A DNA stretch of 64,000 nucleotides from Prosthecobacter sp. GTDB taxonomy: Bacteria; Verrucomicrobiota; Verrucomicrobiia; Verrucomicrobiales; Verrucomicrobiaceae. The translations under genes were made by a program, and so were the position numbers. Positions 1 to 64,000 of this stretch are shown here, one piece after another. The stretch's first letter is position 1; every line of letters begins with the position of its first letter. The notes beneath the pieces are model-generated. The model had not been told where the DNA came from and did not search any database. It saw only the letters and a program-made list of their open reading frames with translations. The stretch spans positions 55,514-119,513 of the forward strand of contig JABARQ010000018.1 in assembly GCA_019186985.1 (NCBI GenBank). The letters are read 5' to 3'.

Positions 1-247
1 GGGCCAGGTTACCGCGTGTCGTGGCGTAGGTGGCGTGGCGGGCGGAGTCGCGTGGCACGAGCCAGTTGAAGGAGTCCATGCCGCCGTTCAGGAAGATGCA
101 GACGAGGGTGCGGTGGTCGGAGGGCGCGCCGTCGGCCGCAGCCCGGCTGGCGAGCTGGAGGTTGAGCAGCGTGTTCATCACGGGCAGGCTGCTCATGGCC
201 GCACAGGCGCTGCGACCAAAGAATTGACGACGGGTGGCCGGGTTCAT
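1..247 (-). CDS. DUF1501 family secreted protein (3' part outside window)
   Basis: The reading frame starts at an ATG (247-245) and runs off the left edge, so only about 82 N-terminal residues are seen. It begins MNPATRRQFFGRS, a twin-arginine (Tat-like) leader, and continues with a segment reading LVCIFLNGGMDSFNWLVP, typical of the N-terminus of DUF1501 proteins (alkaline-phosphatase/sulfatase fold). It lies 34 bases downstream of the DUF1800 gene on the same strand. DUF1800-DUF1501 pairs are a recurrent arrangement in Planctomycetes, Verrucomicrobia and Bacteroidetes, which supports the family call. The biochemical function of the pair is not established. Twin-arginine export is an inference from the leader. 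Confidence 0.85.
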   Translation of the reverse strand, partial: MNPATRRQFFGRSACAAMSSLPVMNTLLNLQLASRAAADGAPSDHRTLVCIFLNGGMDSFNWLVPRDSARHATYATTRGNLA

Positions 248-281
248 GAGGGCGGGGTCGAAGGTGGGCGGAGGAGGAGGG

Positions 282-3200
282 TCAGCGCATCACGGCGCCT
301 TCGGGGCAGGTGAGGGAGAGATAGGCGGCGACGCGGACGCGGGCGGCGGTTTGATCCGCGGGGATCTGGCCGAGGACGCCGAGGATGAGGCCGCGCGTGG
401 ACGGCTTCATCTGACCGGCGCAGAACATCAGGTTGAGATGATCCATGAGGCGCTCGGGCGAGGCGACCAGGTCGGCTTCGCGGGCGAGGTCGAGCGGGAA
501 GCGGTACTGCTCCCAGAGGCTGAAGCCCTCCTCAAGCATTTGCCAAAGCTGGTTAGGGAAGGCGATGGAGCTGTGGCTGTCGGTGATCTGGAAGACGGGC
601 GAGGCGAGGTTGTTCTGCGTCGGCAGGCCGGGGGCGCGGTATTCAGGCCGGTAGAAGTTGAAGACGCTGGGGGAGTAGGTGGGCGCCTGGCGGCTCTCGT
701 TGTAGAACTCACCCCAGTCCCACCAGAGCAGGTCGGGCACCTGCTTCATTCCCAGCACGCGCGCCATGGCCATGGCGCGGATGACGGGCTCCTTCAGGCG
801 GCCGAAGCCGGCGGGCTGGGCGGCGGCGGGGCCGCGCGCCTCGTCATCAAGCAGGATGGCGCGCACGACCGCGCCGAGGTCGCCGCGCACCCCCTGGCCG
901 TTGTCGGCGAAGACGGCGGCGACGCGCTGGACATAGGCCGGCGAAGGATTGTCGGTGACGAGGAACTGGATGAGCTGCCTGCCGATGAAGACGCCGGTGT
1001 TGGCGTGGGTGAAGAGGTGGTGCACGGCGTCGAGCACATCGCGCCTGGCGTTTTCCACGGTGGCGGCGCGGGCGGGGATGACGTGGCCGCCGAGCAGCGT
1101 CTTGCGCCCGAAGTCATGGCGGGCGGCGTGCAGGCTCATGGGCGTGGCATAGTCCTGCTCGGTCCAGCCGCCGCCGCCCCAGTCACGACCGCCGAACCAG
1201 AAGCCTGTCATCACGCGGGCGAGCTGGGTGATCTCGTCGTTGGAGTAGGTGGGGATGGGGTGGTCCTGGGCGTCGAGCCTGCGCGAGCCGTCCGGGTTCA
1301 GCTCCCAGAGGCCGACGGTGAAGAGCTGCATGATCTCGCGGGCGTAGTTTTCATCCGGGTAGCGGTTGATGGAGGGGTCGGCCTTCTGGTTGCCGACGTG
1401 GCTGAGGTAGCGGCCCATGACGGGATGCAGGGTGACCTCCCTGAGGATGTCCTCGTAGCCGCCGAAGGCGTGGCGGACGAAGATGTCATAGTAGTCCGCC
1501 ATGCCAAGGCAGCGGTTTTCCAGGTTGGCGTCGCGGCGGGAGGTGACGAGGATCTGGCTGAGGGCGAAGGCGACGCGCTGGCGGAGCTGGTCGGCGCCCT
1601 GGATGGCGGCGCGGGCGAAGGCGGTCTGCAGGTTGTTGCCGAACAGGAAGGGGTCAGAGTCGCCGCCGCCGCGGCTGTAACCGGCGGTGGCGCGATGGGT
1701 GGTCATGTCGGCATAGATGGTTCGGATGTAGTCCGAGTGCCGGGTCATGGGCTGCGCCATCTGTTCGGTGATCCAGGCGGCATAACCGAGAGTTTGCACA
1801 CGCTGGATGTCCTCCGGCGTCGGGCCGAAGCCCGCCTGCATGAGAAAGCGCGCCGCCTGGGTGCGTGAGATGCCTGACTGGGCGCCGCCACCCGGCAGGC
1901 CGCCCTCCGGCCGGGCGCCCTGAAGCTGCTCCAGCATGGCGGCGTAGTCTCCGGCGAGGGTGGTTTCGGGAATGCCGTCGAGGTTGGTGTCGATGCTGAC
2001 GCCGCCGCCGCTGCTGCCGGCGCTGCCCGTGGAGGTGCCGGTGACATTGGTCTCGGCCCAGTCGCTGACGCCGTCGTTGTCGGCATCGAGGTCGCTGATG
2101 GCGGCCCGGAAGAACATCCGGTCTCCATCACCCACGGCGAAGGTCTGATGGAATTGACCGCCCGTGAGCGTCGGCAGTCCGGCGGCGTTCGACCAATGCG
2201 TGAGGTTGAGGCTTTGCTGGGCGCGGTGCTGCTTCAGCGGCAGGGCGGACCAGCGCAGGGTGATCTGATCAGGAGAAAGGTCGAAGCTGCTCCAGAGCAG
2301 GGAGTCGGCGTCGAAGGGGTCGGTGCCCGCCATCGCCTCGGCGGAGTTGCTCATGCCATCGCCGTCATCATCGGCCTGCGGGTCGAGGTCAAACCGGCCT
2401 AACCAAAGTTCCCAGGCGTCGGACATGCCGTTGCCGTTGAGGTCCTCGCCGGCCGCACCGGGGGGAAGTCCGCGGTAGAAGGGAGGCAGGCTGGAGGCCA
2501 GGAGCGGGTCGCTGCCGAAGGTGACCTCCAGGCCGTCGGGCGCGAGGTCGCCGTCGGTGTCGGCATTGGAGGGCGAAGTGCCGGCCAGATGCTCGCGCAA
2601 ATTGTTCAGGCCGTCGTTGTCGCCATCAAGCGCGGCGTCGCTGCCGCTGCTGGGATTCAGGCCGCGGGCGGTCTCCCAGGCATCGGTCATGCCGTCGTTG
2701 TCACTGTCCTTCCAGGCGTCAAAGGCGGGCGTGTCCGTCAGCGGCGTGGTTTGCAGATAAACGCGGACGCCGTCATGCTGCCACAACTGCAGGCGGTTTT
2801 CGCGGGGCGGGTCGCTGCGGTCCTGCCAGACGGCGACACCATCGTGGGCGCTCTGAGCCAGGGCGCAGTTGGTGAAGGTGCGGCTCACCACGGTCTGCGC
2901 CGTGTCGAGGTTGGTGATGCTGAAGGTGAAGTTCCAGTCGGTGCGGCTGCCGGTGCTGGTGCCCTGGATTTGAAACTGAAGCCGGGAGCTGATGTCCACC
3001 CGGCCCACGCCGCTGAAGCCCAGGGCCGCACGCAGGTCCGCCGGAAGATCCTGCCAGTCCGCCTCATAGATGTCGCCATCGTCATCGTCGGGATGGCTGA
3101 AGCCTGCGCTGGCCCTGGAGTAAAGGAAGTGCGTGACGCGGCCGGCCTTGACCCTCAGGCCGATGTTGAAGGCGTCACCGGGGCTGGCGGCATTGGCGAT

Positions 3201-5282
3201 TTGGAAGTTCATCAGCGAATGATCACCCCACTCCTGGTCCGTGACGCCGCCGCGACCGTGATCCCAGACCACCTGCACCGGGGAGACGGTCCAGGTGAAG
3301 CTGCGCGGGCTGGTGGTGACCACGGGCATGAAGGCGGCGGCGGCATCGGCGACGAGAGGGCTGGTCCAGCCCTGGGATTCCTCCAGGTCGCTGCGGCCGT
3401 CCCCATCGGTGTCGGCGAGCACGGGGCTGGTGCCGAGTTCCTTTTCCCTGGCGTCATCCAGGCCGTCGGCATCGGTGTCGGCGAACAGCGGGCTGGAGGT
3501 TGTCTCGGCTCCGTCGAGCAGCCCGTCGCCGTCGGTGTCGGCGAGCCGAGGGTGCGTGCCGGCGCCTTTTTCCGCACTGTTGGACAGGCCGTCATTGTCA
3601 GGGTCCTGGTCCGCATCCGCCAGCAGGGTCTTCAGCTGGTGCTGCCATTCGAAGGCGTCGGGAAGGGTGTCACCATCGCTGTCCTGGGTGGCGTTGATGA
3701 TCTGGACGGCGTGCAGGCCGGCCTCGTTCCAGCTGGTGCGCCAGAGCTTCACATTGACGCTGGGGCCGGTGAGGTTGCGGTAGCGGATGACGTTGGCACG
3801 CCAGGGCTTGGCCAGATCGGACCTGGCCAGCTCGACAAGCTCGGTTTGAGGAGCCGTGCTGCCGGTGAGGAACCAGCGGTCCGTGGAGGGGTTGTCATTC
3901 AGGCGCGTGAAGGCCAGCGCTCCGTCGTAGGAGGCGCCGACGTAGAGCAGCACGTCGTAGGTGGCGAAGGGGATGCTGCCCAGCGTCAGGCTTCCGGGCG
4001 TGTCGGAGGAGACGTTGAGGTAGCCGTCGAGCAGCTTTTGGGTGGAACTGCCGCCCTGACCGTTGGACCAGCTGCCGTTGGGGAAGTCCCAGGCCAGGGT
4101 CATGGCCGTGGCCGTGCCGCTGCTGTTCACGAGGACGTCCGGCGTCGGCAGCACGATGTCATCCGCGCCGCCCTGGTCGCTGCGCCAGCTGGTGAGGGGC
4201 CAGGTGTTGTTCCAGAAGCGCTGGGGGATCACGCCGGTCACTTCATGGGAGGCCAGCGTGTTCTGCGGGTTCAGCTCCATGACGAAGTTGATGCCGATGG
4301 CGATGTTTTGAGCCGGAGGCGTGCTTGCGGATGAGCCGGGCAGGTAGCCGGTGCGCAGCTCCCAGGCATCGCCCGCACCATCGCCATCGGTGTCGGCAAG
4401 CAGCGGGCTGGTGCTGGTTTCCTGACCATCGGCGAGGGAGTCGGCGTCGGTGTCGGGATTGAGCGGGTCGGTGCCTGCGGCAAGCTCCGCGCCGTCGGCC
4501 AGGCCGTCGCCGTCGCTGTCCTTGCGCTGAGGGTCCGTGCCTGCCGTCATTTCCTGAAGGTTGGTTCGGCCGTCAGCGTCGGCGTCCAGGCCGGCATTGG
4601 CGACGGTGTCGTTGAAGCCATGGTCTTCCTCCCACCAACGCGGCAGGCCGTCGCCATCGGCATCGAGAAGAGCCGCCGGATCCAGTTGAAGCTCCAGGGC
4701 GTCGAAGCTGAACCAGCCATCCTCGACGGAAGCGGGGGCCGGGGCGCGGCGGATTTCGAGGGTGTTGGCGCCCGCCACGGGGTTGAAGGCCGGTGCATCG
4801 GCCTCCACCACCAGGGTGTCCGCGCGGGTGTGGACGGCGGTTTTGAGCAGCGTGCCGTTCCAGTAGACCTCAATCTGATGACGGCCGTAGCCCTCGCCGT
4901 AGTCATCCTTGACCGAGTCCCACCAGCCGCCCCAGACCAGGTGAAGGTTGAGCCGCATCCTGGCGGTGGTGACGGCCTGAGCGGGGGAGAGGTTGAAGTG
5001 CAGGCGCACGGACAGGTTGCCACCGTCGAGGGAGGGCTCAAACTGCGAGGCAGGTTCACCTGCGACCGTACCAATGGGCGCCGGATAGGTGCCGGCGAAG
5101 TAGAAGTCGTTGTCCAGCTCGGTCGCGCTGCCGGGGGCCGCGTTGTACTGCCAGGTGGAGCCGCCGAATTCGTCCTGCGGATCACCGTCCCAGACGCCGA
5201 GGGACCAGACTGTTTGAAAGTCGGCCCGAGCCAGGTTCGGCATCAGCAGGGCGCCAAGGCAGAGCAGACGAAGGAAGCGCAT
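282..5282 (-). CDS. Large secreted DUF1800 protein with calcium-binding (thrombospondin type 3-like) repeats
   Basis: 1666 aa with a cleavable-looking signal peptide (MRFLRLLCLGALLMPNLARA). An N-terminal beta-rich region is followed by blocks of acidic DxDGDGxxDxxE-type repeats at roughly residues 200-310, 530-640 and 860-1000, as in thrombospondin type 3/EF-hand-like calcium-binding repeats. The DUF1800 domain occupies about residue 1135 to the end, starting at SRTQAARFLMQAGFGP. DUF1800 proteins usually have about 450-600 aa, so this one carries more than 1000 extra N-terminal residues, probably for surface attachment or calcium-dependent folding. It is followed 34 bases on by the DUF1501 gene and preceded 63 bases upstream by the M60 peptidase. 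The catalytic role of DUF1800 is unknown. Confidence 0.9.
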   Translation of the reverse strand: MRFLRLLCLGALLMPNLARADFQTVWSLGVWDGDPQDEFGGSTWQYNAAPGSATELDNDFYFAGTYPAPIGTVAGEPASQFEPSLDGGNLSVRLHFNLSPAQAVTTARMRLNLHLVWGGWWDSVKDDYGEGYGRHQIEVYWNGTLLKTAVHTRADTLVVEADAPAFNPVAGANTLEIRRAPAPASVEDGWFSFDALELQLDPAALLDADGDGLPRWWEEDHGFNDTVANAGLDADADGRTNLQEMTAGTDPQRKDSDGDGLADGAELAAGTDPLNPDTDADSLADGQETSTSPLLADTDGDGAGDAWELRTGYLPGSSASTPPAQNIAIGINFVMELNPQNTLASHEVTGVIPQRFWNNTWPLTSWRSDQGGADDIVLPTPDVLVNSSGTATAMTLAWDFPNGSWSNGQGGSSTQKLLDGYLNVSSDTPGSLTLGSIPFATYDVLLYVGASYDGALAFTRLNDNPSTDRWFLTGSTAPQTELVELARSDLAKPWRANVIRYRNLTGPSVNVKLWRTSWNEAGLHAVQIINATQDSDGDTLPDAFEWQHQLKTLLADADQDPDNDGLSNSAEKGAGTHPRLADTDGDGLLDGAETTSSPLFADTDADGLDDAREKELGTSPVLADTDGDGRSDLEESQGWTSPLVADAAAAFMPVVTTSPRSFTWTVSPVQVVWDHGRGGVTDQEWGDHSLMNFQIANAASPGDAFNIGLRVKAGRVTHFLYSRASAGFSHPDDDDGDIYEADWQDLPADLRAALGFSGVGRVDISSRLQFQIQGTSTGSRTDWNFTFSITNLDTAQTVVSRTFTNCALAQSAHDGVAVWQDRSDPPRENRLQLWQHDGVRVYLQTTPLTDTPAFDAWKDSDNDGMTDAWETARGLNPSSGSDAALDGDNDGLNNLREHLAGTSPSNADTDGDLAPDGLEVTFGSDPLLASSLPPFYRGLPPGAAGEDLNGNGMSDAWELWLGRFDLDPQADDDGDGMSNSAEAMAGTDPFDADSLLWSSFDLSPDQITLRWSALPLKQHRAQQSLNLTHWSNAAGLPTLTGGQFHQTFAVGDGDRMFFRAAISDLDADNDGVSDWAETNVTGTSTGSAGSSGGGVSIDTNLDGIPETTLAGDYAAMLEQLQGARPEGGLPGGGAQSGISRTQAARFLMQAGFGPTPEDIQRVQTLGYAAWITEQMAQPMTRHSDYIRTIYADMTTHRATAGYSRGGGDSDPFLFGNNLQTAFARAAIQGADQLRQRVAFALSQILVTSRRDANLENRCLGMADYYDIFVRHAFGGYEDILREVTLHPVMGRYLSHVGNQKADPSINRYPDENYAREIMQLFTVGLWELNPDGSRRLDAQDHPIPTYSNDEITQLARVMTGFWFGGRDWGGGGWTEQDYATPMSLHAARHDFGRKTLLGGHVIPARAATVENARRDVLDAVHHLFTHANTGVFIGRQLIQFLVTDNPSPAYVQRVAAVFADNGQGVRGDLGAVVRAILLDDEARGPAAAQPAGFGRLKEPVIRAMAMARVLGMKQVPDLLWWDWGEFYNESRQAPTYSPSVFNFYRPEYRAPGLPTQNNLASPVFQITDSHSSIAFPNQLWQMLEEGFSLWEQYRFPLDLAREADLVASPERLMDHLNLMFCAGQMKPSTRGLILGVLGQIPADQTAARVRVAAYLSLTCPEGAVMR

Positions 5283-5345
5283 GACAAGGATTTTACCTCC
5301 CAGCCATGTGGGAGTCCAACAAGCAGAAGGGTCCTGAAATCTTTT

Positions 5346-7547
5346 TTACAATCCCTTCGGCATCCAGGGCTCCAGGCTGGCGGCCTGGGCCTTGGCGGCG
5401 GGACTGACGGGGATGCCCCAGAAGTCAAAGAAGGGCCCGAGGTTGCGGTTCACAATCCTGGAATACCGGATGAGGAACTGGTCACGGGCCTCGTCATCGC
5501 CCTTCGGCTCGGGGCCGAAGGCGGTGTCACCAAAGCTGTGCAGGTACTTGCGCCAGCTCTCCCAGCCGAACTCCTGCACGAGCTGGATGTAGGTGACGAG
5601 GGCGGTGAAGGGCTCGCTCTTCCAGGTCTGCCATTTGTCGGAGGCACGCTTGATCCTGGCGATGTTCGCCTGCCGCTGGTCCGGGGTGATGGCGGTGTGG
5701 CCGATGAGCCAGTCCTTCTTCAAAACCTCGTGGTAGCAGTACATGCCGATGACGTTGTTCGTGACCTCACCGGCGCCGTCAAAGGTGAAGGTGCGGCGCT
5801 GGTGGTTGTGGCCGATCTCATGGTAGAAGCCCCAGCCGGGGAACTTGATGCGGTTGAAGGTGACCATCTCCGGCGCGGCGCTGGTGGGGATCATGATGGG
5901 GTAGCCGCTGTGCATGTAGCCCGCGCTGATCTGCACGTCGGCGACGATGCGTTCCGGACGCTGGCGTTCGGCGGCCTGGTTGCTGACATCGTCCTGGGCC
6001 TCAACGACTTTTTTCCAGAAGGTCATCAGCTCCGTGGGGTTGTTGACCTGGCGGCCGGCCTCCGAGGGGAAGCTGATGACGAGCTTGTCGCAGGCCATCT
6101 CAGCCCAGGGGGCGGGACGCTGGCGGATCTCCTTCCATTTTTCGTCGTCATCCCTGCCTAACACAAAGAGCGGAGCGGCGATGGCGTCCTGGATGACCGC
6201 GGTGAAGGGCTCGTCATCCTTCGCGCGGCCCGGCACGTCGATGTAGATGAGACCGCCGAAGGCGGAGGCGGTCTTCGTCGTTGCCGCGGCGAGGGTGTCG
6301 CTGCGCGTGATGTCAGGAGCGCGCTGCCATTTGTCGAGATGGTAGAGCGTGTCGCTGTGGCAGCCGATGCGCACGGCATAGCCCTTGTCGGCGTATTTTT
6401 CGGGGATGACGACCGTGATGACCTCGCCGGCGGCGGCATACAATCCGGTGCTGTGCCAGCCGGGGATGGCGGGCGTGATGGCGACCTCGCCGCGGATGCG
6501 CGGGGCGTCCTGGGGTGCCTTGCCGGGGAACTCGGCATGGGCGGGATGAGCCTTGATGCCCTCGGTGTTCATCAGGCGGAGCATGCGTGTCTCCATGCCG
6601 AGACGCAGGCGTGCGGCGGCGTGCTGGGTGTCGGTGAGCGGCGCGGTGGCGGTGGGCACGGGGGCGTCACTGCCGACGTTGCCGAGCGCGGCGGCGACGG
6701 CGTTTTTGAGGTTGCTGCGGTCGGGCGGCTGCGCGGCCATGGCGATCTGGATGGCGTTCATGCCCTGGCGCATCTGCTCTGCGGTCAGGGCCGGGCCGCC
6801 TTCGCGCTGTTTGCGGATCGCCGAGATGGCATCGGAAGCGTTCATGAAGGCAGGAAGCTCCACGCGGGCTTCGAAGGCGCGAAGCTGGTCAAAGGCGCTC
6901 ATGTCGGTGTTGGCCACGCCGGCGTTCATGAGGGCCTGGTTCACGCCATGGGACAGCGCGAGGTCCTTGCCGCCGCTGGTCTGGCCGAAGGCCCAGCCGG
7001 TCATGCCGCCGATGAAGCCGCCGCCGCCCTTGATGTAGTCGATCAAGGCGGCTCCCTCCTCTGCGGCGACCACGCCCTGGATGTTGATGATGACCACGTC
7101 AAAGTCTGACAGGCTCTTCTTGTCCACGGCGCTGAACTCCTCCGTCTTGAAGCCGGCCTGCGCCAGGACATCCGCCTTCACGCCCTTGAGACCGATGCGC
7201 GGCTTCTCCTTGTTGGCCGCCCACTTCACACAGTTTTCCAGAAGCCGGGCATGATCACCGCCGCCGTTGCCGGTGAGGTAGGAGTTGTGGCCGAACAAAA
7301 GGATGCGTCCCTTGCCATGGGCGGCGGCGGCGCCAACGGCGATCTCGATGCCGTCCTTGTCGGGCGCGGAGAGGATGGGAAAGGCGATCTGACCCCAGAT
7401 GCCGACGGGCCCGGGAGCACCGAGCTTCGGCACCGACTTCACGCCTTCAAGGATCTTCGCGCGCTCGGCATTCACCAGTTCGACGGGCATCTGGGCGTGG
7501 GCGATGGCTGCGGCCAGAAGGGGCAGCAGGGAAAGGACTTTTTTCAT
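5346..7547 (-). CDS. M60-family (enhancin-like) zinc metallopeptidase, secreted
   Basis: 733 aa with signal peptide MKKVLSLLPLLAAAIAHA. The sequence FYHEIGHNHQRR places HExxH at H576-E577-H580, the signature of M60/enhancin-type gluzincins, which cleave glycoproteins such as mucins. The N-terminal half (about 30-230) looks like a ThuA/glutamine amidotransferase-like fold (GHNSYLTGNGGG, IINIQGVVAAEEGAAL), and the middle (about 345-480) contains a beta-rich region that usually precedes M60 catalytic domains. It lies 18 bases downstream of the XRE-cupin gene and 63 bases upstream of the DUF1800 gene, so an operon is likely. Family membership is clear from the motif. The natural substrate is unknown. 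Confidence 0.88.
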   Translation of the reverse strand: MKKVLSLLPLLAAAIAHAQMPVELVNAERAKILEGVKSVPKLGAPGPVGIWGQIAFPILSAPDKDGIEIAVGAAAAHGKGRILLFGHNSYLTGNGGGDHARLLENCVKWAANKEKPRIGLKGVKADVLAQAGFKTEEFSAVDKKSLSDFDVVIINIQGVVAAEEGAALIDYIKGGGGFIGGMTGWAFGQTSGGKDLALSHGVNQALMNAGVANTDMSAFDQLRAFEARVELPAFMNASDAISAIRKQREGGPALTAEQMRQGMNAIQIAMAAQPPDRSNLKNAVAAALGNVGSDAPVPTATAPLTDTQHAAARLRLGMETRMLRLMNTEGIKAHPAHAEFPGKAPQDAPRIRGEVAITPAIPGWHSTGLYAAAGEVITVVIPEKYADKGYAVRIGCHSDTLYHLDKWQRAPDITRSDTLAAATTKTASAFGGLIYIDVPGRAKDDEPFTAVIQDAIAAPLFVLGRDDDEKWKEIRQRPAPWAEMACDKLVISFPSEAGRQVNNPTELMTFWKKVVEAQDDVSNQAAERQRPERIVADVQISAGYMHSGYPIMIPTSAAPEMVTFNRIKFPGWGFYHEIGHNHQRRTFTFDGAGEVTNNVIGMYCYHEVLKKDWLIGHTAITPDQRQANIARIKRASDKWQTWKSEPFTALVTYIQLVQEFGWESWRKYLHSFGDTAFGPEPKGDDEARDQFLIRYSRIVNRNLGPFFDFWGIPVSPAAKAQAASLEPWMPKGL

Positions 7548-7565
7548 GCGGTGGATGGCAATGGA

Positions 7566-8165
7566 TCAGCGGTAGATGACGACGAGGAACACCACGGCGG
7601 GGCCTCTGCCGGTGTTGATGATGGCGTGCGGGACGTCGGCGCGGTAGGTGCCGCTGTCGCCCTTGGCCAGCTCGTCCGTGTCCGTGCCTGACTCGATGCG
7701 GACGCCGCCCTCCTCGACAGTGAGGAATTCGCGCGTGCCTTCAAAGTGCGGCTGGCTGCGAAGGGCGCCGCCAGGACGCAGGGTGAGCTCGTAAAACTCG
7801 ACGTCCTTCTCCAGGTTCAGCGGCGAGAGCGTGCGGATCTCACACTGTTTGTCGCTGCGGTAGACCTGGGCGCGGTCGCTGGCGCGGATGACCTGGATCT
7901 TTGAGGCACTGGTTTCGGCGCTTTCGATGAGCTCCTGCAGGGTCAGGCCGAAGGCGCGGGCGATGCGGAAGGTGACGGTCAGCGTCGGGTTGGCCTTTTC
8001 ACGCTCGATCTCGCTGAGCATCGAGCGGCTCACACCGCTGGCGGTGGCCAGCTCCTCCAGCGACCAGCCGCGGTCGGTGCGCAGCTTCTTCACGCGTCTG
8101 CCGAGGTTTTCGTTGATCGCCTCGGGGCTGGTTTCGGGGATGCGGGGCTTGCGTCTGGCGGGCAT
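7566..8165 (-). CDS. XRE-family transcriptional regulator with C-terminal cupin domain
   Basis: 199 aa. An N-terminal helix-turn-helix spans about residues 20-75 (RVKKLRTDRGWSLEELATASGVSRSMLSEIEREKANPTL) and a cupin-2 beta barrel about residues 125-195 (FYELTLRPGGALRSQPHFEGTREFLTVEEGGV). This is the common HTH-cupin architecture in which a small ligand bound by the cupin tunes DNA binding. It is the first gene of a minus-strand run ending in the M60 peptidase, DUF1800 and DUF1501 genes, and it is divergent from the PSD1-type gene at 8259. The 93-bp intergenic region probably contains its operator. The ligand cannot be inferred. Confidence 0.92.
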   Translation of the reverse strand: MPARRKPRIPETSPEAINENLGRRVKKLRTDRGWSLEELATASGVSRSMLSEIEREKANPTLTVTFRIARAFGLTLQELIESAETSASKIQVIRASDRAQVYRSDKQCEIRTLSPLNLEKDVEFYELTLRPGGALRSQPHFEGTREFLTVEEGGVRIESGTDTDELAKGDSGTYRADVPHAIINTGRGPAVVFLVVIYR

Positions 8166-8258
8166 GTGCGTCGGTATAACGGAGAGTCGTCCTGTAAATT
8201 AGATTTATTTTCCCGCAGGCTAGGAGCCCCGGCGCGACGGCGTATTTCTGGGCCTGAC

Positions 8259-11200
8259 ATGACCCGCCGTCTCAGCCTTCATTCTCAGCACCAGCTTCGC
8301 CCTGCGGCCGCCGCAGGCTGGCTGCTGGCGATGACGCTGCCAGGCGTGGCGGTGGATTATGAGAAGGAAATCCGGCCGCTGCTGAAGGAGCGCTGCTACT
8401 CCTGCCATGGCGCGCTGAAGCAGAAGGGTGACCTGCGGCTCGACACGGTGGCGGCAATGCGCAGGGGCGGTGACGGGGGCGACGTCCTTGCGGGTGGTCA
8501 TGCGCTGCTTCTTGACCGGCTCACCACCACGGACAAGGACGACCGCATGCCGCCGGAGGGAGAGGGCTCGATGCTGAACGAGGAGCAGGTGGCAAAGATC
8601 CGGGCCTGGATCGCCGAAGGCGCAAAGGCTCCGGTGAACGACCTTGCGGAGCCGGATCCACGGGCGCACTGGGCCTACCAAATTCCGCGTTCATCCGGCA
8701 GGACGCTGGATGCGCTGCTCTCGGAGAGGCTTGCCGCCAGGAAGCTCAGACCGCAGCCGGAGGCCGCGCCGGAGACCTGGCTGAGGCGTGTTTACCTCGA
8801 CCTCACCGGCCTGCCGCCGACGGCGGAGCAGGTCACCGCCTTTTTAAAGGACAGCTCGCTGACCGCACGGCAGCAGGTGGTGGACCACCTGCTGGGCACG
8901 CCGCAGCATGGCGAGCGCTGGGCGCGGCATTTCATGGACATCTGGCGCTACTGCGACTGGTACGGGCTGGGGGCGCAGCTTCGCCACAGCCAGAAGCATC
9001 TCTGGCACTGGCGCGACTGGATTGTCGAGTCGCTGAACGCCGACAAGGGCTACGACCAGATGATCGTGCAGATGCTGGCCGCCGACGAGCAGGCGCCGGA
9101 AGACCGCGACAACCTGCGGGCCACGGGCTTCCTGGCGCGCAGCTACTACCTCTTCAACCGCACCACCTGGCTGGACGAGACCATCGAGCACACCTGCCGC
9201 GCCTTCCTGGGCCTGACGATGCAGTGCGTGAAGTGCCACGACCACAAGTATGATCCGGTGGACCAGCCCGACTACTACCGGATGCGGGCCATCTTTGAGC
9301 CGATGCATGTGCGGCTGGATCCCTGGCAGGGTGAGCCGGACCTGGAGAAGAACGGCCTGCCGCGCGTGTTCGACCTGCATCTGGACAAGCCCACCTACCG
9401 GCATGTGCGCGGCGACGAGAAGAACGAGGACAAGTCGCGGCCGCTGACCGCCGGCATCCCTGCGGTGCTGGAGTTCTCCGCGTTCAAGCCTTCCGCAGTG
9501 AGGCTTCCGCCGTCCTCGGCGAGGCCGCTGCTTCTTCCCCATGTCATGAAGGACCAGGTTGGGGCGGCGGAGCGTGACATCGCCGCCGCCCGGAAGGCGC
9601 TGGAGGATGCGAGGAAGGCGCTGTCCGGCGCATCGTCCGCGCCTGTCGCCAAGGCGCCGGGGTCCGCGTTCAGCCTGACCGATGACTTCAAAAAGACCGA
9701 TTCCATGCGCTGGCAGGAGCTGAAGGGCGACTGGCGGCTCACGGCGGCGGGCCTGCGCCAGCACGAGACGGGCGCCGAACGAAAAATGCTGCAATTGAAG
9801 GAGCCGCCGCCCGCGGACTTCGAGGCCGGGCTGGAGTTCACCATCCGGGGCGGGCAGCGCTGGAAGTCGGTCGGGCTGGTGTTTGACCGGACGGAGAAGC
9901 AGGACGTGATGGTCTACATGAGCGCCGTGTCGGGCGGCTCGAAGATCCAGGTGGCGCTCGGCAGCGAGGGGCGGTCCAGCTATCCGGCGGCGGGGGCGGC
10001 TGCGCGCGCCATCGCCCAGGACACCCGCTACAAGCTGGAGCTGCGGGTGCGTGGCAGCCTGATCAACGCCAGCATCAACGGCGAGCCTGTGCTGGCGTAT
10101 CAGCTGCCCGGCGGGAGACAGGCGGGGGTGATGGCCCTGAGCGCGTTTGACTGCGATGTGGAGTTTCACGGGTTCAGGCTTTCCAGCCTGCCTGCGGAGG
10201 TCGTGATGCGTGAGCCTGCGGCGGGCGGGCCGGCCTCCCCGGCGGCGGCAAAGCTGGCGGTGAGGGCGGCGGAGAAGAGGCTCGAGGCCGCGGAGGCGCG
10301 GCTGCCGCTGATCCGCGCGGTTTTTGCCGCCGAACAAAATAGATCGGACAAGAAGCTGGCGCAGGCAGCCGCCGCCCTGGAGGCAGGGTACAGGCTGGCC
10401 CTGGCGGAGGCGGAGGTGGCGAAGGCCGAGGCCGGACCTGCGGCCAAGGACACGGAGAAGAAGCTCAAGGCGGCGCGCGAGGCCGTGGACAAGGCGAGGA
10501 AGCAGCTTCAGGCCCCGGGTGAAAAGTACACGCTGCCACAGGTCAGCCTGAAGGCGCAGGAGGGGCCGGAGGAGAACAACAACGCCACGGTGCAGGCCTA
10601 CCCGGAGAACAGCACCGGCCGTCGTCTGGCCCTGGCGCGCTGGATTGCCGACCGGCGCAATCCTCTCACGGCCCGGGTGCTGGTGAACCAGGTCTGGATG
10701 CGGCACTTCGGCACGCCGCTGGTGTTCAACGTGGACGACTTCGGCCTGCGCTCCCCGGCACCGCTGCATCAGGACGTGCTCGACACCCTGGCGGTGGAGT
10801 TCATGAACCAGGGCTGGAGTTTGAAAGCGCTGCATCGCGCCATGGTGCTGTCGGAGCTGTACCGCCGCAGTTCATCGAACGCGCAGGCAGACCCGGCGAC
10901 GCTGGCCGCCGACCCTGACAATCTCTGTTACTGGCGCATGAACCCGAGGCGCATGGAGAGCCAGGTGGTGCGTGACAGCCTGCTGCTGCTTGCGGGGCGT
11001 CTGGACCTGGGCCTGGGCGGCCCCAGCCTGGATCCGGACAGGGCGGAGGCAAGTCCCCGCCGTTCGTTGTACTTTGTCCAGAACGCGGATGTGGAGCACA
11101 AGTTCCTGGCGACCTTCGACAACAGCAACGTGCTGGAGTGCTACCGCAGGAATGAGAGCGTGGTGCCGCAGCAGGCCCTGGCCCTGACCAACAGCCGGCT

Positions 11201-11411
11201 GGGGCGCGAATGTGCAGAGGCGATGGCCGGGCGAATGTCCGGACTGAGGGAGGCGGAGTTCATCGACCAGGCCTTTCTGGCCATCCTGAACCGTGCGCCC
11301 ACGGCCGAGGAAAAAAGCGTGGTCCGGGAATCCCTCGGAGCCTTGAAGCATGACCGTGCGCTGTTTCTGCAGGCGCTGCTGAGCCACAACGACTTTGTCA
11401 CTCTTCGTTAG
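8259..11411 (+). CDS. PSD1-type protein: cytochrome c motif, DUF1549, LamG-like insert, DUF1553
   Basis: 1050 aa from the ATG at 8259. The frame is open further upstream to 8166, but that stretch is the intergenic region. A hydrophobic leader is followed by CYSCH at residues 46-50 (c-type haem binding, planctomycete cytochrome C type). DUF1549 covers about 115-330 (LTGLPPTAEQV, WARHFMDIWRYCDWYG, QCVKCHDHKYDP). Coiled-coil segments lie near 430 and 640-740, separated by a LamG/DUF1080-like beta sandwich (about 470-635). DUF1553 covers about 770-1035 (NPLTARVLVNQVWMRHFG, NPRRMESQVVRDSLLLLAG). These proteins often sit beside DUF1501 genes and are thought to be membrane or periplasm-associated. 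It is divergent from the XRE-cupin operon. Its role is unproven. Confidence 0.9.
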   Translation: MTRRLSLHSQHQLRPAAAAGWLLAMTLPGVAVDYEKEIRPLLKERCYSCHGALKQKGDLRLDTVAAMRRGGDGGDVLAGGHALLLDRLTTTDKDDRMPPEGEGSMLNEEQVAKIRAWIAEGAKAPVNDLAEPDPRAHWAYQIPRSSGRTLDALLSERLAARKLRPQPEAAPETWLRRVYLDLTGLPPTAEQVTAFLKDSSLTARQQVVDHLLGTPQHGERWARHFMDIWRYCDWYGLGAQLRHSQKHLWHWRDWIVESLNADKGYDQMIVQMLAADEQAPEDRDNLRATGFLARSYYLFNRTTWLDETIEHTCRAFLGLTMQCVKCHDHKYDPVDQPDYYRMRAIFEPMHVRLDPWQGEPDLEKNGLPRVFDLHLDKPTYRHVRGDEKNEDKSRPLTAGIPAVLEFSAFKPSAVRLPPSSARPLLLPHVMKDQVGAAERDIAAARKALEDARKALSGASSAPVAKAPGSAFSLTDDFKKTDSMRWQELKGDWRLTAAGLRQHETGAERKMLQLKEPPPADFEAGLEFTIRGGQRWKSVGLVFDRTEKQDVMVYMSAVSGGSKIQVALGSEGRSSYPAAGAAARAIAQDTRYKLELRVRGSLINASINGEPVLAYQLPGGRQAGVMALSAFDCDVEFHGFRLSSLPAEVVMREPAAGGPASPAAAKLAVRAAEKRLEAAEARLPLIRAVFAAEQNRSDKKLAQAAAALEAGYRLALAEAEVAKAEAGPAAKDTEKKLKAAREAVDKARKQLQAPGEKYTLPQVSLKAQEGPEENNNATVQAYPENSTGRRLALARWIADRRNPLTARVLVNQVWMRHFGTPLVFNVDDFGLRSPAPLHQDVLDTLAVEFMNQGWSLKALHRAMVLSELYRRSSSNAQADPATLAADPDNLCYWRMNPRRMESQVVRDSLLLLAGRLDLGLGGPSLDPDRAEASPRRSLYFVQNADVEHKFLATFDNSNVLECYRRNESVVPQQALALTNSRLGRECAEAMAGRMSGLREAEFIDQAFLAILNRAPTAEEKSVVRESLGALKHDRALFLQALLSHNDFVTLR

Positions 11412-11491
11412 GTGTGCAGAGGCGGGCTTGTGCGTCCCGCCGGTTGTTGGAAAGGCCGGTTGAACCCATTTTGCGTAATCTGAGAACAGCC

Positions 11492-11521
11492 TTGTGGCTG
11501 ATGGTGCAGAAGTGCTAGGAT
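11492..11521 (+). promoter_or_regulatory. Possible sigma70-type promoter of the giant protein gene
   Basis: TTGTGG at 11492-11497 and TAGGAT at 11516-11521, 18 bases apart, lie 20 bases upstream of the ATG at 11542. This is a moderate match to -35/-10 hexamers in an otherwise GC-rich context. It is a prediction by eye only. Confidence 0.35.
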
Positions 11522-11541
11522 CGGATTAATCCCCGTCCCTA

Positions 11542-14500
11542 ATGAGAAAGCGCCTGATCCTTGTCGCGTGTGCCGTGACCTTTGCCGCCCTGTGGTTGAA
11601 CAAGCCTTCTGAAACCGCAGCTCCCCCCAGGGGCGCAGGGCCGGTGCGGAAGCCGGACAGGACGGTCCCGCTGCAGCTTCTGCCTTCCGTCCCGCAGCAG
11701 GCACCCGAAGCAGTGGCGGAGTTTCGTGAGTGGAGCGAGCGCTTTCTTTCCGCCGCAGGCGATGGCCGCAGGCCGCTGCTGGAGGAGGGGATGGAGCTGG
11801 CGAAGGAACACACGCGGGAAATCGCCCGAATGATCAAAAGCGACCCCCAGGCGGCGATCGCCCATGCCGTGCCTATGGTGATCCGGCAGGATCTTCCGCA
11901 GGAGATTGTCGCCCTTCTGGAGGAGCGGCCGCGGCTTCGGGGAGACTATCTGGTGTCTGCGATGCTGCCGCTGGACGGCCAGGAGGGGAAGGTGAGCCCC
12001 TATGCCCGCAAGGTGATGAGCAAGGACGGGCGGACCTGGAATGCGCATGTGTATGGCAGGCGGTCCTGGCAGAGGACGATGACGAACATCTCGATCAACG
12101 GCGTGGCGGTGGAGGAGGACATGGCGGTTTCGGATTCGCCGGTGCGAGTGCTGGAGGCGGGGGAGCGACCGGTTCCGGGTGAGCGTGAGGTGGTGGAAGT
12201 GTGTCCGGTGTCGGGCGACAAAACGGAGGTGGAGAAGACGGAGACGGGCGGGCTGCCTCCGGTGTCGGAGGAGACCCCTGCCTACGAGACGCCGGAACAG
12301 GTGGTTTACATCTGCCGCGGCGGTCACATCAGCGAGGTGGTGGACCAGGCCCTTGCGAGCGAGGAGGAGGCTTACTGGAAGTCGCAGGGCGTGCGTGTCA
12401 ACGCAGGCACGGGAAGCGGTGCGCCGCATGGTCCGGTGGGCAGCATCCCCGGCGGCTGGGCGACGGGCAACCGCACCTTTCTCTACATGCGCTGCACCTT
12501 TCCGGACAGCCCCGTGGATCCGCAGAACGAGCAGGAGTGCCACGACATGCTCAAGGCCGCAAACGACTACATCGTGCGGACGAGCTACGGGCGCTGCTAC
12601 CTGACGTATGCCGTGCCTCCGCTGATCGTGCTGCCCTATCCGATGGCCTGGTACAACCGTTATGACCAGGAGGATGGATCGGGCGACTTCCTCATTCAGA
12701 GCCATGCGCGGCAGATCGCCCGTTCGATGGGCTATGACTACCTCTCCTACAACCTGGATGCCGTGCGCTGGAGCGGCGGGCCGGGCAGCTACGGCGGCGC
12801 GGCCTACGTCGGCGCCCGCGGCATGTGGATGAAGACCAGCAGCGTCGGCACCTTCCTGCATGAGCTGGGCCACAACCTGGGCCTCTGGCACGCCAACTTC
12901 TGGCGCACGACGCCGCCGAGCGTGACGGGTCCCGGGTTCAACCTGGAGTATGGCAACATCTTCGACCTGATGGGCAGCAGCGGCAGCGTGGGCCCCTACA
13001 CGGCGAGCACCAGGGGCCTGCTGTCCTGGATGCCGCAGGAACAGTTTTGGAATGTGACGACCAGCGGGACCTACCGGATTCATCAGACGGATGCGGAGAC
13101 CGCCGACCCGTCGTTCCGCTACGCCCTGCGGGTGCAGCGGGATGCGGAACGGGAGTACTGGGCGGAGTTCCGTCAGACGCATGCGACAAACCCCGGGCTG
13201 ATGAACGGCCTGATGCTGACCTGGGACCGCTGGGGCCTGAGCGGCATTGGCGGCAGCGGCGGCTCGCCCAACAACGGCAGCAACGGAGGCGCCCATCTCC
13301 TGGACATGACCCCGGGCTCGTTCGGCAACGGCATCAGCGACACGCGCAATGACTCGGCCCTCTGGATCGGCCGCACCTACAGCGACCCTGATTCCAACAT
13401 CCACATCACACCGCTGGTGAAGAACACGTCCACGACGCCGCCTTCGGTCGACGTCCAGGTCCAGATCGGCGATGTTCCTGGCAACAACGCGCCGACCCTT
13501 TCACTGTCCGCGAGCAGTACGACGGCCGCGACCGGGGCAGGCATCACGCTGACGGCCACGGCCGCCGACCCGGACGGCGACACGCTGGCCTACGCGTGGG
13601 TTTTCGGCGACGGCAGCTATTCGACTGACAACAGCGCGGTGCAGAGCAAGTCCTGGAGCAGCACCGGCCACTACCGGGTGCTTTGCACGGCCAGCGACAT
13701 GAAGGGCAGGCGCATCACGAGGGGCCTGACCATCACGGTCGGCTCACCGAGCACCTTCACGGTGGCCGGCACGGTGACGGGGCCTTCAGGCCAGCCGCTG
13801 GAGGGGGTTTATGTGGCGAGCCACGCCCCGTCCAACAACACGAGCCACCCGAGCAGCAGCAGCTTCCGGGGTGCGTGGACGGACAGTGATGGCAACTACC
13901 TCATCGCAGGGCTGGGCGCCGGAACCTATGACATCACCCCCAACCTCTACCCCTATGTGTTCAGCCCGGCGGGCAGTTCGGTGACCGTGGGGCCGAGCGC
14001 CACAGGGAGAAACTTCGCCAGCACCTCGCTGCCGACCCTCACGATCAGCTATCCGGACGCGACGGCGAACGAGGGGACGACACCCGGCACCGCCGTGGTC
14101 CGCCTGACCAGGACCGGCAGCATCAGCGCCGCGCTCTCCGTGCAGATCTTCAATGCCAACACAGGCACGGCGACCCGGAACACGGACTACGCCCTCAGCC
14201 CTTCGCCCACGAACATGGGCACGGCCTCCGAATACGTCATCCCAGCCGGCGCAGCCTTCCTGGACATCACGCTGACGCCGATCAATGACTCCACGGCCGA
14301 AGGGGTGGAATATGCGGCGCTGGACTTTGTGAACACGACGGCAGGTTATGTGATGGCCGGCACGGCAAGGGCCTGGGTGCCGATCCTGGACGATGAAAGC
14401 AGCCTGCCGGTGGTGCGGCTGACTCCGGTGGATGACGTGGGCCATGAAGCAGGCACGGACACGCTGACCTTCAAGCTGGAGCGGAACGGACCGACGACAG

Positions 14501-17500
14501 CCGCCCTGAATGTGAGCCTGACGTATTCAGGCACGGCGCTCAGGGACGCCGACTACACGGCGGCCACGACCGCGACGATTCCCGCCGGCAGCGCCACGGC
14601 GACGTTCACCGTCACGCCGCTGGATGATGCGCTGATCGAGACCACGGAGACCATCGTGGCGACGCTGGCCTCCAATGCGGCCTATCTTCGCGATGGCACG
14701 GCGCAAAGCGTCACGGCGATCCTCAATGACAACGACATGCCGGTGGTGGAGATCGCCACCACGGATGCCACCGCCAGTGAAACGGGGCCGGACCAGGGCA
14801 TGTTCACCATCACCCGGACAGGTCCCCTGGAGGCGCCGCTGACCGTGGATTATGCCGTCGGGGGCCGTGCCGTGCTGGGCACGGACTACCGCAGGCTGGA
14901 CGGGCGCGCCGTGATTCCCGAGGGAAGCAGCATGATCACCGTGGAGATTGTCCCCTTTGACGACACCCTCAGCGAGGGCGTGCAGGATGTGGTGCTGAGC
15001 CTGCGGACTTCGCAGAACTACGTGATTGGGAGCAGCTCCAGCGGCACGGTGACGATTGCGGACAATGACACGCCCCAGGTTTATGTGGAGTTGAACGCAG
15101 CCACGGGTGTCGAGCCAGCCAGCGGCTCCTCGACCGGGCCGGTGTTCCAGGTTTCGAGACCCGCCTCCGGGACGGCGTTGACGGTGAACTACAGCGTGTC
15201 CGGCACGGCGACATCGGGGTCGGACTTCACGGCGCTGTCGGGCTCCATCACCTTTGCCGCATCAGACACCAGCAGGACCATCTCCGTGCAGATGCTGTCG
15301 GACAGCCTGGCTGAAAATGCGGAAAGCGTGACGCTGACGCTGCTGCCTGGCACCGGATACTCGCTCATGCCCGGCCAGAACAACAGCATGACCGGCTGGA
15401 TTTTTGACCAGGGGCTTCCACACGTCGACGTGAACGTGGCGGACACCACCAGCACGCTGACCACCCAGATGGTGGAGTCTTCGGGCACCGGGGCGGACTT
15501 TCTGATTTCCCGCCGCACCAGCACCAGTTCGCCCCTGTCGGTGGTGTATACCATGAGCGGAACAGCCACCAGCGGCGCGGACTACAGCGCCCTCAGCGGC
15601 ACGGCCACCATTCCCGCCGGCTCATCCAGCGTGAGGGTCACCGTGGTTCCCATCAACGACCTGGTTCCTGAGGGGGTTGAGACCATCATCATGACCGTGA
15701 CGCCCGTGCCCGGCTCCTATGGAGTGCGCTTTGCCAGCGCCACGATGAACCTTGGCGACAATGACGCCTTTGCGAGCGGCACCATTGGCTTTGCCGCCGG
15801 CGCCAGCAGCGCCTTTGAAGATGCGGGGACGGTGAACATTCCGGTCAGCATCGCGGGAACACCACCCGCCGGGTCGAGCGTCCTTTACCGGGTGAACGGA
15901 GGCACGGCGGTGGGCAACGGCGTCGATTTCACGCTGGAAGCCGGAACCCTGGTCTTTGCCCCGGGAGAAACCACCAAGAACATCGCCGTGACCATCCGTC
16001 ATGACCTCCTGCCGGAACCTGCCGAGACCTTGGTGATCAACCTGTTCAATGCCGCCGGGGCCAACCTGGGCACCAGCACCCACACGCTGACCCTCAACAA
16101 CGTGTCCATGCCCGAGGCCTTCAGCGATCCGGCCACCGCCGTCACTTCCAGCAGCATGGTGTTCCAGGGGCGTGTGATGCCGGGCGGGCTGGCGACCACC
16201 TACTGGTTTGAGTATGGCGGGACGACTTCCTACGGTCAGACAACCCCTGTGCAGAACCTGCCCGCCGGAGCCGCTCCGGCACCGGTCAGCGCGGCGGTGT
16301 CCGGGCTGACGCTGACCGCCTATCATTATCGTCTGGTGGCTCAGAACAGCCTGGGCATCAGCCGCGGCATTGACCAGTTTCCCGGGGTGATCAGCACGCC
16401 GCCGGTCATCATCACCCATCCTCAGAACACGGTGGTGGACATCGGTGAGATGGCGGAGATGAGCATCCTGGCCAGCGGCGGCGGCCTCAGCTATCAGTGG
16501 CAGAAGGATTCCGGCGGCGGCATGGAGGACATTGAGGATGCCACGGAAAGCATCCTGGTTTTTCCCGCCGCCACCCTTTCGGACGCCGCCTCCTACCGGT
16601 GCATCGTCACCAACACGGATGGCACGGTCACGAGCGGGTCGGCGATGCTGACGGTGGTGACGCCGCCCGTCGTCACCCTCGATCCGGTCTCGCAGACGGC
16701 GGAGGACGGGGACTCGGTGACCTTCACCGTGGCGGCGAGCGGCCTTTTCCTGAACTACCAATGGCAGAAGAACGGCGAAGACTTGAACGGTCAGACCGGA
16801 GCGACGCTCACCCTGACCTCCGTCACAACGCTGGATGATGGGTCCTACCGTTGTGTGGTGAGCAACACGGCGGGTTCCGACACTTCAGCCCCGGCCACCC
16901 TGATGGTGGACGGCGCGCCAGGAATCGTCACACACCCGCAGAACATTGCGGTGAACCTTGGGGCGATGGCCACCTTCAGCCTGACGGCCTCCGGCCCGGG
17001 CCTGAGTTATCAATGGCAGCGGAACACCGGCACGGGCATGTTGGATGTTCCGGGGGCGAACGAAATCAGCTATGTCATCGCCTCGGCAGCGGACTCCGAT
17101 GTCGGCTCCTACCGTTGCAAGGTGACGAACGTGCATGGCTCGGTGTTTACCAACCCGGGCACGCTGACCGTCGTCAGCCCCCCGGTCCTGGTTTCACCGC
17201 TGGCTGCGGCGTCGGTGGCGGTCAATGAAGGCCAGACCTTCACCACTTCCGTGAACGTGCAGGGCCTCTTTCTGACTTATCAATGGCGCAGGGATGGGCT
17301 CAACATTCCCGATGCAACCAGCCCGACGCTGTCGATTCCCAACCTGACCGAGGCGTTCAACGGGGACTACACCTGCCGTGCAGCCAACGCCGCCGGAGAG
17401 GTGGTGACACCTGCGGTGACGCTGCTGGTGGTCACGCCCCCCGTCATGGTGGACCACCCCACGGACATCCTTGTGAACCAGGGTGATCCGGCCACGCTCA

Positions 17501-20337
17501 GCGTGACCGTCTCGGGTCCGCTCCTGACCTATCAGTGGTGGCATAACGGGCTGCCCGTGAGCGGCGCCACCGGCAGCAGCTACACGATTCCGTCCATGTC
17601 CCTGACCACCCTGGGAAGGTATTACTGCCGTGTCAGCAACAGCGCAGGAACGGTGACCTCACGGTTTGCCCTGGCGGGGATCATCGGCATGCCGATCATC
17701 ACGCAGCCGCCCTACCCGGTACTGGCGGAGGCCGGATCGCCGGTGCGGATGGAGATCGTGGCCGATGGTTCGGACCTGTCCTATGCATGGAAGCTGAACG
17801 GCAAGCCCGCCGGCACGGGGCCCATGCTTACCGTCTGGCCCTACACCACAAAGAACAGCGGGGTTTACGTGGCCGAGGTGAAGAACAGCCTGCGCACAAC
17901 GACCAGCAGTCCCACGGAGATCAAGACAGTGACGGACATAAATCCCGCGCTGGACCTGGCGCCTCTGAAATGGAGCACCTCCGGCCCCGCCTTCTGGCGG
18001 CCGACGGGAGCCGCCCTTTCGAAGGATGGCAAGGATGCGATGATGATCGGCAACATCAGCGACGGCTTTTTCTCCCGGCTCACGACGCGGCTTGCCGGAC
18101 CTGTGGTGCTGCGCTGGTGGCAGAAGATCTCCACCCAGGCAGGACAGGACTTTCTCACGGTGAAGCTGGACGGGGTCGAGGTCGGCCGTGCCAGTGGTGA
18201 GCTGGACTGGCAGCAGAACTCACTGACCCTCGGCGCCGGCACCCATGAACTGGAGTTTGCCTATGTGAAGGATGCCTCGGGCAAGGCGGGTTCGGACTCC
18301 GTGTGGCTCGACCTGTTCACCCAGGATCCTGTTTTTGAAATCCCGGACCTGGCCTCCAGAAGGCTGCTGCCGTCGGGATCCGGCGTCACGCTGACCGTCT
18401 CCCACACCGGCGTCGCAGCCCCCGACGGCTATCAGTGGCGCCTGAACGGCAAGGCCATCAAGGGCGCCATAGGATCGCAGCTGGTGCTCAGCAACCTGCA
18501 GGGATCCCAGGCAGGCACCTATGACTGTGTCCTCTCATCCACGGTCAACGGCATGACCCTGAGCCGCACCGGCCCCCCTCATGTGATCGCCCTCGTGGAC
18601 GTCCGGGACAGCACCTCCGTCGTCCAGGCGCCAGGCAAGGCGACCTTCAAGGTCATCGCCTACGGCCAGAACCTGCGCTACCAGTGGCGCAAGGGCACCA
18701 CCGAGATGACCAGTGAGAAAAAACAGGCCCTGGAACTCAGCTTCCTCCAGTATTTCAACTCCGGCGACTACATCTGCGATGTCCTGGACGTCGACGACAA
18801 CAAGGTGGCCGCAGGCACGAATGTCCTGAAGGTTTATGACAAGGGGCCTCGCATCACGCACACCGGCGACCTCGATCCCGCCATCATCAGCGGCCCTTAT
18901 TCGTTCCAGGTCGCCTACGATCCGGATGTCCGCCGGGCACCTGTCAGCTTCAAGGCCGCCGGACTGCCCAAGGGCCTGGTCATTCACAAGACCACCGGTG
19001 AAATCTCCGGCGTGCCCGATGTCTGGAGCACCACCCCCTTCAAGGTGGTGATCACCGCCACCAATGGCATCGAGTCCCATTCCGTGGAGACACGCATTTT
19101 TGTGCGCAGCCTGGAGGGCAAGAACGGGACTTTCACGGGCTTGATCCCACGTCATCCAAATCTCAACCAGGGCCTCGGAGGCCGGATTGATCTCGTTGTC
19201 TCAAGCACGGGCACGCACTCAGGAACACTGGTCCTCGGTGGCGTCAAATACTCGTTCAAAGACAGGATCCGGACAGCCCTGACGCCCGTGACCTTTGATG
19301 TCGAGCCCGAGGCTGATTCGGATTTCAGCATCGCCCGGGGCAAGGAAACACCCCTGCGGCTCAGCATCACGGTGAATGATGCGGGCGGCCTGACCGGGGA
19401 GGTGAAGCTGGGTGGCGACTCCCAGGCATTCACAGGCTGGAGGGCTTCCTGGAGCAAGGCGCAGCCCGCCGACTCCCTGGCAGGCACGGGCAGCCCGGTG
19501 GGATTGTATAACTTCGAACTCGACCTGCCTCCGGCGCATGATGGCGAGGCCAACGTGCCCCAGGGCTCTGGCTTCGGCAGCTTCACGCTCGACCGCAACA
19601 CCGGCGCAGCGGTCATCGTCGGCAAGCTGGCCGACAACGCCTCCTTCACGTCCTCCACGCTGGCCGGAGCCCAGGGTCAGCTGCTGCTTTACTCCACCCT
19701 GTACACCATCGCCATACCGGGCTCGCTGGCGGGGGTGCTCGACATCCAGGAGGCCGTTCCGGCAGATGACAACGGCCTGGCCGGTCCTGTGACCTGGTGG
19801 CGTCCCTCCTTTGCCACGGCGGCCAAGGAACGCCTGTATCCCACCGGCTTCACCAACCTCGTCACCTTGCAGGTCGATGGCGGTCGCTACACCGCCCCGG
19901 CATCCGGCAGCCTGCCGCTGGGGCTGCCGGCGATCAATTCCGACAAGGTCAGCCTGACCTTCCTCGGCGGCGGCATCGGCAGTCCTCCACCTGCGCCCGA
20001 CCTGGCCAGGATGACGCTTCTGACCAGCGGGAAAACCTCGGCGGTGGGAGCAAACCCACGAAACACCAGCCTGACGATCATTCCTGGAAAAGGAACTTTC
20101 ACCGGCAGCTTCACGCTTGAAGACCTGGACCCTCTGGATCTGCGCCCGCCTGACAAGGCGGCGAAGCTCAAGCGACCCGTCAACTGGCAGGGCCTGCTCA
20201 TCCGCCATTCCGTCGATGGCTGGAAAGGCAGCGGCTTCTTCATCCTTCCAGAACTGCCGGATGCTGCCGGTGAAAAGCTGACCACGACACCTGTTCACTC
20301 CGGTGAAGTGAAGCTGCTTCCCCTGCTTCCCGAATAA
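11542..20337 (+). CDS. Giant secreted metzincin (gametolysin/M11-like) with PKD, Calx-beta and Ig-like repeats
   Basis: 2931 aa with an N-terminal signal sequence (MRKRLILVACAVTFAALW). HELGHNLGLWH at residues 440-450 is the metzincin zinc site HExxHxxGxxH. Met477 in FDLMGS is the Met-turn, and the spacing and EYGNIFDLMG context resemble M11 gametolysin. Next come a PKD-like domain (about 649-733), a carboxypeptidase-regulatory-like domain (738-826), six Calx-beta domains (about 830-1520), an FN3-like segment, at least six Ig-like domains (about 1617-2130), a LamG-like segment (about 2140-2265), more Ig-like domains, a putative-Ig (He_PIG) module, and a C-terminal module (about 2535-2931) also found in the protein at 56364. 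It is probably a surface or secreted protease/adhesin; the substrate is unknown. Confidence 0.88.
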   Translation: MRKRLILVACAVTFAALWLNKPSETAAPPRGAGPVRKPDRTVPLQLLPSVPQQAPEAVAEFREWSERFLSAAGDGRRPLLEEGMELAKEHTREIARMIKSDPQAAIAHAVPMVIRQDLPQEIVALLEERPRLRGDYLVSAMLPLDGQEGKVSPYARKVMSKDGRTWNAHVYGRRSWQRTMTNISINGVAVEEDMAVSDSPVRVLEAGERPVPGEREVVEVCPVSGDKTEVEKTETGGLPPVSEETPAYETPEQVVYICRGGHISEVVDQALASEEEAYWKSQGVRVNAGTGSGAPHGPVGSIPGGWATGNRTFLYMRCTFPDSPVDPQNEQECHDMLKAANDYIVRTSYGRCYLTYAVPPLIVLPYPMAWYNRYDQEDGSGDFLIQSHARQIARSMGYDYLSYNLDAVRWSGGPGSYGGAAYVGARGMWMKTSSVGTFLHELGHNLGLWHANFWRTTPPSVTGPGFNLEYGNIFDLMGSSGSVGPYTASTRGLLSWMPQEQFWNVTTSGTYRIHQTDAETADPSFRYALRVQRDAEREYWAEFRQTHATNPGLMNGLMLTWDRWGLSGIGGSGGSPNNGSNGGAHLLDMTPGSFGNGISDTRNDSALWIGRTYSDPDSNIHITPLVKNTSTTPPSVDVQVQIGDVPGNNAPTLSLSASSTTAATGAGITLTATAADPDGDTLAYAWVFGDGSYSTDNSAVQSKSWSSTGHYRVLCTASDMKGRRITRGLTITVGSPSTFTVAGTVTGPSGQPLEGVYVASHAPSNNTSHPSSSSFRGAWTDSDGNYLIAGLGAGTYDITPNLYPYVFSPAGSSVTVGPSATGRNFASTSLPTLTISYPDATANEGTTPGTAVVRLTRTGSISAALSVQIFNANTGTATRNTDYALSPSPTNMGTASEYVIPAGAAFLDITLTPINDSTAEGVEYAALDFVNTTAGYVMAGTARAWVPILDDESSLPVVRLTPVDDVGHEAGTDTLTFKLERNGPTTAALNVSLTYSGTALRDADYTAATTATIPAGSATATFTVTPLDDALIETTETIVATLASNAAYLRDGTAQSVTAILNDNDMPVVEIATTDATASETGPDQGMFTITRTGPLEAPLTVDYAVGGRAVLGTDYRRLDGRAVIPEGSSMITVEIVPFDDTLSEGVQDVVLSLRTSQNYVIGSSSSGTVTIADNDTPQVYVELNAATGVEPASGSSTGPVFQVSRPASGTALTVNYSVSGTATSGSDFTALSGSITFAASDTSRTISVQMLSDSLAENAESVTLTLLPGTGYSLMPGQNNSMTGWIFDQGLPHVDVNVADTTSTLTTQMVESSGTGADFLISRRTSTSSPLSVVYTMSGTATSGADYSALSGTATIPAGSSSVRVTVVPINDLVPEGVETIIMTVTPVPGSYGVRFASATMNLGDNDAFASGTIGFAAGASSAFEDAGTVNIPVSIAGTPPAGSSVLYRVNGGTAVGNGVDFTLEAGTLVFAPGETTKNIAVTIRHDLLPEPAETLVINLFNAAGANLGTSTHTLTLNNVSMPEAFSDPATAVTSSSMVFQGRVMPGGLATTYWFEYGGTTSYGQTTPVQNLPAGAAPAPVSAAVSGLTLTAYHYRLVAQNSLGISRGIDQFPGVISTPPVIITHPQNTVVDIGEMAEMSILASGGGLSYQWQKDSGGGMEDIEDATESILVFPAATLSDAASYRCIVTNTDGTVTSGSAMLTVVTPPVVTLDPVSQTAEDGDSVTFTVAASGLFLNYQWQKNGEDLNGQTGATLTLTSVTTLDDGSYRCVVSNTAGSDTSAPATLMVDGAPGIVTHPQNIAVNLGAMATFSLTASGPGLSYQWQRNTGTGMLDVPGANEISYVIASAADSDVGSYRCKVTNVHGSVFTNPGTLTVVSPPVLVSPLAAASVAVNEGQTFTTSVNVQGLFLTYQWRRDGLNIPDATSPTLSIPNLTEAFNGDYTCRAANAAGEVVTPAVTLLVVTPPVMVDHPTDILVNQGDPATLSVTVSGPLLTYQWWHNGLPVSGATGSSYTIPSMSLTTLGRYYCRVSNSAGTVTSRFALAGIIGMPIITQPPYPVLAEAGSPVRMEIVADGSDLSYAWKLNGKPAGTGPMLTVWPYTTKNSGVYVAEVKNSLRTTTSSPTEIKTVTDINPALDLAPLKWSTSGPAFWRPTGAALSKDGKDAMMIGNISDGFFSRLTTRLAGPVVLRWWQKISTQAGQDFLTVKLDGVEVGRASGELDWQQNSLTLGAGTHELEFAYVKDASGKAGSDSVWLDLFTQDPVFEIPDLASRRLLPSGSGVTLTVSHTGVAAPDGYQWRLNGKAIKGAIGSQLVLSNLQGSQAGTYDCVLSSTVNGMTLSRTGPPHVIALVDVRDSTSVVQAPGKATFKVIAYGQNLRYQWRKGTTEMTSEKKQALELSFLQYFNSGDYICDVLDVDDNKVAAGTNVLKVYDKGPRITHTGDLDPAIISGPYSFQVAYDPDVRRAPVSFKAAGLPKGLVIHKTTGEISGVPDVWSTTPFKVVITATNGIESHSVETRIFVRSLEGKNGTFTGLIPRHPNLNQGLGGRIDLVVSSTGTHSGTLVLGGVKYSFKDRIRTALTPVTFDVEPEADSDFSIARGKETPLRLSITVNDAGGLTGEVKLGGDSQAFTGWRASWSKAQPADSLAGTGSPVGLYNFELDLPPAHDGEANVPQGSGFGSFTLDRNTGAAVIVGKLADNASFTSSTLAGAQGQLLLYSTLYTIAIPGSLAGVLDIQEAVPADDNGLAGPVTWWRPSFATAAKERLYPTGFTNLVTLQVDGGRYTAPASGSLPLGLPAINSDKVSLTFLGGGIGSPPPAPDLARMTLLTSGKTSAVGANPRNTSLTIIPGKGTFTGSFTLEDLDPLDLRPPDKAAKLKRPVNWQGLLIRHSVDGWKGSGFFILPELPDAAGEKLTTTPVHSGEVKLLPLLPE

Positions 20338-20372
20338 AAAATGAGGAGGCGGACCGTTGCCGGTCCGCCTCC
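20333..20372 (-). terminator. Rho-independent terminator between convergent genes
   Basis: An 11-bp perfect stem GGAGGCGGACC/GGTCCGCCTCC (20345-20355 with 20362-20372, loop GTTGCC) is followed, when read on the minus strand, by TCATTTTTTATT. It fits as the terminator of the sigma factor gene on the minus strand. The hairpin may also stop plus-strand transcription from the giant gene, but that side lacks a T run. Confidence 0.8.
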
Positions 20373-20392
20373 AGCGGGCTTTGGGGGGGAAA

Positions 20393-20983
20393 TCAATCCA
20401 GCTTGGCTTTCACCAGCGTCTCCAGGCGGTTCACACCGCGGCGGATCCTCGCCTTCACGGTGCCCAGCGGTTCACGCAGACGCTCGGCCACCTCCGCCTG
20501 GGTCAGCCCGCTGAAATAGGCCAGTTCTATGGCCTCGCGCTGATCAGGGTTCAGCTTGGAAACCGCACGCATCAGGATGCTGTCACGCTCCTTGCTGACC
20601 ATCAGCTCATGGCCGGATTCCTCGAACTCGGGCTGCACGCTTTTGTTCTCACGCTCAAAATCATCATTCAGGCGAGAACGACGCTGCTTGGCGCGGATCC
20701 GGTCGATCGCTCGGTTGCGTGCCATGGTGGTCAGCCAGGTCAGCGGCTTGCCCTTCTTCGGTTCATATAGATGGGCCTTGTTCCAAAGCTGGACGAGAAC
20801 TTCCTGCATCACGTCCTCGGTGTCGTGATGGTCATTCAGGACATTGGCCACCGAGGCAAAGATAAGGCCGGAGTATTTTTGATAAAACGCCCGGTAAGCC
20901 TGGGAATCACGTTCTGCGATGCGCTGGATCAAACCGATGTCTTCCTGCACTTGAGCGTCGTTGAGGGATTCTGCGTCTGTCAT
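20393..20983 (-). CDS. ECF-type RNA polymerase sigma factor (SigK-like)
   Basis: 196 aa from the ATG at 20983 (MTDAESLNDAQ). An upstream in-frame start at 21010 would place one copy of the upstream 9-mer repeat inside the coding region, so I prefer the later one. Region 2 is at about residues 20-90 (FYQKYSGLIFASVANVLNDHHDTEDVMQEVLVQLW, LTWLTTMARNRAIDRIR) and region 4 at about 130-185 (LNPDQREAIELAYFSGLTQAEVAERLREPLGTVKARIRRG). No anti-sigma gene is adjacent in this window. The upstream region holds a remarkable palindrome and repeated half-sites (see 21003-21114), suggesting dedicated regulation. The glutaminase fusion gene is divergent from it. Confidence 0.92.
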   Translation of the reverse strand: MTDAESLNDAQVQEDIGLIQRIAERDSQAYRAFYQKYSGLIFASVANVLNDHHDTEDVMQEVLVQLWNKAHLYEPKKGKPLTWLTTMARNRAIDRIRAKQRRSRLNDDFERENKSVQPEFEESGHELMVSKERDSILMRAVSKLNPDQREAIELAYFSGLTQAEVAERLREPLGTVKARIRRGVNRLETLVKAKLD

Positions 20984-21002
20984 GGTGTTGCGGGGGGTAA
21001 AA

Positions 21003-21114
21003 TTCGACAAAACTACCGACGAACTGCGACATAGTTGGGTGGAAAGGGTTCATTTGTCAAAGTTTTTGTCGAAACATTTCCAAACTTTGTCGAATTTATT
21101 TCGACAAAGTTTGG
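21003..21114. promoter_or_regulatory. Operator-like region: four copies of TTCGACAAA including a 15-bp perfect palindrome
   Basis: The 9-mer TTCGACAAA occurs at 21003-21011 and 21100-21108, and its reverse complement TTTGTCGAA at 21065-21073 and 21086-21094. The last two facing copies form a perfect 15-bp inverted repeat, CCAAACTTTGTCGAA (21080-21094) and TTCGACAAAGTTTGG (21100-21114), with the spacer TTTAT. The array lies between the divergent sigma factor gene and the glutaminase fusion gene, in an AT-rich stretch. It looks like a multi-site binding region for a dimeric regulator or a DNA hairpin. The regulator is unknown. Confidence 0.75.
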
Positions 21115-21216
21115 CCGAATAGCTTCCGCTCCACTGGAGTAGCTCTCAAAGTTCGTTGCTTATGCGGAATCGAAAAAAAGAAGGTTCCCGGCACCTTCCC
21201 TGCTTTGGCTTTAGCG

Positions 21217-23037
21217 ATGCTCTCTCCCATCCAAGAGTACCTTGAGAAGCTTCATGCCCGTTATGCACCCGTCATGGACGGCCAGGTGGCGGATTATATC
21301 CCCGAGCTTTCCAAGGCCGACCCACGCTGGTTCGGCATCTGCATCGCCACCCGGGACGGGCATGTCTATGAAGTCGGTGACACCCGCCAGCCTTTTACCA
21401 TCCAGTCGATCTCCAAGGCCCTGGCCTATGGCCTGGCCCTGGAGGACCGGGGCGAGGAACATGTGCTCTCGCGCATTGGCGTCGAGCCCTCCGGCGAAGC
21501 CTTCAATGCGATCAGCCTGAAGGAGGGCACGGGGACGCCGTTCAACCCGATGATCAATGCCGGCGCCATCGCAACCTGCGGACAGGTTCTGGAAAAGGAG
21601 GGACGGCCCCGGTTTGAGCGCCTGCTGGCCTATCTGAGCAGCTTTGCCGGACGGGATCTGGATGTCGATGAGGTGGTTTACCGCAGCGAGAGCGAGACAG
21701 GCCATCGCAACCGGGCGATCGGCTGGCTGCTGAGAAACTTCGGCATCGTCGATGAAGATCCGCATGAGACCCTGGAGACCTACTTTCAACAGTGCTCCAT
21801 CCGCGTCACCTGCCGGGATCTGGCGCTGATGGGGGCGACACTGGCCAACCAGGGCGTTCAGCCCCTGACGCGCAAACGTGCCATCGCCTCCCAGTATGTG
21901 GACAATGTCCTCGCCGTGATGGCGACCTGCGGCATGTATGACTGGTCAGGCGAGTGGATTTATCGCGTGGGACTTCCGGCGAAGAGCGGCGTGGGCGGCG
22001 GCATCCTGGCCGTGCTCCCTGGGCAGCTTGGCATCGGCGTGTTTTCCCCGCCCCTGGATGAGCAGGGCAACAGCCTGCGCGGCATCAAGGTCTGCATGGA
22101 CCTGTCACGCGAGCTGTCGCTGCACATGCTGAACCCGACGGCCACACCACGCACGGCGATCCGGCTCTCCTATCACAGCGGCGAAGTCACCGCCCGGCGT
22201 CGCCTGCCTGCATCGGCAAGGGAGACGCTGAAGACCCACGGGGCGAGGATCCAGGTCCTGGAGCTTCAGGGCGGGCTGATTTTCACGACCTTTGAGCCGG
22301 TGCTGCGGCATGCCATCCAGCTGGCGAACGCCGGATGCAGCCATCTCATCTTTGACCTGCGTGCCGTGGTGACCGCCAACACCGTCAGCCTGCGGCTGAT
22401 GGCGGACCTGCGCCGCCGCCTCGCCGGCGTGGGCGTGCAGGTCGTCTTCTGCCAGCCTGGCGGCCTGACGCAACGCCTCCAGGACTCCGGCATCCCGCCG
22501 GGTTTCATATTCTCCACGGTGGACGCCGCCCTGGAAAGCTGTGAAGACGCCCTGCTGATGACGGTGACAGGAGCCACCTGGCGGGTGACCCGGGCCCTGG
22601 CCCTGCAGGAGTGTCCCGTGTTTCAAACCTGCACGGAGGGTGAGATCCGTGTGCTGGAACGTGAGCTTCCATGCCGGACCTTCCAGCCTGGGGAAACGCT
22701 GATCAAGGCGGGGGAAAGTTCAGACGAGATGTTTGTGCTGCTGGAGGGCAACGTGGAGGTGCAGATCCTTGAGGAAGGCGCGCTGCGCCGTCGTGTCGAT
22801 GTCCTGACCGCCGGCATGACCGCCGGCGAAATGGCCTTCCTGGACGGCTCGCCGCGCTCGGCCGATGTCGTGGCGATGGACAAGGTGCAGTGCGTGGTGG
22901 TGACACGCTCCTGGTTTGCGGCCCTGTCCGACGCCCTGCCGCACCTGAAGATCAAGCTGCTGCAGGCGTTGCTGAGGGAGATCTCCGCCCGTCTGCGCCA
23001 GGCAAACGTGGAGATCAGCGCCCTTCAGCGTGCCTGA
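21217..23037 (+). CDS. glsA: Glutaminase fused to STAS and cyclic-nucleotide-binding domains
   Basis: 606 aa from the ATG at 21217. A TTG 12 bases earlier is possible but less likely. The N-terminal ~310 residues are a serine-dependent glutaminase (L-glutamine to L-glutamate plus ammonia). The catalytic S64-I-S-K67 sits in FTIQSISKALAYG, followed by GTPFNPMINAGAI and AKSGVGGGILAVLPGQLGIGV. A STAS-like domain follows (about 330-430, LIFDLRAVVTANTVSLRLMADLRRRL), then a cNMP-binding domain (about 450-590, RTFQPGETLIKAGESSDEMFVLLEG, GEMAFLDGSPRSADVVA). Glutaminase-STAS-cNMP fusions exist in other bacteria and suggest allosteric control by a nucleotide or protein partner. The gene is divergent from the sigma factor gene across the palindromic region. 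Confidence 0.92.
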   Translation: MLSPIQEYLEKLHARYAPVMDGQVADYIPELSKADPRWFGICIATRDGHVYEVGDTRQPFTIQSISKALAYGLALEDRGEEHVLSRIGVEPSGEAFNAISLKEGTGTPFNPMINAGAIATCGQVLEKEGRPRFERLLAYLSSFAGRDLDVDEVVYRSESETGHRNRAIGWLLRNFGIVDEDPHETLETYFQQCSIRVTCRDLALMGATLANQGVQPLTRKRAIASQYVDNVLAVMATCGMYDWSGEWIYRVGLPAKSGVGGGILAVLPGQLGIGVFSPPLDEQGNSLRGIKVCMDLSRELSLHMLNPTATPRTAIRLSYHSGEVTARRRLPASARETLKTHGARIQVLELQGGLIFTTFEPVLRHAIQLANAGCSHLIFDLRAVVTANTVSLRLMADLRRRLAGVGVQVVFCQPGGLTQRLQDSGIPPGFIFSTVDAALESCEDALLMTVTGATWRVTRALALQECPVFQTCTEGEIRVLERELPCRTFQPGETLIKAGESSDEMFVLLEGNVEVQILEEGALRRRVDVLTAGMTAGEMAFLDGSPRSADVVAMDKVQCVVVTRSWFAALSDALPHLKIKLLQALLREISARLRQANVEISALQRA

Positions 23038-23060
23038 GCCGGCCGGCCTCCCCCGCCATC

Positions 23061-23741
23061 TTACCTCCCCCCGAAGATCGCCGTGCCGACGCGGACGAGG
23101 CTGGCGCCTTCCTCGATGGCGGTTTCAAAGTCATGGCTCATGCCCATGGAGAGCACGGGCAGGGGCGCGCCCCCCAGCGCTTCCAGCTCCTCCCTCAGGG
23201 TGCGAAGCTGGATGAAGTACCCCCTTGAAGCCTCTGGCGAGGGGTCAAAGGGAGGAATGCACATCAGTCCCTGGATGTAGAGCCGGTCCAGCGCGTACAA
23301 CTCCTCCAGCTGCGCTCGCACCTGGGCGGCGCTGAAGCCGTGCTTCGAGGACTCCGTCGCCACGTTGATCTCCAGCAGCACCTTCGGATGCAGCCCGAGC
23401 TCGGCGGCGATGCGGTTGATGTCCCTGGCGATGTCCAGGGAGTCCACCGCCTCGATCATCTCCACCAGCGGCAGGATCTTGCGCACCTTGTTCGACTGCA
23501 GCGGGCCGATGAGGTGCCAGCGCAGCCGCGAGGGCAGCAGGGGCTTCTTCTGCATCACCTCCTGCACGCGGTTTTCGCCAAACAAACTTTGCCCCGCGTC
23601 CACCGCCTCCTGGATCAGCTCCGCCGGCTTCGTCTTGGAAACCGCCACCAGCTCCACCGACTTCAGGTCCCGCCCGGCCCGGGCGCAGGCGGAGGTCATG
23701 CGTTCACGGATCTGTTCCAGGCGGGAGGCGATGTCGGACAT
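23061..23741 (-). CDS. YggS/PLPBP-family pyridoxal-phosphate-binding protein
   Basis: 226 aa, the normal length for the family. Lys36 in LVAVSKTKP is the PLP Schiff-base lysine, followed by FGENRVQEVMQKKP, WHLIGPLQSNKV, LLEINVATESSKHGF, GLMCIPPF and LSMGMSHDFETAIEEGASLVRVGTAIFG, all conserved motifs of the fold-type III PLP homeostasis protein. It has no known enzymatic reaction and buffers PLP and affects amino-acid pools. It is divergent from metG, with 123 bases between the ATG here and the metG GTG start. Confidence 0.95.
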   Translation of the reverse strand: MSDIASRLEQIRERMTSACARAGRDLKSVELVAVSKTKPAELIQEAVDAGQSLFGENRVQEVMQKKPLLPSRLRWHLIGPLQSNKVRKILPLVEMIEAVDSLDIARDINRIAAELGLHPKVLLEINVATESSKHGFSAAQVRAQLEELYALDRLYIQGLMCIPPFDPSPEASRGYFIQLRTLREELEALGGAPLPVLSMGMSHDFETAIEEGASLVRVGTAIFGGR

Positions 23742-23864
23742 GCCGTGGATTTAGGCCACCCGGACCGGCTGGCAAGGCCGTACCTTCAGATGGCTGAAGC
23801 CTGCATTTTTTTCGAGCAGGCCGCCCAAATCTGGTGCAAGCCTGCCGCCGCCCTTTTTCCGCCT

Positions 23865-25442
23865 GTGAAGCCCTACTACATCACCACCGCCATCGACTAC
23901 ACGAACGCTGCGCCGCACATCGGCCATGCCTACGAGAAGGTTCTCGCCGACGTGATGGCCCGCTTCCAGCGCAAGAACGGCCGCGAGGTGTACTTCCTCA
24001 CCGGCGTCGACCAGCATGGCCAGAAGGTGCAGAAGAGCGCCGACAAGGCCGGGCTGAGCCCGCAGGAGTTCGTCGACGGCATCACCGAGCACTTCACCGC
24101 CCTCTGGGACAAGCTGAACGTGCGCTACGACGGCTGGGCCGCCACCACGGATGAACGCCATAAGCGCGTGGTCCAGGCCATGCTTCAAAAGCTGCATGAC
24201 TGCGGCCAGCTCTACAAGAAAAGCTACACCGGCTACTACAGCGTGCGCCAGGAGCAGTTCCTGACCGACAAGGAGCGCGGACCGGACGGCGCCTACGGCG
24301 AGGAGTGGGGCGAGGTGGTCGAGCTTCAGGAGGAAAACTGGTACTTCCGCCTCAGCGACCATGTCGGGTGGCTGAAAGGCTACATTCACAGCCATCCCGA
24401 CTTCATCTTCCCCGCCAACCGCGCCAAGGACGTGCTCAACGCCCTCGAAGGCGAGGCCCAGGACCTCTGCATCTCACGCCCGGTGGAACGCCTGAGCTGG
24501 GGCATCCCCCTGCCCTTTGACGAACGCTTCGTGAACTACGTCTGGTTTGACGCGCTGACGAACTACATCAGCTTCGCCGGCTACCTTGCCGACGAGGTCG
24601 GCAACACCGGCCTGCCGGAGTTCGACAAGCTCTGGCCCGCCGATGCGGAGGTCATCGGCAAGGACATCCTCGTCCCCGCCCACGCCGTCTACTGGCCGAT
24701 CATGCTGCACGCCCTCGGCTTCCCCGACGAGCAGATCCCGAAGCTGATCGTCCACGGCTGGTGGAACGTGAAGGGCGCCAAGATGAGCAAGAGCCTCGGC
24801 AACGTCATCGACCCCGACAAGCTCGCCGACACCTTCACGCCCGACGGCCTGCGCTACTATCTGATGCGCGACATCGCCACCGGCCAGGACAGCGACTTCA
24901 GCGAGGAGCGGCTGGTCATGAGCTACAACAAGGAGCTCGCCGGCGGTCTGGGCAACCTGCTCAACCGCAGCCTCAACATGGCGCACAAGTACCGCGGCGG
25001 AAAACTGACGCCCGGCACCTATGACGACGACGAAAACAAGGCCCTGCGCCAGACCGTCGCCGACGCCCTGCCCGCCTATGTCGAGGCCATGAACGGCTGG
25101 GCCATCCATGACGGCATCGCCGCCGCCTGGAGGATCGTCTCCCACGCCAACGCCTTCGTCGACAGCACGAAGCCCTTCTCCCTGGCCAAGGATCCCGCCC
25201 AGGCCGCGCGGCTCGACAGCGTGCTCTACCACCTGGCCGAGGCGCTCACCCACGTGACCGTGCTCCTCAGCCCCGTCATGCCCGAGGCCATGGCGAAGGC
25301 CCGCGATCAGATCGGCTGGATCAAGCCTGCGGAATTCCATTTCAAGGACCTCGCCTGGGGCCTGCTGCCTGACGAGCACCAGCTCGGTGCTCCCGTGCCT
25401 CTCTTTCCCAGGCTTGAGCTTGAGACGCCTCCTGTTGCGTAA
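23865..25442 (+). CDS. metG: Methionyl-tRNA synthetase
   Basis: 525 aa from the GTG at 23865 (KPYYITTAIDYTNAAPHIGH). An ATG at 23790 would add 25 residues that do not resemble the family, so GTG is preferred. The class I signatures are HIGH at residues 18-21 and KMSKS at 306-310 (GAKMSKSLGNVIDPD). The short form lacks the C-terminal dimerisation/EMAP-like domain. It charges tRNA-Met and is essential for initiation and elongation. The frame remains open upstream across the divergent yggS-like gene, but this is a shadow of that gene. There is no T-box or other leader that I can see. Confidence 0.95.
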   Translation: MKPYYITTAIDYTNAAPHIGHAYEKVLADVMARFQRKNGREVYFLTGVDQHGQKVQKSADKAGLSPQEFVDGITEHFTALWDKLNVRYDGWAATTDERHKRVVQAMLQKLHDCGQLYKKSYTGYYSVRQEQFLTDKERGPDGAYGEEWGEVVELQEENWYFRLSDHVGWLKGYIHSHPDFIFPANRAKDVLNALEGEAQDLCISRPVERLSWGIPLPFDERFVNYVWFDALTNYISFAGYLADEVGNTGLPEFDKLWPADAEVIGKDILVPAHAVYWPIMLHALGFPDEQIPKLIVHGWWNVKGAKMSKSLGNVIDPDKLADTFTPDGLRYYLMRDIATGQDSDFSEERLVMSYNKELAGGLGNLLNRSLNMAHKYRGGKLTPGTYDDDENKALRQTVADALPAYVEAMNGWAIHDGIAAAWRIVSHANAFVDSTKPFSLAKDPAQAARLDSVLYHLAEALTHVTVLLSPVMPEAMAKARDQIGWIKPAEFHFKDLAWGLLPDEHQLGAPVPLFPRLELETPPVA

Positions 25443-25499
25443 TTTCTGGTTGGGCGAAGGACGGCCTTTCCCCGCGTCGTTCTACCCAGGCTGCCTCTC

Positions 25500-25988
25500 A
25501 TGAACCGACACCTGCATCCACGCACCCTGCTGCCGTCTCCACGGCGGGCAAGGCTGTGGCTGCTGCTCGTCTGGCTGCTCTCCTCGCACGGCCTCGGGCC
25601 GGTCCTCATGGCGGCCGCCGCCCAGGCCACGGGCGAGCACATGCTCAAGCTCTGCAGCTCCCAGCACGGTGAGATGCAGGTCGTGCTCGGCCATCAGCGC
25701 TGTGATTCGCAGCCGGCGGTGGAGAAGGAAGGCGCAGCTCCGGCGGGCACGCCCGTAAAGCCCGACCACATCATCCAGCTCCGGTCCGTCGAGGACGCCT
25801 CTGCGCAACCCAGGCGGACGACGCCCCAGCAGGCGGACTCGCCGACCCTCGTCCCACCGGCCTTCACGCCTGCCCTCAGGCCCCTGCCTGACACCTTCAC
25901 CCTGGGCTTCAAAGCCCGGCATCAGCGCACCCCAGCCTGGTCCGCCGGCCCTCACGTCAGGGCCAGCCGCACGGTGATCCTCTGCTGA
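25500..25988 (+). CDS. Small secreted or membrane-anchored protein of unknown function upstream of efflux genes
   Basis: 162 aa. A positively charged N-terminus is followed by a hydrophobic segment (about residues 20-41, LWLLLVWLLSSHGLGPVLMAAAA), consistent with a signal peptide or anchor. The mature part has two cysteines in LKLCSSQHGEMQVVLGHQRC and a proline-rich tail, ending in a cysteine. It precedes the TolC-like and CusA-like genes on the same strand by 111 bases. Small cysteine/histidine-containing periplasmic proteins commonly accompany heavy-metal efflux operons, so a metal-related role is possible. I do not recognise the family (loosely DUF2946-like), and the function is an inference from context. 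Confidence 0.6.
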   Translation: MNRHLHPRTLLPSPRRARLWLLLVWLLSSHGLGPVLMAAAAQATGEHMLKLCSSQHGEMQVVLGHQRCDSQPAVEKEGAAPAGTPVKPDHIIQLRSVEDASAQPRRTTPQQADSPTLVPPAFTPALRPLPDTFTLGFKARHQRTPAWSAGPHVRASRTVILC

Positions 25989-26099
25989 GAGGCCCGCCTC
26001 CAGCCCGCCGGGATCCACGAACAGGGATCCTTCCACGCGTCACGCATGACCATGCCGTGAAACCGCGCCTTCAACCCCATGCCTAACCTTTTCCATATC

Positions 26100-27350
26100 A
26101 TGAAACCCCTCCCCGCCCTTTTCACCGCCGCCCTCCTCCTTTCCCCCTGCCTTCAGGCATCCGCCGATCCGTTCACCGTCCAGTCCCTCGTTCAGAAGGC
26201 CCTCGGCACCCATCCCGAACTCCGCTACTACGAGGCCCGCGTCGAGGCCGCGAAAGGCGGAAGGGTGAAGGCCGGCGAAATCAAGAACCCCGACCTCATG
26301 ACCGGCGTCGGCAACTGGCGCGTGCGCGACCTCGAAACCAACGGCCTCAGCGACGGCCCCACCTGGGCCGTGCAGCTCACCCAGACCTTTGAATGGCCCG
26401 GCCGCCTCTCCCTGCGCAAGGCCATCGCCCAGAAGGACATCGAGCTTGCCGAACTCGGCCTCGAACAGTTCCGCGCCGCACTCGCCGCCCGCGTCAGAAA
26501 CCTCTCCTGGAAGATCCTCGCCGCCCAGGAGGAAACCCGCGCTGCGGAGGAGGTCTCGGCCCGCTACAAGGCCCTCGCCGACGTGCTCCTGCAGCGCGAC
26601 CCCGCCGGCGTCGCTCCGAAGCTGGAGGCGCGGATCGTCCAGGCCAATGCGCTCAACCTTGGCGCCGCCGCCACCGCAGCACGCAACGAACTCGCCTCCG
26701 CCCGCTTCGAACTGAACCAGCTTCTTGGCGAAAAGCCCGGCCAGCCCCTGGAGATCAGGATCGAGAAGCTCACGCTCAGCCCGCCGCCGCCGCTGGAGGC
26801 CCTGCTGGCGGAGGCGCGGAGAAAAAACTTCGACCTGCGGGCGCGCATCATCGACGTGCAGCAGCAGGGCTTTGAGGTGAAGCTCGCGGAGAACGAGCGC
26901 TGGCCCTCGATCAGCGTGGTGCCCTACATCCAGCGGCAGCAGAACGCCACACGCGAAACCCAGGTCGGCATCGGCGTCTCCATCCCCCTGCCCCTCTGGA
27001 ACCGAAACAAGGGTGCCATCGACACCGCCAAAGCCCGCGAGGTGCAGGCCGACGTGATGCTCACCGCCCAGATGCGCCAGCTCGAGCGCGATGTCGCCGC
27101 GCAGGCCAGCCATTACCAGATCCATGTCGAGGAGCTCGCCAGGTGGCCGGCGGACACGCTGGAAAGCTTCCGCGCCGCCGCCGCCGAAGCGGATGAGCAC
27201 TTCCGCCTCGGCGCACTGCCGCTCTCCACCTACACCGAGCTGCAGCAGCAATACCTCGACAGCGTGAAGGCCGTGCTCACCTCCCAGCTCGCCGCCGTCG
27301 AGGCCAGGCTGGAGCTCGAGCAGCTCACCGGGACGAAGCTGGACAAGTAA
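26100..27350 (+). CDS. TolC-family outer membrane efflux protein (CusC/CzcC type)
   Basis: 416 aa from the ATG at 26100, whose signal peptide MKPLPALFTAALLLSPCLQASA is clean. The ATG at 26079 would add 7 residues before it. Two OEP-type repeats of long amphipathic helices are visible (HPELRYYEARVEAAKGG, VQLTQTFEWPGRLSLRKAIA, and a second repeat around 280-400), matching the CzcC/CusC branch of TolC-like channels. It forms the outer membrane duct of a tripartite metal efflux system. It lies 39 bases upstream of the RND pump gene. The membrane-fusion (adaptor) protein normally found with this pair is missing from this locus. Confidence 0.9.
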   Translation: MKPLPALFTAALLLSPCLQASADPFTVQSLVQKALGTHPELRYYEARVEAAKGGRVKAGEIKNPDLMTGVGNWRVRDLETNGLSDGPTWAVQLTQTFEWPGRLSLRKAIAQKDIELAELGLEQFRAALAARVRNLSWKILAAQEETRAAEEVSARYKALADVLLQRDPAGVAPKLEARIVQANALNLGAAATAARNELASARFELNQLLGEKPGQPLEIRIEKLTLSPPPPLEALLAEARRKNFDLRARIIDVQQQGFEVKLAENERWPSISVVPYIQRQQNATRETQVGIGVSIPLPLWNRNKGAIDTAKAREVQADVMLTAQMRQLERDVAAQASHYQIHVEELARWPADTLESFRAAAAEADEHFRLGALPLSTYTELQQQYLDSVKAVLTSQLAAVEARLELEQLTGTKLDK

Positions 27351-27389
27351 ACCCCAACCACATCCGCGTCCCCGCCACGCTCCGCGCCC

Positions 27390-30300
27390 ATGCTTTCCCA
27401 CCTTCTTGAGTTTGCCCTCCGGCAGAGGACCGTCGTGCTGCTCGCCACGCTCGGCCTGCTCGCCGCCGGCATCTTGGCCCTGCTGCACCTGCCCATCGAC
27501 GCCGTGCCTGATCTCACCGGCCCCCAGGTGCAGGTGAACGTCAACGTGCCCGCCCTCGCCCCCGAGGAGTCCGAACGCGCCGTCACCCGGCCCATCGAAA
27601 TGGCGCTCTCCGGCATGCCCGGCGTGCTCGACTCCCGCTCCATCACCAAGTTCGGCCTCAGCCAGGTCACCGTCGAGTTTGAGGACGGCACGGACATCTT
27701 CCGTGCCCGCCAGCTCGTCGGCGAACGCCTCACCGCCATCCTGCAGGACCTGCCGCCCGGCAGCGAGCTCAGCCTCGCCCCCATCAGCACCGGCCTCGGC
27801 GAGATCTTCTACTACACCGTGCACTGGAAAAAGGACGCCAGGGTGCGGCCCGCCGATGAGCGCGAAGGCCTGATGCGGCTGTGGGAGACTCATGAATACG
27901 TGGTGAAGCCCATGCTGCGCACCGTCCAGGGCGTCGCTGAAATCAACAGCAACGGCGGCCACCAGCGCCAGGTCACCGTCGAACCCATGCTCGACAGGCT
28001 GAAGGCGGCCAACATGACGGTCGGCGAGCTTGCGGACATCATCCGTGGCAACGTCGAAAACGCCGGCGGCGGCGTCATCAGCCGTGATGGCGAACAGCTC
28101 ACCGTGCGCAGCGTCGGCCGTGTGAGCACGGCGGAGGAGATCGCCAGCCTGCCCGTCAAGTTCGGCGCGGCCGTGCATCCGCTGAAGGTCGAGGACGTCG
28201 CCAGGGTGCAGTGGGGTGCTGGCTTTCGCGGCGGCGCGGCCACGATGGACGGAGGCGAGGTCGTGCTCGGCACCATCATGATGCTCATGGGTGAAAACGC
28301 CCGCGTCGTCTGCCAGCGCGTGAAGCCGCGCATCGACGAAATCCGTGAGAAGCTGCCGGACGGCATGGACATCACCATCGTCTACGACCGCTCCGACCTC
28401 GTGAACGCCACCGTCGGCACCGTGCAGAAGAACCTGGGTGAAGGGGCCGTCTTCATCGTGCTCGTGCTGCTTGTCCTGCTCGGCAACCTGCGTGCCGCGC
28501 TCATCGTCGCCCTGATGATCCCGCTGTCCTTCCTTTTCGCCGCCTGCGGCATGGTGCAGGGCGGCTGGTCCGCAAACCTCATGAGCCTCGGCGCCCTCGA
28601 CTTCGGCCTCATCATCGACGGAGCCATCTTCATGGTGGAGAACATCATCCGACGGCTCGGCCACCGGCAGCACCACCTCGGCCGCATCCTCACGCCCGAG
28701 GAGCGCGCCCGGGAGGTGCTCGCCGCCAGCAGGCAGATCGCCAGCCCCACCTTCTTCGGCGTGCTGATCATCACCGTCGTCTACCTGCCCATCATGACCC
28801 TCACCGGCATCGAGGGGAAGATGTTCCGCCCGATGGCCTTCACCGTCATCCTCTCACTCACCGGCGCCCTGCTGCTGGCGCTCACCCTGGTGCCTGTGCT
28901 CTGCTCCTATTTCCTCGGTGGCAGCATCAATGAAAAGGAGAACTTCATGATCGCCTGGCTGAACAGGCTCGTTCAGCCGCTGCTGCGCCTTGTGCTCAGG
29001 CTGCGCTGGATCGTGGCCCTGCTCGCCATCGGCTTCTTCGCCTTCTGCGGCCATCGCTTCACCACGCTGGGCTCGGAGTTCGTGCCGAAGCTCGATGAGG
29101 GCTCCATGTCCGGCATGGTCTATCGAAAGGTGGGGATGAACCTGCACGAGTCCCTGCTCCAGGATCTCGAGCTCGGCAAAATGGTGCGCGAGAAGTTTCC
29201 CATGACCACCCGCATCTTCACCCGCATCGGCACCAGCGAGGTGGCCACCGACCCCATGCCGCCGAACGAGACGGACTTTTACATCTTCTACAAGCCGCTC
29301 GCGGAATGGCCGTCAGGGCCCGGAATGCCCACGACCAAGCAGGAGCTCATGGCCGCCATCGAAAAGGAGATCCTCGCCAGGCATCCCGGCCAGACCGTGG
29401 AGTTCGGCCAGCCGATCGAAACACGCTTCAACGAGATGATGGAGGGCACCAAGGCCGAGCTCGCCGTGCGCATCTACGGCGTCGAGTTTGACATGCTCGA
29501 CAGGCTGGCCGGGCAGGTTCGCGACATCATCAACGGCATCCCAGGCGGCGATGCGGAGCTGGAAACCGCCGGCCGGCCGGGCACCGTCGTGCTCCAGGTG
29601 AAGCGTGATGTGCTCACCAAGTACAACGTCCCGCTCGCCGAGACCAACCGCGCCGTCTCCGCAGGACTCGGAGGCGAGGTCGTCGGCCAGGTCGTCGAGG
29701 GCAACCGCAAGCGTGACATCGTCGTGCGTCTGCCCGAGGACGAGCGCTCCAAGGACGAGGTCATCCGCAGCCTGCCCCTGCGTGTCGGCGACCACGGCAT
29801 GATCCCCCTCGGTGATGCCGTGGACATCCGGGTTGAGAAGTCCGTCGACCCCATCCGCCACAGCCGCACCCAGCGCCGCGTGGCCCTGCTCGTCAGCGTC
29901 GGCGAAGGCCGGGACATGGAGGGCTTCGTCCATGAAGCCACCGCGAAGATCAAGAAGCAGGTCGAGTTCCCCGAAGGCTACGACTTCGAGTTCGGCGGCA
30001 CCTTTGAAAACCTTCAGGAGGCCCGCTCACGCCTCGCCATCGTCGTGCCCACCACGCTGCTGCTCATCCTGATGCTGATCTTCTTCAACTTCGGCAGCCT
30101 GCGCCAGACCCTGCTCGTCGCCACGGGCATCCCCCTGGCCCTCACCGGCGGCATCATCGCCCTCGACCTGCGGGACATGCCCTTCAGCATCACCGCCGCC
30201 GTCGGCTTCATCGCCCTCAGCGGTGTCGCCGTGCTCAACGGCCTCGTGCTCGTGAACTACTTCAACGAACTGCGCGAGGAGGAGGGCCTCAGCGTCCGCG

Positions 30301-30533
30301 AGGCCGTCCTCAAGGGCGTCGCCACCCGGCTGCGCGCCGTCATCATGACCGCCCTCGTCGCAGCGCTCGGCTTTGTGCCCATGGCCCTCGCCCATGGCGC
30401 CGGCGCCGAAGTACAGCGCCCGCTGGCCACGGTGGTCATCGGCGGCATCATCAGCTCCACCCTTCTGACCCTGCTCCTGCTGCCCATGCTTTACGACTGG
30501 GTCGAACGGCGTGCACAGGTCCGGGCGTCGTAA
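27390..30533 (+). CDS. CusA/CzcA-family heavy-metal efflux RND transporter
   Basis: 1047 aa, normal for HME-RND pumps. It starts with a transmembrane helix and HLPIDAVPDLTGPQVQVNV, the hallmark of CzcA/CusA. The DFGLIIDGAIFMVENIIRR segment in TM4 carries the proton-relay aspartates, and large periplasmic loops and a 12-TM layout are evident. It uses the proton gradient to expel cations such as Cu(I), Ag(I), Zn, Co or Cd. The substrate cannot be decided by eye. It follows the TolC-like gene by 39 bases. The periplasmic adaptor (CusB/CzcB) is not found upstream or downstream in this window, so it must be elsewhere or replaced. Confidence 0.93.
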   Translation: MLSHLLEFALRQRTVVLLATLGLLAAGILALLHLPIDAVPDLTGPQVQVNVNVPALAPEESERAVTRPIEMALSGMPGVLDSRSITKFGLSQVTVEFEDGTDIFRARQLVGERLTAILQDLPPGSELSLAPISTGLGEIFYYTVHWKKDARVRPADEREGLMRLWETHEYVVKPMLRTVQGVAEINSNGGHQRQVTVEPMLDRLKAANMTVGELADIIRGNVENAGGGVISRDGEQLTVRSVGRVSTAEEIASLPVKFGAAVHPLKVEDVARVQWGAGFRGGAATMDGGEVVLGTIMMLMGENARVVCQRVKPRIDEIREKLPDGMDITIVYDRSDLVNATVGTVQKNLGEGAVFIVLVLLVLLGNLRAALIVALMIPLSFLFAACGMVQGGWSANLMSLGALDFGLIIDGAIFMVENIIRRLGHRQHHLGRILTPEERAREVLAASRQIASPTFFGVLIITVVYLPIMTLTGIEGKMFRPMAFTVILSLTGALLLALTLVPVLCSYFLGGSINEKENFMIAWLNRLVQPLLRLVLRLRWIVALLAIGFFAFCGHRFTTLGSEFVPKLDEGSMSGMVYRKVGMNLHESLLQDLELGKMVREKFPMTTRIFTRIGTSEVATDPMPPNETDFYIFYKPLAEWPSGPGMPTTKQELMAAIEKEILARHPGQTVEFGQPIETRFNEMMEGTKAELAVRIYGVEFDMLDRLAGQVRDIINGIPGGDAELETAGRPGTVVLQVKRDVLTKYNVPLAETNRAVSAGLGGEVVGQVVEGNRKRDIVVRLPEDERSKDEVIRSLPLRVGDHGMIPLGDAVDIRVEKSVDPIRHSRTQRRVALLVSVGEGRDMEGFVHEATAKIKKQVEFPEGYDFEFGGTFENLQEARSRLAIVVPTTLLLILMLIFFNFGSLRQTLLVATGIPLALTGGIIALDLRDMPFSITAAVGFIALSGVAVLNGLVLVNYFNELREEEGLSVREAVLKGVATRLRAVIMTALVAALGFVPMALAHGAGAEVQRPLATVVIGGIISSTLLTLLLLPMLYDWVERRAQVRAS

Positions 30534-30598
30534 AGCCCTCCTGGCAGCCGGCACCAGGATTGAGCGGAACAGGGAACTCCTCTGTCTTCAAAGCGCGC

Positions 30599-30628
30599 TG
30601 GACATCCCTTACGGGAGTTGAGTATCCT
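30599..30628 (+). promoter_or_regulatory. Possible sigma70-type promoter of the C39-like peptidase gene
   Basis: TGGACA (30599-30604) and TATCCT (30623-30628) with an 18-base spacer lie 25 bases upstream of the ATG at 30654. This reasonable -35/-10 pair was found by eye and would make the peptidase gene independent of the efflux genes. Confidence 0.4.
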
Positions 30629-30653
30629 GCCTGCAATCCATCAAAAAACGACC

Positions 30654-31979
30654 ATGAAACTCCTGCTGGCCTCCCTGCTTCTTTCCTCCCTGACCCTCGC
30701 CTCAGGCCAGGACCGTCCTCTGGACGCCCTGCTGACGGGTGATGCGGCCTGGCAGATGAACACGGCGCAGTTTGAACAGAAGTTCGGGCCCGCGCGGTTC
30801 GACTGGCTTTCGGAAAAAAAGGATCAGGCGCGCTTCTTTGGCGATGGCCTGAGCCTTTGGGAGGGCGGCATCCAGCTGAACGAGGCCATCGTCGAGTTTT
30901 CCCCTGAAGGCATGCCGGCAAAGCTGACCTTCTCCATCTACAACCGGGGTGACACGAAGCAGCTCATTGTCGACCGCGCTCCCTTTGAAGCCCGGGTGGA
31001 GGAGCTGAAGGCCTTCATCAGCAAGCGTCTGGCCGTCGCCCCGGCCGAGCGGGGCAAGGACAAGTCCAGCGCCGTGGCCGCCGAAGGCTTTGTCTGGATG
31101 AAGCCGCCGAGCGCCTACCTCCTGGAATACAGCTATCAGCGCGAGATGAAGAGCCGGGACATCCCCTTCCGCGCCGAGTTCATCCGCCTGCGCGTGGCCA
31201 ACGTGGGCGCCGGAGGACGTGCGGCGGCGCCTGTGACCGCCTCGGCCGCCGCAGCGCCCGTGGGAAGGAACAGCCTGGTGGCCAACGTCAAGCGTGAGGA
31301 GGGCGGCGACATCGTCATCACCAATGTCCCCATGGTGGACCAGGGACCCAAGGGCTACTGTGCGGTGGCCACGGCCGAACGAGTCTTCAAGTACTACGGC
31401 ATCCCCGTGGACCAGCACGAGATGGCGCAGGTGGCGGACACCTCCGACGAAGGCGGCACGAGCCCGGACAAGATGCTCGCCGCGCTGACGAAGCTGGAGG
31501 GCCGCATGGGCGTCAGCGTGCGTGTCATCGAGGACTGGGACTACAAGAAGTTCATGGACAAGGTGGCCGACTACAACAAGGAGGCCAAGCGGATGAAGAA
31601 GCCCGAGGTGGACGCGAGCCCGAGGGGTGGCGTGATCTACATCAATGAAATCATCGGCCAGATGGACGGCGAGGTGCTGAAGACCTCCCGCACCGAACGC
31701 GACCGCTCCGGCTTCGGCAAGTTCCAGCGCACGATCGCAGGGCTGATCGACCAGGGCATCCCGGTGATGTGGAGCGTGTCGCTCGGCCTGCTGCCCGAAA
31801 AGGAAATTCCGCAGGCCAGCGGCGGCCACATGCGCCTGATCATCGGTTACAATGCCAAGACCGGCGAGGCGCTCTACTCCGACTCCTGGGGCGCCGAGCA
31901 CGCCTTGAAGCGCATGCCCCTGGCCAACGCCTATGCCATGACCAACGGGCTCTACTACATGCAGCCCCGGGCCCGGTGA
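30654..31979 (+). CDS. Secreted C39-like cysteine peptidase family protein
   Basis: 441 aa from the ATG at 30654, with signal peptide MKLLLASLLLSSLTLASGQ. The C-terminal half carries a papain-like C39 fold: Gln230 and Cys236 in VPMVDQGPKGYCAVATAERVF, and the His/Asn-Asp region in GGHMRLIIGYNAKTGEALYSDSWG. The N-terminal half (about 20-190) is unrecognised and may be a pro-region or binding domain. Unlike ABC-transporter C39 peptidases it is soluble and exported. It could be an extracellular protease or a bacteriocin/peptide-processing enzyme. Substrate unknown. It has its own promoter-like sequence at 30599-30628. Confidence 0.82.
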   Translation: MKLLLASLLLSSLTLASGQDRPLDALLTGDAAWQMNTAQFEQKFGPARFDWLSEKKDQARFFGDGLSLWEGGIQLNEAIVEFSPEGMPAKLTFSIYNRGDTKQLIVDRAPFEARVEELKAFISKRLAVAPAERGKDKSSAVAAEGFVWMKPPSAYLLEYSYQREMKSRDIPFRAEFIRLRVANVGAGGRAAAPVTASAAAAPVGRNSLVANVKREEGGDIVITNVPMVDQGPKGYCAVATAERVFKYYGIPVDQHEMAQVADTSDEGGTSPDKMLAALTKLEGRMGVSVRVIEDWDYKKFMDKVADYNKEAKRMKKPEVDASPRGGVIYINEIIGQMDGEVLKTSRTERDRSGFGKFQRTIAGLIDQGIPVMWSVSLGLLPEKEIPQASGGHMRLIIGYNAKTGEALYSDSWGAEHALKRMPLANAYAMTNGLYYMQPRAR

Positions 31980-31991
31980 GGGATTTCAGGA

Positions 31992-32028
31992 TTGACGCGC
32001 GGGAGGCCGGTCCCTAGCCTAGGCCTCC
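31992..32028 (+). promoter_or_regulatory. Promoter-like and hairpin element directly before the GlsB-like gene
   Basis: TTGACG (31992-31997), a 17-base spacer and TAGCCT (32015-32020) look like a -35/-10 pair whose start would fall only a few bases before the ATG at 32030, implying a nearly leaderless mRNA. Overlapping it is a perfect 7-bp stem GGAGGCC/GGCCTCC (32002-32008 with 32022-32028). Either reading is speculative. Confidence 0.35.
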
Positions 32029-32029
32029 T

Positions 32030-32284
32030 ATGAGCATGCTTTCCTGGATCATTGTTGGACTCATCGGCGGCGCCCTCGGCAAGCTCCTTCATCCGGGGAA
32101 TGACTCGAACGGCCTCCTCCGCACCATGCTTCTCGGCATCCTCGGCGGGGTCATGGGCAACGCCCTGTGCACCAAGTTCCTCGGCTGGGGCATGACGGGC
32201 ATCGACATCCGCAGCGTCGGCATCTCGGCGGCGGGTTCACTGCTCCTGCTGCTCATTTACAAGCGCTTCTTCAAGAAGGGCTGA
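32030..32284 (+). CDS. GlsB/YeaQ/YmgE-family small membrane protein
   Basis: 84 aa with three hydrophobic segments (SWIIVGLIGGALGKLLHP, LLRTMLLGILGGVMGNAL, VGISAAGSLLLLLIYKRFF) and the glycine pattern of the transglycosylase-associated/GlsB family, which are small inner-membrane stress proteins of unknown mechanism. Length matches the family (about 80-90 aa). It is monocistronic and convergent with the sulfatase gene. The start at 32030 is chosen over the ATG six bases later because both give the same protein and the first is in family register. Confidence 0.85.
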   Translation: MSMLSWIIVGLIGGALGKLLHPGNDSNGLLRTMLLGILGGVMGNALCTKFLGWGMTGIDIRSVGISAAGSLLLLLIYKRFFKKG

Positions 32285-32387
32285 GCCTTGGGCGCTCCAG
32301 CGCAGGGATCATCCACCGAGGTTACATGGCAGCTTCCCGCCACCATGTCACCCATTCTTGGCCGGACTCTCTTCCCGGTCGTCAGCC

Positions 32388-33866
32388 TCACTTCTTCAGC
32401 CCGCCGATCAGCGCCTTCATCCGGGCGATGGTCTCCCTGTGGGCGGGATCCTTGGAAAGGTCCCTGGATTCCTGCGGGTCGTTCTGCAGGTCGAAGAGCG
32501 TCGCCCCCTGGCGGCCTTCATCCCATTCGGTGTAGCGGAACTGTTCGTCACGCACGGAGACACCCAGGAAGCCGCCGGCCCTGCCCTTGCCTTTTCCCTT
32601 CGCCTTGCCCTTGCCCTGGCCTTTGCCACCGGGACTGAGGTTCTTTGGATTGAAGGAGGGCGCGGTGGTGCCGACTGGCGCGCCGCGCAGCACCTGGGTG
32701 AAGGCCGGGCGGTCCCAGGCGGCCTGGGGATTGTCGAGCAGGGGCTTCAGGCTGACACCGTCGGACTGCGGCGCTGGCAGGCCGCAGACGTCGGCCAGCG
32801 TGGCATGCAGGTCGATGAGTTCAACGGTGCGCGGGCAGACGCGGCCGTTGTTCGGGTTGCCGGGCACGCTGATGATGAGCGGGACATGGGAGGAGTTCTC
32901 CCACAGGCTCATCTTCTGCCACAGGCCGTGGTCGCCGAGATGATAGCCGTGGTCGCTATGAAAGACGATCACGGTCTTGTCGCGCAGGCCGAGGCGTTCT
33001 ACGGCGGCGACGACCTGGCCGACCTGGTCGTCCATGTAGGTGGTGGAGGCAAAATAGGCCTGCAGAATCTCCCTGCGCAGCGGATCGGTGAGCTGGTCCT
33101 GCTCCTTCTTGTAGCTGCCGTAGGCCGATGCCGGAATGCCGGGCGCGTCCTTCATCGGACCGGAGGCGAGCTGCACCTTGTCAACGGGGTAGGCTTCAAA
33201 GTATTTGGAAGGCGCGACGTAGGGCGTGTGGGGCCGGTAGAAGCCGACGGCAAGGTAAAACGGACCGTCCTTTTTCTCTTCAAGAAGCCTGATGGCCTCC
33301 GCAGCGCCGACGGCGTCGGTCTGGGGTTCCTCGGAGGGGTCGTTGAACCAGCTCAGTGTGCCTCCAAACTGGCCGGGGATGAGCGAGTGGATCTGGTCCT
33401 CGACCTTCTTGTCGTGGCCGATGGGATTGACCACCTGCTGCCAGGAAGGTTCGTCGTCGAGGCCGCTGGTGCCGATCTGCGTGGGCACGCCGTAGTGGTA
33501 GAGCTTGCCGACACGGGCGGCAAACGCGCCCGCCTTGGAGAAGCTTTGCGGGATGCTCAAAACGTCCGGCAGGTTCTGGCGGAAGTGCGTGCTGTTTTCA
33601 TACACCTTCGTGCTGCCGGGCCTCATGCCGGTCATGAAGGAGGCACGGCTCGGGTTGCAGAGCGGGAACTGGCAGTAGGCCTTTTCAAAGCGCACGCCCT
33701 GGGAGGCGAGCCTGTCGATGTGCGGCGACTTCACCTGGGCATGGTCATAGCAGCCAAGCGAGCAGTTGAGGTCGTCCGAGACGATGTGCAGCACGTTGAA
33801 CTTCGGCGTCGCGGCGGGGGCGACGGCCGCCAGCGCGGCGATGAGGACGGCGGGGATCAGCTTCAT
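32388..33866 (-). CDS. Sulfatase, iduronate-2-sulfatase-like, exported
   Basis: 492 aa with signal peptide (MKLIPAVLIAALAAVAPAA). D31-D32 in HIVSDDLNCSLGCYDH bind the metal, and Cys70 in PLCNPSRASFMTG is the CxPSR cysteine converted to formylglycine. VIVFHSDHGYHLGDHGLWQKMSLWE is typical of iduronate-2-sulfatase-type enzymes (S1_7-like). A low-complexity Gly/Lys-rich tract (about 415-435, GKGQGKGKAKGKGKG) interrupts the C-terminal domain and is unusual. It removes sulfate esters from polysaccharides, which fits algal or mucin glycan use. It is the last gene of a minus-strand run after the HExxH protein, 11 bases apart. Formylglycine-generating enzyme is not in this window. Confidence 0.92.
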   Translation of the reverse strand: MKLIPAVLIAALAAVAPAATPKFNVLHIVSDDLNCSLGCYDHAQVKSPHIDRLASQGVRFEKAYCQFPLCNPSRASFMTGMRPGSTKVYENSTHFRQNLPDVLSIPQSFSKAGAFAARVGKLYHYGVPTQIGTSGLDDEPSWQQVVNPIGHDKKVEDQIHSLIPGQFGGTLSWFNDPSEEPQTDAVGAAEAIRLLEEKKDGPFYLAVGFYRPHTPYVAPSKYFEAYPVDKVQLASGPMKDAPGIPASAYGSYKKEQDQLTDPLRREILQAYFASTTYMDDQVGQVVAAVERLGLRDKTVIVFHSDHGYHLGDHGLWQKMSLWENSSHVPLIISVPGNPNNGRVCPRTVELIDLHATLADVCGLPAPQSDGVSLKPLLDNPQAAWDRPAFTQVLRGAPVGTTAPSFNPKNLSPGGKGQGKGKAKGKGKGRAGGFLGVSVRDEQFRYTEWDEGRQGATLFDLQNDPQESRDLSKDPAHRETIARMKALIGGLKK

Positions 33867-33877
33867 GGTGGCGCCTG

Positions 33878-34855
33878 TTAACGCCGGGAGGAACGTCTTC
33901 TCGCCACAACTTCCGTCACCACACGGTGAATGACGGCGTTGTTGGCCGGGGAGAACTGCTCGGCTTCAGGCCAGCGGCCCAGGCCGCGCTCGCGCTGGAT
34001 CAGGTCGTCGGCGGCATCAAGGGCCTGAAGCAGTTCGCCGATGAACTGCCATCCGGTGAGGTCGAAGTCCTTCAGCACGCGCTCGCCGTTGATGTAGCGC
34101 GCTTCCTTGAGATCCTGGGGAAGGCGTTCCTCGGGCAGACGACCGCCCGGATCCTCCAGGGCCAGCAAAGGCCCCCAGTAGCTTCTGGCAGTGTCGTAAG
34201 CCCCGGCAAACACGTCCTGAAGGGCGTCATCGGCGGGCGGCCATGCCGCAGGCTTGAGCCCGGCGGGAAGCCCGCCCCGGCCGAGCGCCGCCTCGGACCA
34301 GCGTGCCGTGCCTTCGGTAAACCAACGATTCTTCAAAAAGCACACGCTGTTCTGCAGGATGTGAAACAGCTCGTGGGCCGGGGTGAGGTTGGCCGGCGCC
34401 TTTACCGAGGTGGCCACGTCAAAGCACAGGCTGCCCGCGCCTTTGGGCTCGCCCTCGCGGCCGAAGCGCTGGATTTCATCGTAGGCGACGCCGTTGGATC
34501 CGAGTGTCTTCCTGCTGAGCAGGTGGACGTCCAGCCACCGGCTTCCCTGGTAGCGCGGCGTCGTGAGCGGATCGGCAAAACCGAGGCTGGCCCACAGCCG
34601 CCAGGCGGCCCGGGTCTGGATCAGGACGTCCTCCGCCTGATCCGGGATGTCGTTCTGGTTGAGATCGTCCGCAGTGACGGCGTGTTCGCCTTCCGTGGCG
34701 TAGAAGACCCGGATGCGCTCCTTCGTCAGGACATGCGGAAGCGAACGCCTCAGGGCGGCATGGCTGAGCCGCTTCGTCCCGGGAGCGTCCACCGCCGGCG
34801 CGGAATCCAGGGCAAGCAGCAGGGGAAGCGCGAGAACGGCGGAACGGCGGCGCAT
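33878..34855 (-). CDS. Secreted gluzincin-like (HExxH) metallopeptidase candidate
   Basis: 325 aa with a signal peptide (RRRSAVLALPLLLALDSAPAVDA). H161-E162-L-F-H165 in NLTPAHELFHILQN and E181 in RWFTEGTARWSE, 16 residues after the second His, match the zinc ligands of gluzincin peptidases (HExxH...E). A DLNQNDIPDQAEDVL calcium-loop-like motif lies near residue 64-78. Proteins of this type occur in secreted collagenase-like or M43/MXAN_6640-like groups, but I do not recognise a specific family. It is cotranscribed with the sulfatase (11 bases) and probably with the NIPSNAP gene (43 bases upstream). Confidence 0.75.
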   Translation of the reverse strand: MRRRSAVLALPLLLALDSAPAVDAPGTKRLSHAALRRSLPHVLTKERIRVFYATEGEHAVTADDLNQNDIPDQAEDVLIQTRAAWRLWASLGFADPLTTPRYQGSRWLDVHLLSRKTLGSNGVAYDEIQRFGREGEPKGAGSLCFDVATSVKAPANLTPAHELFHILQNSVCFLKNRWFTEGTARWSEAALGRGGLPAGLKPAAWPPADDALQDVFAGAYDTARSYWGPLLALEDPGGRLPEERLPQDLKEARYINGERVLKDFDLTGWQFIGELLQALDAADDLIQRERGLGRWPEAEQFSPANNAVIHRVVTEVVARRRSSRR

Positions 34856-34898
34856 GAACTGGAGAAGCTGAGCTGCCGGGGTGAAGCCGCGTCACGGT

Positions 34899-35669
34899 TC
34901 AAAACTGCGAGCAGGAGGCGGGCACGAGCAGGAGGTTCGTGATGCGTGAGACGATCTCCTTGTCGGTGAAGCCGGGCGTGGCCTTCAGCTTCGCCCAGGC
35001 AGGGTCGTTGCGGAAGGTGTTCCAGGCCTGATCCTTCGCGGCGCTGTCGCTGAAGGCGAGCATGTAGGTGAGGTTGGGCATCAGCGGGCCGACAAGGGTT
35101 TCACCGAAAAACACCGGTGTCAGGCCGCAGCGCTGGAAGATCTCCAGCTCGCCGATGTTGAACATCTCGATCTTCTTCTTCGCCGCCTTTTCACCGTGGC
35201 TTTCATAGATGCGCAGCTGGTAAAGCCGGCAGCCCTTGGGCGGAAGCTTCAAGGCGGGCATGCCCTCGATGCCGCGCATCAGCCAGCTTTCGACGCGTTC
35301 ATAGACCGGGTCCGTGGCGGGCGAGCCGAGATAGGCGGCACCGGCCGTCTGCAAAGCCGCGTCATCAAGCAGGTCCGCGGCCTTCACGACCGTTTCCAGC
35401 GAGGCATGGCGCAGCACGACATAGAGCAGCGGCGCGGCCTCCGGCTTCTCCGGCAGAAACACGCCCACCTGGGCCACTCCGAGCCGGTTCAGCGCCGGGA
35501 TGGCGGCGTCACGCAGGTAGGCCTCAAGCAGCGCCTGCTTCTCCGGGCTTTTCAGCGTGAACCTGCGGATCTCGAAGCATTCACGGCCCGCGGCTTCCGC
35601 AGCCTGGGTGCTGCTGACAAGGGCCGTGGCCGCGAGGGCGGCTGATTTCAGGAAGATGCTGCGTTTCAT
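34899..35669 (-). CDS. NIPSNAP-family protein, exported
   Basis: 256 aa from the ATG at 35669 (MKRSIFLKSAALAATALVSSTQAAEA, a signal peptide with an RS-x-F-L-K region). The frame is open upstream to 35783, but this adds sequence that is not a leader. Two NIPSNAP ferredoxin-like repeats are visible: CFEIRRFTLKSPEKQALLEAYLRDAAIPALNRLG at about 30-65 and YQLRIYESHGEKAAKKKIEMFNIGELEIFQRCGLTPVFFGE at about 145-185. NIPSNAP proteins are dimeric alpha-beta barrels of unclear role, and exported versions are frequent in planctomycetes and verrucomicrobia. It heads the sulfatase run. Confidence 0.88.
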   Translation of the reverse strand: MKRSIFLKSAALAATALVSSTQAAEAAGRECFEIRRFTLKSPEKQALLEAYLRDAAIPALNRLGVAQVGVFLPEKPEAAPLLYVVLRHASLETVVKAADLLDDAALQTAGAAYLGSPATDPVYERVESWLMRGIEGMPALKLPPKGCRLYQLRIYESHGEKAAKKKIEMFNIGELEIFQRCGLTPVFFGETLVGPLMPNLTYMLAFSDSAAKDQAWNTFRNDPAWAKLKATPGFTDKEIVSRITNLLLVPASCSQF

Positions 35670-35763
35670 GGGAGGATTGAAATGCTGGCAGTTAGGCCGG
35701 AGCCGGTCAACGCTCATTCTCCCGGACTTGCTCCGAAGCGCGCCACGCGCTTGTTTGAACCGC

Positions 35764-36219
35764 ATGAACGCCACGCCTTCCATCGCCGAGCAGATCGCGG
35801 CGATTCATTCGCGCCAGGACATCGCCGCCTGGGCGCTGGCCCGGCTGGGGCTGCCGCCGGAATGGCGGGACACCAACGAACCCGGCAACACCCAGCGCTG
35901 CCAGGAGGCCGTGGACCGCCTGTTCAGCCTTTCGCGTTCCGACATCGAGGCCGACCTGGCCGCGCGTGGCATCACGCCGGAGCAGCTGCCGCATGTCGAG
36001 ACCCGGCCGGGCTCACATGACGGCGCCTACTTCGTCCCCAGGGCAGGCCGCGGCTGGGAGTATTATTACCAGGAGCGCGGCATGACCTGGTGCAGCGTCG
36101 GCTTTGACGACCTGGAGGAGGCGCGCAGGCTCATCCTCAATGACTACCTGCCGGTCTGGCTGCGCCGCCTTCATGTTCCGGCACGCACCCGTGACGGCAG
36201 GCGGATCACCCGGATGTGA
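35764..36219 (+). CDS. Hypothetical cytoplasmic protein
   Basis: 151 aa from the ATG at 35764 (MNATPSIAEQIAAIHSRQDIAAWALARLGLPPEWRDT). The frame continues open to 35557 but overlaps the divergent NIPSNAP gene and is a shadow there. There is no signal peptide. It contains a Trp/Tyr-rich stretch (RAGRGWEYYYQERGMTWCSVGFDDLEEARRLILNDYLPVWLRRL). It resembles immunity-like or uncharacterised small proteins and I do not recognise a family. Conservation of codon bias with its neighbours suggests a real gene. Confidence 0.7.
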   Translation: MNATPSIAEQIAAIHSRQDIAAWALARLGLPPEWRDTNEPGNTQRCQEAVDRLFSLSRSDIEADLAARGITPEQLPHVETRPGSHDGAYFVPRAGRGWEYYYQERGMTWCSVGFDDLEEARRLILNDYLPVWLRRLHVPARTRDGRRITRM

Positions 36220-36304
36220 GCGGCCCCGGGGCTCCGCGCCTGACATTTGAAATGACTTTGGGTTTGGCGGATGGTTTCGGCGGGCCGGTGCCGTACTGCC
36301 AGGA

Positions 36305-37027
36305 ATGAACCTGTCGCCAGCCTCCTTTCCGCCCCTGGTGCCCGGCGTCGTGCTCATGATGCTCTGCGGGGCCATGACGCTGCATGGCGCGGAGGAGGAC
36401 GGCGCCATCCCGCGCTCGCTTCAGGAGGACGCCTTCGATGCGCTCCTGGCCGGTTCTCCCTTCACGCGTTCGCTGGGGGTTTCTGATTCGCTGATCCTCA
36501 CCGGCGTTGTTCACGTCGAGGACGATGTGCTTGCCACGCTCCTCGACACGCGCACCCACGAGTCGCAGGTGGTCTCGCAGCAGCCGAACTTCAAGGGCTG
36601 GCGCCTGGTCGGCCTGGCTGGAAGCCCGGACCGGATGCAGACCTGGACGGCACGCGTTCAGATCCCCGGCGGAGAGGTGGTCTCGATCCGCTATCAGAAG
36701 CCGCCGCCGAGGGCAGGCAGCTCAAAGTCAGGAGCAGGAGGCGGAAGCTCTTCCGGCAGCACATCCGGAGGCAAGCTGCCACCGCTCAGCGATTCCCAGC
36801 TCAAGGAGGCCAGGCTTGCCGCCGAGAACTACAAGGAGGGCTTCAGCTCCGACGGCTACCCGCGCCAGCCGCCGCCGGAGATGGTGGCCAAGCTGTCCCG
36901 CCTCAGCACCAGCCAGCGCGAGGAGATCAACCGCGAGATGCTGGGCCACCGTAACCGGGGCCTCGGTCTCGACGACCGCCGCAAGATCTATGAAGGCCTT
37001 GTGGACCGGGCGGTGCAAAGACGATGA
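36305..37027 (+). CDS. Hypothetical secreted protein
   Basis: 240 aa with a hydrophobic N-terminal segment (residues 8-28, FPPLVPGVVLMMLCGAMTLHG) that looks like a signal peptide. A short beta-rich domain (about 45-135) resembling a small pilus-assembly or T2SS-like fragment (SLILTGVVHVEDDVLATLLDTRTHESQVVS) is followed by a Ser/Gly/Lys-rich linker (about 137-158) and a helical C-terminus. I do not recognise the family. Confidence 0.7.
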   Translation: MNLSPASFPPLVPGVVLMMLCGAMTLHGAEEDGAIPRSLQEDAFDALLAGSPFTRSLGVSDSLILTGVVHVEDDVLATLLDTRTHESQVVSQQPNFKGWRLVGLAGSPDRMQTWTARVQIPGGEVVSIRYQKPPPRAGSSKSGAGGGSSSGSTSGGKLPPLSDSQLKEARLAAENYKEGFSSDGYPRQPPPEMVAKLSRLSTSQREEINREMLGHRNRGLGLDDRRKIYEGLVDRAVQRR

Positions 37028-37151
37028 GTGGAGCAAGGCCTCCCCGCCCCCTTCAACGAGGCCGTGCATGAAACGACCTGATGTGACTCCGGACGACGGA
37101 GCATGCCGGGCTTGACCCCCGTGGCGGCTCCTGGCGTAATCACACGCACTT

Positions 37152-39296
37152 ATGCGCCAAACCGCCTTCATCACCCTGGGCTGCATCCTGCTCTCCCTTC
37201 CTTGTAGGGCCGAGCTGCCCGGCACCGGGCCGATTGCCATTCCTGAATCGGGACCGTTGGAAAAGGATCATCAGGCGCTGCGCATGCGCTGGGCGCAGAA
37301 GCACCTTCTGCCGGCTGCGGAGCCGCATTGGCGGGGGCAGGCCTGGGCGGAGCAGGCCCGGGATGTCACGCTCAAGGGATTGCAACTTTGGTTCGGCGGT
37401 CCTTTTGAGAGCGCCTCAGGCGAGGCAAAAACCCTGGAGGCGGCAAAGGCGCTGCTCAGGACGGAATGCAGCGAACCCCTGGCCTGCCTGATGGCGCATA
37501 AGATTCTCTGGCAGCTCGGCCAGGACTGGTGGGGAGGCAACCGCGGCCTCGGCAGGGCCTTCAAGGTCATTGATGACACCGCCCTGCCTGGCGCTCTCAG
37601 GGTCTGGATCGTGGATGAGCAGATCGACCGGCTCAAGTCGCTCAACTGGCGGTATGATAACTTTCATCGTGAGCAGGCGGAGCGGATCGCCCAGGCGGTT
37701 TCAGACGCGGGCTACGGCCCCGGTTTCGAACCAGTGCTGGTGCGTGATTTTCTCGACTGGATGGAAAACATCCGTGAGCTGGATGAACAGGTGTTCCAGA
37801 AGCTCGAAAAGGTCATCGCAGACTGCCCGCATGATGAATGGACACGGGCCTGCCTTCTGGGCGACCTGCATGTTCACTGGGCCTGGTTCATTCGCGGAGG
37901 CTCCTGGGCCAGGGATGTGAAGGATGAAGCCTGGAAAGGGTTTGCCGAACATCTCGCCACCGCGGCCAGCCACCTGGGCAAGGCCCATAAGCTGCACCCA
38001 GAACGCCCGGAAGCCGCGGCGCGCATGATCCAGGTGGTCATGGGAACGAACGGTGGCACTGAGAAGCTGCGCGCCTGGTTCGACCGTGCCGTCGCCGCAC
38101 AATTTGACTACCGGAACGCCTACAGCGGCCTGGTGCACGCCTGCACCGAACGCTGGGGAGGCAGCGACGAGCTGGTGCTGACCCTGGGCCGGCGCTTTGC
38201 AGAAACCCGGCGCTATGACACCGATGTTCCCGAACAGTTCTTCCAGGCCTGCAAGCAGATCGCCATGGAGCATGGCAACGCCCGGAAGGTGTTCTCGAAT
38301 CCTCTGGTGAAGGAGACGTCCTCAGCCTTTGCCAGGGGCCTGCTCGATCACCAGGAAACAAATCCCGCCAGGGCACGGCGCAGCCAGGGGCTGGCGGCAG
38401 TGACCGCCTGGCTGGCCGGCGATGATGCCCTGGCCAGCCGTGCGCTCAAGTCAGCCGGCAGGAACCTGGTCACTTCTGTTGCCAGGGATCTGGGCGACCT
38501 GCTGCATCATCAGGGCACGCTGAGAACCTCCGTCTTTGCCGGAAACGGCGGCTGGGGTGAGGGCGTGCAACGCCTGGAGCATCAGTACCGCCAGCATGAT
38601 GTCGCGGCCGCCCAGCAAACCCTGGCCGGGCTGGCGCCGGAGAGCCTGCCCACGGACAATGCACGCAGCTATGTGGCGGAAATCCGTGCCGTGCTGGAGC
38701 TGCCGGAACGGCTCAAGGACGGCGGCTGGCATCCACTGCCTGTGTTTCAAGGGCTCAGCACCTGCCTGTGTTCCGGTGGCAACTGGCGTGTGACCGCCTC
38801 CGGTGAACTCAGCCTGACCGGCAGGGACGCCGCCTTTCTTGACCTCGCCTTCCCCATCCTGGTGGACGAAGCTTTCGAAATTCGAGGCGAAGTTTCCTAT
38901 GATCTGATCCCTGAAGCTCAGTGGTTCGCCCACTGGTCCTTTGGCCCGAGCCTGCGCTGGCTGCCCGCCCGTCAGGGTGCTTTCCAGCCGCCTCATGCCG
39001 TCCGCGGCCTGACCTACCATTCCCGAAAAGGCAGCGTCGAGGCCAGGGTCACCGGAGTTTGGAACAACAAATTCCAGGACGGCCGGGAGGTCTCCCTGAA
39101 ACCCGTGAACACCTTCCTGGCCGGGCTCAGGGGTGATCAGATGGGCTTCACCTTCAACGAGGCCGCCGTGCCACCGCAGGACATCAAGCCCTTCGGACTG
39201 AGGCATTCCAAAGGCCTCGTCGCCTTCACCGGCATGAACGTGCCCGCCGGGGTCAAGATACGCCTGAACAAGCTGGAGGTGCGCCTGGCCAGATAA
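37152..39296 (+). CDS. Large secreted alpha-helical repeat protein, DUF4034-like
   Basis: 714 aa with signal peptide MRQTAFITLGCILLSLPCRA. The central part (about 60-560) is alpha-helical with TPR-like repeats (LRVWIVDEQIDRLKSLNWRYDNFHREQAERIAQAV and similar). The end (about 570-714) is beta-rich and resembles a LamG/jelly-roll domain (ELSLTGRDAAFLDLAFPILVDEAFEIRGEVSYDL). Its general appearance matches the DUF4034-containing proteins of verrucomicrobia and planctomycetes, but this is a guess from memory, and the role is unknown. A -35/-10-like pair (TTGACC at 37114) sits upstream. Confidence 0.7.
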   Translation: MRQTAFITLGCILLSLPCRAELPGTGPIAIPESGPLEKDHQALRMRWAQKHLLPAAEPHWRGQAWAEQARDVTLKGLQLWFGGPFESASGEAKTLEAAKALLRTECSEPLACLMAHKILWQLGQDWWGGNRGLGRAFKVIDDTALPGALRVWIVDEQIDRLKSLNWRYDNFHREQAERIAQAVSDAGYGPGFEPVLVRDFLDWMENIRELDEQVFQKLEKVIADCPHDEWTRACLLGDLHVHWAWFIRGGSWARDVKDEAWKGFAEHLATAASHLGKAHKLHPERPEAAARMIQVVMGTNGGTEKLRAWFDRAVAAQFDYRNAYSGLVHACTERWGGSDELVLTLGRRFAETRRYDTDVPEQFFQACKQIAMEHGNARKVFSNPLVKETSSAFARGLLDHQETNPARARRSQGLAAVTAWLAGDDALASRALKSAGRNLVTSVARDLGDLLHHQGTLRTSVFAGNGGWGEGVQRLEHQYRQHDVAAAQQTLAGLAPESLPTDNARSYVAEIRAVLELPERLKDGGWHPLPVFQGLSTCLCSGGNWRVTASGELSLTGRDAAFLDLAFPILVDEAFEIRGEVSYDLIPEAQWFAHWSFGPSLRWLPARQGAFQPPHAVRGLTYHSRKGSVEARVTGVWNNKFQDGREVSLKPVNTFLAGLRGDQMGFTFNEAAVPPQDIKPFGLRHSKGLVAFTGMNVPAGVKIRLNKLEVRLAR

Positions 39297-39321
39297 GGCC
39301 GCCGGCCCAGACAAAAAAAGC

Positions 39322-40856
39322 TCAAAGGCAGGCCGCCTCCCACGTCAGGCCAAAGCGCTTCAGGTACTTCTTCAGCCTGTCCGCATCATTCATCTTCGAG
39401 CGCTTCGTTCGCGACACCGCAAACAGCCTCCTCCCTGCATCTGACAGTGTCTTCGACTCCCGGCACGTTTGGATCACAAACTCGAGCTGCACGCGGTCAA
39501 ACGGGTCGATCTCCGTCCAGCGCACTGCATCCACCCCCTGCGGCAATGAGGCGTCCGAGCCATGTGCCAGCTCACGCCACCCTTCCATCAGCCGCGCGAT
39601 TTCGCCTTCGACGCACTCCACCGTGATCCTTCCCTTCGGCGCCAGGGTGGCCATCCGGATCACCGCCGCGTTCAAGTCGCGGAAGTTCGCGCGCCACTTC
39701 GCCTCCGGACCTTTGGCGAACTTTAAAAACGCCTCACGCGCTTCCTTGTTCATGCGCACCTGGCGGCGATGCGTCTTCGCGTAGCGTTCCAGCTCGAAAT
39801 CGAGGTTCGCGGCGATGTCTTCGCGCCGCTCGGCGAGGCTCGGCAGCGTGAACGTCCACAGATTGATGCGAGCGAGCAAATCCTCGCGGAACCTGCCTGC
39901 GGCCGCCTCTGCCCGCAGGTCACGATTCGTGCCGGCAATGAGCTGAAAGTCGCTCTGCACGGCCTTGTCGCTGCCCAGCGGCAGGAAGGTTCTGTCTTCG
40001 AGAGCTCGCAGAAGCATCGCCTGCTCGTCGAGGCCGAGCTCGCCGATCTCATCGAGGAAAATCAGCCCCTTGTCGGCCTCCTTGAGCAGTCCAGGCCGGT
40101 CCGCCTGCGCACCGGTGAAGGAACCGCGCCTGTGACCAAACAGAGCCGACATCGCCTGATCGCCTCGAAGCGTCGCGCAGTTCACCTCGACGAACCGTCC
40201 GCTCAAGCCGGCCCGTGAACGCCGCAGCTCATAAATCCGGCCTGCGAGCATGGATTTGCCCGCGCCTGTCGGCCCCATGAGGAGGATCGGCGCCTTGGAA
40301 TTCACCGCAACAAGCTCGATCTGCCCGATGAGCTTGTTGAAGCCCTTGCTTTTCGTGGCGATGCCGCTTTTCAGGAAATCCAGCGTGCGCTCCTGCTCCT
40401 GCGCAAAGCGTGTGGAAAGCCGGTCATACTTCGAGAGGTCGAGGTCTGCAGCAGCCGCGCCGGGATGAAGTTCGCCTCATTGAGCAGGAACCAGCATATC
40501 TGCGCCACGTGGGTTCCCGTGGTCAGGTGGATGAGGTAGTCCTCCTTCTCCGCCTGGAAGTCATAGCCACGCACGAAGTCGTAGAGCCGCTCATACACCT
40601 CCTGAAAGTCCCACGGATCCTTCAGCGCAAACTCATGCACCACCACCTGCGTCTCCGGCGAGACCTTCGCGATGTCCGCGACCACGCTTTTCGCCAGCCC
40701 GGCAAACTTCGGCTCCACAAGCAGCTCCAGCCGCGAAATGAGCAAATCCTCCTGCTGGCACATCGCGACCGTCGGCCGCCATTTCGACCACCGCTCCGCG
40801 CCCTGAGCACGGTCCAAAGTGGAGCCGAGGAAGCCGAAGGTGATGATGGGTTTCAT
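39322..40856 (-). pseudogene. rtcR: rtcR, sigma54-dependent regulator of RNA repair, broken by a frameshift
   Basis: Two minus-strand frames together cover the family. The N-terminal piece (40371-40856, 161 aa) begins MKPIITFGFLGSTLDRAQG and ends in the CARF-like RtcR sensor domain (IHLTTGTHVAQICWFLLNEANFIPARLLQTS). The C-terminal piece (39322 to about 40446) continues DLSKYDRLSTRFAQEQERTLDFLKSGIA, Walker A GPTGAGKS, sigma54-activator GSFTGA, Walker B LIFLDEIGEL and a C-terminal helix-turn-helix. The two frames differ, and at the junction (about 40443-40450) some 19-20 linker residues normally present in RtcR are missing. The DNA there reads GACCTCGACCTC, consistent with a deletion between short direct repeats. 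RtcR activates rtcBA at a sigma54 promoter, and its CARF domain binds the damage signal. A sequencing error, or continued expression of both parts, cannot be excluded. Confidence 0.85.
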
Positions 40857-40947
40857 GAGGGGTGTTCTCTAATTGACCTTCCCCTTGCCGACAAGCCGGG
40901 CATCCAGGATTGACAAAAGAGGCTCCGCCCGCCACCCTTCCACGGCT

Positions 40948-41739
40948 GTGACGCCCGCCGAAGCGCATGACTCCATCCTCCAATTCTCGCCGGTTTCAGA
41001 CCGATCCGAAAAAGCTGCTCGCAGCGCGGTTGAATGCGCCCAAGCACTCCTTGCAAGTGTCCGTGGAAAAAGTTTTGGCTGGAGTCGCCGCCAGAAGCGC
41101 GAGGGGCTACTCGATGAACAAGTAAGAATCCTGCGGCGACACGCAGGTTCACTCGTCATTCCTGGCATCCAGATCGCGTCCCAAGGTGAGCACGATGTCT
41201 GGCGCGAGGACTGCTCCGACATTGTTTACAAGCTCACAAACCAAGCTGAGTTTGGTTTTGTGGTGGATCAGGAGAGTGACAATCGCCGGAACAAACTGGC
41301 TTTGCGACAGGCGCTGCCATCCGAGTATCTGCTGCGTCTGGGCACGCAGAATGTCGCCTTTGGTGACGCCATCTCGCTCCAGGGCATTCAAGCCGGGCGC
41401 ATACCCTCCATTCTCACGGCGCAGCCTTACGTCGATCAGGGCCGACCTTCGCAAGAGGACATTGACACCTTCTTTGCCCAATGCGGCTTCATCCGTCTCC
41501 CGGACGACATGATGATGCAGCAGTACATCAGCAAGCCTTTCTGGTACCGCCCCTCGGACAGCATCCTCGCGGCCGATGCCAACCCGGAGAACTTCTCCCG
41601 GATCGACGACGACATCATCGTCCCCATCGACCTCATCACACACCCGATGGATGCCTCCCTCATGCATTCGACGGCTCAGCAAAACGGCGTCGACATGAAC
41701 CGGCTGATTCAATCCGTCATGGGTTATCCCATTGGATAA
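40948..41739 (+). CDS. Kinase-fold protein (polyvalent-protein kinase-like), unknown target
   Basis: 263 aa from the GTG at 40948. The frame can be extended to a TTG at 40873 and the true start is uncertain. After a helical region (DEQVRILRRHAGSLVIPGI) comes IVYKLTNQAEFGFVV, like a kinase beta-3 lysine strand. PYVDQGRPSQEDIDTFFAQCGF resembles a hinge, and AADANPENFSRIDDDIIVPIDL resembles the catalytic DxxxxN loop and DFG-like Asp. This pattern fits the kinase domain described in phage/ICE polyvalent proteins. The activation segment is short. It sits divergent from rtcR and immediately upstream of the sigma54 promoter. No substrate or RNA-repair role is known. Confidence 0.6.
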   Translation: MTPAEAHDSILQFSPVSDRSEKAARSAVECAQALLASVRGKSFGWSRRQKREGLLDEQVRILRRHAGSLVIPGIQIASQGEHDVWREDCSDIVYKLTNQAEFGFVVDQESDNRRNKLALRQALPSEYLLRLGTQNVAFGDAISLQGIQAGRIPSILTAQPYVDQGRPSQEDIDTFFAQCGFIRLPDDMMMQQYISKPFWYRPSDSILAADANPENFSRIDDDIIVPIDLITHPMDASLMHSTAQQNGVDMNRLIQSVMGYPIG

Positions 41740-41870
41740 TTTCTGTGTTAATAGGCTAGTTCATTTCGGAGTTCAGGGGAGCCGTGCAGGCTCGACTCAA
41801 ACACCCGAAAAATTTTCTTTCCCTTATTCTACAAGGCTTCCAGCGTCATCCGACCCCTCCGAGCCAGGCT

Positions 41871-41888
41871 TTGGCACGCGACTAGCAA
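41871..41888 (+). promoter_or_regulatory. Near-consensus sigma54 (RpoN) promoter
   Basis: TTGGCACG-CGAC-TAGCA. The -24 GG (41873-41874) and -12 GC (41885-41886) are exactly 12 bases apart, and only one position of the TTGGCACG-N4-TTGCA consensus differs. The predicted start is about 41898, just before the structured RNA at 41894-42160. RtcR-type activators work only on sigma54 promoters, and this is the only such element I see in the RNA-repair island. It can drive the RNA, the slipin and possibly the downstream genes. Confidence 0.85.
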
Positions 41889-41893
41889 TACCT

Positions 41894-42160
41894 CCTTCCG
41901 TCCTCCGACTCCATGCAACGACTGAAGCGGTACGCCCAAGGAAGCTGCCCATCGGTGAGGAGGATGCCAGTAGAGGGCCACCTCGGGGTGCGAATCCCCA
42001 TCAGATCCAACCTTCCCGATGGCCGGGTGAATGTCTGCCCCGGCAGATGGACACAACGGCCTGATGACTCTGCGAGATGACAGGCAGCGTGGCGAAGTCC
42101 GCCATGTGAGGGCCGGTCAGCTCCCGTCAGCGGGCCGCCAGCCATCCGGGAAGGACATTT
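41894..42160 (+). ncRNA. Structured RNA with tRNA-like T-loop and Y-RNA-like helix in the rtc locus
   Basis: There is no ORF of interest in this 437-base gap between the kinase-fold gene and the slipin gene, but it holds strong helices. The 5' domain has an outer stem CCATCGG (41949-41955) with CCGATGG (42016-42022), then GAGG (41957-41960)/CCTT (42011-42014) and GGAT (41962-41965)/ATCC (42005-42008). Inside are two adjacent hairpins: GAGG-GCCA-CCTC, and GGGG-TGCGAAT-CCCC (41985-41999), whose 7-base loop resembles a tRNA T-loop. The 3' domain alternatively pairs CCTTCCCGATGGC (42011-42023) with GCCATCCGGGAAGG (42141-42154) as 13 bp with one bulged C (42146), and encloses CGTGGCG-AAGTC-CGCCATG (42088-42106) containing GGCGAAG. 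The two pairings share 42011-42023 and compete. This resembles the YrlA/Y RNAs found with rtcBA and Ro60 in other bacteria. The Ro60 gene is not in this window. Confidence 0.65.
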
Positions 42161-42176
42161 CAACCCACCCAAGCTC

Positions 42177-42905
42177 ATGAACACCTTCATCTCCACCCTT
42201 CGTCCTGCTGCCGGATTCAGCTTTGTGATCCAGGACCACGAAACCGCGCTGCTTTTCCAGCATGGCCGCTACCTCCGCGTCCTGGAGGCGGGAAAGCATC
42301 GCCTGTGGGCTTCCGGCCTTGAGGTGAAGCGCATCGACAACCGCGAGCAGATGCTCGTCGTGCAAGGCCAGGAACTCCTCACCGCCGATCAGGTCGTGCT
42401 GAAGGTCTCCGCTGTGACCACTTTCCGCGTCGCCGATGCCCTCACGATGCATCGCGCCACGCAGGACGCCGCTGCCGTGCTTTACAACGAAGTCCAGCTC
42501 GCCTTGCGCCAGATCGTGGCTGCGGAGGCCGCAGAGGCGTTCCTGCAACAGAAGGCTGGGCACGGAGCGAAGCTGCTCGAACTCATCACCGACCGCGCCC
42601 AGTCTCTCGGCCTCAAAGTGGACCGCATCGACATCCGCGATGTCATGCTGCCTGCCGACCTGAAGCGCAGCTTCATGTCTGCCCTCCAGCAGCGCCAGGA
42701 AGCCCAGGCAGGCCTCGAAAAGGCCCGCGCTGAAACCGCCGCTCTTCGCACCCTCGCCAACGCCGCCAAGCTCATGCGCGACAACCCCGAGCTCCTCCAG
42801 CTCCGCTACCTGCAAACCCTCCAGGAAATCGGAACCGGCATGGGAAACACGCTGGTGCTTGGGCTGACGGATTCGGAGCGGCTCAAAGCCATCACCAAGG
42901 TGTGA
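42177..42905 (+). CDS. Slipin/SPFH (band 7) protein
   Basis: 242 aa. The SPFH domain spans about residues 13-190 (FVIQDHETALLFQHGRYLRVLEAGKHRLWASGLEVKRIDNREQMLVVQGQELLTADQVVLKV, GLKVDRIDIRDVMLPADLKRSFM), followed by a coiled-coil (QQRQEAQAGLEKARAETAALRTLANAAKL). Slipins often occur in RtcR-controlled rtc operons. Unlike most slipins it lacks an obvious N-terminal membrane helix, so it may be cytosolic or peripherally attached. It lies directly downstream of the structured RNA and the sigma54 promoter. Its function in RNA repair is unknown. Confidence 0.88.
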   Translation: MNTFISTLRPAAGFSFVIQDHETALLFQHGRYLRVLEAGKHRLWASGLEVKRIDNREQMLVVQGQELLTADQVVLKVSAVTTFRVADALTMHRATQDAAAVLYNEVQLALRQIVAAEAAEAFLQQKAGHGAKLLELITDRAQSLGLKVDRIDIRDVMLPADLKRSFMSALQQRQEAQAGLEKARAETAALRTLANAAKLMRDNPELLQLRYLQTLQEIGTGMGNTLVLGLTDSERLKAITKV

Positions 42906-43023
42906 AGAAACCCCAAGCTCCATACTACAAGCGATCATACTCGCCCAAACTGACACCGATCACGCTCTCTCGATTAAAAACCGCTGTTGCCGCCTCTTCA
43001 TCGTCAGCACCCTTCCCAAAGCC

Positions 43024-44445
43024 ATGAACAAAAAAGCCCAAGCCATTCCAACCACCCAAATCTTCGACTCGGATGAGTTTGCACACGCCTTCCGAAAGCA
43101 AACTCTCTGCCTTGCTTTCGAGCGACTGACTTTATCTGGGCCAGAAGGTAGTTTTGAAGCCGATGGCGTTCTCGTTAGCCGAGGAGACAAATTATTTCTG
43201 GAATGCTCTCCAAAGAAAGATGCGACCGTGCCATCACCTTCAAAGACTGGTCACTCTATCACCTATGGGCAGGAAGATTTCTGGGTAGCAAGTGGACGCA
43301 CTCATTACGGGCTGAATTTGGCGTTCACAAACATCACTCCTCCGTTCTGGAATGCTTCGACGCTCATGAGGCAGGGCGGCACATACAACTGTTATGAATT
43401 AAAAATCCGAAACGTGCGGGCTTTTGAAGATCCGGTTTCGGAGGAGGCCAAAGCCCAACTTCAAGAGACTTTTCGACTGCTACGAGCCAGATCAAGCAAT
43501 CGCAGTGACGAACCTGTTGCGCCCAGTGTCGTTGATGCACGTCTACGCGCATGCATTCCGAACACGAAACTGGAGCTGTTCAACTGCGGAGTAAAGAAGA
43601 CCGAGCAACACCCATTTTTCGAAGGTCCTTCCGAATCCAATGATTCCAGCTGCTTTCGGGGAGAGTTGGATAATTGGGAGTTTTGTTTCTCTCAAGAAGA
43701 AGAGGACGTCTTCTTGTACACTCGAACGAAGGAGGGTTACAGTTCGCCATCTATCAAACACGACCTGCAAGTCATGAATTCGCTGCTTTCAGCTTTTGCG
43801 TTCATGCAAGGCTTGGTGGTGGTTCCCTGGCGCATTCGGCACAAAAGAGGAGACGGCTTCTTGAGTGATGATTTCGTGGCCGATTTCAACAGCGTGGCGA
43901 AGGGGCCAACGCCGATTGGTGGAAGCAAGACTTATGACTTGAGAGGTGATAACAGTTTGCCCACGAAAATGATGTCAACGTTAGCCAGATACTTTTGCTC
44001 AACGGATGAAACAGTTGGCTTGATGAAGGGCTTCCATTGGCAGCACATTGAGGCAGCACGCGGAAACTCCATCAAGCTCTATCAATGCCTTCATCTCTGC
44101 GCACTTCTCGAAGGTATCTCCAAGCAGCTTTTAATCAAGCGTTTTGGATGGTCGAAACGACAGTGGGACAAAGCTAGCGCAGAAGACCGAATCAAATCAG
44201 CAGTTCAATATCTGAAGCTGCCGTGGGCTGGCGGATTTGAGCCCATATACACTGAATGGAAGGGGATGCGCCATTCTTTAGCTCACGGGGACTTCTTTGG
44301 GCCGGAGGGGGCATGGGAGGGCGATTTGTTTTCGCTCAGTCGGTTGGTGAGCGGCGGCATCATGGCTCTCATCCTCGCCGATGCTGGGTGGAACGAGCCC
44401 TTTGACTTCTATGTCCTTAGCCAAACTAAACACCTTTATTACTGA
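43024..44445 (+). CDS. Large HEPN-domain protein (candidate endoribonuclease), ApeA-like layout
   Basis: 473 aa. The N-terminal ~300 residues are beta-rich and unrecognised. The C-terminal ~130 residues are helical and carry R416-H-S-L-A-H421 in KGMRHSLAHGDFFGP, the Rx4-6H signature of HEPN RNases. HEPN active sites act in dimers, producing 2',3'-cyclic phosphate ends that RtcB can ligate. The beta-domain plus C-terminal HEPN layout resembles ApeA-type abortive infection proteins, which is an inference. The gene is poorer in G+C than its neighbours, with frequent A/T third positions, suggesting recent acquisition. It starts 118 bases after the slipin gene and ends 20 bases inside the convergent Phd-like antitoxin gene. 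Confidence 0.72.
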   Translation: MNKKAQAIPTTQIFDSDEFAHAFRKQTLCLAFERLTLSGPEGSFEADGVLVSRGDKLFLECSPKKDATVPSPSKTGHSITYGQEDFWVASGRTHYGLNLAFTNITPPFWNASTLMRQGGTYNCYELKIRNVRAFEDPVSEEAKAQLQETFRLLRARSSNRSDEPVAPSVVDARLRACIPNTKLELFNCGVKKTEQHPFFEGPSESNDSSCFRGELDNWEFCFSQEEEDVFLYTRTKEGYSSPSIKHDLQVMNSLLSAFAFMQGLVVVPWRIRHKRGDGFLSDDFVADFNSVAKGPTPIGGSKTYDLRGDNSLPTKMMSTLARYFCSTDETVGLMKGFHWQHIEAARGNSIKLYQCLHLCALLEGISKQLLIKRFGWSKRQWDKASAEDRIKSAVQYLKLPWAGGFEPIYTEWKGMRHSLAHGDFFGPEGAWEGDLFSLSRLVSGGIMALILADAGWNEPFDFYVLSQTKHLYY

Positions 44446-44626
44446 CCATGTATTTGGAGATCGGGCGGAAGCTCAGCGGCTTCTTTCTTGCGACCTGCAT
44501 CGCAGCCGCGTCCTCCGCATCTTCGAGCCGCTCCAACAGCTTCTCATAGGCCTTCACTGGCAAAATGACCGATACGGGCTTGCCGCGTCGCATCACGATC
44601 TCCGGCTCGATTTTCGAAATCTTCAT
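44426..44626 (-). CDS. Orphan Phd/YefM-like antitoxin
   Basis: 66 aa. VMRRGKPVSVILPVKAYEKLLERLEDAEDAAAMQVARKK matches the core of Phd/YefM antitoxins (RRGKPVA...P...Y..L...LE...D). The usual N-terminal DNA-binding segment is short or missing. It is the only minus-strand gene between the HEPN gene, whose 3' end it overlaps by 20 bases, and rtcB, and no toxin is beside it on its strand. It may be a relic of a toxin-antitoxin pair, or an antisense regulator/antitoxin for the HEPN RNase. The latter is speculation. Confidence 0.6.
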   Translation of the reverse strand: MKISKIEPEIVMRRGKPVSVILPVKAYEKLLERLEDAEDAAAMQVARKKPLSFRPISKYMVSNKGV

Positions 44627-44695
44627 AAGAACAGGCTACGCACCTCAAAACACCTCCGCAATCGCCAATCCAACACTCCGTTTCTCCAACCCTCC

Positions 44696-46186
44696 ATGTC
44701 CCCATTCCCCTTCCACATCACCGACGAAGCCGAAGCCATCCTCCCAGCTCGCAACAACGCCGGAAAGCCCATCACCGTCATCGGGACGGAGGCGATTCGT
44801 GCTGGCTTTGACCCATCCTGCATCGAACAGGCGCTGAACTCGCGTTCCGCGCCGGGCGTGACCGATCTCGTGCTCAATCCCGACGCGCACAGCGGTTACG
44901 GAGCGCCCGTCGGCTGCGTGATGGTCTCGCCGACGCACATTTATCCGGGGCCGGTCGGCGTGGACATCAAATGCTCCATGTCCCTGCTCCAGATGGACAT
45001 CCCCGCCGATGAGATCATCGACAAAACCATCCGCCGCCGCCTCATCGAGGCCATCGTGGCCCGCACGCCGACCGGCGCTGGCCGTGGTCAGCGCGAGGCG
45101 AAAAAATCCCGCCGCGTCTCCGCCGATCTCGGCGTGCAGGTATGCACCGAAGGCGCGAGCCGCGGCGTGTGTGAAGCCCTCGGCATCCCGCCCGAGTGGG
45201 CGCAGCGTTGCGAAGACAGCGTCCACCTCGGTCACGATGGAAACGTCTCCACGCTCCACGAGCGTCTGGACAAAATGCGTGCCTTCAACGGCTTCCCCGG
45301 CTTTGAAAACAAGATGACTCAGCTCGGCTCCTACGGGGGTGGAAACCACTTCGGTGAGTGCGAGGTCGTGCAGCTCGCCGATGACCCCGCGATGCGCCGC
45401 ACCGCCGAGGTTTTCGGTCTGCGAGACAATCATGTCGCCTTCCTCAGCCACTGCGGATCGCGCGGCTTTGGGAACATCCTCGCGCAGCGTCAGTTCAAGT
45501 CGCTGGAAGGCTTCTTCCGACAGTGGGGCCTGCCTTTCCCGGCTGATGACAAACAGCTTGTCTATGCGCCGCTTGGCACGGCCGAGGCGGACGCGTATCT
45601 CGACGACATGGCGCTCGGCGCGAACTTCGCCACCGTGAACCACCTGCTCATCAACGCACTCGTGTTGGAGGCCTTCCAGGAAGTGCTCCCCGGCACCAAA
45701 GGCCAGCTCGTGTATTTTATCAGCCACAACATTGCGCGTCAGGAAGTCGTCGATAACCAGCTCGCGTGGGTTCACCGCAAGGGAGCAACGCGTGCCTTCC
45801 CCGGCGGCCACCACGCGCTCAAAGACACGCCCTTCGCCGAAACCGGCCACCCGATCCTGCTCCCCGGAAATCCGCGCGACGGCTCCGTCGTCATGGTCGC
45901 GAAGCCCGATGCCGTGAAAAGCTGCTACAGCGTCAATCACGGTGCTGGTCGCTGCATGGGCCGCAAAGCCGCCGCCCGCAATCTCAACCAGCAGGAGGTC
46001 AACGCCGACTTCGAAACCCACGACATCCTCTACAACGCCCGCCAATACCCCATCGACGAAGCCCCCAACGCCTACAAAGACTTCAAAGAAGTCCTCCACA
46101 GCGTCGAGTCCGCCGGCCTCGCCCAGCAGGTCTGCAAACTGAAGGCCCGCTTCGTCATCAAGGACGCGGCGGAGGCGGATGATTGA
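44696..46186 (+). CDS. rtcB: RtcB-family RNA ligase, divergent
   Basis: 496 aa from the ATG at 44696; the longer frame from 44381 runs through intergenic sequence and the antitoxin. RtcB joins RNA with 2',3'-cyclic phosphate or 3'-phosphate to 5'-OH using GTP and Mn2+. Conserved motifs: VGVDIKCSMSLLQ (metal ligands D90 and C93, where E. coli has DIGCGM), GGGNHFGE, SHCGSRGFGN, ISHNIARQE and the nucleotidyl-accepting H415 in VNHGAGR. Two glycine positions in the DxGCG motif are replaced by K92 and S94, so this is a divergent RtcB subfamily. Its stop overlaps the start of the small HEPN gene by 8 bases. Confidence 0.93.
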   Translation: MSPFPFHITDEAEAILPARNNAGKPITVIGTEAIRAGFDPSCIEQALNSRSAPGVTDLVLNPDAHSGYGAPVGCVMVSPTHIYPGPVGVDIKCSMSLLQMDIPADEIIDKTIRRRLIEAIVARTPTGAGRGQREAKKSRRVSADLGVQVCTEGASRGVCEALGIPPEWAQRCEDSVHLGHDGNVSTLHERLDKMRAFNGFPGFENKMTQLGSYGGGNHFGECEVVQLADDPAMRRTAEVFGLRDNHVAFLSHCGSRGFGNILAQRQFKSLEGFFRQWGLPFPADDKQLVYAPLGTAEADAYLDDMALGANFATVNHLLINALVLEAFQEVLPGTKGQLVYFISHNIARQEVVDNQLAWVHRKGATRAFPGGHHALKDTPFAETGHPILLPGNPRDGSVVMVAKPDAVKSCYSVNHGAGRCMGRKAAARNLNQQEVNADFETHDILYNARQYPIDEAPNAYKDFKEVLHSVESAGLAQQVCKLKARFVIKDAAEADD

Positions 46187-46646
46187 ACACCAAAAACATG
46201 TTACCTCGATGAACACTTGTCCTACATCGGAAGAATGGAATTTGCGTGCCGAATGGTGCGAATCACAGATTTCCAATCGTTCGGCTGCCGCATCTTACTT
46301 GGTTAGCGAGCAAGCTTGCGCTCTGCTGTTCGAGGCGCAGACGTGCTACTGTGCTGGAGCTTGGATTGCCGTCATAATCCTGTGCTATACAGCTTTGGAC
46401 GCCCATTTGCGTGAAGTCGAAACCGGCGACTACCAATCCAACGGACAAGACCTGCTCGACTCTGTTGGGCTGGATCATCGATACCAACAGCTTCGCAAAA
46501 GGCGTAACCGATTGGTTCACATCGAAGAGAACAAACCGTCGGTTACCATTGATGCACTTTTTGATGATCAATCTTCACTTCAATCTTCTGCGCAGGATGC
46601 AATTCAGCTTACTGCAGATGTATTCTTTATGAGTCCAGGCACATGA
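46179..46646 (+). CDS. Small HEPN-domain protein (candidate endoribonuclease) embedded between rtcB and rtcA
   Basis: 155 aa from the ATG at 46179, which lies inside the rtcB stop region (8-base overlap). An alternative ATG at 46209 gives 145 aa. R109-N-R-L-V-H114 in KRRNRLVHIEE is the HEPN Rx4H motif in an otherwise alpha-helical protein. The stop overlaps the rtcA start by 4 bases (ATGA), so translation of rtcB, this gene and rtcA appears coupled. It is poorer in G+C than the flanking rtc genes. This placement is strong evidence that the HEPN protein works with RNA repair, for example as cutter, processing nuclease or antagonist. The biochemical activity is unproven. Confidence 0.7.
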   Translation: MIEHQKHVTSMNTCPTSEEWNLRAEWCESQISNRSAAASYLVSEQACALLFEAQTCYCAGAWIAVIILCYTALDAHLREVETGDYQSNGQDLLDSVGLDHRYQQLRKRRNRLVHIEENKPSVTIDALFDDQSSLQSSAQDAIQLTADVFFMSPGT

Positions 46647-47683
46647 TTACGACCTCAAACACCTCCATCCTCTCCATCTCCGGCGAATCCGGCGGCGGGC
46701 AGTTGCTGCGGTCTTCGTTGTCGCTGGCGCTGGTCACGGGGCGGGCGTTTCGGATGACGAACATCCGTGGTAAGCGACCAAAGCCCGGGCTGATGCGTCA
46801 GCACCTCACCTGCGTGAAAGCGGCGGCGGAAGTCTGCGGCGCGCAGGTCGAGGGAGCCGAAATGGGCTCCACCGAACTCGTTTTCACGCCCGGCAAGATC
46901 GCGGCTGGCGACTACCGCTTTGCCATCGGCTCCGGCGGCAGCACGACGCTCGTGTTGCAGACGTTGCTGCCCGCGCTGCTGCATGCCGAAACCTCGAGCA
47001 CACTGCGCATCGAAGGCGGCACGCACAACCCGATGGCTCCGCCCTTCGAGTTCATCGAGCAATGCTTCCTGCCCGTGCTTTGGAGCATGGGTGTCGATGC
47101 CACGGTCACGCTGGAACGCCACGGCTTCATGCAGGCCGGCGGCGGCGTGCTCATGGCGGAAATCACGCCGATCAAAAAGTGGAAGAAGCTCAAGCTCACC
47201 GAACGCGGCGAGTCTGTGGAGACTTTTGGCCGCGTCCTGCACGCGCATCTGCCCGGCGAGATCGCCAAACGCGAAATCACCACCGCGTCGAAGATCCTCG
47301 AATGGCCTGAAAACCACATTGACCTCCGCTTCGCGAACGACAGCACCGGTCCCGGCAACGCCATCCTGCTCGGCGCGCGTTTTGCGAAGGTCTGCGAAAT
47401 CAGCACGGGCATCGCCCAGCTCGGCAAATCCGCCGAAGCCGTCGCGACCGGCGCGGCGAAGGGTCTGCGCGGATACCTGGCCTCGACCGCGCCCGTCGGC
47501 GTGCATCTGGCGGACCAGCTGCTGCTGCCCATGGCCCTTGCGGGCGGCGGTGTGTTTCACACGCTGTCGATCAGCAACCACACACGCACCAACATGGCGC
47601 ACATCCAGCAGTTTCTGCCGGTGCGGTTCGGTGTCGAGGACATTTGTCCGGGATGCACGGCGGTGAGGGTTTCGCAGGTTTGA
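46643..47683 (+). CDS. rtcA: RNA 3'-terminal phosphate cyclase
   Basis: 346 aa, normal for RtcA. SGESGGGQLLRSSLSLALVTGR is the conserved N-terminal loop, and GSGGSTTLVLQTLLPALL and GGTHNPMAPPFEF are further family motifs. H313 in SNHTRTNM is the predicted adenylated histidine. It converts 3'-phosphate RNA ends to 2',3'-cyclic phosphates with ATP, making substrates for RtcB. Its start overlaps the small HEPN gene by 4 bases, implying coupled translation. It ends convergent with the DUF2490 gene, with a GGTTGC-CCA-GCAACC hairpin (47717-47731) between. Confidence 0.95.
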   Translation: MITTSNTSILSISGESGGGQLLRSSLSLALVTGRAFRMTNIRGKRPKPGLMRQHLTCVKAAAEVCGAQVEGAEMGSTELVFTPGKIAAGDYRFAIGSGGSTTLVLQTLLPALLHAETSSTLRIEGGTHNPMAPPFEFIEQCFLPVLWSMGVDATVTLERHGFMQAGGGVLMAEITPIKKWKKLKLTERGESVETFGRVLHAHLPGEIAKREITTASKILEWPENHIDLRFANDSTGPGNAILLGARFAKVCEISTGIAQLGKSAEAVATGAAKGLRGYLASTAPVGVHLADQLLLPMALAGGGVFHTLSISNHTRTNMAHIQQFLPVRFGVEDICPGCTAVRVSQV

Positions 47684-47716
47684 CCGCACGCAGTCCAACG
47701 CGTCATCGCGCTCATG

Positions 47717-47731
47717 GGTTGCCCAGCAACC
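47717..47731. terminator. Hairpin between rtcA and the convergent DUF2490 gene
   Basis: A perfect 6-bp stem GGTTGC/GCAACC with loop CCA lies in the 83-base gap between convergent genes. There is no T run on either side, so it is only a possible factor-dependent or weak terminator. Confidence 0.3.
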
Positions 47732-47766
47732 GACTGCCGAAGGCTTCATCTCCACCTTTTGCGGCT

Positions 47767-48417
47767 TCAGAATTTCAGCCTCAGGTATGTCCCAAGCACC
47801 GACTCATGCCTCCAGGACGGCTGGGCGTGGCTGGACACGATCATGTAAAACAGGTCCAGGTCGGCGTGACCACCGGCATGCAACGTCAGGCCCAGCGGCA
47901 CCAGCCTGTTTTCGCCCAGGCGTCGCTGATGCAGGTCGGTGAGCCACTCATTGCTGGCAAACATCCGGGTGAGAGGTCCGAGCGGCCTCGGCAGGGTCCA
48001 GGCAAGCTGGAGACGGTTGCGCAGCCGGTGCGTGGTGAAGGGCTGCTCCTCGTTCCAGCGCCATTCCATGCGGTTACGCCATTCCAGGGCCAGGTGCGGG
48101 GTGAGGTCAAAGTGCGGATTGACCTCCAGCTCCGGACGGAACTGGCCGTGGCGTTCGCCGCTGGCGGGGCTTTCGATGCTGAGAAAGGACGCGCCCAGGC
48201 CGAGGTCGAGCCACGGATTCAGGGCGTGCCTGAAACGCGGGCTGACGATCTGCACGTAGGAACTGTCATCCGCATCGAGGCGGTTGCCTAGAAACAGCCA
48301 GGCTTTGTCATGGCCTTCCGTGCTTTTCCAGAGGTCCATGGATGACCAGGCCCACCATTCGTCGGCCCGCAGGCCGGTCACAAACAGCAGCATCGACAAA
48401 AGCATCAGCCGGAACAT
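47767..48417 (-). CDS. DUF2490-family outer-membrane-like protein
   Basis: 216 aa from the ATG at 48417 (signal peptide MFRLMLLSMLLFVTGLRA). The frame extends upstream to 48837 but overlaps the divergent ZIP gene. The mature part is made of amphipathic beta strands with aromatic ends (HFDLTPHLALEWRNRMEWRWNE, HADLDLFYMIVSSHAQPSWRHESVLGTYLRLKF), typical of DUF2490 barrels. It ends in an aromatic residue (Phe), as outer-membrane beta-barrels often do. Function unknown. The ZIP transporter gene is divergent. Confidence 0.8.
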   Translation of the reverse strand: MFRLMLLSMLLFVTGLRADEWWAWSSMDLWKSTEGHDKAWLFLGNRLDADDSSYVQIVSPRFRHALNPWLDLGLGASFLSIESPASGERHGQFRPELEVNPHFDLTPHLALEWRNRMEWRWNEEQPFTTHRLRNRLQLAWTLPRPLGPLTRMFASNEWLTDLHQRRLGENRLVPLGLTLHAGGHADLDLFYMIVSSHAQPSWRHESVLGTYLRLKF

Positions 48418-48526
48418 GCCGGACAGGCAGAGAACAAAGGATGCCAGGATGGCGGGTTGTTGAGGAATGAGCTCATGCACGGCTTGCACCAGGGACGGAA
48501 TGCGGACAAAGCGTGGGCTTTCATCC

Positions 48527-49342
48527 ATGCCATCCTGGTTCATCGAGCTTCCACCCGTCTGGCAGGCCTTTCTGGCCTGCCTCTTCACCTGGGGCGTGAC
48601 CGCCCTCGGAGCCGCGCTGGTGTTCTGCTTCAAGTCGATGAACCGCGTCGTCATGGACGGCATGATGGGCTTTGCCGCAGGCGTGATGATCGCCGCCAGC
48701 TTCTGGTCGCTGCTGGCACCCGCGATTGAAATGGCGCGCGAACAGGGTGTGACGCCCTGGCTGCCGGCGGCGGCGGGCTTTGTGCTCGGCGGCCTGTTCC
48801 TGTGGAGCCTCGACATCGTGCTGCCGCACCTGCACATTGACTATCCGATGTCCGAGGCGGAGGGCGTGAAGACCACCTGGCGGCGGAGCGTTCTGGTCGT
48901 GCTCGCCATCACCCTGCACAACATCCCCGAAGGCCTGGCGGTGGGCGTGGCCTTTGGCGCGGTGAACTCCGGCCTGGGCTCGGCCACCCTGGGCGGCGCG
49001 GTGGCGCTGGCGATCGGCATCGGGCTGCAGAACTTCCCGGAGGGCGCGGCGGTGGCGATGCCGCTGCGGCGCGAGGGCATGAGCCGGTTGAAATCCTTTT
49101 GGTACGGCCAGCTCTCCGCCGCCGTCGAGCCGGCGGCCGCGGTCATCGGCGCGCTCTCGGTCTCCAGGATGCATGTGATGCTGCCCTACGCGCTTTCCTT
49201 CGCCGCAGGCGCGATGATCTACGTCGTGGTCGAGGAGCTGATCCCGGAGGCGCAGCGTGAGCGCAACATGCACGCCGCCACCTTCGGGGCGATGGCGGGC
49301 TTCACGGTGATGATGATCCTCGACGTGGCCCTGGGAAGCTGA
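48527..49342 (+). CDS. ZIP-family metal transporter
   Basis: 271 aa from the ATG at 48527. The start at 48467 would add an unlikely leader. It has eight hydrophobic helices. [14 protein letters not shown] (TM4) and [15 protein letters not shown] (TM5) contain the metal-binding H/N-x-x-P-E-G motifs of ZIP (ZupT/GufA-like) permeases. [10 protein letters not shown] matches the C-terminal helix. It probably imports Zn2+, Fe2+ or related divalent cations into the cytoplasm. It is divergent from the DUF2490 gene, with start codons 109 bases apart. Confidence 0.93.
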
Positions 49343-49357
49343 ACCGCGTGCCGCAGG

Positions 49358-49600
49358 TCAGCGCCGCAGCCTGAGCTCATGGCGCAGCTCGTCGACCTCC
49401 TGAAGCAGCCGTGCCATCAGCTTCAATCCGCCGAGGTTCATGCCGCAGGACTCCCGCAGGTGCTCGATCCGGCGCAGGCAGCGCACGGTGTCGTCGTCAA
49501 ACTGCGGCCGGATGATGCCATGCTCCTGGTATTCCACGAGGGTCCGTGCGGTGATCCCGGTCATCTCGGCGAGCACTTCAAGCGTGTAGGTTTCGTTCAT
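49358..49600 (-). CDS. cbpM: Chaperone modulator CbpM-like protein
   Basis: 80 aa. MerR-like HTH: YTLEVLAEMTGITARTLVEYQEHGIIRP, followed by VRCLRRIEHLRESCGMNLGGLKLMARLLQEVDELRHEL, as in CbpM. CbpM binds and inhibits the co-chaperone CbpA. It starts 3 bases after the cbpA-like gene stop (49604), the usual arrangement. Length is shorter than E. coli CbpM (101 aa), but the helix order is preserved. Confidence 0.85.
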   Translation of the reverse strand: MNETYTLEVLAEMTGITARTLVEYQEHGIIRPQFDDDTVRCLRRIEHLRESCGMNLGGLKLMARLLQEVDELRHELRLRR

Positions 49601-49603
49601 GGC

Positions 49604-50572
49604 TCAGGCGCGTGGGTTGAAGGTGGAAGTGGCGCGCAGCTTCTCCCAGAGCTCGCGTTCGGCGTCGCTGACACGATCCGGCAGCACGATGTGGATCGTC
49701 ACAAAGAAGTCGCCGCGCTCACCGGACTTCCCCTTGGGCAGTCCGCGGCCGCGCACACGCAGCTTCTGGCCGTTCTCCGTGCCGGCCGGAATCCTCAGCT
49801 TGATGGAGCCGTCGAGCGTCGGCACGACCACCTCGCCGCCCAGCACGGCCTCCCAGGGGGCGGTGTCGAGCTCATGATAAACGTCCGCCTCACGGGTGGT
49901 GAAATCTGGATGGGCCGCATGCCGGACGCGCAGGAAGAGATCGCCCGGAGCGCCGCCGTTGCGCCCGGGTTCACCCTGGCCGGGCACGCGGATGCGTCGG
50001 CCGTCGGTGGCGCCGGGCGGAATCCGCACCTGGAACTCGTGAGCCACCGCCCCGCCCGTCCTGCGGTCGACGGTCTGCAGGGAAATGGGCCGGAGCGTGC
50101 CGTGCATGGCCTCCTCCAGGGTCACCAGGATGTCGCCCTCGATGTCATGCCCGCGCCGGGCACGGCCCTTGGTGGCGGCGCGCGGCATGTCATCCTCACC
50201 GTAGTCGTCGGGAAAGCCGTACCGGCTGCCGCCGCTGAAGTACTGCTCGAAGAAATCACTGAAGCCGGTGCCACCAAAGTGGAACTCCTGCGAGGAGGTG
50301 AAGCCGGGCTCCTCCTCCGGAGGCGGCATGCCGTTCTCGGCCTCGTGCCACCGCGCGCCGAGCCGGTCGTATTTTTGACGCTTCTCCGGGTCGCTGAGCA
50401 CCTCGTTGGCCTCGTTGATCTCCTTGAACTTCTCCTCGGCGGCCTTCTTGTCGGCGGCGGTGTCGGGATGATGCTGGCGGGCAAGCCTGCGGAAGGCCTT
50501 CTTGATGTCGTCCGCACTGGCGTCCCTGGGCACGCCGAGCGTGGCGTAGTAGTCTTTGAACTGGGCTGGCAT
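49604..50572 (-). CDS. cbpA: DnaJ-type co-chaperone CbpA-like
   Basis: 322 aa. J domain at residues 1-70 with HPD in [13 protein letters not shown] short linker follows, then the C-terminal substrate-binding beta domains ([57 protein letters not shown]), with no zinc-finger region, which distinguishes CbpA from DnaJ. It works with DnaK. The cbpM gene is immediately downstream. Confidence 0.93.
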
Positions 50573-50692
50573 GACGGCAATGTGACCGGGGCTCCGCGTT
50601 TGTCATCCTTCCAGGCAGGCCGGGCAATCAACGCGTGAAAATCGCCAAGTCCCGTGGAGGAAGTTCCGGGAGATGTTCGTTGTTAGGCATGC

Positions 50693-50947
50693 ATGAAAGC
50701 GAAACCCAGCTCCGCCTCCGGCGCCAGGAAGAAGACCGGTTCCGCCTCGGCGGTCACCGCCATCCTGAAGACGCCGAAAAAGCCCGTGACCGAGGCGATT
50801 CACACCACTGAAAAGCCGGCCGCACGCGGCAAGCACAACGCCGCCAGCCGAGAGGAGATCCGTGAGACCACCCATCGTGTCATGGGTTCACGCCAGTCCC
50901 AGCGTCCAGTGGAACGCAGCGACCAGCCGCGCAAGAAGCGCGGTTGA
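50693..50947 (+). CDS. Small basic hypothetical protein
   Basis: 84 aa, very rich in Lys, Arg, Ser and Ala (KAKPSSASGARKKTG... RPVERSDQPRKKRG), with no hydrophobic segment. It could be a small nucleoid- or RNA-associated protein or an unstructured tail protein. Only codon use and the absence of a competing ORF support it, so it may not be expressed. Confidence 0.45.
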   Translation: MKAKPSSASGARKKTGSASAVTAILKTPKKPVTEAIHTTEKPAARGKHNAASREEIRETTHRVMGSRQSQRPVERSDQPRKKRG

Positions 50948-50963
50948 ACAGGCATCGGCCGGG

Positions 50964-52220
50964 TCATGGCCAGAGCAGCAGGATGAGCGCGCCGCAGGCC
51001 AGCGCCGCAACCATGCCGGTCAGCACGGGCCGGATGAAGGCACGCGCCCCGAGGGCTGAGGCGAGGCCCATTTTAAACAGCACGTTGGCCAGGCCGCCGA
51101 CGAGGATCATCCGCCAGGCGATGTCTGCTTCAAGGTGCCCCGTGTTCACCAGGCGCGAAGTGGACAGGGTGATGGCGTCCATGTCCGTCAGCCCGGAGAT
51201 CGCCGCCGCCGCATAAAGGCCCGAGTGGCCGAAATGCTGCCGCGCGGCCGCCACGATCACCAGCACCACGGCATAGAGCAGGCCGAACATGACTGCGTTC
51301 TTGAGCTCCGAAGGCGGCGCCTGATCCGCCGTGTGACGGCCGCGTTTTTCGGACAGGCGGTGGGTCAGCGCCGCGATCAGGCCGAAGGCGAACATCATGG
51401 CGAGAAGAGGCGGCAGCATCCTGGTCCATTGCTGGGGGGCAGCGATCATGACCTCCACCATGACCCGGAGGAAGACGACGGCGGAGGCGATGATGGCAAT
51501 GGCGGCGAGACAGAGACCGCAGGCGCCGGCGTCATGGCTGCGGCGCGCCAGGCTGGCGGTGGTGGCGGTGCTGGAAATCAGGCCGCCGAACAGGCCCGCC
51601 AGGGCCGCACCCTTGCTGCTGCCGAGAAATTTTTGAGCCAGGTAGGCTGACAGGCTCAGGCCCACGATCAGCACCACCATCAGCCAGATGGCGAAGGGGT
51701 TGAGCACGCCCAGGTAGCCCATCTCCCGGTTGGGCAGGGCGGGCAGGATCACGAGGCCCGCCAGCACCAGCCGCGCAATCTCACGCAGGTCGTCCTCGCC
51801 GATCCGGCGCACCATGCCGTGCAGCGGCTTCTTGCTCTGCAGCAGCACCAGGACGCTGCCGGCGATGATCACGGCGAGCAGGCGCTGGCCGGAGACCGTG
51901 AGGATGCCGGTGGCAAACATCACCAGCATGGCCATCTCGGTGGTCAGGCCCGAGTCGGGTTCGCTCTGCTTCATCTCCGCCAGATGCCCGAGCACCACGA
52001 GGCAGGCGAAGGCCAGGAAGGCGGCGGCGACCACCCAGCCTCCGTAGATCATGCCCAGCAGCCCCGACAGCGCACCGAACACGGAGACCAGTGCGAAGGT
52101 GCGGATGCCGGCGATGCGGTTCTGCACCCACTCGCGCTGCAGCCCGACCAGAAGGCCAAGCCCCAGCGCAGCCCCGAAGGACTGCAGCAGGTCGGAGGTT
52201 TCAGGGAGCGTCACGGGCAT
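50964..52220 (-). CDS. MgtC/SapB-DUF4010 integral membrane protein
   Basis: 418 aa from the ATG at 52220 (MPVTLPETSDLLQSFGAALGLGLLVGLQREWVQNRIAGIRTFALVS). The MgtC/SapB domain (about 12-130) has LGLLVGLQRE and GIRTFALVSVFGALSGLLG. The DUF4010 domain follows (about 180-410; FLGSSKGAALAGLFGGLISSTATTASLARRS). There are about 10-12 membrane segments. MgtC-like proteins affect Mg2+ homeostasis and ATP synthase. The function of the DUF4010 fusion is unknown. The frame extends upstream to 52274. Confidence 0.88.
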   Translation of the reverse strand: MPVTLPETSDLLQSFGAALGLGLLVGLQREWVQNRIAGIRTFALVSVFGALSGLLGMIYGGWVVAAAFLAFACLVVLGHLAEMKQSEPDSGLTTEMAMLVMFATGILTVSGQRLLAVIIAGSVLVLLQSKKPLHGMVRRIGEDDLREIARLVLAGLVILPALPNREMGYLGVLNPFAIWLMVVLIVGLSLSAYLAQKFLGSSKGAALAGLFGGLISSTATTASLARRSHDAGACGLCLAAIAIIASAVVFLRVMVEVMIAAPQQWTRMLPPLLAMMFAFGLIAALTHRLSEKRGRHTADQAPPSELKNAVMFGLLYAVVLVIVAAARQHFGHSGLYAAAAISGLTDMDAITLSTSRLVNTGHLEADIAWRMILVGGLANVLFKMGLASALGARAFIRPVLTGMVAALACGALILLLWP

Positions 52221-52318
52221 GGTTGGGGCCGGCCGGGCCGGGCCTAACCATCGCTGAAACAGGCCCGCAGGCAACCGGCGGCTTGATCATCGCCGGGCGC
52301 CAGCTCGTGAGGCGGGTT

Positions 52319-54172
52319 TCACCCCGCCTTGCCGGGGAGGTCGACCAGCATCTGGGCGTTGCTGGGATAGCGTTCGCAGAGGGTGATGACGCGCTGGATG
52401 GCGTCGATGGGCTTGCCGCCGGCCAGGCCGCGGCGCAGCATGTGGATCTTGTCGAGCTGGAAGGCGGGCAGCAGCAGCTCCTCGCGGCGGGTGCCTGACT
52501 TGAAGATGTTCACGGCCGGGTAGTAGTACTGCTCGGCGAGCTTGCGGTCGAGCACGAGCTCCATGTTGCCGGTGCCCTTGAACTCCAGGAAGATCACGTC
52601 GTCCATGCGGCTGCCGGTCTCGATGAGGGCGGTGGCGAGGATGGTGAGGCTGCCGGCGCCGCGGGTGTTGCGGGCGGCGGCGAACAGTCGGCGCGGGATC
52701 TCCATGCCGCCGACGGCCATGCCGCCGCTCATGGTGGCGCCGCCGGACTTGGCGTTGTTGAAGGCGCGGGCCAGGCGGGTGATGGAGTCCATGAGCATGA
52801 ACACATGCTCGCCGGCCTCGACGAGGCGCTTGGCGCGCTCGATGGCGAAGCTGGCGATGCGGGTGTGGCTGCGGACGTCCTGGTCGTTGGAGCTGGCGTA
52901 GACCTCGGCGTTTGCAAAGATGCGCTTGAACTCGGTGACCTCCTCAGGCCGCTCGTCCACGAGCAGGATGATGAGATGCATCCCGGGATGGTTCTGCACG
53001 ATGGATTCGGCGATGTGCTGGAGCAGGGTGGTCTTGCCCGTGCGCGGCGGCGCGACGATGAGGCCGCGCTGGCCGCGACCGACCGGCGTGAACATGTCGA
53101 TCACGCGCGTGGTGATGCGCTCCTTGGTGGTTTCAAACTGGATGCGCTTGTTCGGGTTGACGGCCTTCAGCTCTTCAAACAGCGGCAGGTCACGCACGGA
53201 TTCCGGCACACGGCCGTTCACCTCGCTGATGCTGGTGACCATGAGGCCGCGCGGCCCCTTCTGGGCGGTGCCCTTGATGTGCATGCCCTCGCGCAGGCCG
53301 AGCTGACGGATGGTGTCGCCGTGAACAAAAGGATCGAGCGGATGCTGGGCGAACATGCGGTCACGCATGCGCAGGAAACCGTGCCCCTTGGGGTTCAGCT
53401 CCAGCACGCCTTCAGCGGCTTCCGGCGGTCCCAGGACCACATCGGCGGAAGGCGGTGCTTCATCCTCCTGGGGCTGATGCCTGCCGTTGGACGAAGGTGC
53501 GGAGCCGTTCGCATGGCCGCCTCCATGGCCGCCACCCTGCTGGGCCATGCGGCGGGCGAGTTTCTCCGCCTTGAAGCGTTCACGACGCTCCTTCCAGCGT
53601 TCCCAGCGTGTCTTCTTGCGGCCGGAGCCCCCTTCCCCGGAGGGCGTGGCGGCTTCATCGGCTCCTCCTTCGTCATCGGCATCAGGCTCCTGCCCGGAGG
53701 GCGTGGCCGGCACAGGCGCTGGTGCTGCCGCAGCCACAGGGGCCGGGGCAGGCGCGGGCTGGACCGCCGGAGGTTGAGGTGCGGGCGCTGGGACGGGTGC
53801 CGGAGGAGGAGGCGCTTCGGATGTGGCTGGGGCGACATGGGCCGCAGCCATGGAATCCTGCATCTTGGCCAGGATCTCGGCGGCCTTCTTCTGCAGAGCG
53901 GTGCGGCGGGTCTTTTTCTTCACCGGCTCCTCGGCTGCCGTCGCGATTTCGGGGGCGGCGGCAAGGTCGAGCTGCAGTTCCAGTTCAGGGGCTGCGGCGG
54001 CCTCCGGAGCCTCAAGAGCTCCGGCTTTGGCCTTGGACGCCCTTGGGGTCGCGGCCTTTTTGGCGGGTGCCTTTTTCGCCGCCGTCTTCTTCACGGGGGC
54101 CTTTTTGGCGGCGGCTTTCTTGGCCGTTGCCTTCTTCTTGGGCGCTTCCGCGGGCTGGATTTCGTCGCTCAT
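52319..54172 (-). CDS. rho: Transcription termination factor Rho with Lys/Ala-rich N-terminal extension
   Basis: 617 aa from the ATG at 54172 (MSDEIQPAEAPKKKATAKK). The ATG at 54433 would overlap yebC. The Rho core (about 205-617) has the RNA-binding OB fold, Walker A GLIVAPPRTGKTTLLQHIAESIV, Walker B LIILLVDERPEEVTEF, and the R- and Q-loop regions (TNAKSGGATMSGGMA-like). E. coli Rho is 419 aa. The extra ~190 residues are disordered and AKKA/PAKKAA-rich near residues 15-55, with a Pro/Ala-rich part to 130 and an RWKERRERFKAEKLARR basic helix. The extension resembles histone-H1-like tails. It lies 20 bases downstream of the yebC gene. Confidence 0.92.
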   Translation of the reverse strand: MSDEIQPAEAPKKKATAKKAAAKKAPVKKTAAKKAPAKKAATPRASKAKAGALEAPEAAAAPELELQLDLAAAPEIATAAEEPVKKKTRRTALQKKAAEILAKMQDSMAAAHVAPATSEAPPPPAPVPAPAPQPPAVQPAPAPAPVAAAAPAPVPATPSGQEPDADDEGGADEAATPSGEGGSGRKKTRWERWKERRERFKAEKLARRMAQQGGGHGGGHANGSAPSSNGRHQPQEDEAPPSADVVLGPPEAAEGVLELNPKGHGFLRMRDRMFAQHPLDPFVHGDTIRQLGLREGMHIKGTAQKGPRGLMVTSISEVNGRVPESVRDLPLFEELKAVNPNKRIQFETTKERITTRVIDMFTPVGRGQRGLIVAPPRTGKTTLLQHIAESIVQNHPGMHLIILLVDERPEEVTEFKRIFANAEVYASSNDQDVRSHTRIASFAIERAKRLVEAGEHVFMLMDSITRLARAFNNAKSGGATMSGGMAVGGMEIPRRLFAAARNTRGAGSLTILATALIETGSRMDDVIFLEFKGTGNMELVLDRKLAEQYYYPAVNIFKSGTRREELLLPAFQLDKIHMLRRGLAGGKPIDAIQRVITLCERYPSNAQMLVDLPGKAG

Positions 54173-54192
54173 GGGGTTGGTGGGAGAAAGGG

Positions 54193-54942
<750 letters not shown>

Positions 54943-55031
54943 GGTTGCTTGCTGGAGGGGAGGGATGGGGGAAGCCAGGCCTGGGAATGACTGCGCAAAA
55001 ACGGGCGCAGCCCCTGGCTGGGGATCGGGGA

Positions 55032-55055
55032 TAAAAAAGAAAGCGGCCTCGCCGC
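55032..55055 (-). terminator. Rho-independent terminator upstream of yebC
   Basis: Read on the minus strand, GCGGC-GAG-GCCGC (plus coordinates 55043-55055) is followed by TTTCTTTTTTAT. It lies 190 bases downstream of the accD stop and 90 bases upstream of the yebC start, so it separates the accD transcript (or a structured RNA in its 3' region) from yebC-rho. Confidence 0.75.
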
Positions 55056-55099
55056 GGTCTCCGCTCGAATGCAGGCCGGGGGGGCCTGTCGCTGTCGAA

Positions 55100-55240
55100 T
55101 TGGGTTCCGTGAGGGACGCCGCCTTCAGAAACCACAGCTCCGGACACCGGAGCGGACACCAGAGGTCCACCTCACTGAGGGAACCAGGAACGGCGGGAGT
55201 CTGCGGGATGGCAGGCGGCCTTGCAAGGTGTTTTTTACCC
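55100..55240 (-). ncRNA. Candidate structured RNA between accD and yebC
   Basis: The 303-base gap between the genes contains no credible ORF but holds clear pairing: GGTTCC-GTGAGG (55103-55114) with CCTCAC-TGAG-GGAACC (55170-55185), 12 pairs with a 4-base bulge, enclosing a perfect 7-bp hairpin GCTCCGG-ACA-CCGGAGC (55137-55153). The terminator at 55032-55055 follows when read on the minus strand. It may be an accD 3' UTR element or a separate small RNA. I do not recognise the family. A 6S-like hairpin layout is a loose possibility. Confidence 0.4.
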
Positions 55241-55245
55241 TGTCG

Positions 55246-56082
55246 TCAGACGGGACGCGCCATGTAACGCAGGACGCCGGCGAGCCGGGCACGCATGTCC
55301 TTGCGCTCGACGATCATGTCCACGAGGCCGTGCTGCTTCATGAATTCGGCGGTCTGGAAGCCGGGCGGCAGGTCGGCGTGGGTGGTTTCCTTGACCACCC
55401 GAGGACCGGCAAAGCCGATCATGCACTTGGGCTCGGCGATGATGAGGTCGCCCAGGGTGGCAAAGCTGGCGGTGACTCCCCCGGTGGTCGGGTGGGTGAG
55501 GACGGAGATGTAGGGCAGGCAGGCCTCGGCATGGCGGGCCAGGGCGCCGCTGGTCTTGGCCATCTGCATCAGGCTCAGGATGCCCTCATGCATGCGCGCT
55601 CCACCGGAGGCGGAGAAGACGATGACCGGCTTTTTCTCGGCGGTGGCGGTCTCGATGGCGCGGGTGATTTTTTCACCCACCACGCTGCCCATGCTGGCGC
55701 CGAGGAAACGGAAGTCCATGATTGCCAGCAGCACAGGAATGGTTTCAATGCTGGCGCGGCCGGTGACAACGGCCTCCTTCAGGCCGGTCTTGTTCTGGTA
55801 GGCCTTCACCTTGTCCACATAGCCCTTGAAGCCCAGCGCGTCGACGGAGTCGATCTGCAGGTCCATCTCCTCAAAGCTGCCTTCATCGACGAGGTTGGCG
55901 ATGCGTTCGCCGCTGCTGATGGTGAAGTGGTAGCTGCAGTGGGTGCAGACGCGCAGGTTCTTCGCCAGCGCCTGTTCGAAGAGGCTTTCGCCGCAGGACG
56001 GACACTTGGTCCACAGCCCTTCGGGCATGTCCTTCTTCTTTTCACCAAGTTCGTTGACGGAGCGCTTTTTGAAAAATCCCAT
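55246..56082 (-). CDS. accD: Acetyl-CoA carboxylase carboxyltransferase subunit beta
   Basis: 278 aa from the ATG at 56082. N-terminal zinc ribbon C27-P-S-C30 and C46-T-H-C49. Carboxyltransferase core: GARMHEGILSLMQMAKTSGAL, LPYISVLTHPTTGGVTASFATLGDLIIAEPKCMIGFAGPRVVKET. It transfers carboxyl from biotin to acetyl-CoA with AccA, forming malonyl-CoA for fatty acid synthesis. accA is not in this window. It is divergent from the giant protein gene at 56364. The longer upstream frame (to 56223) contains the comF relic region and is not coding for AccD. Confidence 0.96.
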   Translation of the reverse strand: MGFFKKRSVNELGEKKKDMPEGLWTKCPSCGESLFEQALAKNLRVCTHCSYHFTISSGERIANLVDEGSFEEMDLQIDSVDALGFKGYVDKVKAYQNKTGLKEAVVTGRASIETIPVLLAIMDFRFLGASMGSVVGEKITRAIETATAEKKPVIVFSASGGARMHEGILSLMQMAKTSGALARHAEACLPYISVLTHPTTGGVTASFATLGDLIIAEPKCMIGFAGPRVVKETTHADLPPGFQTAEFMKQHGLVDMIVERKDMRARLAGVLRYMARPV

Positions 56083-56215
56083 GATGTGATGAGGTGGTGT
56101 CCAGCACGACAGGCCGACGCCCTGGACTCCCCGGATTGGCAAACCGCAGAAGCGCCGGACACCCGCCCGGCAGAGGGTCAAATCAGCCCGGTCAGGCCCG
56201 GACATGGCCGCCACA

Positions 56216-56275
56216 CTAGCCACGAGCCACGGTGATGACCACCACTTTTTGCAACCCCGTCCTCCGAGGAGGTTG
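56216..56275 (-). pseudogene. Relic of a comF 3' end
   Basis: On the minus strand the DNA reads, after EDGVAK and a one-base shift, VVVITVARG followed by a stop (56245-56216). This is exactly the C-terminus of the intact comF at the end of this window (VARVVVITVARG-stop, 63196-63230). Flanking codons (GAGGACGGGGTTGCA against GAGGCCGGGGTTGCG) also match. Codons differ by synonymous changes, so the duplication is not recent. It lies in the 281-base accD/giant-gene intergenic region and probably is not expressed. Confidence 0.6.
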
Positions 56276-56363
56276 CCGGCCCGGGAGTTGGCGAGGATTT
56301 CGTTGCCGCCAGGCCGTGTTTAGAAATGACGAACAACCTGATTAAGGATAGGGATGGACGTTC

Positions 56364-59300
56364 ATGGCGAGTTTCATCTTTTCCCCGGGCACCCTGTTGC
56401 TGGCGGCTATGGCACAATGGGCATGCACGGCCTGGGTTACGGCGCAGACGGTGGCGCTGGAGCCTTTGATGGGATTGGATGCCACGCCGTCGAAGGGCTC
56501 ATCGACGCTTCTATGGCATTCAGACGGCTGTTTTTATGGCACATCAAGCACGGGGGGCACCTGGGACAAGGGGGTGGTCTTCCGCATGGACTCCACGGGG
56601 CGCATGAGGTGGCTTTCCTTCTCAGGATACGATGATGGAAACAGGCCGGAAGCGCCGCTGCCTGCGGAGGCGCCGAGTTCGTCATTGCTTGCGGGGGCGG
56701 GCGGCTGGCTTTGGGGGACGGCGAGGACCGGAGGACCGTCCAGCTTGAACGGGGTCATTTTCAAGACGCGCCCGGAGACCTGGGAGACCCAGATTGTGGT
56801 GGCGTTCACCGGCGCTTCCGGGGCCAATCCAGGCAAGGCTCCCAGCGGGCGCCTGTGCAAGACGGGGGACCGCTGGCTGTGGGGCACCACTCGTGAAGGG
56901 GGCTCCTCAGAACTGGGCTCCCTTTTTCGTCTGGACGAACTGACCGGCGCCTGTCGTGAAATGCTGACGTTCACCGGCACGGACGGGGCTTTTCCTGGCG
57001 CACAACCGCTGGGTGAGCTTTACGCCGACGCCACCGGCAACCTCTGGGGGGTGACCAGGTCGGGTGGCAGCTACGATGGCGGCGTGGTTTTCAAGTACCG
57101 GATTTCGACCGGAACCTACACGGTCATCGGCCATCTGAGCGGTAATCACTCCGGCATCAAAGGACGGTTTCCCTGTGGTGGGCTGACCCCCGATGGCAAC
57201 GGCTATCTATGGGGTCTGGCGAGCCAGAGCGGCTCAGGCTCGGCAGGCACGGTGTTCCGGGTCCACATGGCCACCGGGACGTCGCAGACGATGCATGAAT
57301 TCTCGGGCAGCGCCATCCCCAGCTCGCCCGGAGCGTCCCCGGTGGGTTCGCTGATCGACAATGGCAATGGCTTTCTTCTGGGAGCCGCCCAGGCGGGCGG
57401 AGTGGGCGCGCGCGGGACCCTTTTCAAGATTCAGAAATCCACGGGTGCCGTGAGCGTGCTGTTCCAGTTCGGCAGCCTGACGGGTGCTGTGGCAGATCTG
57501 CGGGCGCCGGTGACCGGACTCACCCAAGACTCTGCGGGTGATGCCTGGGGGGTCGGCCAGCGATCCTACGCGGGAGGAAAGGCCTTCGTCTACAAGGTCA
57601 AGTCCGATGGCAGCAGCTTCACCTGGGTTGCCGATGTCGGGCAGCCCGAGGAGCCGTTGCGGGGCCAGACGCCGGGCCCGCTGGTGCCCGAAGGCAGCGG
57701 GGACTGGCTCTGGGGCACGACAGAGGCGGGCGGACTTTACGGTCATGGCACGCTCTACCGGTGGAACCGGGCGACTCGTGCCATGGAGGTGAAGGTTCAT
57801 TTCACCGGCGTCGGCGGCGCATCACCAGGCTCCACCCCGCGTGGCAAACTGTGCATGAGCGGCAGCGGGGAAATCTGGGGAAGCACCTCACTGGGGGGAA
57901 CCGACAACCTGGGCAGCGTGTTCAAGTTCGTGCCCGATGAGGCGGGTGGCGGCGTCTTTTCCTCCGTCCTGTCCTTTACGGCAAGCCTCGGCGCGACGCC
58001 TCATGGCAGCCTCCATCTGGACGCTTCAGGCTGGCTTTGGGGAAGCACGGAGGGTTCGGTGGGAGCCACCTACGGCAGCATTTTCAAACTGAACACCGGC
58101 ACGGGCGAGCATGTGATCGTTCACACATTCACGGATCGAAACCTGGGCGCCACGCCCGCCGGCGGCCTGGTTTCCATCGGCAATGGCATTCTGGCGGGCC
58201 TGACCCGCTCCGGAGGAAGCACCGGGGCCGGGCAGTTGCTGAACTACGGTACGATCTACCAGATCGACACCGCCACGGGACAACACACGATGCGGCTTGC
58301 CTTCACCGGCTATGATGGGGACGCCCAAGGCAGTGCTCCGCTTGGAGAGCTGCTTGCCCTGGATGTGGGCGGGGAGATGACGCTCTGGGGCTGCCATGAG
58401 ACCCGTTTTTTCAGGTTCAACCCCGCCACTCAGGAACTCCTGAACCTATGGCCAGCGTCCCTGCCGATGACCGGCGGCTTCCCCAGAAGGGCGGTGTTTT
58501 CCGCCTTCAGTGACGGCACGCAGATCCAGTGCCTGGGCCTTGAGCAGACACAGGACCCGGTGAGTTTGCAGACGATGGTGCGGCAGGTGGTTTACAAGCT
58601 GGACTCCCCCGCAGGCCCTGCTCCTGGCCTGACCCCCCGGGTGACGCTGGAAGAGGACCTGGGCATCCTGCCTGCCCGAAACGACCTGGTGCTGTTTTAT
58701 TCCCGGCCAGGCGAGCTGCTGGGGGCTCGCAGAACCGGCCAGATGGAGTCACCGGGCTCAGGCATGCCCGGAGGACTGCTGATGAAGGTTCATCTGCCCG
58801 TCACGCCGGCCGCTGGATTCGCACCGGCGCTGGCCACTCGCCCGGTGCGCAGCGGTGGCTCGGAGGTGAGCGGCATCCAGGCCGTGCTGAGCGGTGTGGT
58901 GACGTCCAATGTCCAGGCCTCGACCCAGGCAGCCATGCTCATCGGCACCAGCAGCACGACCCGGAGCCCGGTCGGAACGCGTCTCATCCTGCCCGCCGGA
59001 GCCCAGGGCAAGGGGGTGTCGTCCACGCGCACCCTGGCGCCAAACACCTGTTATTTTTACCGCACGGCCGCCTACTCGCCCTCACCGTCCTTTCTGTCGG
59101 TCAAAGCCAGCGGTTTGCGCTGCCTGCTGACGGGTTCGGCCCCCTTGGCCTCAGGCCCCGAAATCGCCGTGGAGGCAGCTTCAGGCATGCCTGTGGATGA
59201 AAGCACGGGAATCGACTTCGGTCAGGTCCAGATTGGAAAGCCGGGGACGCAAACCGTGACATTGCGCAATCTGGGAGATGCCGCGCTGGGCGGCATTTCC

Positions 59301-62300
59301 GTGAGCATTGACAACGATGCTGACAATGCCTTCACCCTCACTCTGCCTCCGGACAGGACGAGCCTCAGCGGCACCGACAGCACCACGGGAATGCTGCTCA
59401 CTTTTCATCCTGGCATCGAAGGCGACTACTTTGCTGAACTGGTGGTCAACAGCAATGACCCTGATGAACCAAGCCTTCGCATCCCCCTGTTCGGAAACGC
59501 CAGGGGCATCCCGGCGCTGAAGGTTTTCAACAGCCAGGGGACCGAGATTCCGGCGGGTGGCGTCCTGGATCTCGGACCTGCGGAGATCGAAATCGGTGCG
59601 CCTGTCAGCAAAACCATCCGCCTGCGAAACAGCGGCTCCGGCACCCTGGATGCCCGCAGGGTCGAAATGACCGGCGACGTCAACGGGGCGTTTTCTTCTG
59701 AGCTGACGGGCTCTGGCAGCCTCTTCCTGGCCCCGGGTGAAGAATGGGAGACCACCCTCTGGTTCCAACCGTTCAGCCTGGGCACCCAGACAGCCCGGCT
59801 CATCATCGCTGAATCCGGAACCTCGGCTCCTTTGCTCGACCTGGCCTTGCAAGGCACGGGGGTGGCCATTCCGAGGCTGACGGTCTATCGCTTCAACGAG
59901 GAGATGATGTCCGACGAGGATTTGATCAACGGGGTTTCGCGTCTGACCTTCCCGAAGACAGCCCTTGGCTCGACATCAACCGTTTCCATCCACCTGCAAA
60001 GCAACGGCAGCGCCACGCTCGCCGGGTTGAGCTTGGTTATTCCCGAGGGCGCGCCGTTTCGACTGGCGGGCACGCTTCCGACAACGCTGCCCCAGTATGA
60101 AGAGCTGCAGGTGGACCTTGTCTTCCAACCGACGATTCCCGGCGACTACGATCTTCCCGTCAGCCTGCGCAGCAATGATCCGGACGACGACCCCTTCGTG
60201 TTTTATCTCTCGGGCAAGAGTACTGGTCCGATCCCGCCGCGCATCGCCGCCCAGCCGCAGAGCCAGTGGGTCCAGCCCGGGCAGGAGGCCCGGATCCCTT
60301 CCGAGGTGCGAGGCTCCAGGCCGATGATCTGGGAATGGCGTGCCGCTGGGAAGCCCGTGCCCGGCGTCACCGGTGACGAACTGGTCATCCCCGCCGCCCA
60401 GGCGAGCCATGCCACAGGCTACCAGTTCACCGCCTGGAATCAGATCGGCACCCCCGTGGTCTCTGAAACGGCCTGGCTGGGACTGGTGACCCAGGGTCCC
60501 GATCACCTCAGCGTGAAGGCTGGGAAAACGCTTGAGATCCGCTGCATCACCCAGGTGCCGAAGGCTGCTGGCGTGTCGGTGAAACACCGCTGGATGCGTG
60601 GCGGGCAGCCTTTGAGCGACAGCACGCTGCCGTCCGGAGCCGTCATCTCCGGTGCACAAAAAGACATCCTCAAAATCACGGGCATGACTTCCGCTGAAGC
60701 GGGCGTCTTCACCTGCCAGGTGACGCTGGACACTCCTGGAAACGACCCTGTCTCCACCCAGGGCGACACCCTCGTCACGCTGGCGGCGGGTCTGCCGGTG
60801 ATGGCGGCGCCAGCTCTTGCGGACAGCATTCCACTCGGCCGGCCCGTCGACGTACAGCTCAGCGCCACTCATCATCCGACCTCCTTCCAGGCCACCGGGC
60901 TGCCCGCCGGCCTGAGTTTGAACCCCCGCACCGGACGCCTTTACGGTCGGCCTTCCGCCCCAAGCCGCCTCACCCCAGGCAGTGGCAAGCCCGTGCCGAC
61001 TAAGATTCTGTTCCGCGCCACCAACGCCTTCGGCACCGGCCCGGCCCTGGAGTTTTCACTTGCCGTGACCGATCCCTTTGCCGGGCTGGCCGGCAGCTAC
61101 CGCAGCACGCTGCCCCACCACGAATATACAAACAACCTGATGGGCGGCCTGATCACGGTCAGCCTTTCACGCACGGGAGTGGCCAGCGGCACCCTGCTCA
61201 TCGGCGGCCAGCGCCTGCCCTTCACCATCCCTTTGTTTTATGATGATGAAGAGGGCTCGGCTCACGCAGAGGAGGTGAAGGTGCCACGCAAACCTGCGGA
61301 GCTCGGAACTTTGTCACTGGATCTGAAGATCAAAGCTGACATGGCGAACCTGACGCTGAGGGACAGGCAGTGGCCGGCTTTGACGGCCAGCCTGCCTCCG
61401 ATCGACGCGTTCTTCAGCCACCATCGGGATGAAGACAAGGACGAGGACATCATCGGTGTGGTCCCCGGTTCGACCAGCGGCATGACCTACGATTCGGAAG
61501 GCAGCCTTTTTCTTGCAGATCCGGACAATCATCTCATCCACATGCAGATTTACCAGGATGAGAGCCTGTTTACCAGGAGCACGATCCTGGGTGAACCAGG
61601 GATCTCCGGCAGCACCGACGGCACCACACCGCTTTTCAACAGACCGGAAGCCCTGGTGATCGACCGCCGGGGATTCCTGCAAATTGCCGACACCGGCAAC
61701 GCCTCCATCCGCACGGCAAGACAATCCGGTGAAGTCACCACGCTGGCGGGATGGTCGGGACAGCCGGGGCACGCCGACGGCACGGGGAGCGCCGCACGCT
61801 TCCGCGCCCCCTGCGGCATCTGCACGGACCCGAACGGAAATCTTTATGTGACCGACCGCGCCAGCCATGTCATCCGCAGGATCACGCCTGATGGCGTGGT
61901 CACCACCCTGGCGGGCAAACCCGACACGGCGGGGCATCGCGACGGATCGGGCGGCTCGGCGCTTTTCAACAGCCCGAATGCCATCACCTACGAGCCTGTC
62001 ACCGGAGTGCTGCTTGTCGCCGACACCCAGAATCATGTCATCCGGCGCGTGACTCCGGCGGGTGCCGTCTCCACCTGGATCGGATGTCCCGGTGTGCCTG
62101 GATTCGCCCCGGGGCAAAAGGGATTCGCCCGGCTGACACGTCCCACGTCCATCAGCACGGACAGTCAGGGCCAGGTGTACTTCCTGGCCGGCAGCCTTTG
62201 GAAGGTCAACCGAGCGGGTTTTGCGATGCCCATCGCGCCTCAGTTCGCCCCCAGCCTGGACAATCCGGAGATGGCCGTTGGAAACTTCGCGGTGCTTCCA

Positions 62301-63188
62301 GGCGCCACCGGCCTGATTTTCTCCATCGCCAGCGCCGACTTGATTCAGATCACCGAGTTCACAAGCGCCTACACGGACGAACACTCTTACATGCAGGCTC
62401 AGGAATTTTTGGACCGCATTCCTGTCAGCCCGGAGTTTTTGACCGACTACGTCGGCACAAGCACGCTGGCCTTTTCAGGGCTGAACATGGAAACTGGTGA
62501 GCCTGACATGGGCTTTGGCCATGGGTATGCGTCCGCCACCACCAGTCGTTCGGGAGCCGTCACCCTGGCGGGCAAACTGCCGGACGGGACGACCATCACG
62601 CTCGGCGGCATCCTGGGTCGTCATCCCACGCCTGAAGCCCCCATGCACATCATGCTGCTGAACAACAATGCCAGCTTTCAGATGTCTTTTGCGCCTGATA
62701 TGACGAGCAGCCGGCCGACCCGTTGGAGGAAGCTGCCGCAGCCGTCGAAGGGAGCTGCATCGGTTCATCCTGCAGGAGCCAGCCTGGATTTCTCCACCTT
62801 CTCGAGCCGGTACTCCGCCGCAGGAGGCCTGCACGCCTTTCTCAGCCTTGGTGATTCACCGGCCCCCATGACCTTCAACGCCAGGGGCGGTGCCTTCACG
62901 GCATCCTCCCAGGTCATTGAACTCGTGGCACCAAACACCTTCACGATCCCAGGCCTGGGCGACCTCAATCCTGTCGACCTGCAGCTTTCCTTCAACAAGG
63001 GCACCGGCATCTTCACGGGCAGCTTTAAAGCCGATGTCGGCAGCACGGTCCGGACTTCGTTCAGCGGAGCCTTCGTCAACGACCCCAACATGGGCATGAC
63101 CGGCGGCTTCGGCTTCTTCCACTACCCCGAATCGCAGGCGGCCTCCGCTCCCGTCATTTCAGGACAGATCCAGATCGACCCCTTCTGA
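56364..63188 (+). CDS. Giant secreted protein with Gloeo_Verruco, HYDIN-like, Ig and NHL repeats
   Basis: 2274 aa with an N-terminal hydrophobic signal (MASFIFSPGTLLLAAMAQWACTA). Residues ~30-760 contain about a dozen repeats of the type GNGYLWGLASQSG...GTVFRV, the TIGR03803 Gloeo_Verruco pattern. HYDIN/choice-of-anchor-D-like beta domains follow (about 931-1288, FGQVQIGKPGTQTVTLRNLG), then two Ig-like domains (1289-1476), a putative-Ig module (ATGLPAGLSLNPRTGRLYG), a C-terminal module (1570-1676), an NHL propeller (about 1700-1956, NGNLYVTDRASHVIRRITPDGVVTTLAG) and the module again (2013-2274, GIFTGSFKADVG). It is probably an extracellular scaffold or adhesin. It lies between a comF relic and the intact comF. 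Confidence 0.85.
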   Translation: MASFIFSPGTLLLAAMAQWACTAWVTAQTVALEPLMGLDATPSKGSSTLLWHSDGCFYGTSSTGGTWDKGVVFRMDSTGRMRWLSFSGYDDGNRPEAPLPAEAPSSSLLAGAGGWLWGTARTGGPSSLNGVIFKTRPETWETQIVVAFTGASGANPGKAPSGRLCKTGDRWLWGTTREGGSSELGSLFRLDELTGACREMLTFTGTDGAFPGAQPLGELYADATGNLWGVTRSGGSYDGGVVFKYRISTGTYTVIGHLSGNHSGIKGRFPCGGLTPDGNGYLWGLASQSGSGSAGTVFRVHMATGTSQTMHEFSGSAIPSSPGASPVGSLIDNGNGFLLGAAQAGGVGARGTLFKIQKSTGAVSVLFQFGSLTGAVADLRAPVTGLTQDSAGDAWGVGQRSYAGGKAFVYKVKSDGSSFTWVADVGQPEEPLRGQTPGPLVPEGSGDWLWGTTEAGGLYGHGTLYRWNRATRAMEVKVHFTGVGGASPGSTPRGKLCMSGSGEIWGSTSLGGTDNLGSVFKFVPDEAGGGVFSSVLSFTASLGATPHGSLHLDASGWLWGSTEGSVGATYGSIFKLNTGTGEHVIVHTFTDRNLGATPAGGLVSIGNGILAGLTRSGGSTGAGQLLNYGTIYQIDTATGQHTMRLAFTGYDGDAQGSAPLGELLALDVGGEMTLWGCHETRFFRFNPATQELLNLWPASLPMTGGFPRRAVFSAFSDGTQIQCLGLEQTQDPVSLQTMVRQVVYKLDSPAGPAPGLTPRVTLEEDLGILPARNDLVLFYSRPGELLGARRTGQMESPGSGMPGGLLMKVHLPVTPAAGFAPALATRPVRSGGSEVSGIQAVLSGVVTSNVQASTQAAMLIGTSSTTRSPVGTRLILPAGAQGKGVSSTRTLAPNTCYFYRTAAYSPSPSFLSVKASGLRCLLTGSAPLASGPEIAVEAASGMPVDESTGIDFGQVQIGKPGTQTVTLRNLGDAALGGISVSIDNDADNAFTLTLPPDRTSLSGTDSTTGMLLTFHPGIEGDYFAELVVNSNDPDEPSLRIPLFGNARGIPALKVFNSQGTEIPAGGVLDLGPAEIEIGAPVSKTIRLRNSGSGTLDARRVEMTGDVNGAFSSELTGSGSLFLAPGEEWETTLWFQPFSLGTQTARLIIAESGTSAPLLDLALQGTGVAIPRLTVYRFNEEMMSDEDLINGVSRLTFPKTALGSTSTVSIHLQSNGSATLAGLSLVIPEGAPFRLAGTLPTTLPQYEELQVDLVFQPTIPGDYDLPVSLRSNDPDDDPFVFYLSGKSTGPIPPRIAAQPQSQWVQPGQEARIPSEVRGSRPMIWEWRAAGKPVPGVTGDELVIPAAQASHATGYQFTAWNQIGTPVVSETAWLGLVTQGPDHLSVKAGKTLEIRCITQVPKAAGVSVKHRWMRGGQPLSDSTLPSGAVISGAQKDILKITGMTSAEAGVFTCQVTLDTPGNDPVSTQGDTLVTLAAGLPVMAAPALADSIPLGRPVDVQLSATHHPTSFQATGLPAGLSLNPRTGRLYGRPSAPSRLTPGSGKPVPTKILFRATNAFGTGPALEFSLAVTDPFAGLAGSYRSTLPHHEYTNNLMGGLITVSLSRTGVASGTLLIGGQRLPFTIPLFYDDEEGSAHAEEVKVPRKPAELGTLSLDLKIKADMANLTLRDRQWPALTASLPPIDAFFSHHRDEDKDEDIIGVVPGSTSGMTYDSEGSLFLADPDNHLIHMQIYQDESLFTRSTILGEPGISGSTDGTTPLFNRPEALVIDRRGFLQIADTGNASIRTARQSGEVTTLAGWSGQPGHADGTGSAARFRAPCGICTDPNGNLYVTDRASHVIRRITPDGVVTTLAGKPDTAGHRDGSGGSALFNSPNAITYEPVTGVLLVADTQNHVIRRVTPAGAVSTWIGCPGVPGFAPGQKGFARLTRPTSISTDSQGQVYFLAGSLWKVNRAGFAMPIAPQFAPSLDNPEMAVGNFAVLPGATGLIFSIASADLIQITEFTSAYTDEHSYMQAQEFLDRIPVSPEFLTDYVGTSTLAFSGLNMETGEPDMGFGHGYASATTSRSGAVTLAGKLPDGTTITLGGILGRHPTPEAPMHIMLLNNNASFQMSFAPDMTSSRPTRWRKLPQPSKGAASVHPAGASLDFSTFSSRYSAAGGLHAFLSLGDSPAPMTFNARGGAFTASSQVIELVAPNTFTIPGLGDLNPVDLQLSFNKGTGIFTGSFKADVGSTVRTSFSGAFVNDPNMGMTGGFGFFHYPESQAASAPVISGQIQIDPF

Positions 63189-63195
63189 AATCGGC

Positions 63196-64000
63196 TCATC
63201 CACGCGCCACGGTGATCACAACCACACGCGCAACCCCGGCCTCCCGCCGGAGCACCCGGGCGCATTCGTGGGTGGTCGTTCCAGTGGTCAGCACGTCATC
63301 CACCAGCAGCACGTTTTTCCCTTTCAAATCAGGCCTGCGCCAGCCGGGCAGCGGAAGCTCCCGCCGCAGGGCGAACACACCGCGCAGATTCTCCAGGCGG
63401 CTTTTCCGGCTCAGCCGGGCCTGGGCCATCGTGGCCCGACGGCGTGTTAAAACCTGCACCGCCGGGATCCCGGTGCGCAGGGAAAGCTCCCGGCAAAGCT
63501 CCCAGCTTTGGTTGAACTGCCGCCGCATCTGCCGCCACCAGTGCAGCGGCACGGGCACCAGCACCCAGCCGCCCAGATTTTCCGCAGCCAGACGCGGATC
63601 CTCCAGCGCCCGCAGCAGGGCGTCCGCCAAAACCCCGCGCAGCGTCAGGTCGCCGCTGTACTTGAACCGGTGGATCATCTCCCGCAGCGGTCCCGAGGCC
63701 TTGTAACCCGAGATCGCAAACGCAAAGGCCAGCCGCCGCCCTTCGCAGTTCGAACACTTGAACGGCCGCTCCATCGCTCCGCTGAACGGCTCGCCACAAA
63801 CCGCGCAGCAGGGAGCCTGAACCGGTGTGAGAAGCTGACGACAGGCCTCGCACAACCAGTTCTCCAGGCCCGCATGCGCAGCAGCCCCCGGCAGGACGGT
63901 TTCACAGGACCGGCAGGTGCGTGGATAAACCAGGTCCAGCAACCGCTCGCAAAACTGCCGCCAGAGACGCTGCGTCGTTGTCGGTGAAGGTGGACCCGGA
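63196..64000 (-). CDS. comF: ComF-family protein (amidophosphoribosyltransferase-like), 5' end unresolved
   Basis: The frame is open to the window edge (QRLWRQFCERLLDLVYPRTCRSCE). The only internal start is a TTG at 63942, giving 248 aa and the common N-terminus LLDLVYPRTCRSC. The true start may lie outside. Two CxxC pairs form a zinc ribbon (CRSC, CEAC, CAVC, CSNC). The C-terminal PRTase fold has the PRPP loop VLLVDDVLTTGTTTHECARVL. ComF is needed for DNA uptake/competence in some bacteria and is widely conserved. It ends 8 bases from the giant gene stop (convergent). Confidence 0.9.
   Translation of the reverse strand, partial: PGPPSPTTTQRLWRQFCERLLDLVYPRTCRSCETVLPGAAAHAGLENWLCEACRQLLTPVQAPCCAVCGEPFSGAMERPFKCSNCEGRRLAFAFAISGYKASGPLREMIHRFKYSGDLTLRGVLADALLRALEDPRLAAENLGGWVLVPVPLHWWRQMRRQFNQSWELCRELSLRTGIPAVQVLTRRRATMAQARLSRKSRLENLRGVFALRRELPLPGWRRPDLKGKNVLLVDDVLTTGTTTHECARVLRREAGVARVVVITVARG

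Follow-up and report, generated by a model that had tools for sequence, protein, structure and literature searches.

The repeat cluster upstream of the sigma factor gene

The locus lies in a 64-kb window, which is the whole stretch of DNA analysed here. An orphan ECF sigma factor gene with an ATG start is located on the reverse strand (20393-20983) and encodes a protein of 196 amino acids. It is the gene we propose to be regulated. The protein scores over the cut-off with both the Sigma70_r2 and r4_2 Pfam models and with the NCBIfam sigma70-ECF superfamily model; the SigK model gives the top score, yet under its own cut-off. The divergent gene on the forward strand (21205-23037) encodes a glutaminase-STAS-cNMP-binding protein according to the domain search. 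Elsewhere in the window, a 2931-amino acid open reading frame (11542-20337) looks by eye like a secreted protein of repetitive make-up, its repeats being Calx-beta-like and Ig-like, and the stretch 26079-30533 appears, again by eye, to hold a gene for a TolC-like outer-membrane protein and, after it, one for a CusA/CzcA-like efflux pump.

The 9-mer TTCGACAAA is found four times in the window, with all copies within 21003-21108. Two of them are direct repeats on the reverse strand, which is the sigma strand. Direct repeat 1 (21086-21094), with the core TCGACA matching TnnACA, also lies within the left arm of a palindrome, and the next copy (21065-21073) follows 21 bp beyond it. The other two copies are on the forward strand, one directly upstream of the sigma start codon (21003-21011) and one facing direct repeat 1 (21100-21108). 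The latter completes a perfect inverted repeat (21080-21114) with arms at 21080-21094 and 21100-21114 and a 5-nt loop. The initial annotation had reported the four copies and this 15+5+15 arrangement at exactly these positions. Its judgement that the cluster is beyond chance is borne out by shuffling, with a mean of 0.31 copies and four copies in none of 100 shuffles.

A further direct repeat on the sigma strand, TTTGACAAA (21053-21061), is positioned 12 bp beyond the 21065-21073 copy and has its TnnACA core at 21060-21055. The hexamer TTGACA inside it (21055-21060, reverse strand) is the putative -35 element of a predicted sigma promoter, for which AACTAT (21031-21036, reverse strand) is a weak putative -10 element, found by eye, with an 18-bp spacer. 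Between 20960 and 21215 the sigma strand carries TnnACA only at 21093, 21072 and 21060, the last being TTGACA, and the opposite strand carries it twice, at 21004 and 21101. The array on the sigma strand reads TCGACA, a degenerate slot, TCGACA (21 bp) and TTGACA (12 bp). Between the putative promoter and the sigma start codon there is a second, opposed repeat set on the forward strand, two of whose three members are degenerate. Beyond the 21003-21011 copy it comprises ACCGACGAA (21015-21023, 12 bp past that copy, GAC at 21018) and TGCGACATA (21025-21033, 10 bp past ACCGACGAA, GAC at 21028), both weak and recognised by eye.

A genome-wide motif search finds such a cluster at the sigma gene and, by listed coordinates, no second one anywhere in the same assembly. 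TTMGACAAA (M is A or C) matches 56 times in the whole assembly versus 35 times for the reversed-pattern control. The 52 sites outside the window's cluster comprise 47 within a long open reading frame and five outside, by a rough test.

Conservation of the array in the genus

The host belongs to a large genus of Verrucomicrobiaceae, and named relatives of the sigma gene are found mainly in Verrucomicrobiaceae, Prosthecobacter and Brevifollis records. Of the 47 other genomes in the genus, 38 have an orthologue, with 73-89% identity. We pooled 94 sigma loci (30, 24 and the first 40 of 57 in one listing) and removed 18 with less than 60% identity as well as 31 duplicates, which left 45 distinct upstream regions. 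TTMGACAA is found on either strand in 41 of these 45 regions, with 78 sites in total against 1.2 expected (sd 1.0, 200 shuffles). The sigma direction is shared by 67 of the 78 sites, and 61 of them lie 75-125 bp before the aligned start. The exact motif is absent in four of the 45 regions (L002, L089, L093 and L136), of which the first three have near-matches by eye.

The sites are regularly spaced. With a relaxed core (GACAAA, AACAAA or GACGAA) the spacings cluster at 11, 21-22, 31-33 and 42-44 bp, from which the sites are predicted to lie on one helical face. When only TTMGACAA is counted, the most frequent spacings are 22 bp (nine pairs), 31 bp (five pairs), 21 and 20 bp (four pairs each) and 9 bp (three pairs). 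TnnACA pairs over the 45 regions peak at 11-12, 20-23, 31-32 and 42 bp, and 196 pairs are found within 70 bp versus 13 in shuffles. Their periodicity score is 0.50, where shuffles average 0.00 (sd 0.18), and 0.51 in the 32 dissimilar regions alone; the highest of 100 shuffles reached 0.54, above the observed score, with the shuffles holding about 13 pairs versus 196. In 22 of the 45 regions one common pattern runs from an ACAAA-TTTGAC element to a downstream GTCKC element, over 31-32 bp in 19 regions and 42-44 bp in three.

The tandem pattern TTMGACAAA-N9-17-TTMGACAAA occurs once each in 16 of the 48 genus genomes and never in the reversed-pattern controls. Comparison of coordinates places all 16 occurrences just upstream of the sigma gene. 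A search for a wider regulon, allowing up to two mismatches at a fixed 22-bp spacing, gave 44 matches in the 48 genomes versus 30 for reversed-pattern controls. Of these matches 25 are at the sigma gene, one is at carH (G007) and 18 are elsewhere; with 30 matches in the controls, the 18 give no sign of additional targets.

The initial annotation had made its reading depend on the palindrome being kept in close relatives. The facing pair TTTGTCKAA-N0-12-TTMGACAAA is found in one of the 48 genus genomes, that of the window itself, and we dropped the palindrome as the functional unit. Likewise, the glutaminase gene is beside the sigma gene in one of 76 close-orthologue loci (45 distinct, tblastn), again only in the window, and the sigma-flanking genes vary between genomes (19 loci read). 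Since the facing pair is not conserved and the neighbours differ, the unit is the repeat array of the sigma gene rather than a shared divergent operator. The genomes share a phased direct-repeat array at the sigma gene, not a palindrome. Judged from these sequence comparisons, the repeats are very probably the operator of the ECF sigma gene, and the glutaminase gene is probably a bystander outside the system. An operator of both divergent genes, as initially proposed, is thus upheld on the sigma side, where 41 of 45 upstream regions have sites, and not on the glutaminase side.

MerR-type neighbours in families f3 and f4

A sister family, here called f3, and a further family, f4, were compared. 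The f3 sigma factors have about 50% identity and often have a MerR-type gene alongside, which tblastn detected in the fetched flanks of 22 of 32 loci (some flanks are shortened by contig ends). At least two TMGACA/TGTCKA sites within 220 bp are present in 18 of the 22 loci with a MerR neighbour, the other four having one site, and in none of the ten loci without (Fisher p 1.6e-5). The association of the sites with MerR neighbours is strong but not perfect. In f4 a MerR neighbour is found in one of 16 loci, L029, whose regulator is the most like CarH and which has two sites; among the 15 others, L240 has three sites and no MerR gene in its flanks. The L029 sigma factor itself (G033:C88) is 40% identical, with the CarH-like MerR gene as its neighbour.

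Most f3 regulators differ from CarH in domain content. For all ten f3 MerR proteins in alignment A1, Pfam recognises the MerR domain alone and no B12 domain, and the MerR protein of L232 has both B12-binding domains, so that ten of the 11 proteins scanned are without one. The f3 MerR neighbours without a B12 domain, among them those at L210:246-1319 and L209:337-1338, share a conserved C-terminal half. Within it C292, C294, H297, C315, D322, H326 and H330 (L210 numbering) are invariant, and this half is perhaps another sensor domain.

Carotenoid genes were also seen near f3 sigma genes. In three of six f3 windows read (L312, L313 and L315) a crtI-family (phytoene) desaturase gene is at most 2 kb from the sigma gene, and these desaturases score 460, 460 and 510 bits with TIGR02734 (cut-off 238). 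At L311 and L314 the squalene/phytoene synthase genes have HpnD as their best model with scores under its cut-off and are therefore not taken as evidence for carotenoid synthesis.

A CarH-type regulator in the genus

The genome of the window encodes a CarH/LitR-type MerR protein of 312 amino acids (G000:C20:10788-11723, reverse strand), unlinked to the sigma gene. The protein carries all three CarH signature motifs, RxWERRY, Wx9EH and D/ExHx2G/P-x41-SxT/V-x22-27-GG, in the form in which the relevant part of PMC9304148 gives them. Its best solved relatives are 3whp (E 5.1e-30) and the Thermus CarH 5c8d (E 7e-30). The best NCBIfam model is the CarH equivalog NF052513 with 127.5 bits (E 5.6e-37), under the 400-bit cut-off, so we name the protein CarH-type from its motifs and not from the model.

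A profile of the ten f3 MerR proteins gave 40 matches in 38 of the 48 genus genomes, one in each except for three in G003. Thirty regulator loci were fetched from these 40. A full CarH-type protein with the three motifs is encoded at 29 of them, and the remaining one, from G003, holds a different MerR protein that is cut short. At L250 (G003:C207) there is a second, f3-like MerR gene that ends at the contig end, and G003 has another match to the same profile.

The sigma factor (at least 73% identity) and CarH tend to occur together. Both are found in 36 of the 48 genomes and neither in seven; three have the sigma gene only (G044, G046 and G051, the last being 95% complete) and two have carH only (G006 and G020, both incomplete), with a Fisher p of 5e-5. 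For the 33 genomes with at least 90% completeness and at most 5% contamination the numbers are 29 with both, one with the sigma gene only and three with neither (p 7e-4). As the genomes are related, these p values overstate independence. A recheck of 13 other genus genomes with the window's own CarH as query left the calls unchanged. When mapped on a photolyase tree for 30 genomes, absence of the sigma gene requires three changes, and G011, a genome with both genes, falls among the sigma-negatives.

The carH promoter was inspected for the same sites. Pairs of TTAGACA are found before carH in the near relatives G007 (22 bp apart) and G043 (23 bp), as expected of a self-repressing LitR. There is no TTMGACAA site in the carH promoter of the window's genome, and 25 of 30 regulator loci are without one within 160 bp.

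A candidate ECF promoter motif

Upstream of carH, 29 of the 30 regulator loci have the motif CC-N16-CGTA and 13 have the fuller TGTnnCC-N16-CGTA, with many of the spacers almost identical among closely related genomes. In three genomes the strict form TGTANCC-N16-CGTA has a single occurrence, always at carH, with one, three and one matches for the reversed-pattern controls. In the window's own genome the only occurrence is TGTATCC-N16-CGTA before carH (G000:C20:11811-11837, reverse strand). By its sequence the motif looks like an ECF promoter, and our guess is that this sigma factor would read it.

Genomes with and without the sigma gene cannot be told apart by the presence of a photolyase gene. 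Upstream of the photolyase start, a CGTA box is found in 31 of 33 sigma-positive versus none of six sigma-negative genomes (loci L280-L309 and L321-L337; G047, for which no photolyase start was obtained, was left out of the count). In about half the genomes the box is only 12-14 bp before the start codon, and in most others 29-35 bp. A stricter motif precedes the photolyase gene in three of the 33 sigma-positive genomes. We regard the box as suggestive only because a 4-mer is common by chance, most negatives come from a single clade, and the position and the three stricter matches in 33 genomes add to this; it is possibly the -10 element of the sigma factor.

Comparison with known systems and proposed mechanism

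The passages of PMC9304148 on the CarH operator describe tandem 11-bp direct repeats of the form nnnnTnnACAn, arranged in Myxococcus xanthus as DR1-dr2-DR3-DR4-dr5 with the -35 hexamer TTGACA in DR4. Set against these published descriptions, the array shares phased direct repeats with a TnnACA core with the CarH operator of M. xanthus, Thermus and Bacillus megaterium. Against the M. xanthus operator it reads as DR1-(dr2)-DR3-DR4, again with TTGACA within one repeat, here as part of a predicted promoter. Unlike in the CarH operator, a sigma gene takes the place of a crt operon as the target, a second repeat set lies in the opposed orientation, and the spacings in the window are 21 and 12 bp with a degenerate slot, phased but not in exact 11-bp tandem.

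Streptomyces coelicolor offers a parallel for the target. There, as far as the descriptions in PMC5401885 and PMC12705666 extend, the B12-dependent MerR photoreceptor LitR controls the ECF sigma gene litS and, through it, carotenoid genes, and in our proposed reading a MerR B12 photoreceptor would likewise govern an ECF sigma gene. The differences are that Streptomyces belongs to another phylum, that the regulator gene is here unlinked from the sigma gene and that the repeats here flank the putative promoter on both sides. M. xanthus, the organism of CarA/CarH, also employs an ECF sigma factor in its light response through the CarQ-CarR-CarS system. There an anti-sigma factor holds CarQ, according to the part of PMC9304148 that treats it, whereas no anti-sigma gene was noticed by eye among the open reading frames flanking this sigma gene (19 loci).

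Taken together, we consider it likely that a CarH/LitR-type B12 photoreceptor, encoded by an unlinked gene, represses the sigma gene in the dark through these repeats, in a cascade like that of LitR-LitS. The analysis directly shows a phased array that matches the published operator, a CarH-like gene that has the signature motifs, the co-occurrence of the two genes and, in f3, linkage to MerR genes. From these we infer binding, repression, the dependence on light and B12, and the sigma targets. Several results count against this reading: the site-free carH promoter of the window's genome and of most regulator loci, the NF052513 score under its cut-off, the spacing that is not strictly tandem, the f3 regulators without a B12 domain, the f3 loci with a MerR neighbour and a single site, the three sites of L240 with no MerR gene nearby, the three genomes with the sigma gene but no CarH, the shared ancestry behind the co-occurrence, the four upstream regions with no exact motif and the shuffle that exceeded the observed periodicity. 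In the dark, adenosylcobalamin-loaded CarH would bind head-to-tail on the phased TnnACA repeats, and with the putative -35 hexamer inside one bound repeat the sigma promoter would be blocked. Light would destroy the cofactor, CarH would leave and the sigma factor would be made. It would then activate light-protection genes, perhaps a carotenoid desaturase gene as in the sister taxa, the photolyase gene and, as feedback, carH.

For the order as a whole we tentatively suggest, as a possibility we lean slightly against, that the module of operator and sigma gene was kept and the sensor was exchanged, with a B12 light sensor in the genus and a MerR protein without a recognised B12 domain at most of the f3 loci, and that the sigma factor would drive the repressor gene through CC-N16-CGTA as negative feedback.

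Alternative explanations

Direct repeats spaced by about 11 or 21-22 bp are also the targets of OmpR/PhoB-type and LytTR-type response regulators. An operator of such a regulator was first considered from the spacing alone, as the array has spacings of 11 and 22 bp, and the portion of PMC5859096 on direct-repeat binders names BldC and some response regulators. We find this origin of the array unlikely, because the TnnACA core fits CarH and a MerR/CarH-like gene adjoins the sigma gene in all 18 f3 loci with at least two sites. The genes of ECF sigma factors are often autoregulated, and the sites stay with the sigma gene, as they would if the sigma factor read its own promoter through them. The sites are, however, numerous, phased and in both orientations, and the 31-32 and 42-44 bp stretches differ by about one turn. 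These properties suit an operator more than a -35/-10 pair. Moreover, in three genomes the strict candidate promoter motif has its single occurrence at carH. Autoregulation by the sigma factor, which the initial annotation had favoured, is thus very unlikely, and the sites instead match the published CarH/LitR-type operator.

An operator coordinating the sigma and glutaminase genes would explain why the 21100-21108 site is on the glutaminase side and forms a palindrome. The two genes are neighbours in a single one of the 76 loci, the facing pair is found in one of the 48 genomes, and the sites stay with the sigma gene, so that the link drawn initially between the two genes is not supported and seems slightly more doubtful still. 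Perfect 15-bp arms could also form an RNA hairpin or terminator, to which we give hardly any credence: the palindrome lies between divergent starts and not after genes, no trailing T run is seen by eye, and it is not conserved.

Implications

In our literature searches, mostly limited to papers outside subscription, no paper was found on CarH together with Verrucomicrobia or on Prosthecobacter together with an ECF sigma factor. Among the matches listed, a looser search gave none that joins CarH with Verrucomicrob-, and a search for the 9-mer gave no title on this group or on CarH. If the preferred reading of a CarH-type photoreceptor acting on the sigma gene is true, it would mean that light is sensed through B12 in Verrucomicrobia. 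It would also tie an orphan ECF sigma factor of unknown role to a signal and provide an exact, testable operator. Furthermore, f3, in which the same sites go with a MerR protein lacking the B12 domain, would be a natural case of sensor replacement.
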